From Siphonodentalium dalli (lineage: Eukaryota; Mollusca; Scaphopoda; Gadilida; Siphonodentaliidae): a DNA stretch of 64,000 bases. A program made the translations under genes and the position numbers. The stretch spans positions 128,823,605-128,887,604 of the forward strand of contig CP136064.1 of NCBI GenBank assembly GCA_032622095.1. Direction: 5' to 3'. Of the stretch, positions 1-64,000 are shown one piece after another. Below the pieces are notes generated by a model, which saw only the letters and a list, made by a program, of their open reading frames with translations, was not told the origin of the DNA and did no database searches. The stretch's first letter is position 1, and each line of letters begins with the position of its first letter.

Positions 1-1877
1 TCGCTCGCCAATCGCCTGAACAGATTGTCCATGACAATCAATTATAACGAACAATGCTCAATAATATAGTATATAGATCCGAACAATTGGCAATACACAG
101 ATTATTATATGCGGTGACTGGAATCTTGTGCAGGAACAAATTAAAATCTAGATACAAAACATTATATTAACGTTAATAACCCGAAAGCAAAATCCGCAGT
201 TAAATCCATAGCTGACAGTCTGGAACTGACTGACCCATGGAGACTAAATAACCCCACAACGAAAAGATTTACATGGCGACGTTCCCGACCACTAAAAATG
301 GCCCGGCTCGACTTTTTATTGATATCATCTGATCTGTTGAATCTGACATCCGATACTCCGGACATACTCACGGGATATAGAAGCGACCACTCAATTATCT
401 CACTCGATATTCGCGTCAGTAATATAAAGCATGGCCACGGTTTTTGGAAGTTCAACAATTCTCTTTTATTCAGACTGGATTACCAAAATATCGTTAGAGA
501 AACAATACAGGGAAATGTTAGTAGATATAAAATCTCGCATCGATTTTCAGATAAATCTCCACACATGTTCGCAATATCCGACGCATTATTTTTAGACGCT
601 CTGCTGTTGGATTTACGTGGGAAAACAATTCAATATTCTTCGCGTTTGAAGAAGCAGAACGAAAAGAAAAATCACGCTCTAATAGATAGAAAATCGGAGA
701 TCGAACGTATACTGGACAACTCGAAAGACACAAATAATAGCGAATTATTGAATGAAATTTCTAATATAGACATACAACTAACCGCTAGTAGAAAGGATAA
801 AATTGCCGGACAAATGATTCGCACCAAAGCCAAGTTCATTGAAGATGGAGAGAAACCGACGAAATATTTCCTAAACATGGAGAAGCGACAGTATATTTCA
901 AAATCCTAGGTGAAGTAGTGGATCAATCGAACCACATAGTTACTGACCCCTAGAACATTATGGAAACTACCAAAACTCTTTATGAGGATCTTTACTCAAC
1001 AAAAACAAACAATGGTGTTAAGTACGAAATCCCACAATATCTCTAACATCGAATGACGCCGCGTCCATAGAAACCGAAATAACATTCACGGAACTTACCA
1101 AAACACTTAAAACATTTAAAAACGGAAAATCACCCGGCCCAGACGGTTATAGTGTAGAATTTTTCAAATTCTTTTGGAAAGATATCGGAATGTATGTACT
1201 GAACTCGTTAAATGATGCTTTTAAAAAACAGGAAATGTCAATTACTCAAAAGCAAGGTATCATCACCCTCATTCCAAAGAAAGACAAAGCTAGACAACAT
1301 CTTAAAAACTGGCGCCCCATATCCCTCTTAAATATTACATATAAACTGGCTTCAGCTTGCATTGCAAACAGATTAAAAATTGTTCTTCCCAAAATTATTA
1401 ATGAAGATCAAACGGGGTTCCCATCGGGAAGATATATAGGGGATAACACAAGACTAATATATGACACAATTCACGAAACAGAGCGACATAACATACCCGG
1501 GATGCTTCTATTAATTGACTTCGAAAAAGCATTTTACACAGTTGAAAGGTCATTCATTAACAAATGTTATCGCAATTAAATCTAGGTGACTTAATAAAGA
1601 GATGGGTGAAAACATTCTACACAAATATACAATCTGCAGTTCAAGTAAATGGTAGCATATCTTCATATTTTAATCCATCCAGAGGCTGTAGACAAGGGGT
1701 ATCACTCTCACCCTACATATTTTTGCTTTGCGCTGAGGTACTGGCCACTATCATAAGACAGAACACACATATTCATGGTGTAACACTCGGTAGGGCAGAG
1801 TACAAGATTAACCAATATGCTGACGACACCACACTAATTCTTGATGGGAGCGATACTAGCTTCCGGGAAGTTCTTAA
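1..1877 (+). mobile_element. Tx1/L1-type LINE, segment 1 (endonuclease end and reverse transcriptase, broken)
   Basis: This is a decayed non-LTR retrotransposon ORF2 that enters the window already inside the APE-type endonuclease. A GDWNL motif lies near 112-126 and YRSDHSIISLDI near 378-413; SDH is the endonuclease catalytic signature. Then come GFWKFNNSLL (~445-474) and the linker FIEDGEKPTKYFLNME (~835-885). The frame stops at 907-909. Reverse-transcriptase blocks follow in shifted frames: PGPDGYSVEFF (~1138), NWRPISLLN (~1306), DQTGFPSGRYIG (~1408), LIDFEKAF (~1513), RQGVSLSPY (~1690) and the catalytic YADD (~1816). The expected aspartate after KAF reads Y, and a frameshift near 1560 separates the finger and palm blocks, so the copy is dead. 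It continues at 8633 and again near 13560. The clade call rests on the style of motifs such as GRYIGDNTRLI. What is certain is that this is a LINE with an APE endonuclease. Confidence 0.9.
1874..1877. repeat. TTAA target site duplication, left
   Basis: TTAA abuts the left terminal inverted repeat of the 1878-8632 element and matches TTAA at 8633-8636. In the uninterrupted LINE it would be part of a Leu-Asn codon pair. Confidence 0.7.
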
Positions 1878-3408
1878 AAGGGAACTGTTAATAAAACTTT
1901 TGGTTCAGTAAAATAAACTATACCAGTGTCATAACGTAGAATTAAGGTTACTAAAAACGAATCATATTCGAAAACAACAACTTATAGCGTAAAAATCGAG
2001 ATTTTAATGCCTTTTTGACGTCGAAAATAATAAGGAAAAACTAAAAAGCCACTCGCCAGTTTTATGTGCACAAAGAAGCGTGACGTCAAAGTGGGAACGC
2101 AACTTTTTTTTCGGATGAGGGAATAAGACGTAAACATGTCCACGTGTTTTCTCATTTGTTTTGTTAATGGCGACTTACGATACAAATCTACTATTTTCAA
2201 CAATTTGGACATTTAGAAAGTATTGATGACTGAAGTGTGTAATCATATAATATCACGGAGTTGTGCTTGGACTATACGTTGGACGCTGTTTTGAGAATTT
2301 TCGATGAATATTGTGAATTGGATTTTCGATTCTGGACAGTGGAGGTTGACGTTTCGCAATTGAAACAAATTGACACTTTTATCGACAGATTTATGTTTTA
2401 GAGGAATGTTTATCAACCAAGAATAAAAATTATTGGACTGTAATGTGCATAGAACAGTTGTCTGCAGTTTTCAACACATTCTTGGTGGAAAAAGATTCTA
2501 AAACTACGATGGCAATTTGGGAAGTAAATCACCTATTTTCGATGTTTTTCCGATGGTAATCCGACGTGGGCCGTATTAAAAAATGCCAACAAGGAGCTGA
2601 TGCTGAACTCGTCCAATTTGATGATTATTTATTATAATTAATAAATATTTTTTTAACCATTTCGCTTGTATATATTCTCCAAAATCAGTTGGGCAAGTGT
2701 GCTAGTAGGTGAACAACCGATATACATTGTACATACAATAATAGCCTGATCGAGTTAAAATAGATTCATTGATCAGTCTTCCTGGCACATTGCTCACTGT
2801 TGTATTGTAAGAGTTTTCAACTAAATTTCTTGAACATTGTTTAAGAATTTGTAGATGTTTATATTGAATATTCTCAGTAAATAATTATTCTGTTTGTTTC
2901 AAAATAAATCAGAATAATTGTTATTGTTTGCAAGTACTAGTATTGGTTGAAAGATAATTATAGAAGAGTTTAGATTGACTCCCCTCTTACCAGATGCATG
3001 CTGACTGTGGAAGACCGATCGGTCTACATGTATTTAAGCACTTCCGGGCTATTATAGATCACTCGGTGATTCACCCAGGTTCGTTGGATGGCTCAAACGA
3101 TGTTTCCTAAGAACTTTATATATACCCTTAATTTGAACCACACAGTTGATTGTTTCGTACCATATTTTTTGTCATTTCACACCATATACATTTGTATGTT
3201 TCGTTGGTTCCCACAAATGGTAATTGGTCATGCATATGCAGCGTACCATGTGAAAAATTATTTTAATTTTGTTAACTTAATGAAAGCGAACATGTTTACG
3301 ATTTAAAGTTACGTGATGGTGACAACCCGACAATTACATGTAAAGATATTTCTTTCTTTTTTTGCGAAAAAAAAAATTAACAAAATGAAATTGTGGCAAC
3401 AAAGTTAA

Positions 3409-3674
3409 AGATACATAATCCGAATTAACGCTTGCATATTACTATTTCCTTGGCTTCGGGGGTAAACATATTTGATTCGAGTCGAGGAACCCACCCGTGT
3501 TGAACAAAATGTTGATAAATAACAGGTTTTGGGCAATTGTTTACTATTGTTGACTGGTTAGCATATTTTTGTTTGGGCCATTAATCGATTCTGATAACCG
3601 AAGCGGCATTTCAAAAAAAATGTTTGTTGTTGGAATCTGATAACATGGGAACCATCGAATCGGTTTGAGTACCT
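3409..3674 (-). mobile_element. TTAA-flanked MITE (AGGTACTCAATCCG family), internally deleted copy
   Basis: TTAA lies at 3405-3408 and 3675-3678. The left terminus AGATACATAATCCG matches the reverse complement of the right end of the copy at 38998. The right terminus is an inverted, degenerate AGGTACTCAAACCG. Recognisable blocks are the CTTGGCTTCGGGGGTAAAC stretch, TTGATTCGAGTCGAGGAAC, and an AATCGATTCTGATAACCG stretch near the right end. At 266 bp it lacks about 170 bp of the middle seen in the 420-444 bp copies. Orientation is opposite to the 11890 copy, taken as reference. Confidence 0.75.
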
Positions 3675-4590
3675 TTAATGTTATTTAAAAAAAAATCATA
3701 CGGTATACTCAATGGTACCAATTGTCGAAATGATACATGTACTGGTATGAAATGTCCAGAACCCTGGTGCGAAACATCTCTATGTCAAACTTCTATGGCA
3801 CGAAATGTCCAGCAACCTATTGGCTGTTCAGTCCATTGCACATTATAATTTATTTCCAAATAAAGGTAATACTAAATATTAAAGCAGCGTTTAGTGTTAA
3901 GTTCAATCTTGAACTAATTGTACATGTGATATAGTCACAGGGGCTTGTTGTAAAGAAAACAAGTAAAATTGAGGGTGCCACTTTATCAAACATCACAAAT
4001 GCATCAATATTCTATTGTTATACATGTAATGCTTTACAAACGCATGTTTTTGTATATATATTTTTACTTGTTTTCTTAACAAGCCCCTGTGGCCTCAGTT
4101 TAAGTATAGGAAGCCATGACTTATCTGCGGAAGAGCTCTGAATCTCTTGTTCACTCATTGTGTGACCACTGAAATCAGAGACGTGGCTAGATAGTCTCCC
4201 CATTGGGGAGGGGGGTCCACCTTGATACCTGTATGTTACGACAGCACCCCTTGGAAGGAAGTTTCCTACTGATGGCTATATCGGTCCAAAATTTGTTCGA
4301 ATTTTTGCCCGGTACGGCTTGTTATCAAACTACATTTGTACATGTACTTACCGTAGGTGAATATCACTTCAATTTGCCTTAAATTGAGTAATATAGTTTT
4401 AGGACATCACCAATCAGAGTAATATGATTTCATGACATCACGGATCCGAGTAATATGGCTTTACAACATGGCATAATTCTATTTCACTGTTAAATAATGC
4501 ATAGACAATGATTTTTTGTGATGTCACTCATTTGAAAGAGTTGTTCATAGTACACTGTTACTAAGAGGCAAACTAATTAATGTTATGGAT

Positions 4591-5201
4591 AGGGTATTAC
4601 TTGGTTGGTTTGATATTATAGGCCTGATTTCAGCCCTCAGTAACCTCATTTCAGCCTTCGATGTCAGGCTGATAGTGATATGAGGTTACCTTAGGCTGAT
4701 ATCAGGCCTAATATCAAACCAACCAAGAAATGTCCTCATTATATAACTAGCAGGGTGACCAGTCGTTGCCCAGGTTAATGCTCCCACTTTTTTACTCTGA
4801 CCCCAATACCATCACTGTAGACATTTATAATCTGCACCATTATGATGATTATCTTTCTCATAAGAAATAACAAATTAATAGATACGTGTAGGGTATTACA
4901 TGTACTTGGTTGGTTTGAATATATAGGCCTGATTTCAGACCCCTCGGTAACCTCATATCAGCCTTCGATGTCAGGCTGATAGAGATATGAGGTTACATCA
5001 GGCCGATATTTGGTCTAATATCAAACCAACCAAGTAATATCCTCTAAATATTATGTAACTAGCAGGGTCGTTACCCATGTTAATGCAGTGTGGTATTGTT
5101 TTGACCCTCCCACTTTTTGTCCCTTACCCCAATACCGTCAAGTGCTGTATACATTTCTAATCTGCACAATTATGTTGATTATCTTTCTCGTTAGAAATTG
5201 C
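4591..5201. repeat. Tandemly duplicated unit, each with a ~145 bp palindrome
   Basis: Two ~300 bp units follow each other (4591-4869 and 4890-5201). Each begins with a palindrome: AGGGTATTACTTGGTTGG and TAGGCCTGATTTCAG on the left are mirrored by CTGATATCAGGCC and CCAACCAAG on the right (4591-4735 and 4890-5043). Each palindrome is followed by the same single-copy-like tail: ACTAGCAGGGT, CCCCAATACC, then TTATCTTTCTC and AGAAAT. The duplication therefore includes the foldback and its flank. No coding potential is seen. Confidence 0.75.
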
Positions 5202-5496
5202 CCCTGTTAGACCCCTTTGGAACCATCTAGAAGGTCCCTCGTGAATCGTGAATTAATATAGAATAGACATTCACAAATATAGGTATAGATAAAGATTTTT
5301 TAAGAAGTTCCCGGACCCCTGTGGTTGTAAATAGAATGCACTCAGAGATTCTGACTTCAAACTTGTGCCACCTTCTAATTTACATGTACCGGTATACCAC
5401 CGGTATTATTGCTTGATAAGTTGATAGACATGAGTTGATTTGATTTGGGTTGAAAGATTAGAAAATCAGTGCCCCCCTCTCAAAATTATCATTTAA

Positions 5497-5976
5497 AGGT
5501 ACTCACTCCGAACAGAGGGTCCCCATCTCAACAGATTCCAACAACAACAATCCGATCAGAGGGTCCTATATTAGTATTTCTTTGGCTTTGGGGTAAAAAA
5601 TATTTGATTCGAGTCGAGGAACACATCAAACAAAGCTCAGAGTTATTATATATTGATTTTTGAAATTTGTTATGTTCTCGAGATGAGTACTAATAATTGC
5701 CGTCCAATTTCGTATCCTGCTCGAGATGTGCACACCAAAACACTGTTCAAACAGACAAGGATGGATAACTCTAAAATCAAGTGGTAATAATAACGCAATT
5801 TTGACTGAGTTCTGGGCCAGAAAGTATTCCCGATAATGAAAAATAATAGATTTCTAAAATCGATATCTAACAAATCTGAGCTTTGATGGGTGACTTCCTC
5901 GACTCGAATCAAATATTTTTGACCCCCGAAGCCATTGAAATAGTAATTGAGAGGAGTTTTATCGGATTGAGTACCT
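5497..5976. mobile_element. TTAA-flanked MITE copy with foldback rearrangement
   Basis: TTAA flanks lie at 5493-5496 and 5977-5980, with termini AGGTACTCACTCCG and CGGATTGAGTACCT. Unlike the other copies, the block with TTGATTCGAGTCGAGGAA occurs twice in inverted orientation (about 5575-5665 and 5855-5935), so the copy can fold into a stem of roughly 100 bp. The left terminus still carries the CCAACAACAACAA stretch typical of the opposite end. The simplest reading is recombination between two oppositely oriented copies. Confidence 0.75.
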
Positions 5977-6289
5977 TTAAGGAATAATCTTGGTTTTTAA
6001 TGTAATTACAGTTTAAAGATGGTCTATCTCTCCCTAAACCAAGTTTTATATGCAGCAGTTTCCTGAAATATGTATGAAGTATTAAAAATAAATAATTTGA
6101 ATTGAAAACCCCTGTCCGGAAATGCTTCTATCTGACAATATTGATTTTATTTTATATTTTCTGTTATATTAGATACATACACATGTACAACTAATTTGGG
6201 ACATTTTACAGCTCGCGAACATGTTTGGAGTGTAGCAAGTGGGAGAACTCTATCTCAGATCGCCTGAAAGTTTTATGACATGACGGTTT

Positions 6290-6506
6290 GTTGTAAAAAT
6301 AGTAACGAAAAGTATGTCCCAATTGATAATCACATTATATAAGAAATTGAATGCCCTCATAGTGGTGAACATCTACATGTATACCAAATTTCATTGAGAT
6401 CCAAGCAGTTATTAGCACTACTGTTCAAGTTATGCCCTGAACAGACATCAGACGGATGGACAGACAGGTGCAAAACAGTATACCCCCCTTTTTTAAAGGG
6501 GGTATG
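6290..6506. repeat. Dispersed repeat ending in a perfect-looking palindrome
   Basis: The stretch includes the phrase TACCAAATTTCATTGAGATC and runs of GACGGATGGACAGACAG. It ends with ATACCCCCC, T/A centre, GGGGGTAT at 6480-6505. The closing palindrome resembles the terminal palindromes of the elements at 22295 and 47153, which also carry 'gaaattt' and 'ttggtac' style filler. The left limit is not defined. Confidence 0.45.
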
Positions 6507-6649
6507 AATATCGATAATTGATATAAGCATTTCCTGACATGTGTCTTCGACTCGATTTTATTATTTTATACCCTGGCAATGATAGAAAACATATTTAGGA
6601 AGCTATAGATATATTTAAACCCATCTCACCTATTTGACGACGTGTTTTT

Positions 6650-6800
6650 GGGCCACAAACAATAGAAATAATAAACTTCAAAAATTGATATCTGATCACT
6701 CGGAGTGTTGATGAGTAGGTTCCTCGACTCGAATCAATATTTTTTACCCCCGAAGCCAAAGAAATAGTCATTTAGGAGCATCTGATCGGATTGAGTACCG
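6650..6800 (+). mobile_element. MITE (AGGTACTCAATCCG family), right half only
   Basis: The right part of the element is present: AAAATTGATATCTGATCACT, TTCCTCGACTCGAATCAA, GAAGCCAAAGAAATAG and terminus CGGATTGAGTACC, followed by TTAA at 6801-6804. The left half is not recognisable, and the start given is approximate. Confidence 0.65.
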
Positions 6801-7238
6801 TTAAACAATTATTTTTGTGTCTAGACTTGATTATAAAGCAAGTTTTCGCAATTGACATGCTTAAAATTGATATACCGGTATGCATGGGGAAATGTAACCA
6901 TCGTTGTCTACATGCCCCGTGTGCGCAACATCTCAAATGAAAAATCCAGTCTCTTGTACTAGTATTTGTAATTAAACTATTTGTATAGCATTTGTTATTT
7001 AAATTTAGAACAGAGCCATAATTTTGTTTAAATGTGTAGATCTACATGTATGGTAATAAGGCTTAAGCATCGTGCAGGGTAGATTTTTCTCATAAAATTA
7101 ATAAATATATACATGTAGGTACAATTATTTGGCACACAAGAGTAGGCACTTTGCTGGAGTCTGATAAGGGTCAGTGTCTGGTTGTTCCCCTTGCAGAGGA
7201 GATATAAATGGGTACACGACATTTTGGATCGTCTTAAG

Positions 7239-7330
7239 TCGTTTCGTACCATATTTTTTGTAGTTTCGCACCATATTATTTGTAGTTTCGTACCTTTATA
7301 TTGTTTGGTCGTTTCGCACCATGTTGGAAA
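7239..7330. repeat. Short degenerate tandem repeat (GTTTCGTACCATATT units)
   Basis: About four 22-24 bp units with core GTTTCGYACCATATT run in tandem. A 20 bp core identical to the first unit is also present at 3152, and related inverted fragments (GGTATGAAA, GCGAAACATC) occur near 3740-3800 and 7440. All are inside the 6.75 kb element, so this is probably an internal repeat of that element. Confidence 0.55.
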
Positions 7331-8211
7331 TCAATGAGTCTTTTCATACCAATGATACCATATCACTATACATGTACATGTATGCCACACCATAGGGAAA
7401 CAAATAAATGATTTTCTGCAAAGTACGAAATAAAAAAAGTAACCAAAAATATGGTATGAAACGACCATGGTATCGGATAGTGAAATAATGAAGAAGTCAC
7501 TATAGTTGTATATCATTTATATGGTCACAATATATATAATGCAACATGAAAGTTGATATGACATCTGTTCTGTTCGACTTCAGGTGTACTCAATTTCTAC
7601 TCCGGCAATGTTCAGAATCCTAACCATTGATAATCCAACGACACTGGTATGAAGCGTCTAGAACTTAGAATCCATATTTAATATAATTATAAATCCTTCA
7701 GACATTCAGTGTTATCGATCTCCAGAATCAACAACTGACTGTTCAAGGCGGTTCCACTCAATGGGTGTTTTTAAGAAGTCATCGTAATGAGTAATGTACA
7801 GTGCTAGTACGCAGTAGATCGAACGATTATCTGATTGTGCTGTTAGCACTTGTTACACACCTCCTAAGTTCTCCACCAGATTTTGACAGACACTCCCTGC
7901 CACACTGGGGACAGTAACAGTACTAACACTCACAATGACAGTGAATAGGCCTACGGGATACTAAAGATATAGTTAATTTTGGACTAGCCTACTGCAGTAC
8001 TGCCACTGGTACTAGTGATGCAGTCCTCAAATTTGGTTGCTTTATTTTCCTTGTCTTCTTCGAATTTTTTTTTTAGAGTTAGATGTAGATTATTCATTTG
8101 TAGAATAACAATCAATTATCATGACAATCGTCGTCAACAATGAATGACATTGATAATTTGATCGATTCAATGATTGTTGACACTGTGACTGTGACTTGGT
8201 GAATTTAAATT

Positions 8212-8400
8212 TTAAGTCTCGCTGTCCTTGCTACTATCTTCGTCGGCTGGTTCGTGTAAAATGGGCCAATATTCAAACGCAAGCCATCAAAGGCATCTTC
8301 AGTATCTGCCATAGATGCAGTATCCTCCGCAACACGTAACTCGTCGTCGTTTCCGTGATCAGAGTCACTTTCAGACGCGGAAATACTGTGCAGAATCCAT
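8212..8400 (-). pseudogene. Degenerate acidic coding stretch near the right end of the TTAA element
   Basis: Reading leftwards from an ATG at 8398-8400, one or more frame changes give a Ser/Asp/Glu-rich N-terminus (ASESDSDHGNDDELRVAED). It is followed by LRLNIGPF and, after a further one-base slip, EPADEDSSKDSET then TAA at 8212-8214. The order 'acidic Ser-rich start, aromatic-x-EP, acidic run' recalls the N-terminus of the invertebrate P2X7-intracellular-domain-like protein family, often found in many copies. This resemblance is from memory of the motif style and is weak. The downstream domain is not visible, so the fragment is broken. It may be a relic of a gene carried by the transposon. 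Confidence 0.3.
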
Positions 8401-8632
8401 TTTTCGTAAACAGTTCGTCTGCAGGGGTAAGTCCCACGTTGACGTCACGGGTTTTACGGTCACGTGACTCGAGCAAAATCAGCTAAGAAATAATAATCGA
8501 TTTTTAAAAGTCGCTAAAAACACGTTTATCGATAAAATTATATCTAATTTTTTATTGGATGTTATATTTGAACCTTATTCACACCAAACTAGCGATATAA
8601 CATTGAAATGATAAACATTTAACAGTTCCCAT

Positions 8633-9385
8633 TTAATGTATTGGACTTGTTTGCCAGAATGTCTGGTTTGAAAGTTAATATTGATAAATGTGAAATTGTT
8701 TGGTTGGGGACAAAAAAGAACTGTGGATTGGCACCAATCCCAAATTGTCACATTAAGGTATCAAATTCTTTCACGTTGTTAGGTATAAAATTTTGCACTA
8801 ATCCAACAGAGACTCTGCAACTCAACTACACGGGGAAGATTGATGAATTAAAGAAATCGATAAATAAATGGAAATTTAGACTCTTAACACCACTTGATAA
8901 AATTACTTTGATAAAATCTATTCTAATACCAAAATTTGTTCACTTATTTTATGGCTTTTCCAAATCCAGATGAAAAGTTCATAGACGAAATGAATACCAT
9001 TTTGTTCAGATTTATTTGGAATGGAAAACGTGATGGAATAAAAAGAATGCAACTGTGCGCAGAATATGAAAACGGTTGTTTAAAAATGGTGCACCTAAAA
9101 TAGTTCATTGACTCATTAAAAATAACATGGATTCGAAGGTGCATAACGAAAACAACTCCATGGAGAAATTTGGCACCAAAACAAATAATAAATGACCCTC
9201 TATTTGCGACATATGGTTCAAAATATATAAAAAGATGCGAGTCGACTATTGGGAATCCTTTCTGGCGCGACGTCTTTGTAGCCTGGCGTAATTTTCTGGA
9301 CATAAAAAGTAAAGAGCCTCGATACGGCATGACGCAGACAATCTGGAACAATGATGAATTGTTGATCGACGACTCAATTATCACA
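8633..9385 (+). mobile_element. LINE segment 2 (reverse-transcriptase thumb and connector)
   Basis: This is the direct continuation of the LINE after the TTAA insertion. LFARMSGLKVNIDKCEIVWLG (8647-8710) is the block that follows YADD in Tx1/L1-type ORF2. It runs on through FTLLGIKF, a thumb-like lysine-rich helix and LLTPLDKITLIKSILIPKF (~8881-8937). The frame then shifts once near 8960. After in-frame stops it resumes with NDPLFATYGSKYIKR (~9190) and QTIWNNDELLIDDSII (~9335-9382). The IWNN motif normally lies close to a W-x-K-G-I motif. That partner is found only at about 13575, so a second insertion lies between. The right limit is uncertain by some tens of bases. Confidence 0.85.
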
Positions 9386-11456
9386 ACCCAAAAGGGTTGT
9401 TTTACAGTATTGCGTAAGCGACGCAAGTATAGTTGTGACGTCAGTAATTTCTATACCCTATCAACCTGAAAAAATTGTTTTCACATCCGGGCGATTCAGA
9501 CCTATGGGGCCTATGGTGGCCGCCATGTTGGAATAGAATTGTCAAATTAATAAAACGAATTTATTTTTCTTCTTCGATCAGCCTCCCTGTAGCAACACTA
9601 TTAAATTTGAAAAACAAAATCAACCTTATTCAAAATTAAATGCTTAATGTGGATTTAGCTGACGCGGGCGCATAGCATTCGGCAAACATCGCCAGATTCC
9701 GTACCGTTACAGTTAGAATATTACGTCCCCTGGCAGGCCATAGCAACGTTGGAAATGATGACGTAATTTCGTTACAAAATGGTGGCGCTCTCTTGTTTGC
9801 GAAATTTGAAATGGAATTGCTTGTTATTGTTATCGCTCGTATTTTAAATGTACAACGGTATCACAGCACGCAAGCGTTGAGAACAAACGAGAAAGCACAA
9901 GCGAAGATAGCACTACGAGCCAATTACTGGAATGACTTTAGGGTCAAAGCAGTCAAAAGAAGAATAACAACAACATGTCAACAACAACAACTTGTTAACT
10001 TTAAGTTGTTTTGAAGTTGACGTGAACTGTGTTCAAAGTGAAAATCAGTCAGTCGGAGAGAAACTCAATGACGAATCTGTGACTGAAAAAAATATGAAAA
10101 TGAAGGTCACTGGAATGGAATGTGGACTGTTCTGTGCAGACTGCTCACCACGGCGATTTGACTTGTTCTGTTATTGTTCAATTGTAAGTCTGTTTTCACC
10201 TGGACTGGTTTAGTGGTTAGACTTTTAGAGTTTCAACTGCAACTTGCAGTGCAAGCGGCAAATCGTTCAATCTACTAACTACTTCTCTAAATAGTAAATT
10301 TAATTGTTAATATTTAACACTGTCATGTCAAACCTCAACTTGGGTCAAGGAAATCAGAAAATGGACATTTTAGAGCTGACTGATTTACTATACACAGTAT
10401 AGTTCAGTCATGAACCGTTGAACTTGAACGTAGCGCGTAGCTGGAACTTGTGGACGCAGTAATCGGTGAAAGCGTCCATGTGGCTTACTAATCTAATAAT
10501 ATTAGGATTGTATTAGTCAATTTAGTGATTACAGATTACTAAATTTAGTTATCAACGACTTCACTGTCTTCAGCCTCACCCACTCACTGTGAATGTGACT
10601 CAGGTCAAAATACAATTCTAGCCATCTACAGTCGACAGACTCGACACACAGATGTAACAAACATGTGAAGCCCAGTGAATTGGTGACTAACAAAGTGAGT
10701 CATTTATCTTCTTGTTGAGTGAAGGAAAAGAAGAACATCTCCCAATCCCACTTGGTCTCGGCACACTGCATAGTTCATGCAGTGACTGGTGAGAGGATAT
10801 GCTTCCGGGCCAACTTTCCATCTGTGTGTATGAATTCTGTTTCCTGTGATGGACACATCAAGTTAAATTTAATAATTATATTGCACGGTGATTAGTTTTA
10901 GCATTCTCACATATTAAATAATTCATGATTTTAACACTGTGTTCTCGATTTAAACCTTAAGCATAAAGCGGGAGCTTGATCAGCATGGCTAGCATATATA
11001 TATTAACTAGTGGCTATTTGTGGAAAAATTATTAAATATAGCCCTGCGTACTTGCTATTGTCGACTTGACACATTGCGATTGGAATAATATGTATGCTAA
11101 ACATAATAATTCCAGGCCAACTTAGTTGAACTGTCACGACCTTCTAGTTATACATGTACATGACTAATGTAGTAATGAGGCAATCATATAAATGTTTAAT
11201 CTAGTAACATTTTCTCAGAACATGCCATGAACATCTATGTATCTATGCCTGTCAAGAATAATGCCATTCCTCCCGGGCAATTATAAAAATGTTCATATAC
11301 TATCAGATGCCTATTAACCAATAGTGTCAGCATGTGTCGCATGATTAGTAATTTTAGATAAAATTCTCAACGATCATTAAGTTTTTTGGCAAAGAGACAT
11401 ATATAGAATTAAATTTTCATCAATATTGTTAATTTCAGTCTAGGTCTCCGCTATCA

Positions 11457-11720
11457 CTATTGTTGACCATCACAATGATTAGACATCTGAGTCTCCTGAG
11501 AGTACGATAAAAGCTCACAAAAGTCACGAACAAGCATGCAATCTCGAGCTGGGACCACCCTTAATACTTGTTTCTTATCATCTACTTCACAGAAGGGGTC
11601 ACCCCTAAGTAGTAACCATATAGGAAATGCACCAAACATATCACTATTGCACAATGACATCAGTTTGTTTGATCTAAAATATTTATCCACTCCAGCCCCA
11701 AAACAATAGTCATTTGGCAA
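11457..11720 (-). CDS. Unrecognised open frame of 87 codons inside the second insertion
   Basis: An open frame starts at the ATG at 11718-11720 and ends at 11457. The product is fairly balanced in composition, with residues such as FGAFPIWLLLRGDPFCEVDD, and five cysteines. No domain, signal peptide or membrane segment was recognised. The reading frame upstream on the same strand is closed. It could be a remnant of a transposon gene, a degraded host exon or chance. Its sole support is length and a protein-like composition within mobile DNA. Confidence 0.2.
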   Translation of the reverse strand: MPNDYCFGAGVDKYFRSNKLMSLCNSDMFGAFPIWLLLRGDPFCEVDDKKQVLRVVPARDCMLVRDFCELLSYSQETQMSNHCDGQQ

Positions 11721-11889
11721 ATTATCTCATTCATTTTTGAAGTGCCTATCATCTACTGAAGTTGGATCCTACCGCAGGCCATAAATTATGTCTCATTGAG
11801 TCATTGTGCCCCATCCACGTAACCCGTTTTCATAAAAATGTATTCAGTATTATATGTAAATTTATCCAATAAAGATATTTTTCCCTTAA

Positions 11890-12319
11890 AGGTCCTCAAT
11901 CCGAATCAATAGTCCCCATATCATCAGATTCCAACAACAAGAAGATTTTTTGAAATGCCGCTTCAGTTGACAGAATCGATTAATTGCTAAAAAAAAAACT
12001 GCAGTCAATTATAGCATAAAATTGTAATTTATCAACTTTTTGCTCAACGAATATTGCTGATTTGTCAAACATCTGACACACACACAAAAAAACAGTTGAT
12101 TTTAGAATTATCCATCTTCATCTGCTATTTGGTCAGAAAAAGTATTCTCGTCTGCTGTTTGCTGGGCCACTAAAAAAAATTTAAATGATAGATTTTAAAA
12201 ATCGGTATCTGATCACTATGAGCTTTGATGTTGTGGGTTCCTCGACTTGAATCAAATATTTTTCACCTCCGAAGTCAAGGAAATAATAATCTGCGAGGGT
12301 TAATTTGGATTGAGTACCT
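11890..12319 (+). mobile_element. TTAA-flanked MITE, near full-length reference copy
   Basis: TTAA lies at 11886-11889 and 12320-12323. Termini are AGGTCCTCAATCCG and (inverted) AGGTACTCAATCCA. Order of blocks: TCAGATTCCAACAACAA, TTGAAATGCCGCTTCAG, AGAATCGATTAATTGC, TTATCAACTTTTTG, TTTTAGAATTATCCATCTTC, CTGGGCCACT, AAAATCGGTATCTGATCACT, GAGCTTTGATG, TTCCTCGACTTGAATCAAAT, CGAAGTCAAGGAAATA. No open frame is present, so it is non-autonomous. The TTAA target suggests mobilisation by a piggyBac- or Kolobok-like transposase. Confidence 0.85.
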
Positions 12320-12959
12320 TTAAAATTGCAAAAATAAAATAAAAATAATTTTGCCTTGAAAATTGGTCGCTTTGCCAGATTCAACCTTCACCTGATGATT
12401 GCATTTTGAAGAAATATAGTAAAATGTGCTATATGGCTAATATCGATTGACTGGCGCCATGGATATTGGTCTGGAAATTAGAGAAATGTTAGAGGCAATA
12501 TCTCACTCTGACCCATGTCTAACTGTGGCCCACATTCCTCTATATCTGGTGCTGCAACATATTCTCGTGCAAATAGGTTTATTTGTACCTGAATATTCAC
12601 ATATGTTCATATTTTTTTTATTCATTTAAATTTGTTTAAATCAAAATTTAGAAAAACTAACGCCATTATACATTCTACCAGGGCACCCTGAGTCACCACA
12701 CCAAATTTCGTTGAAATCTGGGCACCAAAATTAACAAAGACATGTTGGTCTCAACTTTACTCCAGTCTTATATATGTATATATAAACAGTCCCATGAAAC
12801 TATTGAAACATGTATACATTTATTGATGGACGTGTCATGGGCTCTTCATACAGGATCGCGTTCATTATTTCGAAGGTTCCATATTCGCTATTCCAAAGGT
12901 TCTTATTCAGACATCGAATGTTCGCTATTCTGAAGGTTTGCTATTCTGGGCGTATTTAA

Positions 12960-13225
12960 CCAGAAAAGATGGACAACTCTAATACCAAGTAGTTATTATT
13001 ACCACGATTTTACAGTTATCCATCTTTATCTGGAAGACCGCCCATTTGACCTCGTCCTTCTGGCACAATCAGGCCCAGAAACAATAAAAATAGCAAACTG
13101 CAAAGATCGATATCTAATTACTCTGAGCTTTGATGGGTGGGTTCCTCGACACTAATCAAATATTTTTTCCCCCACCGAAACCAAGGAATGAGTAATTTAG
13201 CAGCGTCTTATCGGATTGAGTACCT
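12960..13225 (+). mobile_element. MITE (AGGTACTCAATCCG family), 5'-truncated copy
   Basis: The right part is present: ATGGACAACTCTAATACCAA, CAGTTATCCATCTTTATC, GGCCCAGAAACAATA, GATCGATATCTAATTACTC, GAGCTTTGATGGGTGGGTTC and terminus CGGATTGAGTACCT. The 3' flank reads TCAA, a one-base change from TTAA. An inverted GATGGATAACTC-like repeat at the left suggests a local rearrangement. The left limit is approximate. Confidence 0.65.
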
Positions 13226-13559
13226 TCAAGTTATTTCCTTCATAAAAAGCGTCTTATGATAAAGAAACCTCTCAAAACTTTAGAATATAGAATGAAACTT
13301 CAAAATAAAAGTTATAAAAACCTTCTGAATATCGAGGAATATAGAGAACCTTGGGAATGGCGAAACTTCGGTATAATGAACCTTGGGATTAGCGAACCTT
13401 TGGGCACAGAGTGACATGTCGCCGTCCTACGGTCCATACGTACTGGCGTGATCGTATATATCCCAAGTTGGCCAGAAATACAGGCACTTCTATGAAACAT
13501 ACATTTTTCATTTTATAGATGGACGTACGTGTTTTTGGGTTGTCCATACGTACTGACGT

Positions 13560-14191
13560 AATCATATTAGACGTCGTTGAGTGGAAGGACAAAGGCATAA
13601 TATTCGTAAATGATATATTCACCGAAGACAATAAGCTACATTCCATCGAAACTCTTAGAACTAAGAACAACATCACCACAAACTTTCACTTTACACGACT
13701 TAAACAGACAAATTAATAGGTTATTAAAACGGACCGATCAAACTGTCGTCAGGGTTCAAAATCTAATCATTCCTGAAAATATAGTATCACTACTTCAGAA
13801 TGAGCGAGGTTGCAGAAATTTTTACGATGAATTCATAAACGCGACTAAAATAGGACAATCATCGTCGCAAATGAAATGGGAAAATGAATTAAGATGTTCC
13901 CTTTACTGGAAACATATATTTTCATCACCCTTCAAACTATTAGTCGACACAAAACTACGCTGGTTTCAATACCGAATACTGACTAGAATTATAGGCACGA
14001 ACAGACTTTTGAACATGCGAATTCGGTCAGACGGTCTATGTCTCAGATGTAACGTTGCAAATGAATCAATTTCGCATATTTTCTTTGACTGTCCATTTGT
14101 AAGAACGTTTGTAAATACCACTCAGGCCTGGCTAGATCGCTATCAACTTTACTTCGCCTGTGCGCTGGGGGTACTATTTATAGAATGTTAA
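13560..14191 (+). mobile_element. LINE segment 3 (C-terminal domain of ORF2)
   Basis: The segment starts with VEWKDKGIIFVNDIF (~13578-13622). After a one-base slip near 13650 it runs open to TAA at 14189-14191. The stretch KWENELRCSLYWKHIFSSPF, LLVDTKLRWFQYRILTRIIGTN, and the cysteine/histidine cluster CLRCNVANESISHIFFDC (about 14038-14091) are typical of the C-terminal end of L1/Tx1 ORF2. The Cys-Cys-His-Cys group is probably the C-terminal zinc knuckle. The final residues FACALGVLFIEC look shifted relative to the family. No poly(A) tail is evident directly after the stop. Two 27 bp units with the phrase GTGCGACNCCGAGGC follow (14217-14264). Confidence 0.85.
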
Positions 14192-14282
14192 TTATTGGGA
14201 CACATTAAAAGTTGTAGTGCGACACCGAGGCCGAGCTCTAGTGCGACCCCGAGGCTGAGCTCGGTAAAAGGTGTAGTTTAGA

Positions 14283-14655
14283 ATTTCAATTTAGTTTATT
14301 GGCGTTTACATTATGTCAATAATGTAGATTTTGGTTTGTGATAAGCTATGCCAATTACAAATAACAGAAATGAAAAAGATTCTATAATTACAATCATGGG
14401 TATATAATATATGATCTTGAGCGCGTTGCCATTTCTGACTATGGTTTTCTTGTTTTTCGTCTATGTAGCGAGCACAGTACAGGTGACCTTGCCTGGTGCG
14501 AGATTTGAAACATGGTGTGGCTCTATATTGCACACACACACCGCTTAATCTGGCCAAGCCACTGTTGCGGAGACGATAGTCCACTGGCGCGGGCGCGAAC
14601 TCATGCCGATGCGGTACTAAGTCCGACACTCTAACCACTGGGCTACCGAACTCCA
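14283..14655 (-). mobile_element. tRNA-derived SINE
   Basis: Reading on the minus strand from ~14655, the head carries an A box, TAGCCCAGTGGTTAGAG, and a B box, AGTTCGCGCCC, spaced as in a tRNA promoter. It departs from a functional tRNA in the B box and has no cloverleaf I could fold. The body continues leftwards to an AATAAACTAAATTG tail near 14283. The 3' limit and a target duplication were not defined. Confidence 0.55.
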
Positions 14656-15345
14656 TGGATATGCACATGGCGGGAACAATCAGATGATTTAATGGTGCCA
14701 ATCCTACACGTTTTATATTTAGGCAAACGTCTATCGAAATTTGTAATAGTCGAGAACAATCTGCCACAATGCGACCAGCGATACGGTCAATTGGCTTAGA
14801 TCAAATTAAGATCTCTTCGCGGCCAGCGTGAACACTGCTTCGCGCTGTCGAATCTGTGTCTGCACAGCGTTGATAGCTCATTCGGTCATAAGAAAAATTG
14901 GATTATTCCTCTTCGCAACTAGTTTCGTATGGCACACGTGGGACAAAAAACTTTTAAACGGCTTGACCGTGGACGTGTGGGCCAAATGATCGCGCGAGTT
15001 ATGTGACCTCCGTTGACAATGATAACACACGTTACAAGTTACACGTACGTGTGACTGAACCCGGTTTAATATCTCAACATTTCCCACTAAGCATTAGGAA
15101 TCCTTCTGCAATTCCACAGACGAGTACTAGACAATTCAACTGGGTACTTTTATAACTGATGTGATAATCCATTTTGTAAATAAAGGGGTGAACTGCAGCT
15201 TAAACCCGAGTTTAAACTCACATATTTAGTCAATGTGCAACCGAGTCCATGTGACTATGTGTGACCAATAGGTCGATCACATGCATGTTGGTTGATAATT
15301 TAATAATTGGTGGCCGTTGTCACATATATCACAGTTACGTTCTCA
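14656..15345. other. No gene recognised
   Basis: Flank between the SINE and the 15.35 kb palindrome. Only short open frames occur, on the minus strand, and none resembles a known family. No clear repeat is visible. Confidence 0.4.
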
Positions 15346-15590
15346 CAATAAGTCTTGTCACTGAGTCGCGGCCATGTTGGATGCATCCAGTCCCGTTCGT
15401 GGTTTTAGTGCTACCTGTCAATGTTCTGGTGTAGCATTCCGTATATGGAATTCATGAATATTCAAAAGCTTTATTTACGGATTACATTAATATTCAAAAC
15501 CTCCGTGCTATATTCCAGAACTTTGACCTGTAACACTAAAACTAAGGATCTAATATGGCCGCGACTCAGTGACAAGACTTATAAAATGGG
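15346..15590. repeat. Imperfect ~115 bp inverted repeat
   Basis: The left arm includes ATAAGTCTTGTCACTGAGTC, GCGGCCATGTTGGAT and TTTTAGTGCTACCTGTCAA. The right arm is its imperfect reverse complement: TTGACCTGTAACACTAAAAC, ATATGGCCGCGACTCAGTG, ACAAGACTTAT. The loop is about 25 bp and AT-rich (GAATATTC). There is no coding capacity. It is probably a foldback element. Confidence 0.7.
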
Positions 15591-16127
15591 TGTGCTGCCT
15601 TACTACATGCGGTGCAGTTTAATGACAAATTCCGGCCATAATTACTGTGATACAGTCGCTCACCTATTTGCTCGCATAATGAGTGTACATGGACGCATCA
15701 ACGTCTCACATGTGCATGTGACTCGTACCGCTATATATGTCACACCCTTTTCTTGATAAGTCAAACCGGATTTAGCTGTACATTGGTTGACTTGGTTCGG
15801 TTGGAATCTAATGATGAATTAGAGAAGAGAAAACAAACTCTAAATTAAAATAAACTGAAGCTGTGTGGCCTTGCATTCTTATTATTAAATTCACGAGGCC
15901 TGGAATCTAAAGTTATGATTTTATATATAGAGAATCCAATACGCTATCAATCATTCTGGGGCATTCATTGATTTAGTAAAGAAAATTAATTATGCTTGGT
16001 ATAACATATTGCTCTTATCATGAACATCAAGAAACGACATATGTAGAATGGCTATTAGGCGCGGCAAGCGACTATATATCAAAACTTAAAGCCATTCGTG
16101 CCCAAGATCAGCACACGAACCTTTTAA

Positions 16128-16547
16128 AGGTACTCAATCCGATCAGACGCTTCTAAATTACTATTTCTTTGGCTTCGGTGGTAAACAATATTTGATTCGA
16201 GTCGAGGAACCCACCCATCAAAGCTCAGAGTGATCAGCTATCGATTTTTGAAGTTTGTGATTTCTCGAGATATGTGTAATAATATGTGGCCCAGAAACGG
16301 AGGGTCTCGGACAAAATTGCGGATGAAGCTGGACAACTCTAAATTCAAGTGGTAATACGGTCATATTTTGTTGAACAAAATGTTGATATATAACAAGTTT
16401 TGGGAAATTTGATACCATATTTGACAGTGGTTAGCATTATTTTGTTGCAATAAATCGATTCTGATAACTAATGCGTATTTTGAAGAAATGTTGTTGTTGT
16501 TGTTGTATCTTGATGGTATGGGGACCGTCTGATCGGATTTAATACCT
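16128..16547 (-). mobile_element. TTAA-flanked MITE, near full-length, inverted orientation
   Basis: TTAA lies at 16124-16127 and 16548-16551. Termini are AGGTACTCAATCCGATCAGA and, inverted, AGGTATTAAATCCGATCAGA. The TTGATTCGAGTCGAGGAACC and AAAGCTCAGAGTGATCAG blocks are on the left and the (GTT)n block on the right, the mirror of the 11890 copy. This is the clearest pair of termini in the window. Confidence 0.88.
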
Positions 16548-16551
16548 TTAA

Positions 16552-19500
16552 TGAATATGTTTGTTTAGAAACAGATTTATTCCTGAAATATTTTGTTTTT
16601 AAGATTTATTCTTCGTCGTATGATATATACGTTTTGTTGTTTTATTTATGAACTTGGTAATAAAATAAAGTGTGAAGGTATAGATAGACGACGCAACAGT
16701 ACAGCGAAAACCTTATGTTCGAGTTATACCTCACGGCACGACAAACGGGTGCAATAACGTTAACATTTTTCAAATCACTGTTTCGCACTGTGCTTACTGC
16801 ATACTCACATACCGTGAGTTTATATTTTACTGATATTTAGGTATACATTGTTTCATATACTTAAATAAATTAGTTATTTAGGTAGAGTTTACTTCGTAAT
16901 AGTAGTCAAGACCTTGTACATTATAGTTAATGTCGTCGTCAAGGACGTTGTCAACGTGGTCGGGCTGTATTGTATTGACCATGGGCATGGGTAAGACGTA
17001 GTTTATTGAAGGTTTTAAAACTTTCTGAACTTTGCTGTATTTCACAAAAATTAAAATATGGCTGTGTAATAAATATTCCGCAATGATACCAAGCAGCTGT
17101 CGTCTCGAAGTGTTCATTAATCCATTGAACAATTTTCACTTTTATCCCAGAACAGTAAATAGATAGAATGACATAAGTTTGTGAACTGGTTAGCGAGTAA
17201 CGAGTCTGTAATTGTACTATAGATACTGAATAGATATTGAATCGAATTTATTGATCTTTGATGGCCAACGATCCCCTGGATCACAAAATCGAGGGCGATA
17301 GATTGGCAATGGTTACGTTTGTAGGGGACCGCGCTTCCAAATGATACTGTCTGCAGGTGGTAAGGGTACTATCTGACGGTGGTCTGCTATCAATGTAACG
17401 GGCTTTACTCGAGTAATAGCGATCACTTTTACTAATCATGTCACGTGAGGTTTATTTTTTAGCATATTAAACATTTCGCATTGTTTCACAACCGACAGAC
17501 GAACGATACGATATTTGAATAAAAATATATAAAACACACAAATAGGCGACAAAATGAGACAAATTAATTAAAGACGTATTTGCATTGCCAAATATCATAT
17601 TAGTGTATTGTTGATATTTCATGGAATAATCTGATAGTTTCGATTGTTTTTTTCCCATTTTCTAGCTCATTCTTGTCAAAGTACTTATTTGTAGATCTGT
17701 TTATCGTGTATTTTTTATATAGATACGGCATCTCAAGAATACCTGCCGTTGGAACGACCGATAGTTCTAAGACGTCACTCAAGAGAACTTAACAACATCA
17801 ACTCCCACTAAAATCCCGTGCTTCCAAAATTTAAATGATACTCTCTGCAGGTGGTACTGTCTGACGGTGGTCTGCTATCAATTTAATGTCATTTACTCAA
17901 GTAAACAGTTGTTTAAATATTGTAGGGAAAGGGGCTGCATTAAGTTGTTTTAACTTGTGTCCCAATCCCTTGTAACTTTTGTTGTCATAACACAAGAATT
18001 TCCACTAGACGCAAGACCACCTGCAGTCGTTACCATTTCATAGATTGTAACCACTGCAATCAGGATCCGTAAACACTGCGAGCAGGACCATTCAACAGTT
18101 TCTTTAATTTAAAAAAGAGCAGTTAAATACTAAAGTTTATGGGTTCAATTACTAATGAACCATTCGACGTCTATTTTAATATATCATTTTTTGTCAAACA
18201 TAATCAGTATTTGTTTAAAATAGGATATGAATACATAAATTGTGGATTGTCAACGTTATATCTAAATGGATGTTAACACAAAAGCAGTATATCCTGCATA
18301 GGTTCTTTTGTAGTTCACTCGGCCGCTAACATGTGCTAAGATCTCGATAGTTTGTCCTCGCCGCATGTTTCTTCCATCTTTGTGTGGCATTTGCTTATAT
18401 TTTGCTACCCAAACTGTTCTCCGCGACCGGGAGCTTAACTAATGCTACCTCCCTGTATAGGACCGGTTCACAGTGGTTGTTCAAGAGAATCATTATTCCC
18501 GGTATTTTCTAGAACCGAATATAGCTTGAGAAAATTGAAAATGCTTGTAACAAATTCGAGACCATGCATCAGTTATGAAAAAAACCTGTAGTATGATCAG
18601 ATGTATATTAGCAACGGCTACCTGTTCTCCGGGTTGAAACAGGAACAGGTAGCAACCACCTGTCAGGAGGCAGCCTGAAACCTGTCAAAACCGATACACT
18701 TACACTCCTTATGCTTTTTTGTCAAATCCCCTGTCACGTCCTGATAACACACACATGCAAATTTATGAAGTTCATGCAACAAATCGTCTAAAACTAACGT
18801 ACATTTTACGTAAATATGCATTACCATTTAATATAAATTGTTATCCGCACGTGACAGGGGATAGGTATTGTTATTTCACCCAACCCTTTGGGTGTTTATT
18901 TCACAGCAGTTTCTGGGATAACCTGTGTGTCGGCTCATAACATGCGTGCCAATTGAGGAGAACACGCGAAGGATTTGTGTAAATGTTAGCCCAAACGACA
19001 TTTCGAAGTAACGACTGCTTTGTTGTTTATTTCGAGGAATAATACCGCATCATATGAATGCAGCCCAAATATATTGACAGGTGTCAAGGGTCTAACTCGA
19101 AACTGAGCAATAAAAAACTAATATAATAAATACCGAGAATATTTAATTTAACGCCAATGGGTCGTTTATGTGCGTTTAAGAGTGTATTTATGCTTAAAGC
19201 AAAGTGAAATAACGATCTTAAAATGAATTGGCCGGTATATTTTATTAGTTATCAGGGTTACCAGGGTCGTAGTTGCATAAATTACAATATATTTTTATGC
19301 TAAGATAATTGCGTGGTAATTTGTTTGTTTATAATTGATCGGTATTCAGGTACGTTAACCCAACTCCCATATATGGACATTCCAAATATGGAAAGTGACT
19401 AGGGGAACACTCCGACGTTCGTACTCATAATCACCAATTTTTGTACCTAGCTTGCCTGTCCTAAGTTTCACGGAAAAATTGCTAAATTTATTCTATTTGT

Positions 19501-20297
19501 CGTTATATATATATTTACCACCACGTTTATTATTCCATTCATAAAAATAAAATGAAACAAGCTGAAGATGATATGTTTAAAATTTATTAAGCATGAAACT
19601 GACGATAAGTGACAAGTTGTTATCAGAGTACGTTATACTTGAGATAGTTACGTTACGCACACGGTCCCCTATCGTATTGCGATAATCGAGATGTCAACTT
19701 TTCCGCTTTTATAATTCTCACTAAGTTTACCGTGTTTATATCCGTTTTATCCTATTTGTTGTTGTGTATTGCATTACTTTGATCAAGTCTGCGCTTGTGT
19801 TATTCTCACAAAAGGTAATGCGTGTTTACATTTCACAATTCTACTGCATAACGCGTCACCGCTCAGTGCACTGGTTCAGTCTACGAGTGCGGCAGAAAAA
19901 ATTTCACATGTCCGAGCGCCATTAATTCCTTAAATACGACACTATTTAATCGAATGAGGTCAAATATTCGCATATAACTTGACTCTTATGTTATTCTGCA
20001 CAATTCTGGCCAGTGCCGACTTTCATTTCGCATTACTTTCGTTTTTATCGAAATATAACCGTTTTCTATGGAGATGTAAATTTGTTCAACATAAAACAAA
20101 ATCATAGTTTTGCCAATTTCAAGCTAGTTTAATACTTAATAGTGCATAATCTGGCTCATCGAGTGATGGTAGACGTTCCTTCAGTGTACACAACAAATAT
20201 TTGGTCCCAACGAAGCAGGCTAAAATCCTGAAATTTGTCAATTGACTTTGAGTGTGAAGAAAATATTCATTTAAACTTCCAAAATTGGTTGAAATAT
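16552..20297. repeat. Non-coding stretch with an ~80 bp direct repeat pair
   Basis: No gene is recognised. One sequence occurs twice in direct orientation at about 17335-17415 and 17819-17905: CTTCCAAA..TGATACT.TCTGCAGGTGGTA, then TCTGACGGTGGTCTGCTATC and TTTACTC.AGTAA. The copies flank ~400 bp of unrelated AT-rich DNA. A short inverted repeat, ATCCCCTGTCACGT (18727-18740) and ACGTGACAGGGGAT (18848-18861), frames a 135 bp segment that could be a small MITE. The rest is unremarkable. Confidence 0.55.
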
Positions 20298-21004
20298 GCT
20301 CAACAACATTCAGTTGAATGGTGACATTATTTATAGTCACCGACTAACTTCCACGGTGAATAAAATTTGTTTTTATTGATGACAATTATGTCGCGAGTCA
20401 TAAAAATGTTAATTTTCGGAAGAAAAAAAATTCATTGTTTCGCCAATTTCAAGCCAAATGTCAGGGCATTACATATAATGATTAAGATTGCTAAAGAACT
20501 GGAATAATGAAATGGGAAACTTTTACTGACATCTGGTAAGGATTGAGGAGCAGTTGCTAGAGGCCCCAACCCCACCCCCATGGAATACGGAATACCACTT
20601 AACACAGAAGTTGGAATACGGAATACCATATGGAATACATAAAATTATATGAAAACTTCATTTTTTGGAAGGTCGACGTACGAATACCGGTATTTTTGGA
20701 ATACCGAATACCTCCCTAACTGAGGGGCCGAAATACGGCGTACCTCATAACAGGGCATGGAATACGGCATACGAAAAAGGGGGTGGGGGCCTCATGCTAT
20801 GGAGCCTCCCAATATATTGTCTGCTCCACATCTCAATAGAATTCAACAACATTCAGTTGAATGGTGACATTATTTATAGTCACCGACTAACTTCCACGAT
20901 GAATCAAATTTGTTTTTATTGGTGACAATTTATGTCGCGAGTGATAAAAATGTAAATTTTCTGAAGAAAAAAATTAATTGGTTTGCGAATTTCAAGCTAG
21001 TTTA
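20298..21004. repeat. ~165 bp direct duplication around a GGAATAC-rich segment
   Basis: 20298-20461 and 20841-21004 are about 90% alike. Shared blocks include CAACAACATTCAGTTGAATG, GTCACCGACTAACTTCCAC, TGTCGCGAGT and AATTTCAAGC. Between them (about 20575-20790) the phrase GGAATAC recurs many times in slightly different contexts, a cryptically simple sequence. Open frames through it are repeat-driven and not considered genes. Confidence 0.7.
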
Positions 21005-21723
21005 TAGCGAACATGGGAACCAAGGTTCACTTTATGCCATTTAGGCACACTTCAGAGTGAAATCTGGGCTTATATTTCGGCGAGAATCCAAATCTAGATT
21101 CTCGCAAAATACCCTGGATTCTCATGAAAAAGTATATATGGATTCTCGCAAAATCAGATGAAATATATGCCCTAGTGGAAATATAGCAAATCGTTTAATG
21201 TTTTAGAATTTTTGTTTTCGGAGATTTATATATATGTTTAAAGACATATTATGGACTTTTTCGGGAGCGATAAATTGATAAGTTAGTGCTCAGGCACTTT
21301 TCCAACGTGGGGAATGTTATCATTCTACTAACATCACTGAAAATTTCCAAAAAGATCTACCACACCACTCCATATAGAACTACTCCAAATTGTAAATATT
21401 TACATCTCGATTCGTGGGCGCAACTATCGGCTGTAATTAAACAAAAATCATTTTGACACCGAGAGTCATTGCATTTAACTAATATATAAGAATGACGTTG
21501 TGTAACATCCAATTGGATTAATATTCGTAACAAATAACTACTTTGAGAAAGATTATTCTTAATTTCTATTTATTTGATCACTCTGCCCGGTGTCTCCCGG
21601 AGTGTTTCACATCACTTTAATGAAGGAAGACTGTTAAGAAAAACTGCATTTCAAGACCACCAAACAACTTTCCTTTTTAGGGCCACCAGATCTTCCAAAT
21701 ATGTACTTCTTCCATTTTGCTAT

Positions 21724-22275
21724 CAAAGACCGAAAAATGTCTTTAAACTAGAGATCCAAATACCCCCTAAGGGCCCCTCTATCTTGATATATTAAAGACC
21801 GAAAAATGTCGTTAAACTATAAAGACCGAAAAATGTCGTTAAACTAGAGATCCAAATAACCCCTATATCTTGAGATATTATAAAGACCGAAAATGTCATT
21901 AAACTATTAATTGTTGTTGCTGTTGTTTATTAGGGTTTATCGTCATTCTAGTCGCTAGGCCACACACGACGTTGTCAATTTTACGGGTGGAGGAAAGACC
22001 ACGCAGAGGCTCAATTTCACTGGGAAGTTGTTCCACTGCATGTAGAAACCACCGACCCCCGGAAAGCAATTGACAAACTTGCCCAGATACACGATTCCGG
22101 TCACCCTCCCTATGGTGGGGTTCGAACCAGCTTCGTCAGCGCTGGACGGCCTGGGACGAAGTAAACACCTGGCACTCTACCGACTGGACCACCGGGGGCC
22201 CCTATTAAACTGTTAAAGACCGAAAATGTCGTTAAATTGCAAAGACCGAAAAATGTCGTTAAACTAGAGATCCAA
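21724..22275. repeat. Degenerate tandem repeat AAAGACCGAAAAATGTCGTTAAACT
   Basis: At least six units of roughly 26 bp, some separated by an AGAGATCCAAATA.CCCC spacer, lie at 21724-21909 and 22216-22275. The SINE at 21911-22203 interrupts them. A stray unit (AAAGAACGAAATATGTCGTTA) lies at 24230, beyond the 1.9 kb element, suggesting that this element also landed in the same array. Confidence 0.7.
21911..22203 (-). mobile_element. tRNA-derived SINE with 13 bp target duplication
   Basis: On the minus strand the head carries an A box matching the consensus exactly (TGGTCCAGTCGG) and a B box, GGTTCGAACCC. The 3' end is an AATAAACAACAGCAACAAC tail near 21911-21940. Flanks ATTAAACTATTAA (21898-21910) and ATTAAACTGTTAA (22204-22216) are a 13 bp duplication with one mismatch, as expected of LINE-mediated insertion. 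The segment between head and tail is 150-200 bp with no family assignment. Confidence 0.8.
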
Positions 22276-22294
22276 ACATCCCCACCCATATTTT

Positions 22295-24197
22295 TAGCTC
22301 AACTTTACTTTGTAAAGTTTGAGCTATTGCCATGGCTTTGTCGTCCGTGTGTATGTGTGTACGTAAGGCGTCAACAATGCAGGCTACAGGTCGTACCTTT
22401 GGTCGGATCATTATGAAATTTGTCATAGCTGTTGACATCAACATTTAGACCAGATTATTAATTTTGGGATCATTCGGAAAAAAAACATGGCCGCCAGTGG
22501 CCATCTTGGATTTCAAAATTCAATCCATTAGCACGGGCTACAGGTCGTTCTGTTTGTCTGATAATCATGAAATTTGTCAAGAATGTTAATAATGACATGT
22601 GGATGGGAACGAGTCATTTTGGGGTCATTTCGGTCAAAAAACATGGCCGCAGCAGCTATTTTGGATTTTACTCTTTGTATGACTAAATCTTTAGCACAGG
22701 CTACAGGTCTTACCTTTAGTCTGATCATCGTAAAATTTTTCATGGCTGTTAAAATTGGAATGTAGATGGGAACGAGTCATTTTGGGGTCATTCGGACAAA
22801 AAATATGGCCGCCAGTGGCCATCTTGGATTTCAAAATGTAATCCATTAACACGGGCCACAGGTCGTACTGTTTGTCTGATCATCATGAAATTTGTCATGG
22901 ATGATAATATTGACATGTAGATGGGAATGAGTAATTTTGGGGTTATTCGGCCAAAAAAACATGGCCGCCAGCAGCCATCTTAGATTTTACTCTTTGTATG
23001 ACTAAATTCTTTAGCACGGGCTGCCGGTCGTACCTTCAGCCTGATCATAGTAAAATTTGTCATGGATATTAACAATGACATGCAGATGGGAACGAGTAAT
23101 TTTGGGGTCATTCGACCCAAAAACATGGCCGCCAGCAGCCATCTTGGATTTTACTCTTTGTATGACTAAATTCTTTAGCACGGGCTACAGGTCGTACTTT
23201 CAGTCTGATCATCATAAAATTTGTCAGGAATGTTAATAATGACATGTAGATGGGAACGGGTCATTTTGGGGTCATTCGGTCAATAAACATTGCCGCCAGC
23301 AGCCATCTTGGATTTTACTCTTTGTATGACTAAATCCTTTAGCACAGGCTACAGGTCGTACATTTAGTCTGATCATCATAAAATTTGTCATGGCTGTTGA
23401 AATTGGAATGTAGATGGGAACGAGTCATTTTGGGGTCATTCAGACAAAAAACATGGCCACCAGTGGCCATCTTGGATATCAAAATTTAATCCATTAGCAC
23501 GGTCCACAGGTCGTACTGTTCGTCTGATCATCATGAAATTTGTCATGGATGATAATATTGACATGTAGATGGGAACGAGTAATTTTGAGGTTATTCGGCC
23601 AAAAACATGGCCGCCAGCAGCCACCTTAGATTTTACTCTTTGTATGACTAAATTCTTTAGCACAGGCTACAGGTCGTACTTTCAGTCTGATCATCATAAA
23701 ATGTGTCAAGAATGTTAATAATGACATGTAGATGGGAACGAGTCATTTTGGGATCATTTGACCCAAAAACATGGCCGCCAGCAGCCATCTTGGATTTTAC
23801 TCTTTGTATGACTAAATTCTTTAGCACGGGCTACAGGTCGTACTTTCAGTCTGGTCATCATGAAATTTGTCAAGAATGTTAATAATGACATGTAGATGGG
23901 AAACGAGTCATTTTGGGGTCATTCGGCCAAATAACATGGCCGCCAGCAGCCATCTTGGATTTTACTCTTTGTATGACTAAATCATTCAGCGCGGGCTACA
24001 GGTCGTACCTTTAGTCTGATCATCATGAATGTTTCATGGCTGTTGAAATTGGAATGTAGATGAGAATGAGACATTTTGGGGACATTCCGACAAAAAAACA
24101 TGGCTGCCAGCGACCATATTGGATTTCCAAATTCAATTCTAAATCTTTCCATTCATTGCTCATCACACAAATTTAACTTCTTCTCAAAGTTGAGCTA
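22295..24197. mobile_element. 1.9 kb inverted-repeat element with eleven ~161 bp internal repeats
   Basis: Ends are TAGCTCAACTTT (22295-22306) and AAAGTTGAGCTA (24186-24197). At the left end the terminal motif folds on itself at once (AGCTCAACTTTAC...GTAAAGTTTGAGCT, 22296-22325). The interior is a tandem array whose units start with CATGGCCGCCAGCAGCCATC near 22486, 22642, 22804, 22960, 23123, 23288, 23452, 23606, 23770, 23932 and 24099, a mean period of about 161 bp. Each unit contains TTTAGCACGGGCTACAGGTC and GATGGGAACGAGTCATTTTG. Short open frames inside are repeat-driven. It is non-autonomous, and no transposase is visible. Confidence 0.8.
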
Positions 24198-27100
24198 CAG
24201 TGTCATTGACACTTTCATTTGAGACATTAAAGAACGAAATATGTCGTTACACCATTAATGATCATTAATACATAATTTGTGTTTATGAAAGTCTGGTTTG
24301 TTTCCAGTACATATTCATTGGAACGTAAACAATTATTCTGACAGAAATCATGTTAATATTGCCTTTCGTTACTGGTTTCCTTGACTCACATATCTCTCAC
24401 TGCTTAATACTTATAATTAAATCAAATGTTCTGTGTTTTGTGTCACTTCTTCATAGCATTCTGTATTCTGCTATTGAAAAGAAAAACAGTTGTAGTATAC
24501 CTTAAATGTATGAAGGCCTTGGTGGGTATCATGTGAACATATTTCCACCTGTCAAAAACCGCTACAAACGAAATAATATTCAAATATAGACAGACTTTGT
24601 TAATATACAAATGAGAAATATCTCATAAACATTATGTTATAGTCGTAAATTTGCCGACTGTTATGTAAACAAAGCATAAAAAGTTACTTTCCTGGTGTTT
24701 CTTTATATTATGATGGTAAACATAAAGAGCGTTCTTTGTTGCTCAATTCCTTATTTGGAAATAATAAAGAGCGTTTATACCATTTGTGTGTGATTAGCCA
24801 GTAGCATTATGCTGCCTTCTCTAACACAATCAGACTCTTGTTTAGGTAAAATTTAGTAGGTCTTTATGTAAGCATGATGTTTAAGGGATAGTGATCGTAT
24901 ATTTGAACCAAAATGTATGCGTTTTAATATTGATCTGTTTACGGTGTTTGGAACAAATATTTTCGACAACTAAACCCTCTCGTCCCTTTAATATAATTAA
25001 TATAACATCCCTCATCCAATAATCTCCAAATTGCATATCTAATTTCAATCCTAGTTACACGTCACACCGCCCTCGATCATCATTTGCCTTTAAACCGAGT
25101 ATACACGGTGGTGTAATAGAACAACCATTAATTTAACCGTAACCGTAGCATATTTACACGTATGCGTGTACGTTTTCACGACAAATCCCCGCCGATCTGT
25201 TATTAATGAACCAAACAATTAACATGTCAACACATTCTGGCCCGCCAATGCTACAGTGTATAAACGTAACGGGGCAAATATGCATATTATATTGACAGCT
25301 AACGAGAACATTCATCACTATCAATCTGATCACCCCTTTCAGTGGATACGATAGAAACTAAACGAGTTGTTACTTCTAATTACCCGTACTTAATTACACT
25401 ACTTGTGTGTTAATAAAGTACGAACCCACCCCAATCAGAACTAAAGGTGAAACATGGGATTTAGAACATTAATATTCACTCTTACACAGTTCCACATTCA
25501 AGGTGTGTCTTGTGTAATTGTATGTCAGTTGTAACGTTGTGAAGCCGCAACCGAACTGAATTATTCTATTGCTAAATAGTTCATGGGTGACCTGATGCAT
25601 GCATCTTAGTTTTCTTGTTGTAATCTGTCTCTGTACCATGTATATTGGAGGAGAGAATAAACATATATATATTTACTCATCGCAATATAGGAGACATCAT
25701 CTTCAGGTTTTTTAACAGTCATGACTGATTATTCTTTCGCATCTAGTTGTATTTATAACAATTTCTATATACTACGATTCTCTCCAACATTTACTACGAT
25801 AGGAATGCACTCCATATATGGAAACGGTTTATTGCATCATGTTGGGAATGTCGCGTCGTCGTAGGAACGAAATATTATGGACACTTCCATAGACTTAATT
25901 CCGATATAGGATGTTCGTGGACTTTCCAAAGAGACTGGGCAGATATACGCCCAGAAAAACATGGCCATAAATAAAGGAGGTAGAGTTATGGTTGAAATAT
26001 TGGCGTCGTATTTCAAGTAGTAGGGTTAGACATGCAGATACATCAGAATAAACATGTACAGAAATATACAGTGTATAGAATATCACCACATGAATTATAA
26101 AGCCAAACACTCCATCATAAAGGAAGCTCAAATGTTCAGATAACCGGGAACAATTTTATTTATATTTTTAATATATTATTTTTAGAACGGTCACATCTCC
26201 CATTTTGAGGAAATCACACCAAGCTTGGGGGAAATGGCTTCAAAAACTCATTTTTTCATATACTCAGTTTTGTTGACAGATTTACCCCTTCCTTACACAT
26301 TATTCTTCAAAACTAGCACCCAAAAAATATAATAGGGCGATAAAAAGTTCTAGAAAATCCAAAACCTGATCGATTTTTTTAACAGTGTTCAAAATATCAG
26401 TCTCCTAGTCCAATAAAATTTGATGAAATTGTCATCAAATAACACATATTTCCCCGAAAAATCTGGCTATCAAACCGGGAGTAGCAATAATAGTGATTTA
26501 AAATTCTACATTGTGCCTATTGTGTCTGGTTGTTGCAATAAGCTCCAAAGATGACAATTTTTTCCATCTGTTTTTAATTCTGCCCGATAAAGGGATGCTG
26601 ACAAGCGATGAAAATAAGAGAACGTACGATCGGCTGCGAAACCTAAAGGGGCTGATTTACACCAATCACATCACAGCTATCGTAGTGCTTTAAAATGGAA
26701 GTTCTGGATATTTTTTCTTAGATATTAGGTTCGTGAAATGAATAAAACCTGAATATTTTATTTCAGTAGAGTGCCCCGAACATATGTTTGTTCTTGGTAT
26801 AAGTTGCTCTATAGGTATATATAGTTGGTATATTTATGCAGTTTGTCTTCAACTTTCCAGACACACGCTCCTTGTTGTTACCATATCAGGAAAAGGCGCT
26901 CTTTATTGTTCCATGCCGAAATGATTCTGTGTTATAAAGGTCGGATTACGTTCAAAGCTTGGTGAATAATTGTTCTATCGTCCGTGGATACTCGTAGAAC
27001 AGGACTCGTATTCACCTACAGGGTTATGCTCAGTGCGAACATAAATCGGATAGATCAGATAGACCTTGCCGCGGTATCAGGGTAGAGGATTATCCAATCA

Positions 27101-30100
27101 ATGGGATTTGACAGCGATCGTAGACTGACCTTTATCGCTAAGCATAGGTTGCATAAAACATGCTAATCACACTCGCCTATGGTGGGCCTGTCTCTTATAA
27201 TCGACTGAGGCGTGCATTGGCTCTTGAAACCTCGTCGATTTGTGTTAATTCGAAGATCCCTATTTTATCATTAAAACTCATTCCGCAGAATATTCCATCT
27301 GAGTCAGTGTACCGCTATGTGTGAGGAAACGCGGATTGTATATGTATTGGTTGAATTATATGTTAGTTCAGCCTGTGTGGTACTTTTATCAAAATGCACT
27401 ATATACAGCATACTGATAGCTTGCGTGACGTAAACGTTTTCGCGCGAGTTTGTGTGCCGCAATAAGTTTTATTACACACTTCAGTCAATATCATGTAATA
27501 ACCAAAATATATTCTGTTTGGTTTCCATGCAATTTAGTTATCTATACGGTATAATCAACGCAATACGATATTCATGCGCCTGTGTTGTTCTGTCTATATG
27601 TACATGCATTTAACAAGCCTTTCCCAGCAGCTGACACTGAACTGGTCAGGTTCGCATGCGTGGGCTGATTAGATCTCCAAAATGTGTATTGCATGGAGTG
27701 GATACCTATGGGATCTCCGAAACTCTCGCACAATCGGCACGCGTCCTGTGTCATATATATTAAACAAGAAGGCTGCGATTTCGGAATAAATAACATTTTC
27801 AGATATATATATGCACAAAAGAACTAATTTTATGATAGAAACACTTTACATTATTATAATATGTTGTTATTGAATCGAAGCAGGTGATCTATCTCAGACA
27901 ACGGGTGAGATTTTGAAGATCATTGGTACTCTAATCGATGGATACGAATTTGACACACTCAGCACAACTAACTGGGGAAATTTCACATGGTCGAAGTCGT
28001 GGGTCCAATAGTTCGGAGGGAAAAATAATAAATTCCACCCTGCATCCGTAACATTTCTGAGACCTGCCATGCATGACCCTTTTTGAGTAAGCTATATATC
28101 GACTCTTATGTCGGTTAACCGGTACGGATTTATAAATATATATTTAGTATTGCTCTCGTATACAATGTATAGGTCAACATAGTCTAGCCGTCTATAGAAT
28201 ATCAACGATAAAACTGTCAAATATGTGGAACAATAATAGTTTGTGTTACCTTTTATTCTGACCACTCTCTTCCTCAAACAACGAAGTCAAACGGGTTTAA
28301 TTTTCACGCGGTTATACCGATATGACAATTGAATACCATTCTTAATGGCATTGCGCGGACTGCTTCTGTAGTCCGGCTCAATGTTAGTGCTCTCCGTTGG
28401 GGTGACCACGCAATTGTCTTTTTATTGCTTGTTTGTGGGTTATATCGGAGGAACTCTACCATGGGAGACATCAATCATCATAATCTGTCGCAGATCTCTG
28501 GATCTACGTTCTGAGCATGAGCAGAATCCACCGGGACGAGTTCGACATACACGAACGTCAAAATATGTCTGGGATCGCGACCCATTTGTGATTGATTGTT
28601 CCCTAAGCGATATTCTACAACAGTCATATCACTGTATTGCTATTGGGTTTGCTTAATAGGACCCTGCCAAAATCCAGTTCCCCATCGACTAATGTCTGCG
28701 ATTGTGCCCCGTGTGTGCATAACCAAAAACAAATTTATGGTGGAAGCGCCATTTTCGTATAGAGTGTTCGGCAAATCCATTAATACAACCAAGTAAAGAC
28801 ACGCCATTTCCATTCGACCTTGAATATGGTGTTTTCGTACACTATAAGGTCAATGAATACAGGAATTAATCCAATTAAATTACATGCATCTTCGTTATTT
28901 CTGAGATTCAATTATTCAAAAATATCATCCAGCAACAGTAAATTAACCCTTTGGGGGGATATCGCTGGTGGTAGCAAACAAGGCAAACTACACACACCAT
29001 GTACCGTCACGCATACATATACATATATATTTTTCGTTATCTTGCGTCACGTTGCGTGCTTGTATTTTTATCTGTGCAAATTCTAGGTACAAGGCGACTG
29101 TAAGTTTCAAAAACGTGTGTGACCGTGTTTGTGTCCACGACCTAGCCACCTCTGCTGCAGGTACATGTAAATGTAATGCGTTCCATGATGTCCCTGAATA
29201 ACATAGTATATAGATAATATTTGTATTATGTAATAATGTATACACTGCTGCGTGAAAAAGGGTCAAGTTACCACGAATTATACGACTGGTTGGGACAATT
29301 TGGGACAAGGAGCAATCTAATGCGCGAAATTCGACAACATCAATCTTAGTTTTCATAACACTGTTAGAAAAATGTCCGTCGCTTTAACGGTGTCATACCG
29401 AGCAACATCGCAACATGGGCCGTTAAACGTATACGGCCAGACTGCAGCATGTTTCACGGTACAAAACCGTTTAAGTAACTGGCAGACTGTGACCAGTAAC
29501 TGTCAGACCGTTGTATTTTTTACGGTTCAACACCGTTTAATTAATATCATGCAAGACCGTAACTAATAAAGGTCAGACCTGTATTATTCACGGGTCAACA
29601 CCATTTTTTTGTTTGTCTTAATTTGTTAATTTACTGTAGAATTAACCAAGTTCCCGTGGTGACAATATGATTTCCTGATAGGCATTACGATTCATATGTT
29701 TTATAATGGTCGAAACTAGTATATTATTCGTAACTGAAAAGTACATCTTAGTTCTTCTATTACGGTCATAGTTTTGATGAAACGTAAATCCTCAATGCAT
29801 AAAGTGATAGACAATACTTATGAAACATTCCAGTTTGCAGAGGATCAAACTCGTTATCTGCCTCGTGGAACGTAATCAGGAAAAAAGGCTGTGCATGCGT
29901 AATGTGTTCACCTTTCACTGACTACTGTATAAATATGGCTGTGAATAAAAACGATAGCAATAATAGCTGAAAAGCCAACCCATCAGTATTCAGTTACGAG
30001 TAATACTAATTTTGACCATTCTAAAATATATGAATCGGCATGCCCTTTTAAGACATAAAAGAATAAAGCCACAGTTAAAACTGAAATTTAATGTAAAAGT

Positions 30101-31639
30101 AATCACCACAATATACCAGTAACAGCTAGTTGGGATTGAAACCTTTAAGACAACATCAGATCCTGTGCGCGATGAATTGACAATGTTCTCCTATAGTCGG
30201 GCACTTTGCGATGAAATCAGACAGCATGATGCACCAAACTGTGTATTACGACACTTAGTATCCATATCAGTGAATCAGCCAAATGTAATTCGATAAGAAC
30301 ATCCAACCAATAGGGGACTCCCGGTCCGTAAATTGTCGTAATAACTTAACATGGCGAATGACGACAATATATCATACCCACACGTTTCAATGAAAATTGA
30401 TGAACATGGGATGAATCGGTCCGTGTAATCGTAATAGTTGTACTTGTAAGTTTGAATTGTAGATATGTGATCACCCGTTACTGCACGGCGTCAGTTCATT
30501 GTTTACGGTGTTGCTGCTGTTGTTGTTGTTGTTGTTGACATTGAAGTTCTTATGAATTACTCTGGTGCGTACAGTACATACTCTCGTGTAAATATAAATG
30601 TATGTGCTTTGAAACAACCAGAACACTGTCAACTGGATTGAACAGTACAAGTTAAAAACAAAACTTGTTACACTGTTAACATTCTAATAGCTGCTATCTT
30701 GTTGTTTTTATTATTGTCACTAGTGGTTGACATCGAAGTTCTTGTTAATTGTACATGTGTTCTCTAGTGTCAGTAGATGTGTCAGTGTTTTGATAGTCAC
30801 AGCACTGTCAATTTCAACATCAACACTGCGTCGAATGAAGTGGCAGCCTCTAGGACTGACCACTTGTCACAATTTAGTGGAAAATATCAATGATTAAGCC
30901 TGTTTTCGCAGATTTGGAACTTGTCCGGTTGACAAAGCAACCGAAGTCAGACCGTCTTAACATTAATCCACAACTGTTTAGGTCAAATTTTCCAAAAACA
31001 ATAGTTTGTACAGCGCTCGCGATGAAATAGGCAAAATGATATAAGAAAATTCGTGAGTGATATAGATACCGGCACTTGGGAATAACGTAATTTAATTACG
31101 GCCGCAACATAAGACGAATGCGGAATGTAATGCACAGAATGAATATAACGGATCATTGTACTGCATACAAACAATTAATAATACATATTAAATATCAGCA
31201 GAGTCAGATTCAGTCATACTGTATGTAGTCACTGCCGTATATAATTTCATCGCCGATAAATATACTATTGAATTTTGACGGCATGAACTTTGAATCACGA
31301 ACAATTTGAATTTCGATCATTTCCAGGCGCATAAAACAACGGTGATTCACCGTACCACCGATGAAACGGTATGGGATCGTCGGATTACGACGGTCCGACA
31401 CCGTCAAACCGGCAGTATTTTTTGACAGTGTACTTCGCGGAAATAAAAAGAATACAAATGATTAGTGAATTATCACTGTTATATCATCTACCATTGGTGT
31501 TGTTATTCTCCTAGCTGTTTGTTCGTTGGAGCTTGCTCAAATTTTGTTGTTGAATAGGCTGGTTCCTGGTCCAGAACTGTGTAAATCTCAAAACGTACTA
31601 ACTTGAACCTGTCTGCATGTTGATATATATGTTTTTCAG
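24198..31639. other. No gene recognised; upstream intron or intergenic
   Basis: I looked for earlier CNG-channel exons (pore/S6, and a C-linker motif such as WFDY) and found none. Small open frames lack splice-flanked homology. Repeats are slight: an ACGGT-rich degenerate patch at 29390-29600 with related sequence at 31315-31420 (CGGT..ACACCGT phrases), a GTT microsatellite at 30510-30538, and AATAAAGAGCGTT at 24722 and 24763. Whether this belongs to the channel gene's intron cannot be decided here. Confidence 0.4.
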
Positions 31640-31894
31640 GAGGCGCCTGAATGGAACAGATATCAATTCCCTCGGACTTCTTCCCGATAAGCTCAAAACT
31701 GAATTAGCTTTACATGTCAATTTGGAAACGTTAAAGAAAGTGACGATATTCCAAGAATGTGAACCGGAGTTTCTTCATGATCTGGTGCTAAAAATGAAAG
31801 CCTTCATCTTCACTCCCGGAGACCTCATATGTCGGAGGGGAGAGGTTGCCAGGGAAATGTTCATCATTGCCGATGGTGTCGTGTCTATTATTAG
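31640..31894 (+). CDS. CNG channel exon a (C-linker end and first half of CNBD)
   Basis: The acceptor is GTTTTTCAG|G and the donor AG|GTAAAT. The exon begins on the third base of a split codon, so at least one upstream exon must exist. It encodes RRLNGTDINSLG, then LLPDKLKTELALHVNLETLK and FQECEPEFLHDLVLKMKAF, followed by FTPGDLICRRGEVAREMFII. These are near-invariant CNG channel blocks. It ends after VVSII and two bases of a Ser codon. Confidence 0.95.
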
Positions 31895-34800
31895 GTAAAT
31901 GGATTTCATATACCCTTTGGAATCAATATTTTCGTTTTTTCATTCTTGTAGTTTGACTTTAATCTTAGGTAAAATAGGTCTCAATTGACGAGAAACTGTG
32001 AAAGCAATGTCTTGAAACATTAGCTCTCATTTCAAAAAATATTATCACCATAGCCCCAAACATTAAAGTTAGTTCTATATTTAGTAGCTACACTCTCATA
32101 TGCGTAAAATGAAGTGAAACATGTTTATGGTGTGATCAAACATGAAAAACATATTACTCAACACTAGTTATTTTCGTTCATTTGACAGCACACACCTCCA
32201 TTCTTTTATATAAATTATATGTAGTAAGTGTCCGACGTTGATTATAATTTGATGACTGAATAGGTGTCGTGTATTACGAAGGGTAAAACTGTAGCTGTTG
32301 AGTTTTCCCACAGTAATCGTTTAATGTTACCTTCTTCCTGCGTGTGTTGTGTATAAATAGTATAATATCAATTCGAAGTATAGTGAAATAAACAGACGTG
32401 TCTTTTAGCCCTATAACCAATCAACCTTATCAAACATAGTATCAGGCGCAAAGTGTTGCCGATTGAAATGGACTGTATAACTATTCAAGCTATCTGCCTG
32501 TCATAAGTGCACTGTGCACCAAAATGTAATGCTTACCCGATGTGAACGAGATGGGATATGAGGTGCAGCGCGCTGTAAGACCTCATATCAGATGGTGATT
32601 GCGCTTAATTTAATTTAATAGACATCTATTACAGCAAGCATCGGTGTGTTCATAGCTTGACAATCTGAATTAACTGCATAACGGATCCCTATAGCTGCCA
32701 GAATAAAATAATTAAAGACACTCCCTCTATCGGCAGTTTTCGCTTCCCCGAATTGCTGTGATGCCATCGCATCAATCATAGCGCAAATGACCGCGAAAAA
32801 GTTTCCTAGAATTTATTGCTCTTGTGAAGTCGAAATTATATATTTTATTTCTGTCTTCGCTGTTTATGATCACTGTAACTCGGGGGTTTGGTGCAAACCG
32901 CGTGTCTGATGTTTACGATAAATATTATCGATATTTAGCAAAGCGTATATCTTTGCGCGATGACTTTTAAATGAAATGAATCCGGAAATGCTCGGGCTGA
33001 TGATAAACATCCACCACATGATAGACGGATGCTGTTGACGCAATCTTCTGTTTTCCGTCGACGTCGAACGCTAGACATCTCGAGGGAGCCCTCAACGTTA
33101 GGTGGTTATGGGTAGAGAGTTCGGTTCATATCGAAGCCGCAAGATGAAAGAATACATTGTATACATGCCAGAAAGTGATTTGTTAGGGTATAGATGTGAA
33201 AATCTACCGATTCCTTGATTCCGGAAGCTTGAAACAGAAAAGTGTTCTTCTGTCTAGAATTAATAAGTTGGTTGGTCGGTGGGTTTTGGATTCTATGATA
33301 TACATGTAATTATAACGACATTGACCTTTTACTGATAATGTTGTGTACAGTATGAGTTTTTCTTGTACTCGTCCAGGTTGTGGTGAAAAGTTATATTGGA
33401 CTCGACACTGGCGTGTCTGACCACAACCTGGACTCGTACAAGAAAAAACATTACCGTGAAATGCGATCCGGTGTTTCGAAAGGCAATTGTATATAGAGGT
33501 ATACAATGATGATTTGGAGATTTCGTGGAATATCTCATTCACGTTAGTCATGCATTTTAGCATATACTGCTATCAAACTCAAGTAACTCCTGTAGTGGTT
33601 AACTGTATTTATAATAGACAGTTTTAGGAATATTTTAGCGATTCTACATTGACACAACATCGATGGAATACCGGTGTAGCAGTTTACCCCCCCCTCCCCC
33701 ATGTGCATGACCCCACCCCGCCGTTACATGGCTCTATAAAGTAATAATTTCTCGCAGTTTTAAGACCATATAGAACAAAATATAAGCGATAAATTCATAA
33801 CATGATTTTGTAAACATTTGTGATACAAGTGGGGGACGATAACCATATGCGCGCTGATAAGTGAGTGGGGATATCCATATCTGGGCATATTCTTTCCCAA
33901 ACCATGACTCAAACAACTTTTTCTCGGAAAAAAGTTAATTTCTCGCCATATCATGACTATATAAAGGAAAATATGCGATACGATCACAAGCCGAACTGTT
34001 GAGCTATAAGAAAGCTACTGGAATATAAAAAATGGTTAAACAATAACAGAATAATATTAATCAAAAAAAGAAGTTTTATCGTCATTTCAAACCATAATAA
34101 TATCAAATAAGTGAGAGAAACATTTGTTTTGTGGGGGGGGGGGGGGGGGGTACACGGGGGGGGGGGGGTGATATCGTGGTGCGCCTGTGGGGGGGGGGGG
34201 TACACGGGGGGGGGGGGGTGATATCGTGGTGCGCCTGTAAGGATACTGCTCCAACATAAAGATATACAACATCTGTCTGGAACACACGTGACCGATAATG
34301 CCTTGTTGTTGTGTCGTTGTGGTGTTCTGAATTGCGTTGATTATAATTAATGTTAAGAGGAATATTGTCTCGTAATATTTTGACTAATTTGGTGTCAATT
34401 ATGATAGGGAATAACAGTTGTTTTATTCCAAGTTTACGGAACTACTCCATTTGTGTCAGTATGTCAAGGACAATGAAGCGTAGCTTCTCATTTGCTGATT
34501 GTTAGTCTGGGACTTACACCCATGTCGTATATTCACCATTACTAGTATTACGGGTCACATACAATTTCTTTGAATAAGTGAACTTTATATATCCGAGTAT
34601 TATTGACGGCTGTTTCGCCTGCGTCTGTTGTATATAGAATATCCCGGCTCATGTTGTTGAGAAACAGCCATGATATTTGTAAATTCTGGCCCCATTATTT
34701 TCTTCCACGACATCGAATCACTTTTAGTAGACTTTCATGTTCTACTGCTTAGGGTGGATACACACATGCATGTAATCTCTGTAAATATCGTGTATTTGGC

Positions 34801-37800
34801 GTTTTACATGGATCATACACACTGTGTAATATGTGTCCGCTGACAACCCAATCATTGCGACCGTGTTTGACCACAGTGAGTTAAACTCTGAACCGCTGAA
34901 GAGCCGTTGACTGGGACGAAGTCGTCAGGCCGCTTAAAATAATTATTCGCGCGATAACTCAAATGGTCGACGTTCTGTTTAAATCATTGTCAGTCTTCTA
35001 TTGATGTTAATACCAGTGATGGCCTCTTCCCCAACGCAGGGGGCTATGACCCCCAACATGCACGGGGAGCTATATTATCCCAGAAGCTACCGAATTCACC
35101 ATTGCATATTTCCTCGACAGGGGGTGTGCATGCAGCACCCTGAGTCCTGACACCCTACTTTATAAATATCGTAGTCATGTCTGTCGTGTCTGTTTTCTAC
35201 GAGTGATTAATCTAATATGCAGCAATTTATGCTATTCATATAATTATGAACATATTATACAGCTTTAAATTTAAATGCATGGTGTTGCTGTTTGTCTTTA
35301 TTCGGCGAAAGGGTTGCCTAGCTACGAGTTCCCAACTACGTCACCTTTCCTCTCTTGTTTTATACAGTTATACATGTATACGCAAAATTTACAACTATGG
35401 AATATTTAAGTAAAACATTATATTGTAATTCTTGCCCAGATAATCCCGGCTGATACATTCAATTAACTCCCTTAGTTATTGGAAGCTTTCGAGAACCAGC
35501 CCCTCCCCCAATCATGGATTATGGTCGAAAATGTTATAATTCAAGCTTGTGACAGTTAGGAGCTTGTTCAACCTTTGGCTTGAGAAACATATATATAAAT
35601 GGGGGGGGGGGGGGGTGTCACTCTTTTTAATTTCAACGCTGGACCTGCATTATTTTTTGGCGCTATGATGAATATTTGCAATCCCAATTGAATTAATGGT
35701 ATCACATGAGCTCGCTCTCAAATTATCAGAGAAATCTCAACAAGCCGGTATCATCCTATAAAAGAATTCTGCATATTTTATTTTGTTTTGGATGACCCTG
35801 TTTCCAAGAAATGACAGAAACAAATCAAGTATAAAATCGACCGGCTCTAATCCACTTTTCGAAATGAATTATAACTCGTGAAAAACAGCAACATATATCA
35901 GACAAGAATTACTCATTTCGGCATCCATGAAACATCCATGAAAGAAGACATGTTTATGACTGGCCTGAAATTTCTTGATGGCAGTTTGTTTGATAATGGC
36001 TTATAACTACTCACTGGTGAAATTGACCTCTCGCGCGGAGGTGATTAATTTTGTCAATTATTGGTGTGGCCATGTAAAATACATGTATTTTACATACAGA
36101 CATTACATGCATGTGTGTATCCACCCTTATGATCAATGATGTTTATAGGAAATCGGATTCTCAATCATGATCAAATATATCGTGTTTCGTGAACCATTGA
36201 CCACACCAAGAGCCAAAATTGTGCTTGATATCGACTTTTTTCCATCATTAACACACGCGAACATATAACTTCCTTTCACCGAATTGCAGACACAGAAGCG
36301 GAGAACGACGAGCACTTATCCCTCAATGGATGAAATATTATTGTTCGTGCAAAATATTGCCAGGAAAAATTAAAAAAAAATGAAAAAGAACGGTATTCGC
36401 TCTGTTAACATCTGACTGCATTATTACTACAATAATACACGCATGTTAATAATATGAGGTACCGCGGTATAATACTCTTACTGCACATGTATTACACTGT
36501 GGATTATATAGCTATCAACAGTGTATTGTAGCAAAAACACTGACCACTTTGTCAGAAAAAATACCAGTCAATTTTGTCGGCTAGCATGTGAGAGTATAGC
36601 TTGTTGATCAGACAACACAGAAATCCTTCAAATAAGTCTCCTAGCACTTAATGCCTTTCCAATTCACAACCATATATTCACAAACATGTTGACTAATATT
36701 GCATTGTCTGTCTATAGTGAACAGGGCACCGTGCTAACACAGATGAATACCGGGGATTTCTTCGGAGAAATCGGCATTCTCAACTTGGATGGTGGAATCA
36801 ACAGGTGAGTATACAATAAAATATTCGTCCTGAATAGGTATCATCAATAAACGTACATTCGATACCAGCAGGAAGTGCCGTAAAATACGGCATAATTCAC
36901 GGAGCATAACCACAGTGTAAACGGAGCATAACCACAGTGTAAACGGAGCATAACCACAGTGTAAACGGAGCATAACCACAGTGTAAACGTAGATATGATC
37001 GACATCCCAAACACGATATCTTGTACATAAGAATTAAATACACGGCGCATCTGTCTGCAATTTGTCTGTCGACAGAACAAGCGTACAGAACAAACTACAT
37101 TATCTAGTCTAACCCGCATTACAATATGAATGGGACATAACGGTTGTATATCCAGGGCCGTAAATGCTAGGGTGCATGAGGAGTGACAGTCCACAACCCC
37201 TTCAAGTACTCCAGGCAGTGTGCTTCCGTCGGGCAGTTGTCGGGCAAATACATTGTAACGTTTTCCATATGAAGATTTGTTTGAATTGAATTATTGATAA
37301 GGAATAGTGCCCGGCACAGTTGTTAAATAGTACATGTAAACATACACCATTGTGCCCAACAAAGTCGTAAATAGTATACATAACATTACAGCAGACCATG
37401 CATCGGAATGCAGCATACAAGCTCTATCTGTGTTGTCCAGTTCTAATTTTACTGTTGGTTTGTTTGTTTTTATTAATGAGATTACTGCTCACTGCCCTAC
37501 ACCACTGTGCAATTTATGATCAGAGACTAGTTTCGGTGTAAATTCCAAGGATGCTCATTGTGAATTATTCCATATGGTGAGTACAACTGGACCTGATGGT
37601 GGGGAGGGGACGTCTCCTAGAATATCCCCACCTCATGCTTCATGTCCGTCGTCGATATTTGTCTTCAGTCTATCCTGAATTATATAACGTCGGGCAATTT
37701 GACGGTGACGTCGGGCAAAGATACATTACACCACCTAATATGTTGTGAAAATATGGGCTTGGGTATACTGTCAACTATTGATCCGGGTCCAATAAACCGA

Positions 37801-40800
37801 AATTTAGTTGACTACAAATACGAATGTAAGTCGGTGGTCACTCTTCTGGACAGTGTATGTGTGTCAATGTGGAGATCTTTGCCCATCGTAGTTGATGATC
37901 TTCCCCTATGCTCTTCCCAGGAGAACAGCCGATGTGAGATCAGTCGGATACTCAGAATTGTTCGTGTTGTCGAGAGAAGATGTGCTCGCCGCCCTCAAAG
38001 ATCACCCAGAAGCCGAGGTATATTCCATATTATTTTTACATATATATCAACTAATTTACTGATGAATCAAATTTTTATGTTTGTTCTATTGCTAAATTGT
38101 TTGAAGAATTTAAGAAAATTCCCTTTCAAACAGCATTATGGGATTTTCAATACCAGTTATAGTTTGCAATACTTATTATATCCTTTGTAATAACGGTTAT
38201 ATGTGTATTGTAATTGCACACATGCACACCATGATTAATGCTAATAATAATATTATATGATATATGAGCACAGGTATGTGCTAATAATAAGATAGTAAAA
38301 TTTAAACAAAAACAAGATCTAACTGGGAAAAGAACATTATGAAAAAGCAATAAAGACACCACCACATGTATATGACAAAGATGGGGAAATGGCTAATATA
38401 AGCATCACACTTTCTGCCAAATCCCATTCTCTAAAATAATTGTCTTTATGTATATTATACAACTCTGTTAATTAATGTGCATGATTTAGAGAAATAAATA
38501 TGTTTACACCAACATGCCGCTCAATAACGTGGCAATTTAGAGAGCATGCTCAATCAATTTTCCGCCATGACTGGTGTTCAAAATTTGACTCAACTTACAT
38601 TCCTGAAATAAGTTTTTGCTTATATTGTGCATATATTCTTAATATCTTCCTGTAAACGCAACTATACATGTACACGTATATACACTATATTTACGGTCGG
38701 TGCAACACAACCTGATTCGCATTCGAATTAGAATATATAGTCGCAACGATCTCTCTTATGTTCTGCCAATCACCCCGTTACATATTATACAATGTATTAT
38801 ATCATTTCATATACGAGTTCATTTTTACTGTAGATAGATGGATCGATCCTGTCCAGTCATTCTTATTTTTATATTGTTTTTTAGTATATCGATTTTCATC
38901 GTGAATAAGTTTGATCTTTGCATGGTGTGTTTGATATGTATCGTGTAGCCTTTTTAATTTATGCATGATTTTTTATTTGTATGCAACTTACATTTAAAGG
39001 TACCCAATCCGATTCGATGGTCCCCATATCATCCTATTCCAACAACAACAACATTTTTTGAAATGCCGCTTCAGATATCAGAATCGAGAAATTGCCCCAA
39101 AATAATGATAACCACAGTCAACAATAGCATAAAATTGCCCAAAAAACCTGTTATTTATCAACATTTTGTATAACGAAATTTTACCTGTTTGTCAAAGATC
39201 TGACAAAAAAAGCCACTTGATTTTAGAGTTATCTATCTTCATCCGCAATTTGGTCCGAGACCGCATTCACGTCGACTGTTTACTTAAAATTATCGGTGGT
39301 GAAAAATTAATAGATTTCAAACATCGATATCTGATCACTCTGAGCTTTGATGGATGGGTTCCTCGACTAGAATCAAATATCCCCCCCCCCCCCAAGCCAA
39401 GAAAATGGTAATTTGCGAGAATTAATACGGATTATGCATCTTTAACATGCACGGGTGGGATAAACATTGTTTTTGAACAAATATACACTGCTGTTTCAAT
39501 CCTCAAATAACTTTCATTTTGTGACGATTATTGAAATGGATTATAGTACGCCCGTATAGTTATCCATTTAAATAATTTACTTGGGATTGGGTCAACGAAT
39601 TTGACCGTTTCACGGTGAATAATTCGAGAAATAATGCGCTATAATTTGGAGCACAACATGTGGTTTTGAAGACACGATTGTAGTTATGTATGTCCATACT
39701 CAACCAGTTTTTGGCTACTTAATATATAGATAGTCTAGCGGTATATAGTATAGCTTATCTCTCGTTAAGTTTGTGACGTGTTCATTTGGGTAGACTATTA
39801 TTTCATTTTATTTATCACATTTATAGCTATATATCACACTAAACCCCCATTGTATCATATAAAAAGCAATTACATATTTCATTTTATCCCGCAGGGTCGT
39901 AACACAACAAAGACAGGTCTGCCTGATTGACTAGCTTTATTTAATGAATTATTAATCAAAAAGGTAGTCGTGAAATTATTGGTAGGATGTTCACTGTCCA
40001 GTTATCCATTTCTTGCTTCGCGTCTTCCTTTTTTGGCCCACAATGCGCCATGGCCACAAGCAAACAAGCTGAGTCCGTGGGAACCAGGACCTGAAACGAG
40101 ACACTAGACCCCCTGGTTAGTGATGCCTGCGGCACTGAATGCCTCAGGATCACTAAACAAACAAACAAACAAACAAAAAAACAAAAGGGGGAGGTGGGGG
40201 TAATTTCAAACAAAAACATACTTTCCCCAATTTTCGAATCTTGCGAAAAGACCTTGGTCCTCTCACGACTTGATCACGTGCCTCCGGCGATATAGTTCCG
40301 CTCTCCCGATTTACCGAGAACGATCAGCGCCTTGGTTATATATTACCCTGATGCTGCTGAGAGTTTTTGGCAACATTGCGAATAAATTACCAGGCAGTTG
40401 TTGACTTATTAAATCTTATTAATGATCATATAGTACTGCATGTTAATCCCACCAATGGAATTTGTGTATCGATCCGCATGATCATTCAAATCTTTATTTA
40501 GCAACTGACCCAATCGGGCACGTGATCTTGTTTTGGTTCTATTCTTAGTTTTGGTAAACAACTGCAAACGTGTCTCTCTAGCTGTCATGTTTTAGCGACC
40601 CGACGGGATAAATGCGGTCGTTTTCTCTCACTGGTTATGAATATACGCGTGCTTCCCGGGATCATTTGGCATCGCCAACAGCAATTACCGCGCGTTTTTA
40701 CATTGATTCAGGCGGATTAATACTATTTCGAAAAGCAGCACATGGCACCAACAGCATACAATGCAGAATGATTGCTTTGTTCATTATAATTACATTATTT

Positions 40801-43800
40801 TCCAATTTCGTAACACTAACGTTATAGACACAAAAGCAAAGAGGCAAATTGGGGGGGGGGGGAGTTGCGCTGTTTTTTCCGTCGCCAGCCAGAGCACGCA
40901 ATACTATCGCATACTATACGGTTGTGAAGTGTCTCAGCCATCGATGTAAATGAATGCATTTTGCAGCTTTTTTTAAAGGATTTTGATTTGTTAAAAAACC
41001 ATAAAGCTCTAGTTTTTTTCATGTGATGTACAAGATCTTCAGCTCGTTATGTTGGGATATAAGATTTATGAAACGTGTTTGATAAATTTGACTCACAACT
41101 CGTCTACGACTCGTTTTGAATCAAATTTATCAAACTCGTTTCATAAAATCTTATTTCCCAACATAACTCGTTGTTAGAGATCCTCTACATATATACGATT
41201 AGAAGCATGTCATCGAGAGGATAACTTAGGTATACTTACAGCACAAGTATCGTACGTTTTGTCGGATGTTCCAATGCACTCTAAACGTTGTTTGAATGTA
41301 TCGACCATTTAGAAACCATTGGGGCTATATAACAAAACATTTTATGCACATTCGCTATATATATATGCATGAAATGCAGTGTCGTGCATTCTCACTCACC
41401 GAACCTTCATCGGCGACTCACACTGAATTGGTTAAGGTCTCGTGTTTCCATTTTTAACGTATCCATGATCTCCAAAACGCTAATTTGTTTTTAAATATGT
41501 ATTTGCTCCATAGAAAGAAGAGTCATAATAATAAATACAATGTTGTGACCAAACAGAACTTACATACATGTATAGACACAACCGAAAAGTACAAAAGAAC
41601 AATCAATAGAATGCACTTGTCAATTCCGTACGGGGATGGGGGGGGGGGCTCAGTTTATGAGGCTCCAAGATACTATCAATCATGATGCGAGACACTCATA
41701 GGCGAACAAGTAGTGTTGAGAAACCTAAGCACCGCATAATTGCACTAAACACCCCATGAGGGCGCATGCGAGTATGCAATTCGAATACCCCATATATACA
41801 TGTAGTACTGTTTAAAGTCCTAACATTATTTATTTTTGTTGAGATAACTTTTTTCTTGAATCTATAATCCACATGTTTTGTATAAATTTTGTATTATTTG
41901 ATAACCATAAATTTTCTTTATTTATTCATCCGCATTATATACAACTGCTCAACCCACTCGCGGCCTATCCGTGTAAACCGAGGCATGTAAGTGTCCCGCA
42001 TAGGTCTATTGTTGTTTTTTGTCCATTTCGAGGAATCACAATCACGAATTGACCGAATATTGTTGAAATTAAATTATGATGGGAAAGCTCCACCGAGAGC
42101 TTCGCATTGATCGTCGCCTCGTATTAACTACCTGGATTATATATAATCCTAGCTGGTGAATACGACCCCTGGTGTCAACGGGACCTATCTAATAAGATTA
42201 TCCGGGTAAAACTACCCTTATATACAAATAATCAGTTCCGACGGTCCAGCCGTTTGATCGCCTATAGCCGGACAAACAAAAACAAAAACGAACAAACATA
42301 ATTGAGTTTTATTGGTACAGATAACAATTTCGTTCTGTCATGAGAGTGGCATTGTGTATTGAGCCACTTGTGTACAATGGCTATCGTCAGAGACTTGAAC
42401 TATCTCAGTGGCACAATAATAATAAGGTGCCTATTTTTCGGTCTCAAAGGGTATCTCTGTTGTCGGGGATAAAATGTGCGGCCATGTCACAATCACATCA
42501 CTTATAGTGTCAATGTATTATTTGGCGTACATAAATTGCGTACTCTGAACCCACGGATTTACCAGAATATAACAACCTTTCTCGCTCGGGATGGATGTGC
42601 ACTTGATGAACCATACCCGGTAAAGCTAAATCCCGGTATAATGCGTCCGACGAAATCTACCCCCATATAACATGGTATGTACTCTGTAGAAAGAAAATGT
42701 TGCACATATCCCTCATTGAACTGTACTGGTAGTCCGCTGCGCCATGTTTTGTTATCATCCTCCCCCCCAGTTTCGCCCGATTTTCACGTATTTTCTACTG
42801 ATGTACACCGGTTATTTTCCACATGCAGACAGGATTTCAACAAAATGTGTACAAGTTATATTGTCCATGCATGAGCTGCGTAAAACGCACTAAATTCCGA
42901 TATATATATTGGGAAAAGTTTACCTATCCCCTTTGAGTCGGTACACCTTATTTGTTTTACTTTAAACACGAGTACCATTATAGAGTTGTCGCCCGCTGTC
43001 GAGGGAGAAATTAAGATTTGTCACCCGCTCGAGAACGGAATGTCTCCCGAGGAGCGCAGCTCCGAGGGAGACAATCCGTTCTCGAGCGGGTGACAAATCT
43101 CAATGTCTCCCGAGAAGAAGGGCAACAACTATTTTGTTATCTGATTACTACAGAAAACAATCCTTGCCACCCAGACGTACGATGTTACACTGAGTCACGA
43201 GTGCTTTCTTTCCCGATTATTATTATATATTTTCAGTAACTTCGTATCGTCCTATAGGATTTCTGTTCTATAATCGATAGTCAAGCCGTTAAGCGTTTGA
43301 TAATCACCGTTTATTTACGATCATTTTGCTGGTTAAAACGTCAATATCGGTCCATGCAATGTAAACCAACAAGCCATATAGATATTATCCCCTTCTGCAA
43401 TTGAGCATATTCAATGTCATCTTGTTCGCGGAATTTATTCGCGATGTTCACTTAATTACAATCTTCCCCCGAAAGTTATTGGGTAGTTGTCGATATCATT
43501 AATGTACATTCATATATTTCAATGCTTCGAAGTAGATGGCGATCCCCACACAAAATACTTCTATAATCATAATGCAGACATCGCGGAGAGGTCTGATATG
43601 ATGATAAGCGTACAGGACCATTCGCGACAAACGTATGCACTACGTTGTCCACTAGCAAGCATGTATAACCAACCAACCTCAAGAGATCGACTCGTTCAAT
43701 CTTGTACCATAATGTCGACATGAATATATTGAATCACCGAAATGTTTCGATGTAAAAAGTACATAATAATGCTTGTCAGATAAAAGTATCAACTTAAAAG

Positions 43801-46800
43801 TTCGAATATTATTGTTCACTAAATATATGCAAATTAGCAAACACCCGTTTTTTTGCGAATCCGTGGGTATATAAGATTTATGGCCTTAGTACGCCGTAGT
43901 GATGTGAAATAGCTGAGGTACTGCAGTGTTTGTGTGTGTGCTTAGAGATATTCTTGCAATATAACATCAGGCGGGCGACAAAAACAATGTCTCCCGGCTC
44001 AGCGGGCGACAGTGTGATTTGTCGCCCGGCACGTGACAGGACATGGGCCAATCAAATAGGTATAAAATAGGGAGGAGGGTAACAATGTCTCCTGTCTAAC
44101 TGGACACTGCCATATGACCCCTACATCAGGTAAATATCCACACGGGTCATATGATCTTCGATCCCATTATGCTTATATTTCAACAATATTTGGTCATTTC
44201 GTAATTCGAGATGGACAAAAACACTAATATGCCTTTTTGGGACATGTCTATGCCTCTGATATAGGTCGCGATGCGGATGGGCAGTGCGATTAGTAAGATG
44301 CATAAAGACTTCTCAGGGTTGCCTTTTTCTATCAGCGTTAACGGCACATGCACGCAATCTGACTTCAATTTAATGCCCCAAGCTTGATGGAAAGTGAAAG
44401 AAAGACGTGATTCATACCGTGTCTCGAACATTAAGATATATATCAAATGGCGTCCATTTTAAAGATGTCCTCGTTTTCGTGGTGGTTATATCGTTATGTG
44501 GTGGTTATGCTGTGCATCTCAGTCTGGCCTAGACGAAGTTGACGCTGGGTGTTGAACACCGACATGTGCGAAATCTGGACAAATGTTCATGCTTGATCTA
44601 AGTTTGGGGGGCATCTAAATGCGCCATTCCGATCGTTTCATGGACATTTCGATAAGAATTTATATTTTTCACGCACATTTGAATCAATGAACACATCACT
44701 AGGCCAGTGTCTCGACCTGCTCTGATATATATAGAATATGTAGCTAGTGTCGTCGATTAACCCTTTAGCGTTCAGAGAGCCACAGAGCGCCCGGCCGCGT
44801 AGCGTCCAGAAAGCCTCAGAGCGCCCGGAGTGTTTTTTTTTCTTTTTTTTTCGGTCATAGTTTACAACAAAAATATTGCATTATAACACAACAAAATTAT
44901 CTTATTTTTAATGTAAACAATAACATGGATGTTACATTATTAATATTTAGTTTTTTGTTGGGTTTTGTGGTAGATTTTGTACAATTTAATCGACATTTCA
45001 TAATAAAATCGTAATAAAACGAAAACTGCGTCGTCGCGGTGCTATTTTTCAAGTCGACTAAATCAATGTACTCGCAATTGTGATCTGTGTACAGCCATCT
45101 AATATAGTTTTATTCTACAGATTTTTATTTACAAACTTTATTTTTATTTCTAATAGAATATTTATTTGACTTCTTTATGTTTTTGAGCTAATAATAATAT
45201 GCAACTGAATTAAAAAAGTCCAATATCATGATTTGACCAGCGAAGCAAATACAGTTCCGAATCAACTCCAAGACACCTGCGCTGTTGCAGTGTTGGTGTT
45301 ACTAGAAATGTTCTCAAATAAAACTGTCATTTGATTTGATTTTTTCCCTCATTCATCACAAGATCATATGAATAATATTTTATTTTAATACACTGAGTGA
45401 GCAATTTTGAGAATTCAATAAAGTTTTGATCGGAAAGTTCGACAACATTTTTGATTTTCTCTTCAGTTACACGTCCCAACGTCACGCCAATTCAGCCCAA
45501 TATTGTGGGCACGGGGATTGCCTGGATTAGTACCCAAATAAATTATGTTGTTAAAGCGCATTGACAAATACATAATCTTGAGTATATTCTCCACACTATA
45601 ATCGAAAAATACAAAGGAATGGACACAGGATTCAATCCAAATGGTTTATTTAAAAAACACTCCCGCCAAGAAACCCCCACTGATGACGTGCGCAAAAAAT
45701 ATGTACCTACAGTAAACACGTGTTGTTGGAAACTGGGGCGCACAATGGGGACTGTCATTTATCATGGCTATAACTATTACCTATTCGGTAATTCATAAAT
45801 GACATTCATTGCAAATTCAAACAGAATATATCTTAGATTTAGTATTAGTATCAATTGACCATTTATCGAATGTTGTCATTGAACTTATTGATCAGCTGAT
45901 GACGATGAAAAAACTAGGAACCTTGTCGACGTCATAGCAGCAATGATAAAATACTGTAGCACAAATTTAGGTGCATCGGCCGTTTTGTTCTCTCGTTTGA
46001 TTAATACAATTATTATTCTTCGCGCATTGACAATTACATAATCTTGAGTATATTCTCCACAACGTAATCTAAAAATACAAAGGAATTGACACACGATTCA
46101 ATCCAAATGGTTTATTTAAAAAACACTCCCGCCAAGAAACGCCCACTGATAACGAGCGCAGAAATTTGTACCTGCGAACACGTGGTGTTGGAATGTGGGG
46201 CGCACAATGGGGACTGTCATTTATCATGACTATAACTATTAGCCATTCGGTAATAAATAAATGACATTCATCGCAAATTCAAACAATATATCTTAGATTT
46301 AGTGTTAGTATCAATTGACCATTTATCGAGTGTTGCCATTGCACTTATTGATCAGCTGATGACGATGAAAACATCTCGGAACCTTGCCGACGTCAGCGCA
46401 ACAATGATAAAATACTGTATAGCACAAATGTGCATCGATCGGCCGTTTTGTAATTCTCTCGTTTGATTAATAAAATTATTCTTCTCCGCGCATTAACACT
46501 GCCAAATACTCAAGTAAATTGGCCATATGATGATGTGAAAAATCAAAGAAATGACATTGTATAACATTAGTTACTTTTATTTGAACACAAGAGTTCACGA
46601 GACAAACGCGGCTATTTTTAAATTGAAAGTGCGCAAATGCGCAAATCAATTCCGAATAGTGCTGCATTTACCGCGAATTACTTATCGGCACTGTCTTGTC
46701 ATTTTATATTGAATATGATTACTCAAAATTTCACTAAGAGAAAGCACTTTTCTCGATCGTAAGATACAATGTAGGCACGAAAGAATTGTTTAATTTATTA

Positions 46801-49800
46801 ATTGCACAAGATATGTGCGGTGCGAATGTATTGACTGCAATGTCAAGGTAAAAAACCGGTGCGCCAAATTGAAGTAAACAAAAAAACACGTGCGTTGTAA
46901 TCGATGGCACAATGTTGACTAGTTTGGACTAATAATGCAGTCAATTGTAACTGGATTTACACGTAACTATCCAAGAGTTGATAGGCCACTTGATGATTTA
47001 TGTTATGTTTCATTTCACCACGTAGCCATTGCTTAGCCTTAAAACATTAATAAATCACCCAATTTCGTGATATGGTTTTCCGACAGAGAAATTGAAACTG
47101 AAAATCACATTGATCTGTTGATAAAACAAAACTTACCCTTTGTTTGTTTATTATACTTCCATGTTTTAACATGGAAGTATATTGTAATTCTTCTGGCTTT
47201 TATTATTATTTTTTCTTTTCTTATTATTCCAATAACACCCTTATATCTCGGGAACGGCTGAACCGATTCACCTGCGGTTTTTTTCTTCAGTATAAAACCT
47301 TGGAAGATCTCGCTAAATAGCCTATTGAGAATTTCGTCCGACCCTTGACCTTCGGAGTTATCGCCATTTTGTTGATATTTGAGGTTTTTTCGCGACACAA
47401 AAGTAACTTGCAAAATCGATGTTTGAATTCTTATATCGTCAAAATGGCTTGACCGATTGATTTGAAATTTGGTACTTGCATAGCCATGGGGTATACGAAG
47501 TCGATGTATAAATAGGGAATTTGGTCTGACCTTGACCTTTGGAAACAACGCTCTTTATCTGTTTTATTGTTGTTCCAGTATCTCCTCCGAAACGGCGTTA
47601 GATATCGAGTTCGGACTTTTTTCATTATTTGCGCATTTATGTGTGCTATGTACCACCGAAAAATATAGGGTTCGCACTTCCGGTTTAAAAGTTCGCTACT
47701 GGTCCAATGATAAAACAACGCTCTTTATATGCAATTCAGAAGGGCTTGAGATATCGAGTTGGGACTTTTTGCATGATGTGCAGCAAACTCTGCGCTCTCT
47801 AATGATATATATAGTTAACGGATTTCACTTCCGGTTTGCGAGAACGGGCGTGTTGGTATGTATCTCAAATTGTTTTTGGTGCAGATTTTGATGGAATTTG
47901 GTGGATAGAATCTGTGGTTGCCGAGTATTACTATCAGCTACAGTGTCACCATACTGATATGTGTCTCATGAAAACTGACGCTTTATCAGGTGACACAATT
48001 TCCGTCATTGGCGAACATGGAAGTATCGAAATTACTGTGCAATTACATTTTCATTCTAGTTACATTTATTGTTATAAAATATAAATATAAAACCTACTAA
48101 ATATTCAGCATACTATCATGCTTGGGGAGGGGGATTCACAACTCTGATATTTTTTTACTCCCAGTACCCATCCATACAGATGAACATAATTTCATAAATC
48201 AAGAGCCACATAACATTTAGTAATAATACATGTTTTTCCCCAAAAACTTTGACGTCACCAGAAAGTTCTGTCGGATGGAGGTAATGACGTTAGTCATATT
48301 ACTGTTGGGTAAAGGGTTAAACTGTTTATGTCCGTGAGGGGGATTTGAGCATCTATTGGGCGAGGAGGCTTTGCCGAGTCCAATAGATGCCAAATCCCCC
48401 GAGCGGACATAAACAGTTTAGGAGACAACATTAGCTACATATTTTATTTATCCATCGCGCAAAACTTTCCCTTTGTGAAGTTAATCCGTCATATTCCTCA
48501 GTTGTACATTCGTTACTTCGATGATGCCCTTACGTTTAGTAGGTCAAGCAAACTAATTAGCATTCACGACGTGCAAAAACCGGATTGCAGCTTAGAGCGA
48601 AATAGTTCGTTGGGTTTTTTTTATAGTTATTCTAAGCTGGCTTGTACTAATGGTTTGTAGATGTTTTTGAGCGAAGACATATCCGTTTACGATTTTTGTA
48701 TCAATTGCGTCAATTATGACGATAAAAACGTCCCAAAATCACATTGACGTCATTTAGGTCGGTTGACGTGCCTAGTTACCTGCGCAATTTGATTATGCAA
48801 TTACGTCATGAAAGTAGTACTAACCTAATAAATATAGAATATGTAGCTAGTGTCGTCGCTTAAATTGTTTATGTCCGTGAGGGGGATTTGAGCATCTATT
48901 GGGCGAGGCTCTGCCGAGTCCAATAGATGCCAAATCCCCCGAGCGGACATAAACAGTTTAAGCGATGACATTAGCTACATATTTTATTTATCCATCGCAC
49001 AAAACTTGCCTTTTGTGAGGTAAATCTGTCATTTTCCTCAGTTTTACATTCGTTACTTCGATGACGCCATTACATTTATTAGGTCAAGCAAACCAATTAG
49101 TATTCATGACGTGTGAAAACCGGAGTGCAGCTTAGAGCGAAATAGTTCATTTGCATTTTTACATAAATTATTATAAGCAGACCTTGTTCTGATGATTTAT
49201 AGATGTTTTAGAGCTAAAACATATATCATTTTACGAATTATTTTAGTGAATTATACACGATAAGAACGTTCTGAAATCAGAATGACGCCATTAAGGCCGG
49301 TTGACGTCCCTAGTTACCTGCGCAATTTGCATATCAAATTACGTCATAAAAGTAGTACTAACCTAATAAAGCTACGTTGACCTAATAAAGCTACCTTGAC
49401 GTAATAAACGTAACGTTTATTAGGCAGGCTTTATGTAGGCAATAGAGGTAGTGAGCGGTGGATAAAGATAGATACGTTGACCTAATAAAGCTACATTGAC
49501 GTAATAAACGTAACGTTTATTATGTAGGCTTTATGTAGGCAATAGCGGTAGTGAGCGGTGGATAAATCTATTTTTTATTTGTTTCTCACCCCATATCGTT
49601 CAACGCAAGAACTGCTTCAATCTGGTATCGAATAATTAATTTTCATGCCATCCCTATTTTCATCACAATGGGTCAATTAATTGTCTTGCCACGAATTTCT
49701 AATGTAGGCATTTGGATGCCAGTCGCTGGGTGGATTTGATCGCTCAAATATTCCGAGAGCAAATATAATATTCACAGATTTCTTTTCTTTCCTATGTGTA

Positions 49801-52800
49801 TTATGCTACATATGAATATTTGTGGGTGGCTACTCGAATAATATATAGAGGATATGAAATGAGTGTTTCTCTCATATGATATTTATGAAACGAGTCTAAG
49901 AATTTTCAGTTTTCTCGAGCCTCCGCCCTCCGGCGAGAGAAAACTGAAAATTCGTGACGAGTTTCATAAATATCATATGAGAGAAACACGAATTACATAT
50001 TCTATTTATCATATGACACCTATAAATTGATTATGATGTCCAAAACGCACACAAATCACTAAATAGCTATATGACATCGGCAGCAAAAGGTTAATGTGAC
50101 GTCACTTCATTGCACCGGAAGCCCAATTACACCTGGTGAACTAGCAGAAATAATATGCACGCGAAGATATAGTGCGCTATTCTGTTCTCAGTTTGTGACA
50201 TTATATCGTATGTTTATTAGATAAATACGAATTACATATTCTATTTATCGTATAACAATGTCCAAAACTATATATTTCAAGATTATAATTGCGAGAATTT
50301 CGGCATCGCGTTGATTGACGCGCACGAATTTGACCTGCATTTAGTTAGAGATACGGCTCGGCACCGGCTGCCATTCAGCCAATCAAAACACACTTTTTGT
50401 CAACAAACCAATCAAATTATCGGAAGGTGATATGAACTAGTAGTTCATATGAAATTTATTTATGACATACTTTCCAACGTAAATAATGATTGAGTCATAA
50501 GATAAACATATTTATCCACCGCTTACTACCTGTATTGCCTACATAAAACCTGCCTAATAAACGTTACGTGTATTACGCCAAAGTAGCTTTATTAGGTCAA
50601 CGTACCTTTATTAGGTTAGTACTATTTCCATGCCGTAATTGCGTATGCAAATTCCGCAAGTAACTATGACGTCTTTGTGATTATGGGACGTTTTTATCGT
50701 CCCTAAATCACCGCAATTGATACAAAATTGGTAAACGGATAAGTGTTTGGCTCTAAACATCTATAAAGCATTAGTACAAGGCCAGCTTAGAATAACTATA
50801 AACAAAAACCCAAGCGAACTATTTCGCTGTAAGCTGCATATTTTATTTATCCATCACACAAAACTTGCCTTTTGTGAGGTAAATCTGTCATTTTCCGCAG
50901 TTTTACATTCGTTACTTCGATGACGCCATTACATTTATTAGGCCAAGCAAACTAATTAGCATTCATGACGTGGGAAAACAGGAGTGCAGCTTAGAGCGAA
51001 ATAGTTCGTTGGCCTTTTTACAGTTATTATAAGCAGACCTTGTTCTGATGATTTATAGATGTTTTAGAGCTAAAACATATATCATTTTACGAATTATTTT
51101 AGCGAATTATGTACGATAAAAACGTTCTGAAATCAGAAGGACGTCATTAAGGCCGGTTGACGTCCCTAGTTACCTGCGCAATTTGCATATCAAATTACGT
51201 CATTAAAGTAATACTAACCTAATAAAGCTACGTTGACATAATAAAGCTACATTGACGTAATAAACGTAACGTTTATTAGGCAGGCATTATGTAGGCAATA
51301 ATGATAGCGAGCGGTGGATAAATATAGAATATGTAGCTAGTGTCGTCGCTTAAACTGTTTATGTCCGTGAGGGGGATTTGAGCATCTATTGGGCGAGGTT
51401 CTGCCGAGTCCAATAGATGGATTAGATGCCAAACCCCCCGAGCGGACATAAGCAGTTTAAGCGACAACATTAGCTACATATTTTATTTATCCATCGCACA
51501 AAACTTGCCTTTTGTGAAGTAAATCTGTCATTTTCCTCAGTTTTACATTCGTTACTTCGATGACGCCCTTACATGTATTATGTCAAGCAAACTAATTAGC
51601 ATTCATGACGTCAAAAACCGGAGTGCAGCCTAGAGCGAAAAAGTGCGTTGGGTTTTTTTTATAGTTATTCTTAGCTGGCCTTGTACTAATGGTTTATAAA
51701 TGTTTTAGAGCGAAAACACATATCCGTTTACGAATTTTGTATCATCGAAGTAACGAATGTAAAACTGAGGACAATTACGGATTAACTTCACAAAAGGAAA
51801 GTTTTGCGCAATGGATAAATAAAATATGTAGCTAATGTTGTCGCCTAAACTGTTTATGTCCGCTCGGGGGGATTTGGCATCTATTGGACTCGGCAGAGCC
51901 TCGCCCAATAGATGCTCAAATCCCCCTCACGGACATAAACAATTTAATCGACGACACTAGCTACATATTCTATATTTACCCACAGCTCACTGCCTCTATT
52001 GCCTACATAAAACATGCCTAATAAACGTTACGTTAATGTAGCTTTATTAGGTCAGCGTAGCTTTATTAGGTTAGTACTACTTTCATGACGTAATTGCATA
52101 TGCAAATTGCGCAGGTAACTAGGGACGTCAATCGACCTAAATTACCCCATAGTGATTTTGGGAGGACGTTTTTATCGTCCATAAATCACAGCAATTGATA
52201 CAAAATTCGTAAACGGGTGTGTTTTCGCTCTAAAACATCTATCACATCTAGAATAATAATAAAACAAACCCAACGAACTATTTCGCTCTAAGCTGCACTC
52301 CGGTTTTTGCACGTCAAGAATGCTAATTAGTTTGCTTGACCTAATAATCAAAATAACGAATGTAAAACTGAGGAAATAGACAGATTTACTTCAAAAAAGG
52401 CAAGTTTTGTGCGATGGATAAATAAAATATGTGGCTAATGTTGTCTCTTAAACTGTTTATGTCCGCTCGGGGGATTTTGCATCTATTGGACTCGACAGAG
52501 CCTCGCTCAATAGATGCTGAAATCTCCCTCACGGACATAAACAGTTTAAGCGACGACACTAGCTACATATTCTATATATTCGCCATCTGTACAAAAGATT
52601 CGCGACCTCATCAGCGGAAACGCGCGAATTTTACCAATTCACCAGCGACCCGCACTTTTGTTTTCTGTACGCACAGGACCTGTTAATGTCGTACGCTAGG
52701 AGGCGCCTCAACGCAGTACACAAAGAGAGGAATCGTAGCTCTCAGAATGTCAACAACAACAATAATCTCAGAGATAAGATCCCTGATTTACCAGCTTTCC

Positions 52801-55800
52801 CTAAAGAACATCCATTATTCGGCGAAAGGTATGGGTTTAGTTGTCTGTCCTATATATAATAATGCGCACTATTCATTCTCTGTAACTCTCGTTTGACACT
52901 TTGGTGCTCTGGTTTGATATACCAAGACCAGCATGTGGTTACACCCATATCATCCCACAATAAGAGCTGTGTGCCATGCACCAATTTTAAATATATCATC
53001 ACACATATAGTTATGTTTTATTTCGATAGAAATAAATTAGATGATAAAACGTTCTTAATATTATGTTTTAGTTCGATAGAAATAACTTAAATCAAAATAC
53101 GTTCTTAATACGATGTATATGGATAGGTATCCCTATACGAGATAAATATGTGAATATGAAGTGGGAAATTCAAATAAACAAAAAGAGATTCACCAGTTCC
53201 CTTAGATGGAGCTAGATTGTTTTTTATTTAAACTAATGTGAATGACTATTTCGAGTAACAGGAACGAAACCAGGAACAGGAACAACTTCCGTGTAACAAG
53301 TGACTACTTCCAGTAACGGGAACAGAGATATAAAATTAATTTTCGCGCGTGTTACCGAATGAAACAATACATCATTCGAAAGCACAGACTCTCCCCTTCG
53401 TGAATATTGCATCATTTAAACACTACTTTTGGAAATTAAGCGTATAATTGGCAAGTAATAGTCACTGGTTACTCGGACGCTGTTCCTGTTCATGGTTCCT
53501 TTCCTGTTACTCGGAATGGTCAATCCCATACTAATGTTCTTACCAGATTTGTATTGTATGCATTCGTTTAAGCTACATTTGTGATGTGATATATAGCTTG
53601 TTTGTGGTAATTGCATCCCGTGAGTGATTAGGGTATATTATAGATCACAGAAACACAGGCAAGGAACTTACATTCTACCGCCTCTCCTATATTGTCCTTC
53701 CAATTCCACGAGACGACACCGACACACTCCGCGTGGGGATGTCTTCTATGCTTCTATGGGACCGACATCTCTCGATACCCCAAAATGGGCACCTCACTGC
53801 GTGTGTTATCATTGTCCATCCGATTTCTCAGTTTCCCATGCAGTTCCAGCGGGCGCATATAACACCAAAGTCATATTCAGTTAAAGACTACGATGACAGG
53901 CGGTGTTACCCTACTTAACAACGGCCCCGCCAATCGTTGTCGACTCATTGATGTGGCAACATCATCATTCGCTTGCGGTTATTGACGCACAGAAACACTA
54001 TGTTTTCACTGGAGTCTTTTACAAGGAAATCACATACATTGTTTATATCTACATCACTAACCAGTCACTGTAATGTGGATACCGTTTTCATATATGTCAT
54101 GCTCGCGGGACTGTTAATTCGGGTTAATTAATTAATTAATGTTACTATTTCACACACAATTTAAAACCAACAACCGCTTCTGCCTTTCAGTTTTTTTTAT
54201 GTTGAGTCCGGAGCGTCATGAGCTATATCTATGTATTTCATTTATAGGAATTTCACAATCGAAATTAGGCAACACCCTGGCCTTTTTGTGTATATTCTTA
54301 GGCAGTCAACCGTGACATCATATGCATGACAAATGTATATAGTGTGGCAACAAGCCATCGCGTACCTCTTCTCAGACGATAGGTTACATATAATCATGTA
54401 ATGTCGATCTCTAGAAGTTCATCACCTCGAGTAGAAATATACATGAATAAAATGTTGTGTTTGGTTCAGAAATATTTCTTTAATTGGCTACTGTCGGACC
54501 ATGTCGACGTGTTTGGTCGCGTTCTTGTGTTAGGGTGGTAGGACATTTTGGACCTCTTTAGATACTGAATCTTTAGGAAATTAAGTGTAGTTTCGGTCAT
54601 GGCTTAATGATTTCAGAGTTTGATGATTTGTCTTCGATACATATATCCATATTTCATGATTTAAAAATTTAATCTGATGATTGTTATCATTTTAAAGAAT
54701 ATTTGAAGCTAAAATTTAGGTCACCGCGTATTCGGGATATCGTTAATGTCTGATGGTGAATTGAAGCTGGTCGAGGTCAAGGTCGGGTTACAATCATATT
54801 CCAATAAACAACATGTATGTCCATACCTTACCTCAATGGTGAAAAGCGGGAAATTATTATATGCATGTGAATAGTGTCCATACGCAGAAACCATTGATCA
54901 CTTGAAGAATTTGGAAGACAGTTTAGGAGAGGAGTGGAATGAAACGCCCTTGCATGTGATCTATTGTTAGAATGACATAGAACTGTAGCACTGTGAACTT
55001 TTCCCTTACGCATCCTTCCTTATCTAGAGAGTTCAGTTTCCGTTGCTAGCGGCTATGGTCTTCCCTCTGTCAGCACGCGATTCCATCATGCACACAACAG
55101 TATTTTTTGTAGATGAACTATGTAGTTTGCTACGATTATTGCTTCTTCTCTGTTTTCTGTTGTTGCATTGTCGTGATGCTTTTGCGTGAACTATTATCTT
55201 TCGATCTTTGCCGAACTACCTGGGGTTTGTTTGCAACTGGGAACAAAATATTTCATAATTTACAGTCGATCATCAGAGCACACGGTCAGATGAGACTAAG
55301 GGCCATACGGACACACAGATCGATGAATCCAGATAATAGCGCACCGACAAAGAATCCCAATGGTACATGTCTCCCTTCTCAGAGCAAACCATCATCTTCG
55401 TGGATGGACACTGAGATTGGTAAAACGAAAGATAACTCTAAACCGAAGGGAAGATTATCTCAAGTATTGCAAAGGTTCATTAAGAGGTCGAAGGGACAGA
55501 ACTCTGAGGAAACCGGGTCGTTGTTGTATACAAAAACACCAAGCGGTTATCAGAACCCTCAGCCGATGACTGATACTATAGGACGCAAACTTCATTCCTA
55601 TAACCGTAGTTTTGACGAAGCTGATCAGGATGAACAGGAATGTAAAGGCACGCGACTTAATAGCGTACTTCAAGCTGCTCTGATCGGAAACACAAAACAA
55701 CGATACTCACTGGTGCCGTCAGACGAGGGAGACACAACCGATGATTCCTCTGATGAACATGCGTCACTGTGTCGATCTGAACCGAATATAAAGTCATTAG

Positions 55801-58800
55801 TTCAAGACAGGGCGTTTCTAGATGACATTTACGAGAAAATTCATGTTGAAAATAATATGGACCGATCAGAGTCGCCAATCTTAGGTCTGAGTGCACACTA
55901 CATCCCAGAAATAACCGTTACTGGGATGGATTCTGAAGCACCTGAGTCTAAACTCCCTGCATGTGAACCAATTCCAGAAGCAGCAATGTACCCAGATTTA
56001 AGGTAAACATATCACAAACCGCTTTATCATCGAAAGAAATGTTCTTAGAAGCATTGTCCAGTTTGTCACGAGGGCTACATTTACTGTGTGGAAGTATGAT
56101 GCACCGTATTAATGTAACTGATCATGAATGGCATTTATGTAGAATTGTTCTTAATATATGTCACAGTTCACGAGTAATGTCATTCACAGCAAATAACCAC
56201 ATTGTTTCTGATCAAACTTGTGCTGCTCACTTGTTCGGGATGCAATACTATTATCACATACGATATGTCACATCACAATGTATACTCATGTACGTACATA
56301 TCCCTACGGTTAATTTCTATTCGAAGTGGAGATACGTGCAATATTTCCTGTTATTATTACACACCGAAAGGTGCTGTGAATGTAACAGGAATGTGGAATT
56401 CCAGGTGCACCGAAGTGATCAAACGACAATCGGAAGTGTGCAATTATTTCTCTTAACAATTTACTGGAGTTGTATTTATACTTTAACTTTACAATTGGCT
56501 CTATTGACCACAATAATTGCCATGGATAGTTTTCACCAATGTTCCATTCAAATGACATTGCTTAACAGTTTGTTGTTATTATCCAAAATAATAAGCATCC
56601 ACCATCATTATGTCGGCCATGGCTTGTGGTGATGCTTATCACGAAGGTCAATTGTATTATCATTAGGAAAGTCATAGAGAATAGTTGTCTCGCGACAAGT
56701 GTAGGAGTAGTGTGAAAATGTTTTGGCCTGTGTTTTTCAGAAATCAAGCCACCTACTATTACCTTGCAATGTAATACTTGGTGTACTCAACTACCACCAA
56801 TGGTTAATTTACGATACATTTAGTGGTGTTGCATAGGAAATTGTGTCGTCGAATATTCCTCTTGATTTTGTTCTCATTTTATAATTTCAAGGTCGTGTAA
56901 GAATAATGATATAGATATATGTACACACTGTTGACAAATAAATTACCTGACATATTGTGCTGATTTTTCAGGCGGTCCAGTTTTCCGCGCAGTGCCACAG
57001 AGACCGTGAAAGTGCCGAGTAACCGTTCCAGCATTACACAAACTGCTTCTGATGAACTATTCTATCAATCTTCTACCACGTCTCCAAACAATTGCTCACA
57101 ATGCCTTGATAAACAATCGAAATCAAGCCTTAGTCAGCAGAAGAGTGATCGTGCCAAAAGGAACTCTCTCTCTTCCTCTTGCGAAAGCAATAAGAGCGGA
57201 CATTCTGCAGATAGTTTCCCCCACTGTAATACAACAACAAGCTCGGATAGAGCACCTATGATCAACTCTGTTATTTCGGACGAACCAGCTAAGATCGAAC
57301 AATTTGAACTATGCATGCGACAAATGTTCGACGCTCTCGGTGATTCTGTGCAAAAGCAGCTGGTATGTATGCTACAAGTACTACTAACAGGGCCGTTCCT
57401 TTTAAGGAATCCCTAGGGATTAACGGTGTGGTGGTTTGTGATTTCGGAAAGGTACAGGGCGAATGCAAAGTTTGTTAATGGGCGACAGCGGAGTGAGGTA
57501 TGAACATGTCCATTGTGGAACATTAAACAAACAGAAACTTAATCACAGACATAATGGGGTGGGGCATAATTATATCAACATGTATTGAAGGATATGTAAC
57601 ACTTTAACTATTGAAACATGAAAAAAAAAATTTTAATTCAGGTTGATCATCTTCGTGCGATTGTGTCAGATTTTTCGGACAGAGTATGAGTGTGGATATT
57701 TTACTGAGCTATTCAAGCATAACCGCTGCTGAGAAAATTCATCTATCATTTTCTAATTTCTAATTTATAGCTTCTTTGTACAACCACCCTCTTTCCATTT
57801 CTCTTTATACTATGTTTTATACCACAAGTCGATATTCGTAACCTGGAATGGTCACGTGTCCCAATGTGTGTACAGCGAACTCCAACGTGGACTTCTATTC
57901 GAGAAATAGTTCGCTCCTAACACCCGCCCACAATAACAAACATATGCATAGTGCTTATGAACTCCACGCAATACAATACATTGTCAGAAAAGACAGCGTG
58001 TTAATTTGCATACCAGTTGTAACTATCACATTCAAACATAACACGTCATCATCACTGTTCTTCTTCTGTACAAAGCGATATTATTTTGATAATTCGCGAG
58101 TCAAAACTATGGTAAAATGCATTCCTGCCCAAAATACAGATAATTGCGTCGACAGTATATATTACGTATAAAAAGTAAAATTATATACTACGTTATATTT
58201 ACAGCTAAAACAGATATTGTATTTTATCCATCACCTTTGTCGTCAACTATATATATATATATAAAGGCTGCAAAATAAACCATGGCTTTATTTTAGCACG
58301 TGCTAAAATAAAGCAAGGACGGCTACTTCAACTATCATAATCCCATTTTAACAGATTTAATAGATGTTAACGACTTTTAAACTTTGGCGATGGATAAAAA
58401 CAATATCCATATATTTTGACGAGATACAAGGCTTATTTTTCGCTCGCTAAAGCTCGGTCCTCCGTTTGCCGAATCATACTCGCGAAAATAAACCTTGTAT
58501 CTCGTCAAACTATATGGATATTCTATATATATGTTTGCGTATATATCGATGTTGAGTTTCGAAAAAAGATGTACTGGGCAGCTGTAATGCCTATAAAATT
58601 GTTATCACGACATACGTACTTCACGTGCAAACCACACTCACACGATTCGTGTTAATGGGCGTGGTTTTGTTCTCAGCTGATGACTATATTGTGTACATAA
58701 AACGTTCTGATATGTCTCATTTATCGAGATTTATCAGAATATTTCATCAGTATGAAAATATCTTCGGGCTCACTCGTCTAGTTTCCGAATGTCCAGTCGC

Positions 58801-60916
58801 TCGCCCATTAACCGTGACAGAATATCTTAGTGCGATTGCGCAATTATCGGATAAGAACTGTGGTATCAATAAAAAGCCTAAATGTTCCTTCACTGCATTC
58901 AATTTTCGTCCTCTAGTGAGTGATAACATTTTGCGAATGTGAATCTCCCCTTTCGAGAAACTTATGGAATACTTTTATTCGCAGGCTGAAATGAGATCAA
59001 CATATGAATTACACATGACCAAAGTGACAGAACTGCTCAATTATCACGATAAAGAAATCCGACAGATCAAGGAACACATTTCCCAACAGCCACACACGGG
59101 CGTGGTGCAGGTTCGTGTATACATAGTCTAGCCACCGATATCTACCCTGAAAAAAACTACAGAGTATATAGAGGATCTCCAACATAACGAGTTGAATATC
59201 TTGTATATCACATAAAAACTAGAGCTTTATGCATTTTTAACAAACCAACACCCTTAAAAGAAGCTGCAAAATGCATACATTTACGGCGTTGGTCGAAACG
59301 CCTCACAACCGTATACGACAGTATTGCGCGCTCTAGGACTAGCGACGGAAAATATAGTCTAACAATTTGCCTCTTTGATTTTGTGTCTATTTTCATTAGT
59401 GAATTGTCTGGTGTTGGTGTCATGTGCGGCTTTTCGAAACAGTATTACTCCGCCTGAATCGATGTAAAGACGCGCAGTCATTTTGATGGCGCGATACTCA
59501 GTGGTTTGTAAATAGTGAGAGATAAGGAAATATGTAAATGGTTTTTTGAATGATATAATAGGGGTTTCATATGATATAGGAATATACTCTTAGATAGTGC
59601 AATTTGATCCAATCCTTATCTGTGTGCAATTGTACTCGTTGTTGTTACGTATCGATACATCATATTCACGGCACCACTCAATTTAACTAAGTGACGCAAG
59701 TCTTTTTTTTTTTTTATGTTGGCAGCATATAAATACTCTAGTTTCCCCCTTTATGTACTAAATGGATTCTCCATTCAGTTAAAATGTATACATTGGAATG
59801 GCACGTTATTCATCTGAAGGGATGTTCAGGAAATATAAGCAGACGACACTCAGACTGGGAACATATAGTTGCAGGACACCAAGTCATTTGTGGGCAATGT
59901 TTAGTTAATATGTATTAAGTATAGAAAGGGTTTATATCACATAACATGTAATTGAATTGAGGCAAGCATATATATACAACATATATTACAGAATATAAGT
60001 ACTCACATTTGAGTAATATCGCGCATTACATGCACAACGTAGAGTCTGCAATCTCTGTATAAAGGTTATGTCCTCTGCGTTGAAAGGAATATTGGAAATC
60101 TCTATTGGTGTGAACGACATGAAACTCAAATTGTTCATTCCAGAAATCAGACAAAAGCGGTGTTCCCACTTCTACACAAATGAGTTGAATCAAACTTTAC
60201 TATTTAAGAGTATAATACCTATATTTAGTGTACGGTGACCTAAATTTAAAGAAGTCTACAGCAAATGGTAATTTGAGATTAAGAACTATACCCCAATGAC
60301 AAATTGTAATGTTATCCCTACGGTTCTAAAATAATGATTCAATCTGAAAATAAAATGACTCACAAATCTGAGTTTGATTTATAATAGCCACAATACTTAC
60401 CTTTCTCAATAGCTTGATTAGTACATATTATCTTGATTCGTTGTCAGGACAGAGTATCATAAACTTTGGTCTTTGAAATATTGGCATTCAATTTTTAAAA
60501 TGAACACTAAATGTTATGGTATATTGCAAACCCTCTATATCTTTCTGTCATAGGTTGTGTTATCCCGCCGAACACAAAATATTCGAAGACACAAATTTCA
60601 CATGAATTTACTAAATACCTATTGACGAGTAGTTCCCTTAGGAAATTTTCAGATGATAAGTTAAAAAAACGACAATTTCCCACCAATTAATATAAATACT
60701 TATACACTTATATTATTTTCCGTTTGTCTTCAGACTATTCCAATGTATAACTTAATGGGAGAACCCATTTAGTACAGAGAGGCCTAAGAACCATACCAAT
60801 CGTGTTCCTATTTTCTGTTTTCGGTTTAATATGACTATACACCTTATCTTTCTTCTAAATTTTTTCAGCCTTGGGACCGGGGAGATGAAGATAGGCACGT
60901 GACTACCAGACTATGA
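31640..60916 (+). CDS. Cyclic-nucleotide-gated cation channel, C-terminal 640 residues (nine exons, partial)
   Basis: Join 31640-31894, 36718-36804, 37921-38017, 52677-52828, 55277-56002, 56972-57362, 57642-57683, 58985-59110 and 60869-60916. All junctions are GT-AG, and phases agree throughout. CNG channels are plasma-membrane cation channels opened by cGMP or cAMP, used in sensory transduction. Residues 1-33 are the end of the C-linker (LLPDKLKTELALHVNLETLK). The CNBD spans ~34-170, with the beta-roll (FTPGDLICRRGEVAREMFII), the phosphate-binding cassette (FFGEIGILNLDG..NRRTADV) and a C-helix (REDVLAALKDHPEAE-DLLMSYARRRL). The Arg of RRTA is the family's phosphate ligand, and the following Thr favours cGMP. 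Residues ~185-569 are hydrophilic and look disordered. Residues ~570-622 form a charged helix. The closest subfamily by eye is the invertebrate alpha/CNG-like type. The membrane domain is absent from the window. Confidence 0.9.
33355..33450. repeat. Small hairpin in intron 1
   Basis: TTTTTCTTGTACTCGTCCAG and GTTGTGG are mirrored by CCACAAC and CTGGACTCGTACAAGAAAAA. The arms are ~27 bp and the loop ~38 bp. The near-perfect pairing suggests recent origin. Confidence 0.75.
34133..34238. repeat. G-tract minisatellite, two 50 bp units
   Basis: Runs of 18, 13, 12 and 13 G alternate with TACAC and a 20-base unit, TGATATCGTGGTGCGCCTGT. The TACAC positions (34151 and 34201) give a 50 bp period. The non-template strand could form G-quadruplexes. 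Proline-rich open frames on the other strand are artefacts of this repeat. Confidence 0.85.
34748..34835 (+). repeat. ~90 bp dispersed repeat, copy 1
   Basis: It begins TAGGGTGGATACACACATGCATG and continues with TAATCTCTGTAAAT and TTTTACATGG. Further copies lie at 36037-36129 (inverted) and 61827-61911. This copy is the most diverged at its right half. Confidence 0.6.
36037..36129 (-). repeat. ~90 bp dispersed repeat, copy 2 (inverted)
   Basis: It is the reverse complement of the family: AATTATTGGTGTGGCCATG, a TAAAATACATGTATTTTACA palindrome, and GCATGTGTGTATCCACCCTTA. Confidence 0.7.
36718..36804 (+). CDS. CNG channel exon b (phosphate-binding cassette)
   Basis: The acceptor is TGTCTATAG and the donor AG|GTGAGT. 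It encodes EQGTVLTQMNTGDFFGEIGI and LNLDGGIN, the loop that holds the cyclic nucleotide. The exon closes within the Arg codon of NRRTA. It is 87 bases and phase-compatible with both neighbours. Confidence 0.95.
36901..36988. repeat. 22 bp minisatellite, four copies
   Basis: Four head-to-tail units of GGAGCATAACCACAGTGTAA plus AC lie at 36901, 36923, 36945 and 36967. They are virtually identical, so the expansion is recent. The array lies about 97 bases downstream of the donor of exon b. Confidence 0.9.
37921..38017 (+). CDS. CNG channel exon c (end of beta-roll, start of C-helix)
   Basis: The acceptor is CTCTTCCCAG and the donor GAG|GTATAT. It encodes RTADVRSVGYSELFVLSRED and VLAALKDHPEAE, ending in phase 0. 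A longer overlapping open frame in another register (from 37642) is not coding. The intron that follows is about 14.7 kb and full of mobile DNA. Confidence 0.95.
38018..38997. other. Start of intron 3, no repeat recognised
   Basis: AT-rich intron sequence after exon c. Neither coding potential nor clear repeats are seen before the MITE at 38998. Confidence 0.5.
38998..39441 (+). mobile_element. TTAA-flanked MITE, 444 bp copy in intron 3
   Basis: TTAA lies at 38994-38997 and 39442-39445. The block order is the same as in the 11890 copy: CCAACAACAACAA, TTGAAATGCCGCTTCAGAT, TTATCAACATTTTG, TTTTAGAGTTATCTATCTTC, ATCGATATCTGATCACTCTG, GGGTTCCTCGACTAGAATC. A C-homopolymer replaces the usual TTTTTACCCCC stretch near 39380. 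The right terminus is diverged (CGGATTATGCATC), matching the left end of the 3409 copy and defining a subfamily. Confidence 0.85.
39442..40597. other. Intronic sequence with AAAC microsatellite
   Basis: No gene is seen. A (CAAA)n tract lies at 40157-40180. It adjoins a short inverted pair, TTAGTGATGCC and GGATCACTAA, at 40117-40156. The context may be the end of a degraded SINE, but no A or B box was found. Confidence 0.4.
40598..41185 (-). mobile_element. Foldback element with body and terminal hairpin
   Basis: The body (40598-41040) is ~75-80% like the reverse complement of 59163-59490. Shared phrases include CTTTTCGAAA.AGTATTA, CAATTTGCCTCTTTG, GCTGCAAAATGCAT and AACTAGAGCTTTATG. The body is followed by a hairpin at 41041-41180: TCGTTATGTTGGGATATAAG and TGATAAATTTGA pair with TCAAATTTATCA and CTTATTTCCCAACATAACGA-like sequence. 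This hairpin-plus-body plan matches the units of the 48-52 kb array. Open frames here are incidental. Confidence 0.6.
41186..42982. other. Intronic sequence, nothing recognised
   Basis: AT-rich with a G-run at 41637-41648. Short open frames are not supported. No repeats are seen except isolated microsatellite-like bits. Confidence 0.4.
42983..43131. repeat. 149 bp hairpin, GC-rich arms
   Basis: The arms run from AGTTGTCGCCC to its mirror GGGCAACAACT. They contain GATTTGTCACCCGCTCGAGA and GGAATGTCTCCCGAGGAG on the left with their reverse complements on the right, around a GCGCAGC centre near 43057. Similar words (GGGCGACA, GTCTCCCGG, TTTGTCGCCCGG) recur around 43970-44105, a degraded second copy. 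Confidence 0.8.
45557..46486. repeat. ~465 bp tandem duplication within the piggyBac-like element
   Basis: Units start at GCGCATTGACAA.TACATAATC near 45557 and 46021. Conserved blocks include TTGAGTATATTCTCCACA, TCCAAATGGTTTATTTAAAA, GGGGACTGTCATTTATCATG and TTATTGATCAGCTGATGACG. A third start (GCGCATTAACA) at 46487 diverges at once. Identity is around 90% by eye. Confidence 0.85.
47153..48026. mobile_element. ATACTTCCATG inverted-repeat element nested in the piggyBac-like element
   Basis: ATACTTCCATG at 47153-47163 is followed at once by its inverse CATGGAAGTAT (47170-47180). The inverse appears again at 48016-48026, closing an 874 bp element. The interior has repeated phrases such as TATCTCGGGAACGGCTGAAC, GACCTTTGGA.A.AACGCTCTTTAT and TTGATTTGAAATTTGGTAC. 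No transposase is seen. The plan, a terminal palindrome at one end and a single arm at the other, is that of the 22295 element. Confidence 0.65.
48832..48987. repeat. Hairpin H2 of the array
   Basis: The left arm runs ATATAGAATATGTAGCTAGT to ATCTATTGGGCGAGG. The right arm mirrors it from CCAATAGATGCCAAATC to ATTAGCTACATATTTTAT. There are about 72 paired positions with roughly ten mismatches. The centre is GAGGCTCTGCCGAG. H1 is the same structure, split by the piggyBac-like insertion (44731-44760 plus 48321-48446). Confidence 0.85.
49841..50503. mobile_element. Second hairpin-plus-body family inside the array
   Basis: The hairpin at 49841-50010 has TTTCTCTCATATGATATTTA and TTTCAGTTTTCTCGAG mirrored across a CCTCCGCCCTCCGG centre, and ends ATTCTATTTATC. 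The body to 50503 includes CCAATCAAAACACACTTTTT and a second copy of ACGAATTACATATTCTATTT near 50228. The termini resemble those of the H/B units but the interior is unrelated, so this is a sister family. Confidence 0.6.
51322..51487. repeat. Hairpin H3 of the array
   Basis: Same arms as H2. It carries a small duplication next to the loop (AGATGGATTAGATGCC), which makes it ~10 bp longer. Confidence 0.85.
51819..51974. repeat. Hairpin H4 of the array (inverted)
   Basis: Same hairpin read in the opposite direction: AAATATGTAGCTAATGTTGT, then GTTTATGTCCGCTCGGGGGG, loop CTCGGCAGAGCCTCG, and the mirror ending CACTAGCTACATATTCTATA. Confidence 0.85.
52422..52576. repeat. Hairpin H5 of the array (inverted), next to exon d
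   Basis: Same as H4 with a few changes (ATGTGGCTAATGTTGTCTC, loop CTCGACAGAGCCTCG). Its right arm ends ~100 bp upstream of the splice acceptor of exon d at 52676. Confidence 0.85.
52677..52828 (+). CDS. CNG channel exon d (C-helix continuation)
   Basis: The acceptor follows a pyrimidine tract (TTTTGTTTTCTGTACGCACAG) and the donor is GAAAG|GTATGG. It encodes DLLMSYARRRLNAVHKERN, a run of five Asn, then LPAFPKEHPLFGE. Joined to exon c it gives HPEAE-DLLMSYARRRL, the expected C-helix, without a missing exon. Its 5' edge lies only ~100 bp from the last hairpin of the repeat array. Confidence 0.9.
52829..55276. repeat. Intron 4, with an ~80 bp inverted repeat at 53233-53533
   Basis: Left arm words TTTCGAGTAACAGGAACGAA, CAGGAACAGGAACA and GTAACAAGTGACTA are mirrored by TAGTCACTGGTTAC, GCTGTTCCTGTTCATGGTTC and CCTGTTACTCGGAA at 53466-53518. 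The loop is about 150 bp. The rest of the intron shows no gene or repeat. Confidence 0.6.
55277..56002 (+). CDS. CNG channel exon e (long hydrophilic tail)
   Basis: It encodes about 241 residues rich in Ser, Asp, Glu and Lys, with no stop up to the donor AAG|GTAAAC. The start at 55277 (CATCAG|A) is chosen because it alone preserves phase with exon d. A slightly better-looking acceptor at 55265 (TTTACAG|T) is out of phase unless a small extra exon intervenes. The stretch RLSQVLQRFIKRSKG (about 55453-55497) is basic and amphipathic and could bind calmodulin, a known CNG regulator (inference only). An upstream in-frame ATG at 55113 is intronic read-through. Confidence 0.8.
56972..57362 (+). CDS. 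CNG channel exon f
   Basis: The acceptor is TGATTTTTCAG|G and the donor CTG|GTATGT. It encodes 130 residues. The first hundred are Ser-rich (RSSFPRSATETVKVPSNR, SSSCESNKSGHSADSF). The end is a more conserved-looking helix, KIEQFELCMRQMFDALGDSV. Phases are 2 in and 0 out. The open frame would read 18 codons past the donor to a stop at 57414-57416, a possible alternative end if the intron is retained. Confidence 0.8.
57642..57683 (+). CDS. CNG channel exon g (14 codons)
   Basis: The acceptor is TTTTAATTCAG and the donor AGA|GTATGA. It encodes VDHLRAIVSDFSDR, which continues the helix of the preceding exon. Read-through would stop one codon later (GTA TGA), so the splice is required for the next exons to be used. 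It is short but phase 0 on both sides. Confidence 0.65.
58222..58522. mobile_element. Foldback unit in intron 7 (body plus hairpin)
   Basis: The body 58222-58399 is bounded by TTTATCCATCACC and its inverse GGCGATGGATAAA, the same termini as the B bodies of the 48-52 kb array. It contains a perfect 30 bp palindrome with centre GCACGTGC at 58284-58313. A hairpin follows at 58402-58522: AATATCCATATA and TTGACGAGATACAAGG pair with CCTTGTATCTCGTCAA and TATATGGATATT around a loop with TCGCTCGCTAAAGCTCG. A TATA microsatellite lies inside the body. Confidence 0.7.
58985..59110 (+). CDS. CNG channel exon h (charged helix, probable coiled coil)
   Basis: The acceptor is TTTTATTCGCAG and the donor CAG|GTTCGT. 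It encodes AEMRSTYELHMTKVTELLN, then YHDKEIRQIKEHISQQ and PHTGVVQ. Heptad-like spacing of Met/Leu/Val/Ile supports a helix, possibly a coiled coil like the oligomerising segment of CNG alpha subunits. It is phase 0 on both sides. Confidence 0.8.
59163..59490 (+). mobile_element. Foldback-family body, hairpin lost
   Basis: This is the second copy of the element at 40598-41185, in the opposite direction. It starts TATATAGAGGATCTCCAACA and keeps AACTAGAGCTTTATG, GCTGCAAAATGCAT, CAATTTGCCTCTTTG, CTTTTCGAAACAGTATTA and CCGCCTGAATCGATGTAAA. The hairpin is reduced to a few bases at the left. It lies in intron 8 of the channel gene. Confidence 0.65.
59491..60868. other. Intron 8 remainder, nothing recognised
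   Basis: AT-rich sequence without supported exons or repeats before the acceptor at 60868. Confidence 0.45.
60869..60916 (+). CDS. CNG channel terminal exon with stop
   Basis: The acceptor is a strong tract, CTAAATTTTTTCAG. The exon encodes PWDRGDEDRHVTTRL, then TGA at 60914-60916. It is phase 0 with the previous exon. The ending TRL is of the class I PDZ-ligand type only if read as T-x-hydrophobic (inference). Confidence 0.7.
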   Translation, partial: PWDRGDEDRHVTTRL

Positions 60917-61073
60917 CGCTTCATGAGATTTCAAGTTATTCTTATTTATTAAATTTTTGTTACTTAAGACTTCTTTGTCTTGCGTTTGATGGGTGATAGT
61001 ACACGGAATACCTCCATCCATAAACACCTGATTTTGATAAACATTACACCACTATCACGACTAACCACTCACA

Positions 61074-61079
61074 AATAAA
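61074..61079 (+). terminator. Candidate poly(A) signal of the CNG gene
   Basis: AATAAA occurs 158 bases after the stop codon. A second AATAAA at 61125-61130 follows a pyrimidine-rich tract. Either could end the transcript, and the choice is not decidable from sequence. Confidence 0.5.
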
Positions 61080-61826
61080 TAGCACGTATGTCGTCTTCTT
61101 CTTTTTTTTTCTTTTTTTTATTGGAATAAACAGACATCAATGAAGGAATGTAAATATAAACAGAGGTACACATTATTATATATCAAGTCACATTCTTCTA
61201 ATTCGCTCACATCTCGCTCGCTTCATTTACACGTCTTTCGTACACCATATGCACTCCCAGTGACTGACATGTAAATTGGGATAAATCGAATATATGTTAA
61301 TTTTAATATATTAATTCAGATTTTAAATCTTTGAACTTTGTTCCTGTGTACGGCGTACATGTGTACGGCGTATGTGTACGACATCTAACCATAGACGGCA
61401 TGGTGATATTGGCGGGGGTATCGTATTTCCGGTTATAATAACTAAGTGAGTTTTAGAATTGATGAAGAGATAATTTCCAGGACACTCAAGTTGATTTGTG
61501 TTGACTTGTGGGTACATGTTACACGTGTAAAGCCTTTTCTAAAAAGGAACCAGTTTTTCGAAAATTCTTCTTGTTTCGATTGGCATCGTGCGGTATACTT
61601 CTCACATTGGTATCTATAATTCAACTCTATGTCGTCTTCTTAATGAAGTATTACATCTAGAGCAGTATACATGAGAAACTAGGTATAACATTGGAGGCGT
61701 AAATACGGGTCCTTGAGTTGAAGGTATGTGTCTTGTGTTGGGCTAAACGGAATATAAACACTCTGAATCGTTATTGGAAATAAATTCCATGTTACCGATC
61801 AATATTGTGGATAAGTATACTGTATA

Positions 61827-61911
61827 AGGGTGGATACACACATGCATGCAATTTCTGTATGTAAAATCTATGTATTTTACATGGTCACACCAATCATTGA
61901 TAGCATTAGTC
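61827..61911 (+). repeat. ~90 bp dispersed repeat, copy 3
   Basis: TAAGGGTGGATACACACATG, GTATGTAAAATCTATGTATT, TTACATGGTCACACCAATCA. It matches the 36037 copy in inverse and the 34748 copy directly. Confidence 0.7.
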
Positions 61912-61984
61912 GCCTGCGCGCGATCGGACAGAAGAATAGATGTCTCGTTCGCCCCACTTCTAAAAATAGAATCTTTGGGGTCTA

Positions 61985-62170
61985 AAATTGGTTGTACTAA
62001 AATATTCCCAAAACTTCCAAAATATCAAAACCCAAAAAAAATTTCAAAACTTCCAAAAATTTTTGTTTCCAAAAAATTTCAAAAACCCAAAACTTCCAAA
62101 AAATTTCAAAATCCCCAAATTTCAAAAAAAGAAAAAATTTCAAAACCCTCAAAATTATTTCTCTAAAAAA
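61985..62170. repeat. A-rich cryptically simple sequence
   Basis: Runs of A with CC and TTTC insertions (CCAAAACTTCCAAAA, AAATTTCAAAA) repeat irregularly. Lysine-rich open frames across it are composition artefacts. Confidence 0.8.
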
Positions 62171-63224
62171 AAAGTTTAAATAAAAAATTTATAACGAGTT
62201 TTCGGTTTCTGAGAATCTCGATATTAAAAAGTCGAATGTTTTTTAAAATTATTTGCGTGTAATATCTTTCGTTATTTTTTTTGTTCAACCAATGTTTCAA
62301 TGTATTTATTAATCGATGTTTAGAAATAGCTTTATTGGACATTGTGACCATCGGTATGAATGCATACATTCCAGTGTTTATCGGACGCAGTTCATACATA
62401 TATAATTGTCATACCTGAAAATAGACACCATTACTCTTACATAAATAATAAAGAGCGTTTATTCTTAACTTCTCTATCCCAGATGAAGTTATTGAGTATA
62501 TGACAGGTGTGTATTATCGTGAATTATTGGAAGTATTGAGATGTACTATCTTGAATCACGAGCGGACAACCCCCCCAGAATGAATTGTCATATTCGATGT
62601 ACACGTAATCACACACGACATTGTGGGTAACAATGTATGTGTCACACCTTGCTTTACCAAATGAATTCTATTATATCCCCGTTCACAGTTATATGCCATT
62701 CAGAAAACATATCGATTTAATGTCTGAGCAGAATTAGTTGTTTAACGGGTTAGTATCAATTAAGGTTGATAAACTGTGTCATTGTTAGCATTAACACGAT
62801 AATTAGTTATCCAAAACATGCATACATAATACGTCCAGGTCGTGAGACACTCAATTATAGAAATTGGTTCGGTGTCATTGTTATAACAACATTACGTAAT
62901 AACCACTTATCACTCCATTCACACTTACGATCATTTTGTATACCAAAACTCCAGTTAGCACCGATGATGTAACATTATATCACTGCTATTGTATCAGTTG
63001 ATAGGTTCAGACAAGTTCGATGTTTAGAAAATAGATAATGTGCAGGTGTTCACTTGACAAGAGATTTTGTACACTCAATCACAGACCAAGGAGAAGTACT
63101 GTGTAGACAGGTCTTGTCGGTAAGAGAGTCAGACGAGAAGTGAAGTCTCGGCTATTAAAACATAGTAATGCGATAGCGAACATCAAACGAGTCTGCGCAC
63201 GCATATCTGTCAAAGGATACAATG
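62171..63224. other. Intergenic, nothing recognised
   Basis: AT-rich sequence between the two convergent genes. Only an AATAAAGAGCGTTT word at 62447, shared with 24763, stands out. Confidence 0.4.
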
Positions 63225-63312
63225 GCAGTCATTGGTCAATTTATCCCCGGTGTCAGCTCAGTACAATAGCAGTCATTGGTCAATTTATCCCCGGTGTCAG
63301 CTCAGTACACAA
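63225..63312. repeat. 44 bp tandem duplication
   Basis: GCAGTCATTGGTCAATTTAT plus CCCCGGTGTCAGCTCAGTAC occurs twice in succession, at 63225 and 63269, with almost no differences. Confidence 0.85.
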
Positions 63313-63345
63313 TCGGCACGAAGCCGGAGGTCATAATTACTCTTA

Positions 63346-63850
63346 CGAATGAAGAGCGTTGAACATATACGAAATTATTACACGAATGAACTGAAATTTA
63401 TATTTCACATCTTACCAACAACAGATACAGACATAGTCATAGTGTTATACTATCTTACATGTACCCATGCTATGACATCATTCGAAGGGGCAATACACTC
63501 AAGGAGTTAAAGTGACACGAAACAAGGGACGTGATGTAATATTGGTGTTTGAATCTTAAAGGAACACAAGACACTCTAAAGGGACACTCATTATGAATGA
63601 ATGTTAACAATACAAGCGCACGAATGAAGAGCGTTGAACATATACGAAATTACTACACGAATGAACTGAAATTTATATTTCACATCTTACCAACAACATA
63701 TACAGACATAGTCATAGTGTTATATTATCTTACATGTACCCATGCTATGACATACTTAAAGGGGGATAATGCACACACGGTGTGTGGAATGTTAAAGTGA
63801 CACGAGGTAAGGGACGTTATGTAATATTGGTGTGTGAATATTAAAGGAGC
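63346..63850. repeat. ~275 bp tandem duplication
   Basis: Units begin CGAATGAAGAGCGTTGAACA at 63346 and 63621. The first ~140 bp are nearly identical (CACGAATGAACTGAAATTTA, CATAGTCATAGTGTTATA, CTTACATGTACCCATGCTAT). The later part is looser (AAAGTGACACGA, GTAATATTGGTGT). Confidence 0.85.
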
Positions 63851-63920
63851 ATTCTCGCTATACAAACCCCCTCCCCACTTATAGATATATAACGAAGACG
63901 AGAATAACATGTTGATGAAG

Positions 63921-63926
63921 TTTATT
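63921..63926 (-). terminator. Candidate poly(A) signal of the convergent gene
   Basis: AATAAA on the minus strand (TTTATT on +) lies five bases beyond the stop codon at 63932-63934. This is unusually close, so a more distal signal is possible. Confidence 0.35.
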
Positions 63927-63931
63927 GAAAT

Positions 63932-64000
63932 TTAATCATTGTCTGAATCTTCGACCGTTAGATTTACTTCTAAGAGTTTCTTGAATTTTCTCATCGCTTC
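63932..64000 (-). CDS. 3' end of an unidentified gene, convergent with the CNG gene
   Basis: Read on the minus strand from the window edge, the frame gives EAMRKFKKLLEV, then NLTVEDSDND and TAA at 63932-63934. It is open over all 22 visible codons. It has a basic amphipathic helix followed by an acidic tail, a typical soluble-protein C-terminus, and an AATAAA follows. No family can be named from so few residues. Chance is possible, but composition and the poly(A) signal favour a real terminal exon. Confidence 0.4.
   Translation of the reverse strand, partial: EAMRKFKKLLEVNLTVEDSDND

Follow-up and report, generated by a model that had tools for sequence, protein, structure and literature searches.

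What kind of sequence gives rise to a dense cluster of long hairpins and intervening bodies that lie in both orientations? In the window, by which we mean the whole 64,000-nt stretch of Siphonodentalium dalli DNA analysed here, such an array extends from 44730 to 52576. A preliminary description had placed it at 48317..52582. The array is real, but its left border lies further out: it starts at 44730 because a 3.56 kb insertion (44757-48316) divides the first hairpin, H1. This insertion carries TTAA and CCCTTTA at both ends, features that we take to be those of the piggyBac superfamily, and a Pfam scan of four ORFs inside it gave no match. The TTAA at the matching hairpin site is undisturbed in the other array hairpins. 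As had been claimed, the array contains five long, nearly identical hairpins: H1 to H5 are 152-161 nt in length (H1 ~155 nt without the repeated TTAA), are 93.4-98.0% identical in pairwise alignments, and fold strongly as single-stranded DNA (pieces of 128-150 nt, z -11.2 to -16.7, equally stable shuffles 0/200 for each). Seven bodies, B1 to B7, are present in forward, inverted and truncated form, again in agreement with the earlier account, and the inverted-repeat body ends that it reported are confirmed. With at most two mismatches, TTTATCCAYCGC occurs 21 times in the window compared with 9.8 expected (sd 3.2), a count reached by 0 of 100 shuffles. Eleven of these matches are array body ends (8 exact), and two more bound a solitary element, F3, outside the array.

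The left part of the array lies on the minus strand. Its first unit, E1, consists of the last part of H1 with the 3ʹ end (44730..44760, 31 nt), the first part of H1 (48317..48444) on the other side of the TTAA-flanked insertion, most of body B1 (48445..48832), and the displaced first 94 nt of B1 (49473..49566). Within the body of E1 lies E2, a complete copy of 634 bp (48833..49466, minus strand), made up of H2 (48833-48984) and B2 (48985-49466), with 6 nt, TCTATC (49467-49472), between E2 and the displaced part of B1. Further to the right, B3 (50511..50838, plus strand) is the 5ʹ part of a body in the opposite orientation, joined at AGCTxCA to the 3ʹ end of B4 (50844..51322, minus strand), a complete body without a hairpin. 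The 3ʹ end of H3 (51323..51483, minus strand) is directly before the 5ʹ end of B4, and the partner of H3 is B5 (51484..51740, minus strand), a body truncated at its 5ʹ side. The remaining units are on the plus strand: B6 (51741..51821), also truncated at its 5ʹ side, is the partner of H4 (51822..51974), whose 3ʹ end is directly before the 5ʹ end of B7 (51975..52424). B7 has internal deletions and the 5ʹ end TTTACCC, and is followed by H5 (52425..52576), the right end of the array.

Are hairpin and body one element or two? The nested copy bears most directly on this question. On the minus strand, B1 is interrupted in the middle of the body, exactly at the 3ʹ end of H2, and its first 94 nt are found past the 5ʹ end of B2; an apparent 100 bp tandem repeat (49465-49566) is this displaced 5ʹ end. 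The empty site can be read from sister copies: B2 and B4 read GTCAACGTAGC TTTATTAGG, B3 reads GTACC, and B7 reads CAGCGTAGC. The occupied site reads GTCAACGTA TCTATC, TTTATCC (the 5ʹ end of B2), body, hairpin, ATTCTATA, and then TTTATTAGG. The position of E2 inside B1, flanked by parts of B1 that match the sister-copy empty site, shows that B2 and H2 moved as one 634 bp unit. These junctions thus record one joint movement of a body with its hairpin, that of E2 into E1, in which the 3ʹ end was placed directly before TTTAT. The left junction of E2 is not clean, since the target GC is replaced by TCTATC. TTTAT flanks E2 on both sides, as it might after a target duplication of 5 bp. We read TTTAT as part of the element because B1, B2, B3 and B4 all begin with it at the 5ʹ end (TTTAC in B7) and because it is found again, inverted, in the GGATAAA that precedes the hairpin.

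Judged by its sequence, the array unit is a single mobile element of ~634 bp, not a hairpin plus a separate body. From 5ʹ to 3ʹ it consists of TTTATCCAYCGC, an AT-rich body, GCGATGGATAAA, a hairpin of ~150 nt with a CTCG..CTCG apex, and ATTCTATA. GCGATGGATAAA is the inverse of the 5ʹ end of the unit and sits before the hairpin, and a palindrome lies at +45 to +65. The hairpin, previously thought to be internal, is thus the 3ʹ end of the unit. The suggestion that the array is a satellite is not supported. The suggestion of a non-autonomous element of hairpin and body that inserts beside its own copies is, and insertion extends to the inside of its own copies (E2 in E1). No transposase gene or autonomous copy was seen in the window. 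A Pfam scan of six long ORFs of the window found reverse-transcriptase pieces only, far to the left; one putative exon in the window had no Pfam match and one meaningless PDB match (E 1.8). One scan of viral contigs with an exact 18-mer of the hairpin returned 0 matches.

The same plan recurs in the window with unrelated bodies. A second element type, F2 (49844..50506, minus strand), is possibly two stacked copies: it has a further GATAAA zone in its interior, near 50240, after which TTTATC comes with no long hairpin. A third type, F3 (58222..58527, plus strand), is solitary and 306 bp long. Two further hairpins have the common apex and 3ʹ foot: F4 (41046..41190, plus strand), for which neither a 5ʹ end nor GATAAA was found, and F5 (42985..43134, minus strand), which has GATAAC 12 nt before the hairpin. 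When a 5ʹ repeat was sought for F4 and F5, no candidate scored better than shuffled sequence. F5 may belong to another element, because it lies within a stretch of ~2.4 kb with inverted ends of ~150 bp (41921-42090 and 44153-44306). Candidate 5ʹ ends of F5 are found near 43787 and near 44068. As single-stranded DNA, F2 to F5 fold with z of -11.1 to -15.7.

The apex of these hairpins is constant. Among 19 hairpins found by a scan of the window, the apex CTCG-N-CTCG (read from body to hairpin) is present in nine, of which four are F2 to F5 and the other five are those of the array. Because the array hairpins form a single family, the nine represent five hairpin types. Half of the 20 CTCG..CTCG motifs on both strands have a flanking stem score of at least 30 (one of these 10 is a second reading of F2), and none of the 256 tetramers other than the complement of CTCG exceeds three such strong-stem motifs. 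The stems differ between hairpin types, except for a 33 nt stretch common to F2 and F4. All five hairpin types also have a 3ʹ foot, YTCTAYA, whose distance from the outer stem is -1 to +17 nt; by chance, 30 nt should contain 0.012 such motifs. Although YTCTAYA was itself derived by generalising from these hairpins, the strict form TCTATA is still present in four of the five types.

Features outside the hairpin recur as well. The array unit, F2 and F3 have TTTATC at the 5ʹ end and GATAAA 7-9 nt before the stem. Inverted repeats of 13 nt are not by themselves above shuffled upstream DNA (best 12/13, and shuffles also reach 12); they are convincing because of their fixed position and their recurrence across the array unit, F2 and F3. 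A perfect palindrome with a stem of 10-15 is located 45-93 nt from the 5ʹ end, outside the 5ʹ repeat, in B1, B2, B4, F2 and F3, and is broken in B3 and B7. Stems of at least 10 occur in 23 of 1596 sliding 167-nt windows (elements included), and five of the seven such palindromes in the window are in these elements.

Which known transposons share this plan? Our comparison draws on extracts of the papers cited. In these, Helitron2 elements have a T at the 5ʹ end and asymmetric inverted repeats of 8-15 bp, the 3ʹ one immediately before a hairpin (PMC3627910). The hairpin is short, and the distance from the 3ʹ repeat to the 3ʹ end is about 20-30 bp in Helitron2 and 38-60 bp in a mite HINE (PMC3627910, PMC4067079). 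The extracts also report T-rich targets and tandem clusters for HINE elements (PMC4067079), self-insertion and joined ends for Helitron2/HINE elements (PMC5148889), and HINEs in oyster, Cg_HINE (PMC7492417). The elements described here resemble the Helitron2/Helentron group (HINE, DINE-1, oyster Cg_HINE), as far as these extracts describe it, in the 5ʹ T, the asymmetric inverted repeats with the 3ʹ repeat directly before the hairpin, the hairpin or palindrome near each end, and the tandem and self-inserted copies. They may also share the T-rich target and the lack of a long target duplication, to judge from the one nested insertion, which lies next to TTTAT. The asymmetric repeats, the 5ʹ one at the end and the 3ʹ one directly before the hairpin, are present in the array unit, F2 and F3, and were not found for F4 and F5. 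This plan combines asymmetric inverted repeats with a hairpin at the terminus and lacks a long target duplication. In its light, the earlier claim that a body with an obligatory hairpin matches no known transposon was too strong.

There are, however, three departures from Helitron2/Helentron elements. First, ~150 nt separate the 3ʹ repeat from the 3ʹ end, in contrast to roughly 20-60 in the extracts, and the hairpin is several times longer. Second, the 5ʹ palindrome (+45 to +93) is outside the 5ʹ repeat, whereas the 5ʹ hairpin of Helitron2/Helentron elements includes it. Third, the CTCG..CTCG apex is constant; moreover, no Rep/helicase partner was seen in the window. Because of the three departures, we suggest that the unit works like a non-autonomous Helitron2/Helentron element, without assigning it to that group. 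Among the literature matches listed, as represented by extracts, none describes a 3ʹ hairpin as long as this one; such a description may nevertheless exist, and repeat libraries may already contain the family under a name. Canonical Helitrons (Helitron1) likewise have a 3ʹ hairpin and no long terminal inverted repeats, but the ends of our unit, TTTATCC and ATTCTATA, have neither 5ʹ TC nor 3ʹ CTRR, its hairpin is far longer, and it has asymmetric inverted repeats. Foldback elements (such as Tetris and Tm1), to judge from extracts, share long palindromic DNA and arrays. Our unit, by contrast, has a long palindrome at just one of its ends (3ʹ in E2) and the two ends differ rather than being inverted copies, so the name “foldback”, used in the preliminary description, is not supported in its usual sense.

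The explanation that we favour, with moderate confidence, is a non-autonomous element of ~634 bp, mobilised by the enzyme of another element and inserting before T-rich sites, including its own 5ʹ end. We infer that this enzyme is most likely an HUH-type Rep/helicase, as in Helitron2/Helentron elements. It would recognise the asymmetric repeats as well as the hairpin at the 3ʹ end, and would insert a single-strand copy before T-rich sites.

That these elements form a transposon group of their own, characterised by a giant 3ʹ hairpin and mobilised by a non-Helitron enzyme such as another HUH enzyme (Replitrons) or an undescribed one, seems to us unlikely, although it is the strongest of the alternatives. 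It would account for the constancy of apex and foot in hairpins whose stems differ, and for the features that depart from Helitron2. In addition, two of the five readable 5ʹ ends are preceded by letters similar to those at the 3ʹ end of the element itself (TCTATC/TCTATA for E2, GATATTGTA/GATATTCTA for F3), and Replitrons, in extracts of a review, have direct end repeats of 5-11 bp and target duplications of 2-8 bp (PMC10741241). Against this reading, the other three readable 5ʹ ends (E1, F2 and B3) lack such a repeat, and Replitrons have no inverted repeats according to these extracts, whereas inverted repeats are present here. Tentatively, and with considerable doubt, one may picture an undescribed separate group of single-strand-type transposons defined by the giant 3ʹ hairpin, the CTCG..CTCG apex and the YTCTAYA foot, in which the shape, apex and foot would be read, rather than the stem sequence, and the element's own 5ʹ end would be a preferred target, on which further copies would accumulate.

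How did the array grow? H3 and H4 end in CTATA directly before the 5ʹ ends of B4 (TTTATCC) and B7 (TTTACCC), and hence the element's own start looks like the site that E2 took in B1. All seven readable 3ʹ flanks (five array units, F2 and F3) start with TWT, with the border uncertain by two bases owing to the CTATA 3ʹ end. Under the explanation of a mobilised non-autonomous element, each copy would bring new target sites, since it starts with TTTAT, and copies would therefore pile up head to tail, nested or inverted. Landing before a resident copy would give a head-to-tail pair, landing in reverse would give the inverted half of the array, and later deletions would leave several truncated copies. 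The junction of B3 and B4 at AGCTxCA resembles the product of a deletion at short homology.

Alternatively, one element could have been multiplied in place by unequal exchange, rolling-circle concatemers or inverted duplication. We consider such local amplification improbable and rank it below the mobilised element. The closest relative is the neighbour for none of the seven bodies (the margin for B5 is under one per cent): B2 and B4 are 94.6% identical and B1 and B6 92.6% (81 sites), whereas neighbours are 81.0-90.1% identical, and so differ by 10-19%. This argues against simple tandem duplication, and one simple segmental duplication, which the preliminary description had named as the case that would overturn its reading, is not borne out. 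Furthermore, the outer ends of E2 are clean inside E1. On the other hand, the unit most similar to unit 4 (B6-H4) is unit 1 (B1-H1), and one inverted duplication making the former from the latter is possible. Hairpins also differ less than bodies in 10 of 10 unit pairs (mean 4.7 vs 11.4%; these comparisons are not independent of one another, and two of the bodies, B5 and B6, are incomplete), which fits either constraint on the hairpin or the homogenisation expected of local amplification.

Least probable, and likewise ranked lower, is a reading in which body and hairpin are two miniature elements that move independently, the former having inverted ends of 12 bp and the latter being palindromic and preferring to land beside it: the inverted ends TTTATCCAYCGC of the body alone, the lack of a hairpin at B3 and B4, and the lack of a recognised body at F4 and F5 are in its favour, but E2 moved as body and hairpin together, the hairpin is on the same side of the body in F2, F3 and all array units that have one, and a single deletion fusing B3 and B4 accounts for their absent hairpins.

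What is the significance of elements built in this way? If several bodies with no relation to each other carry the same kind of giant hairpin, its apex and foot being fixed, then recognition by the enzyme must depend on the shape of the hairpin and two short motifs, which is a testable rule for rolling-circle-type transposons. Moreover, an element that targets its own 5ʹ end would account for the conversion of dispersed copies into local arrays, and hence for one of the ways in which satellite DNA may arise.

The hairpin of the first array copy (H1) is interrupted by an insertion of 3.56 kb (44757-48316), with TTAA at both ends and termini CCCTTTA/TAAAGGG, which are piggyBac-like. Within this insertion lie a 466 bp tandem repeat (45556-46498) and a 30 nt palindrome (47152-47181).

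The second element type, F2, which has the same plan as the array unit and an unrelated body, includes a second GATAAA zone of its own type at 50215-50257. TTTATC follows 20 nt further on, and no long hairpin comes after it. Perhaps two F2 copies are stacked here, with the hairpin missing from the first. Hairpin F5 (42985-43134, minus strand) lies inside a 2.4 kb stretch (41921-44306) that is bounded by inverted repeats of ~150 bp (41921-42090 and 44153-44306).

Other features are found elsewhere in the window. A tandem array of ~164 bp units, with higher-order periods of 318 and 482, occupies 22380-24137, and pieces of a reverse-transcriptase gene (Pfam: RVT_1, zf-RVT) are located at 1022-1579 and 13610-14191. 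One repeat is present in two mutually inverted copies with 86% identity (36024-36130 and 61824-61930), and in its middle lies a near-perfect palindrome, ATGTAAAATACATGTATTTTACAT. The pair of adjacent hairpins at 4573-5036, which has the arm sequence CTTGGTTGGTTTGA and lacks the CTCG apex, is another foldback-like repeat.
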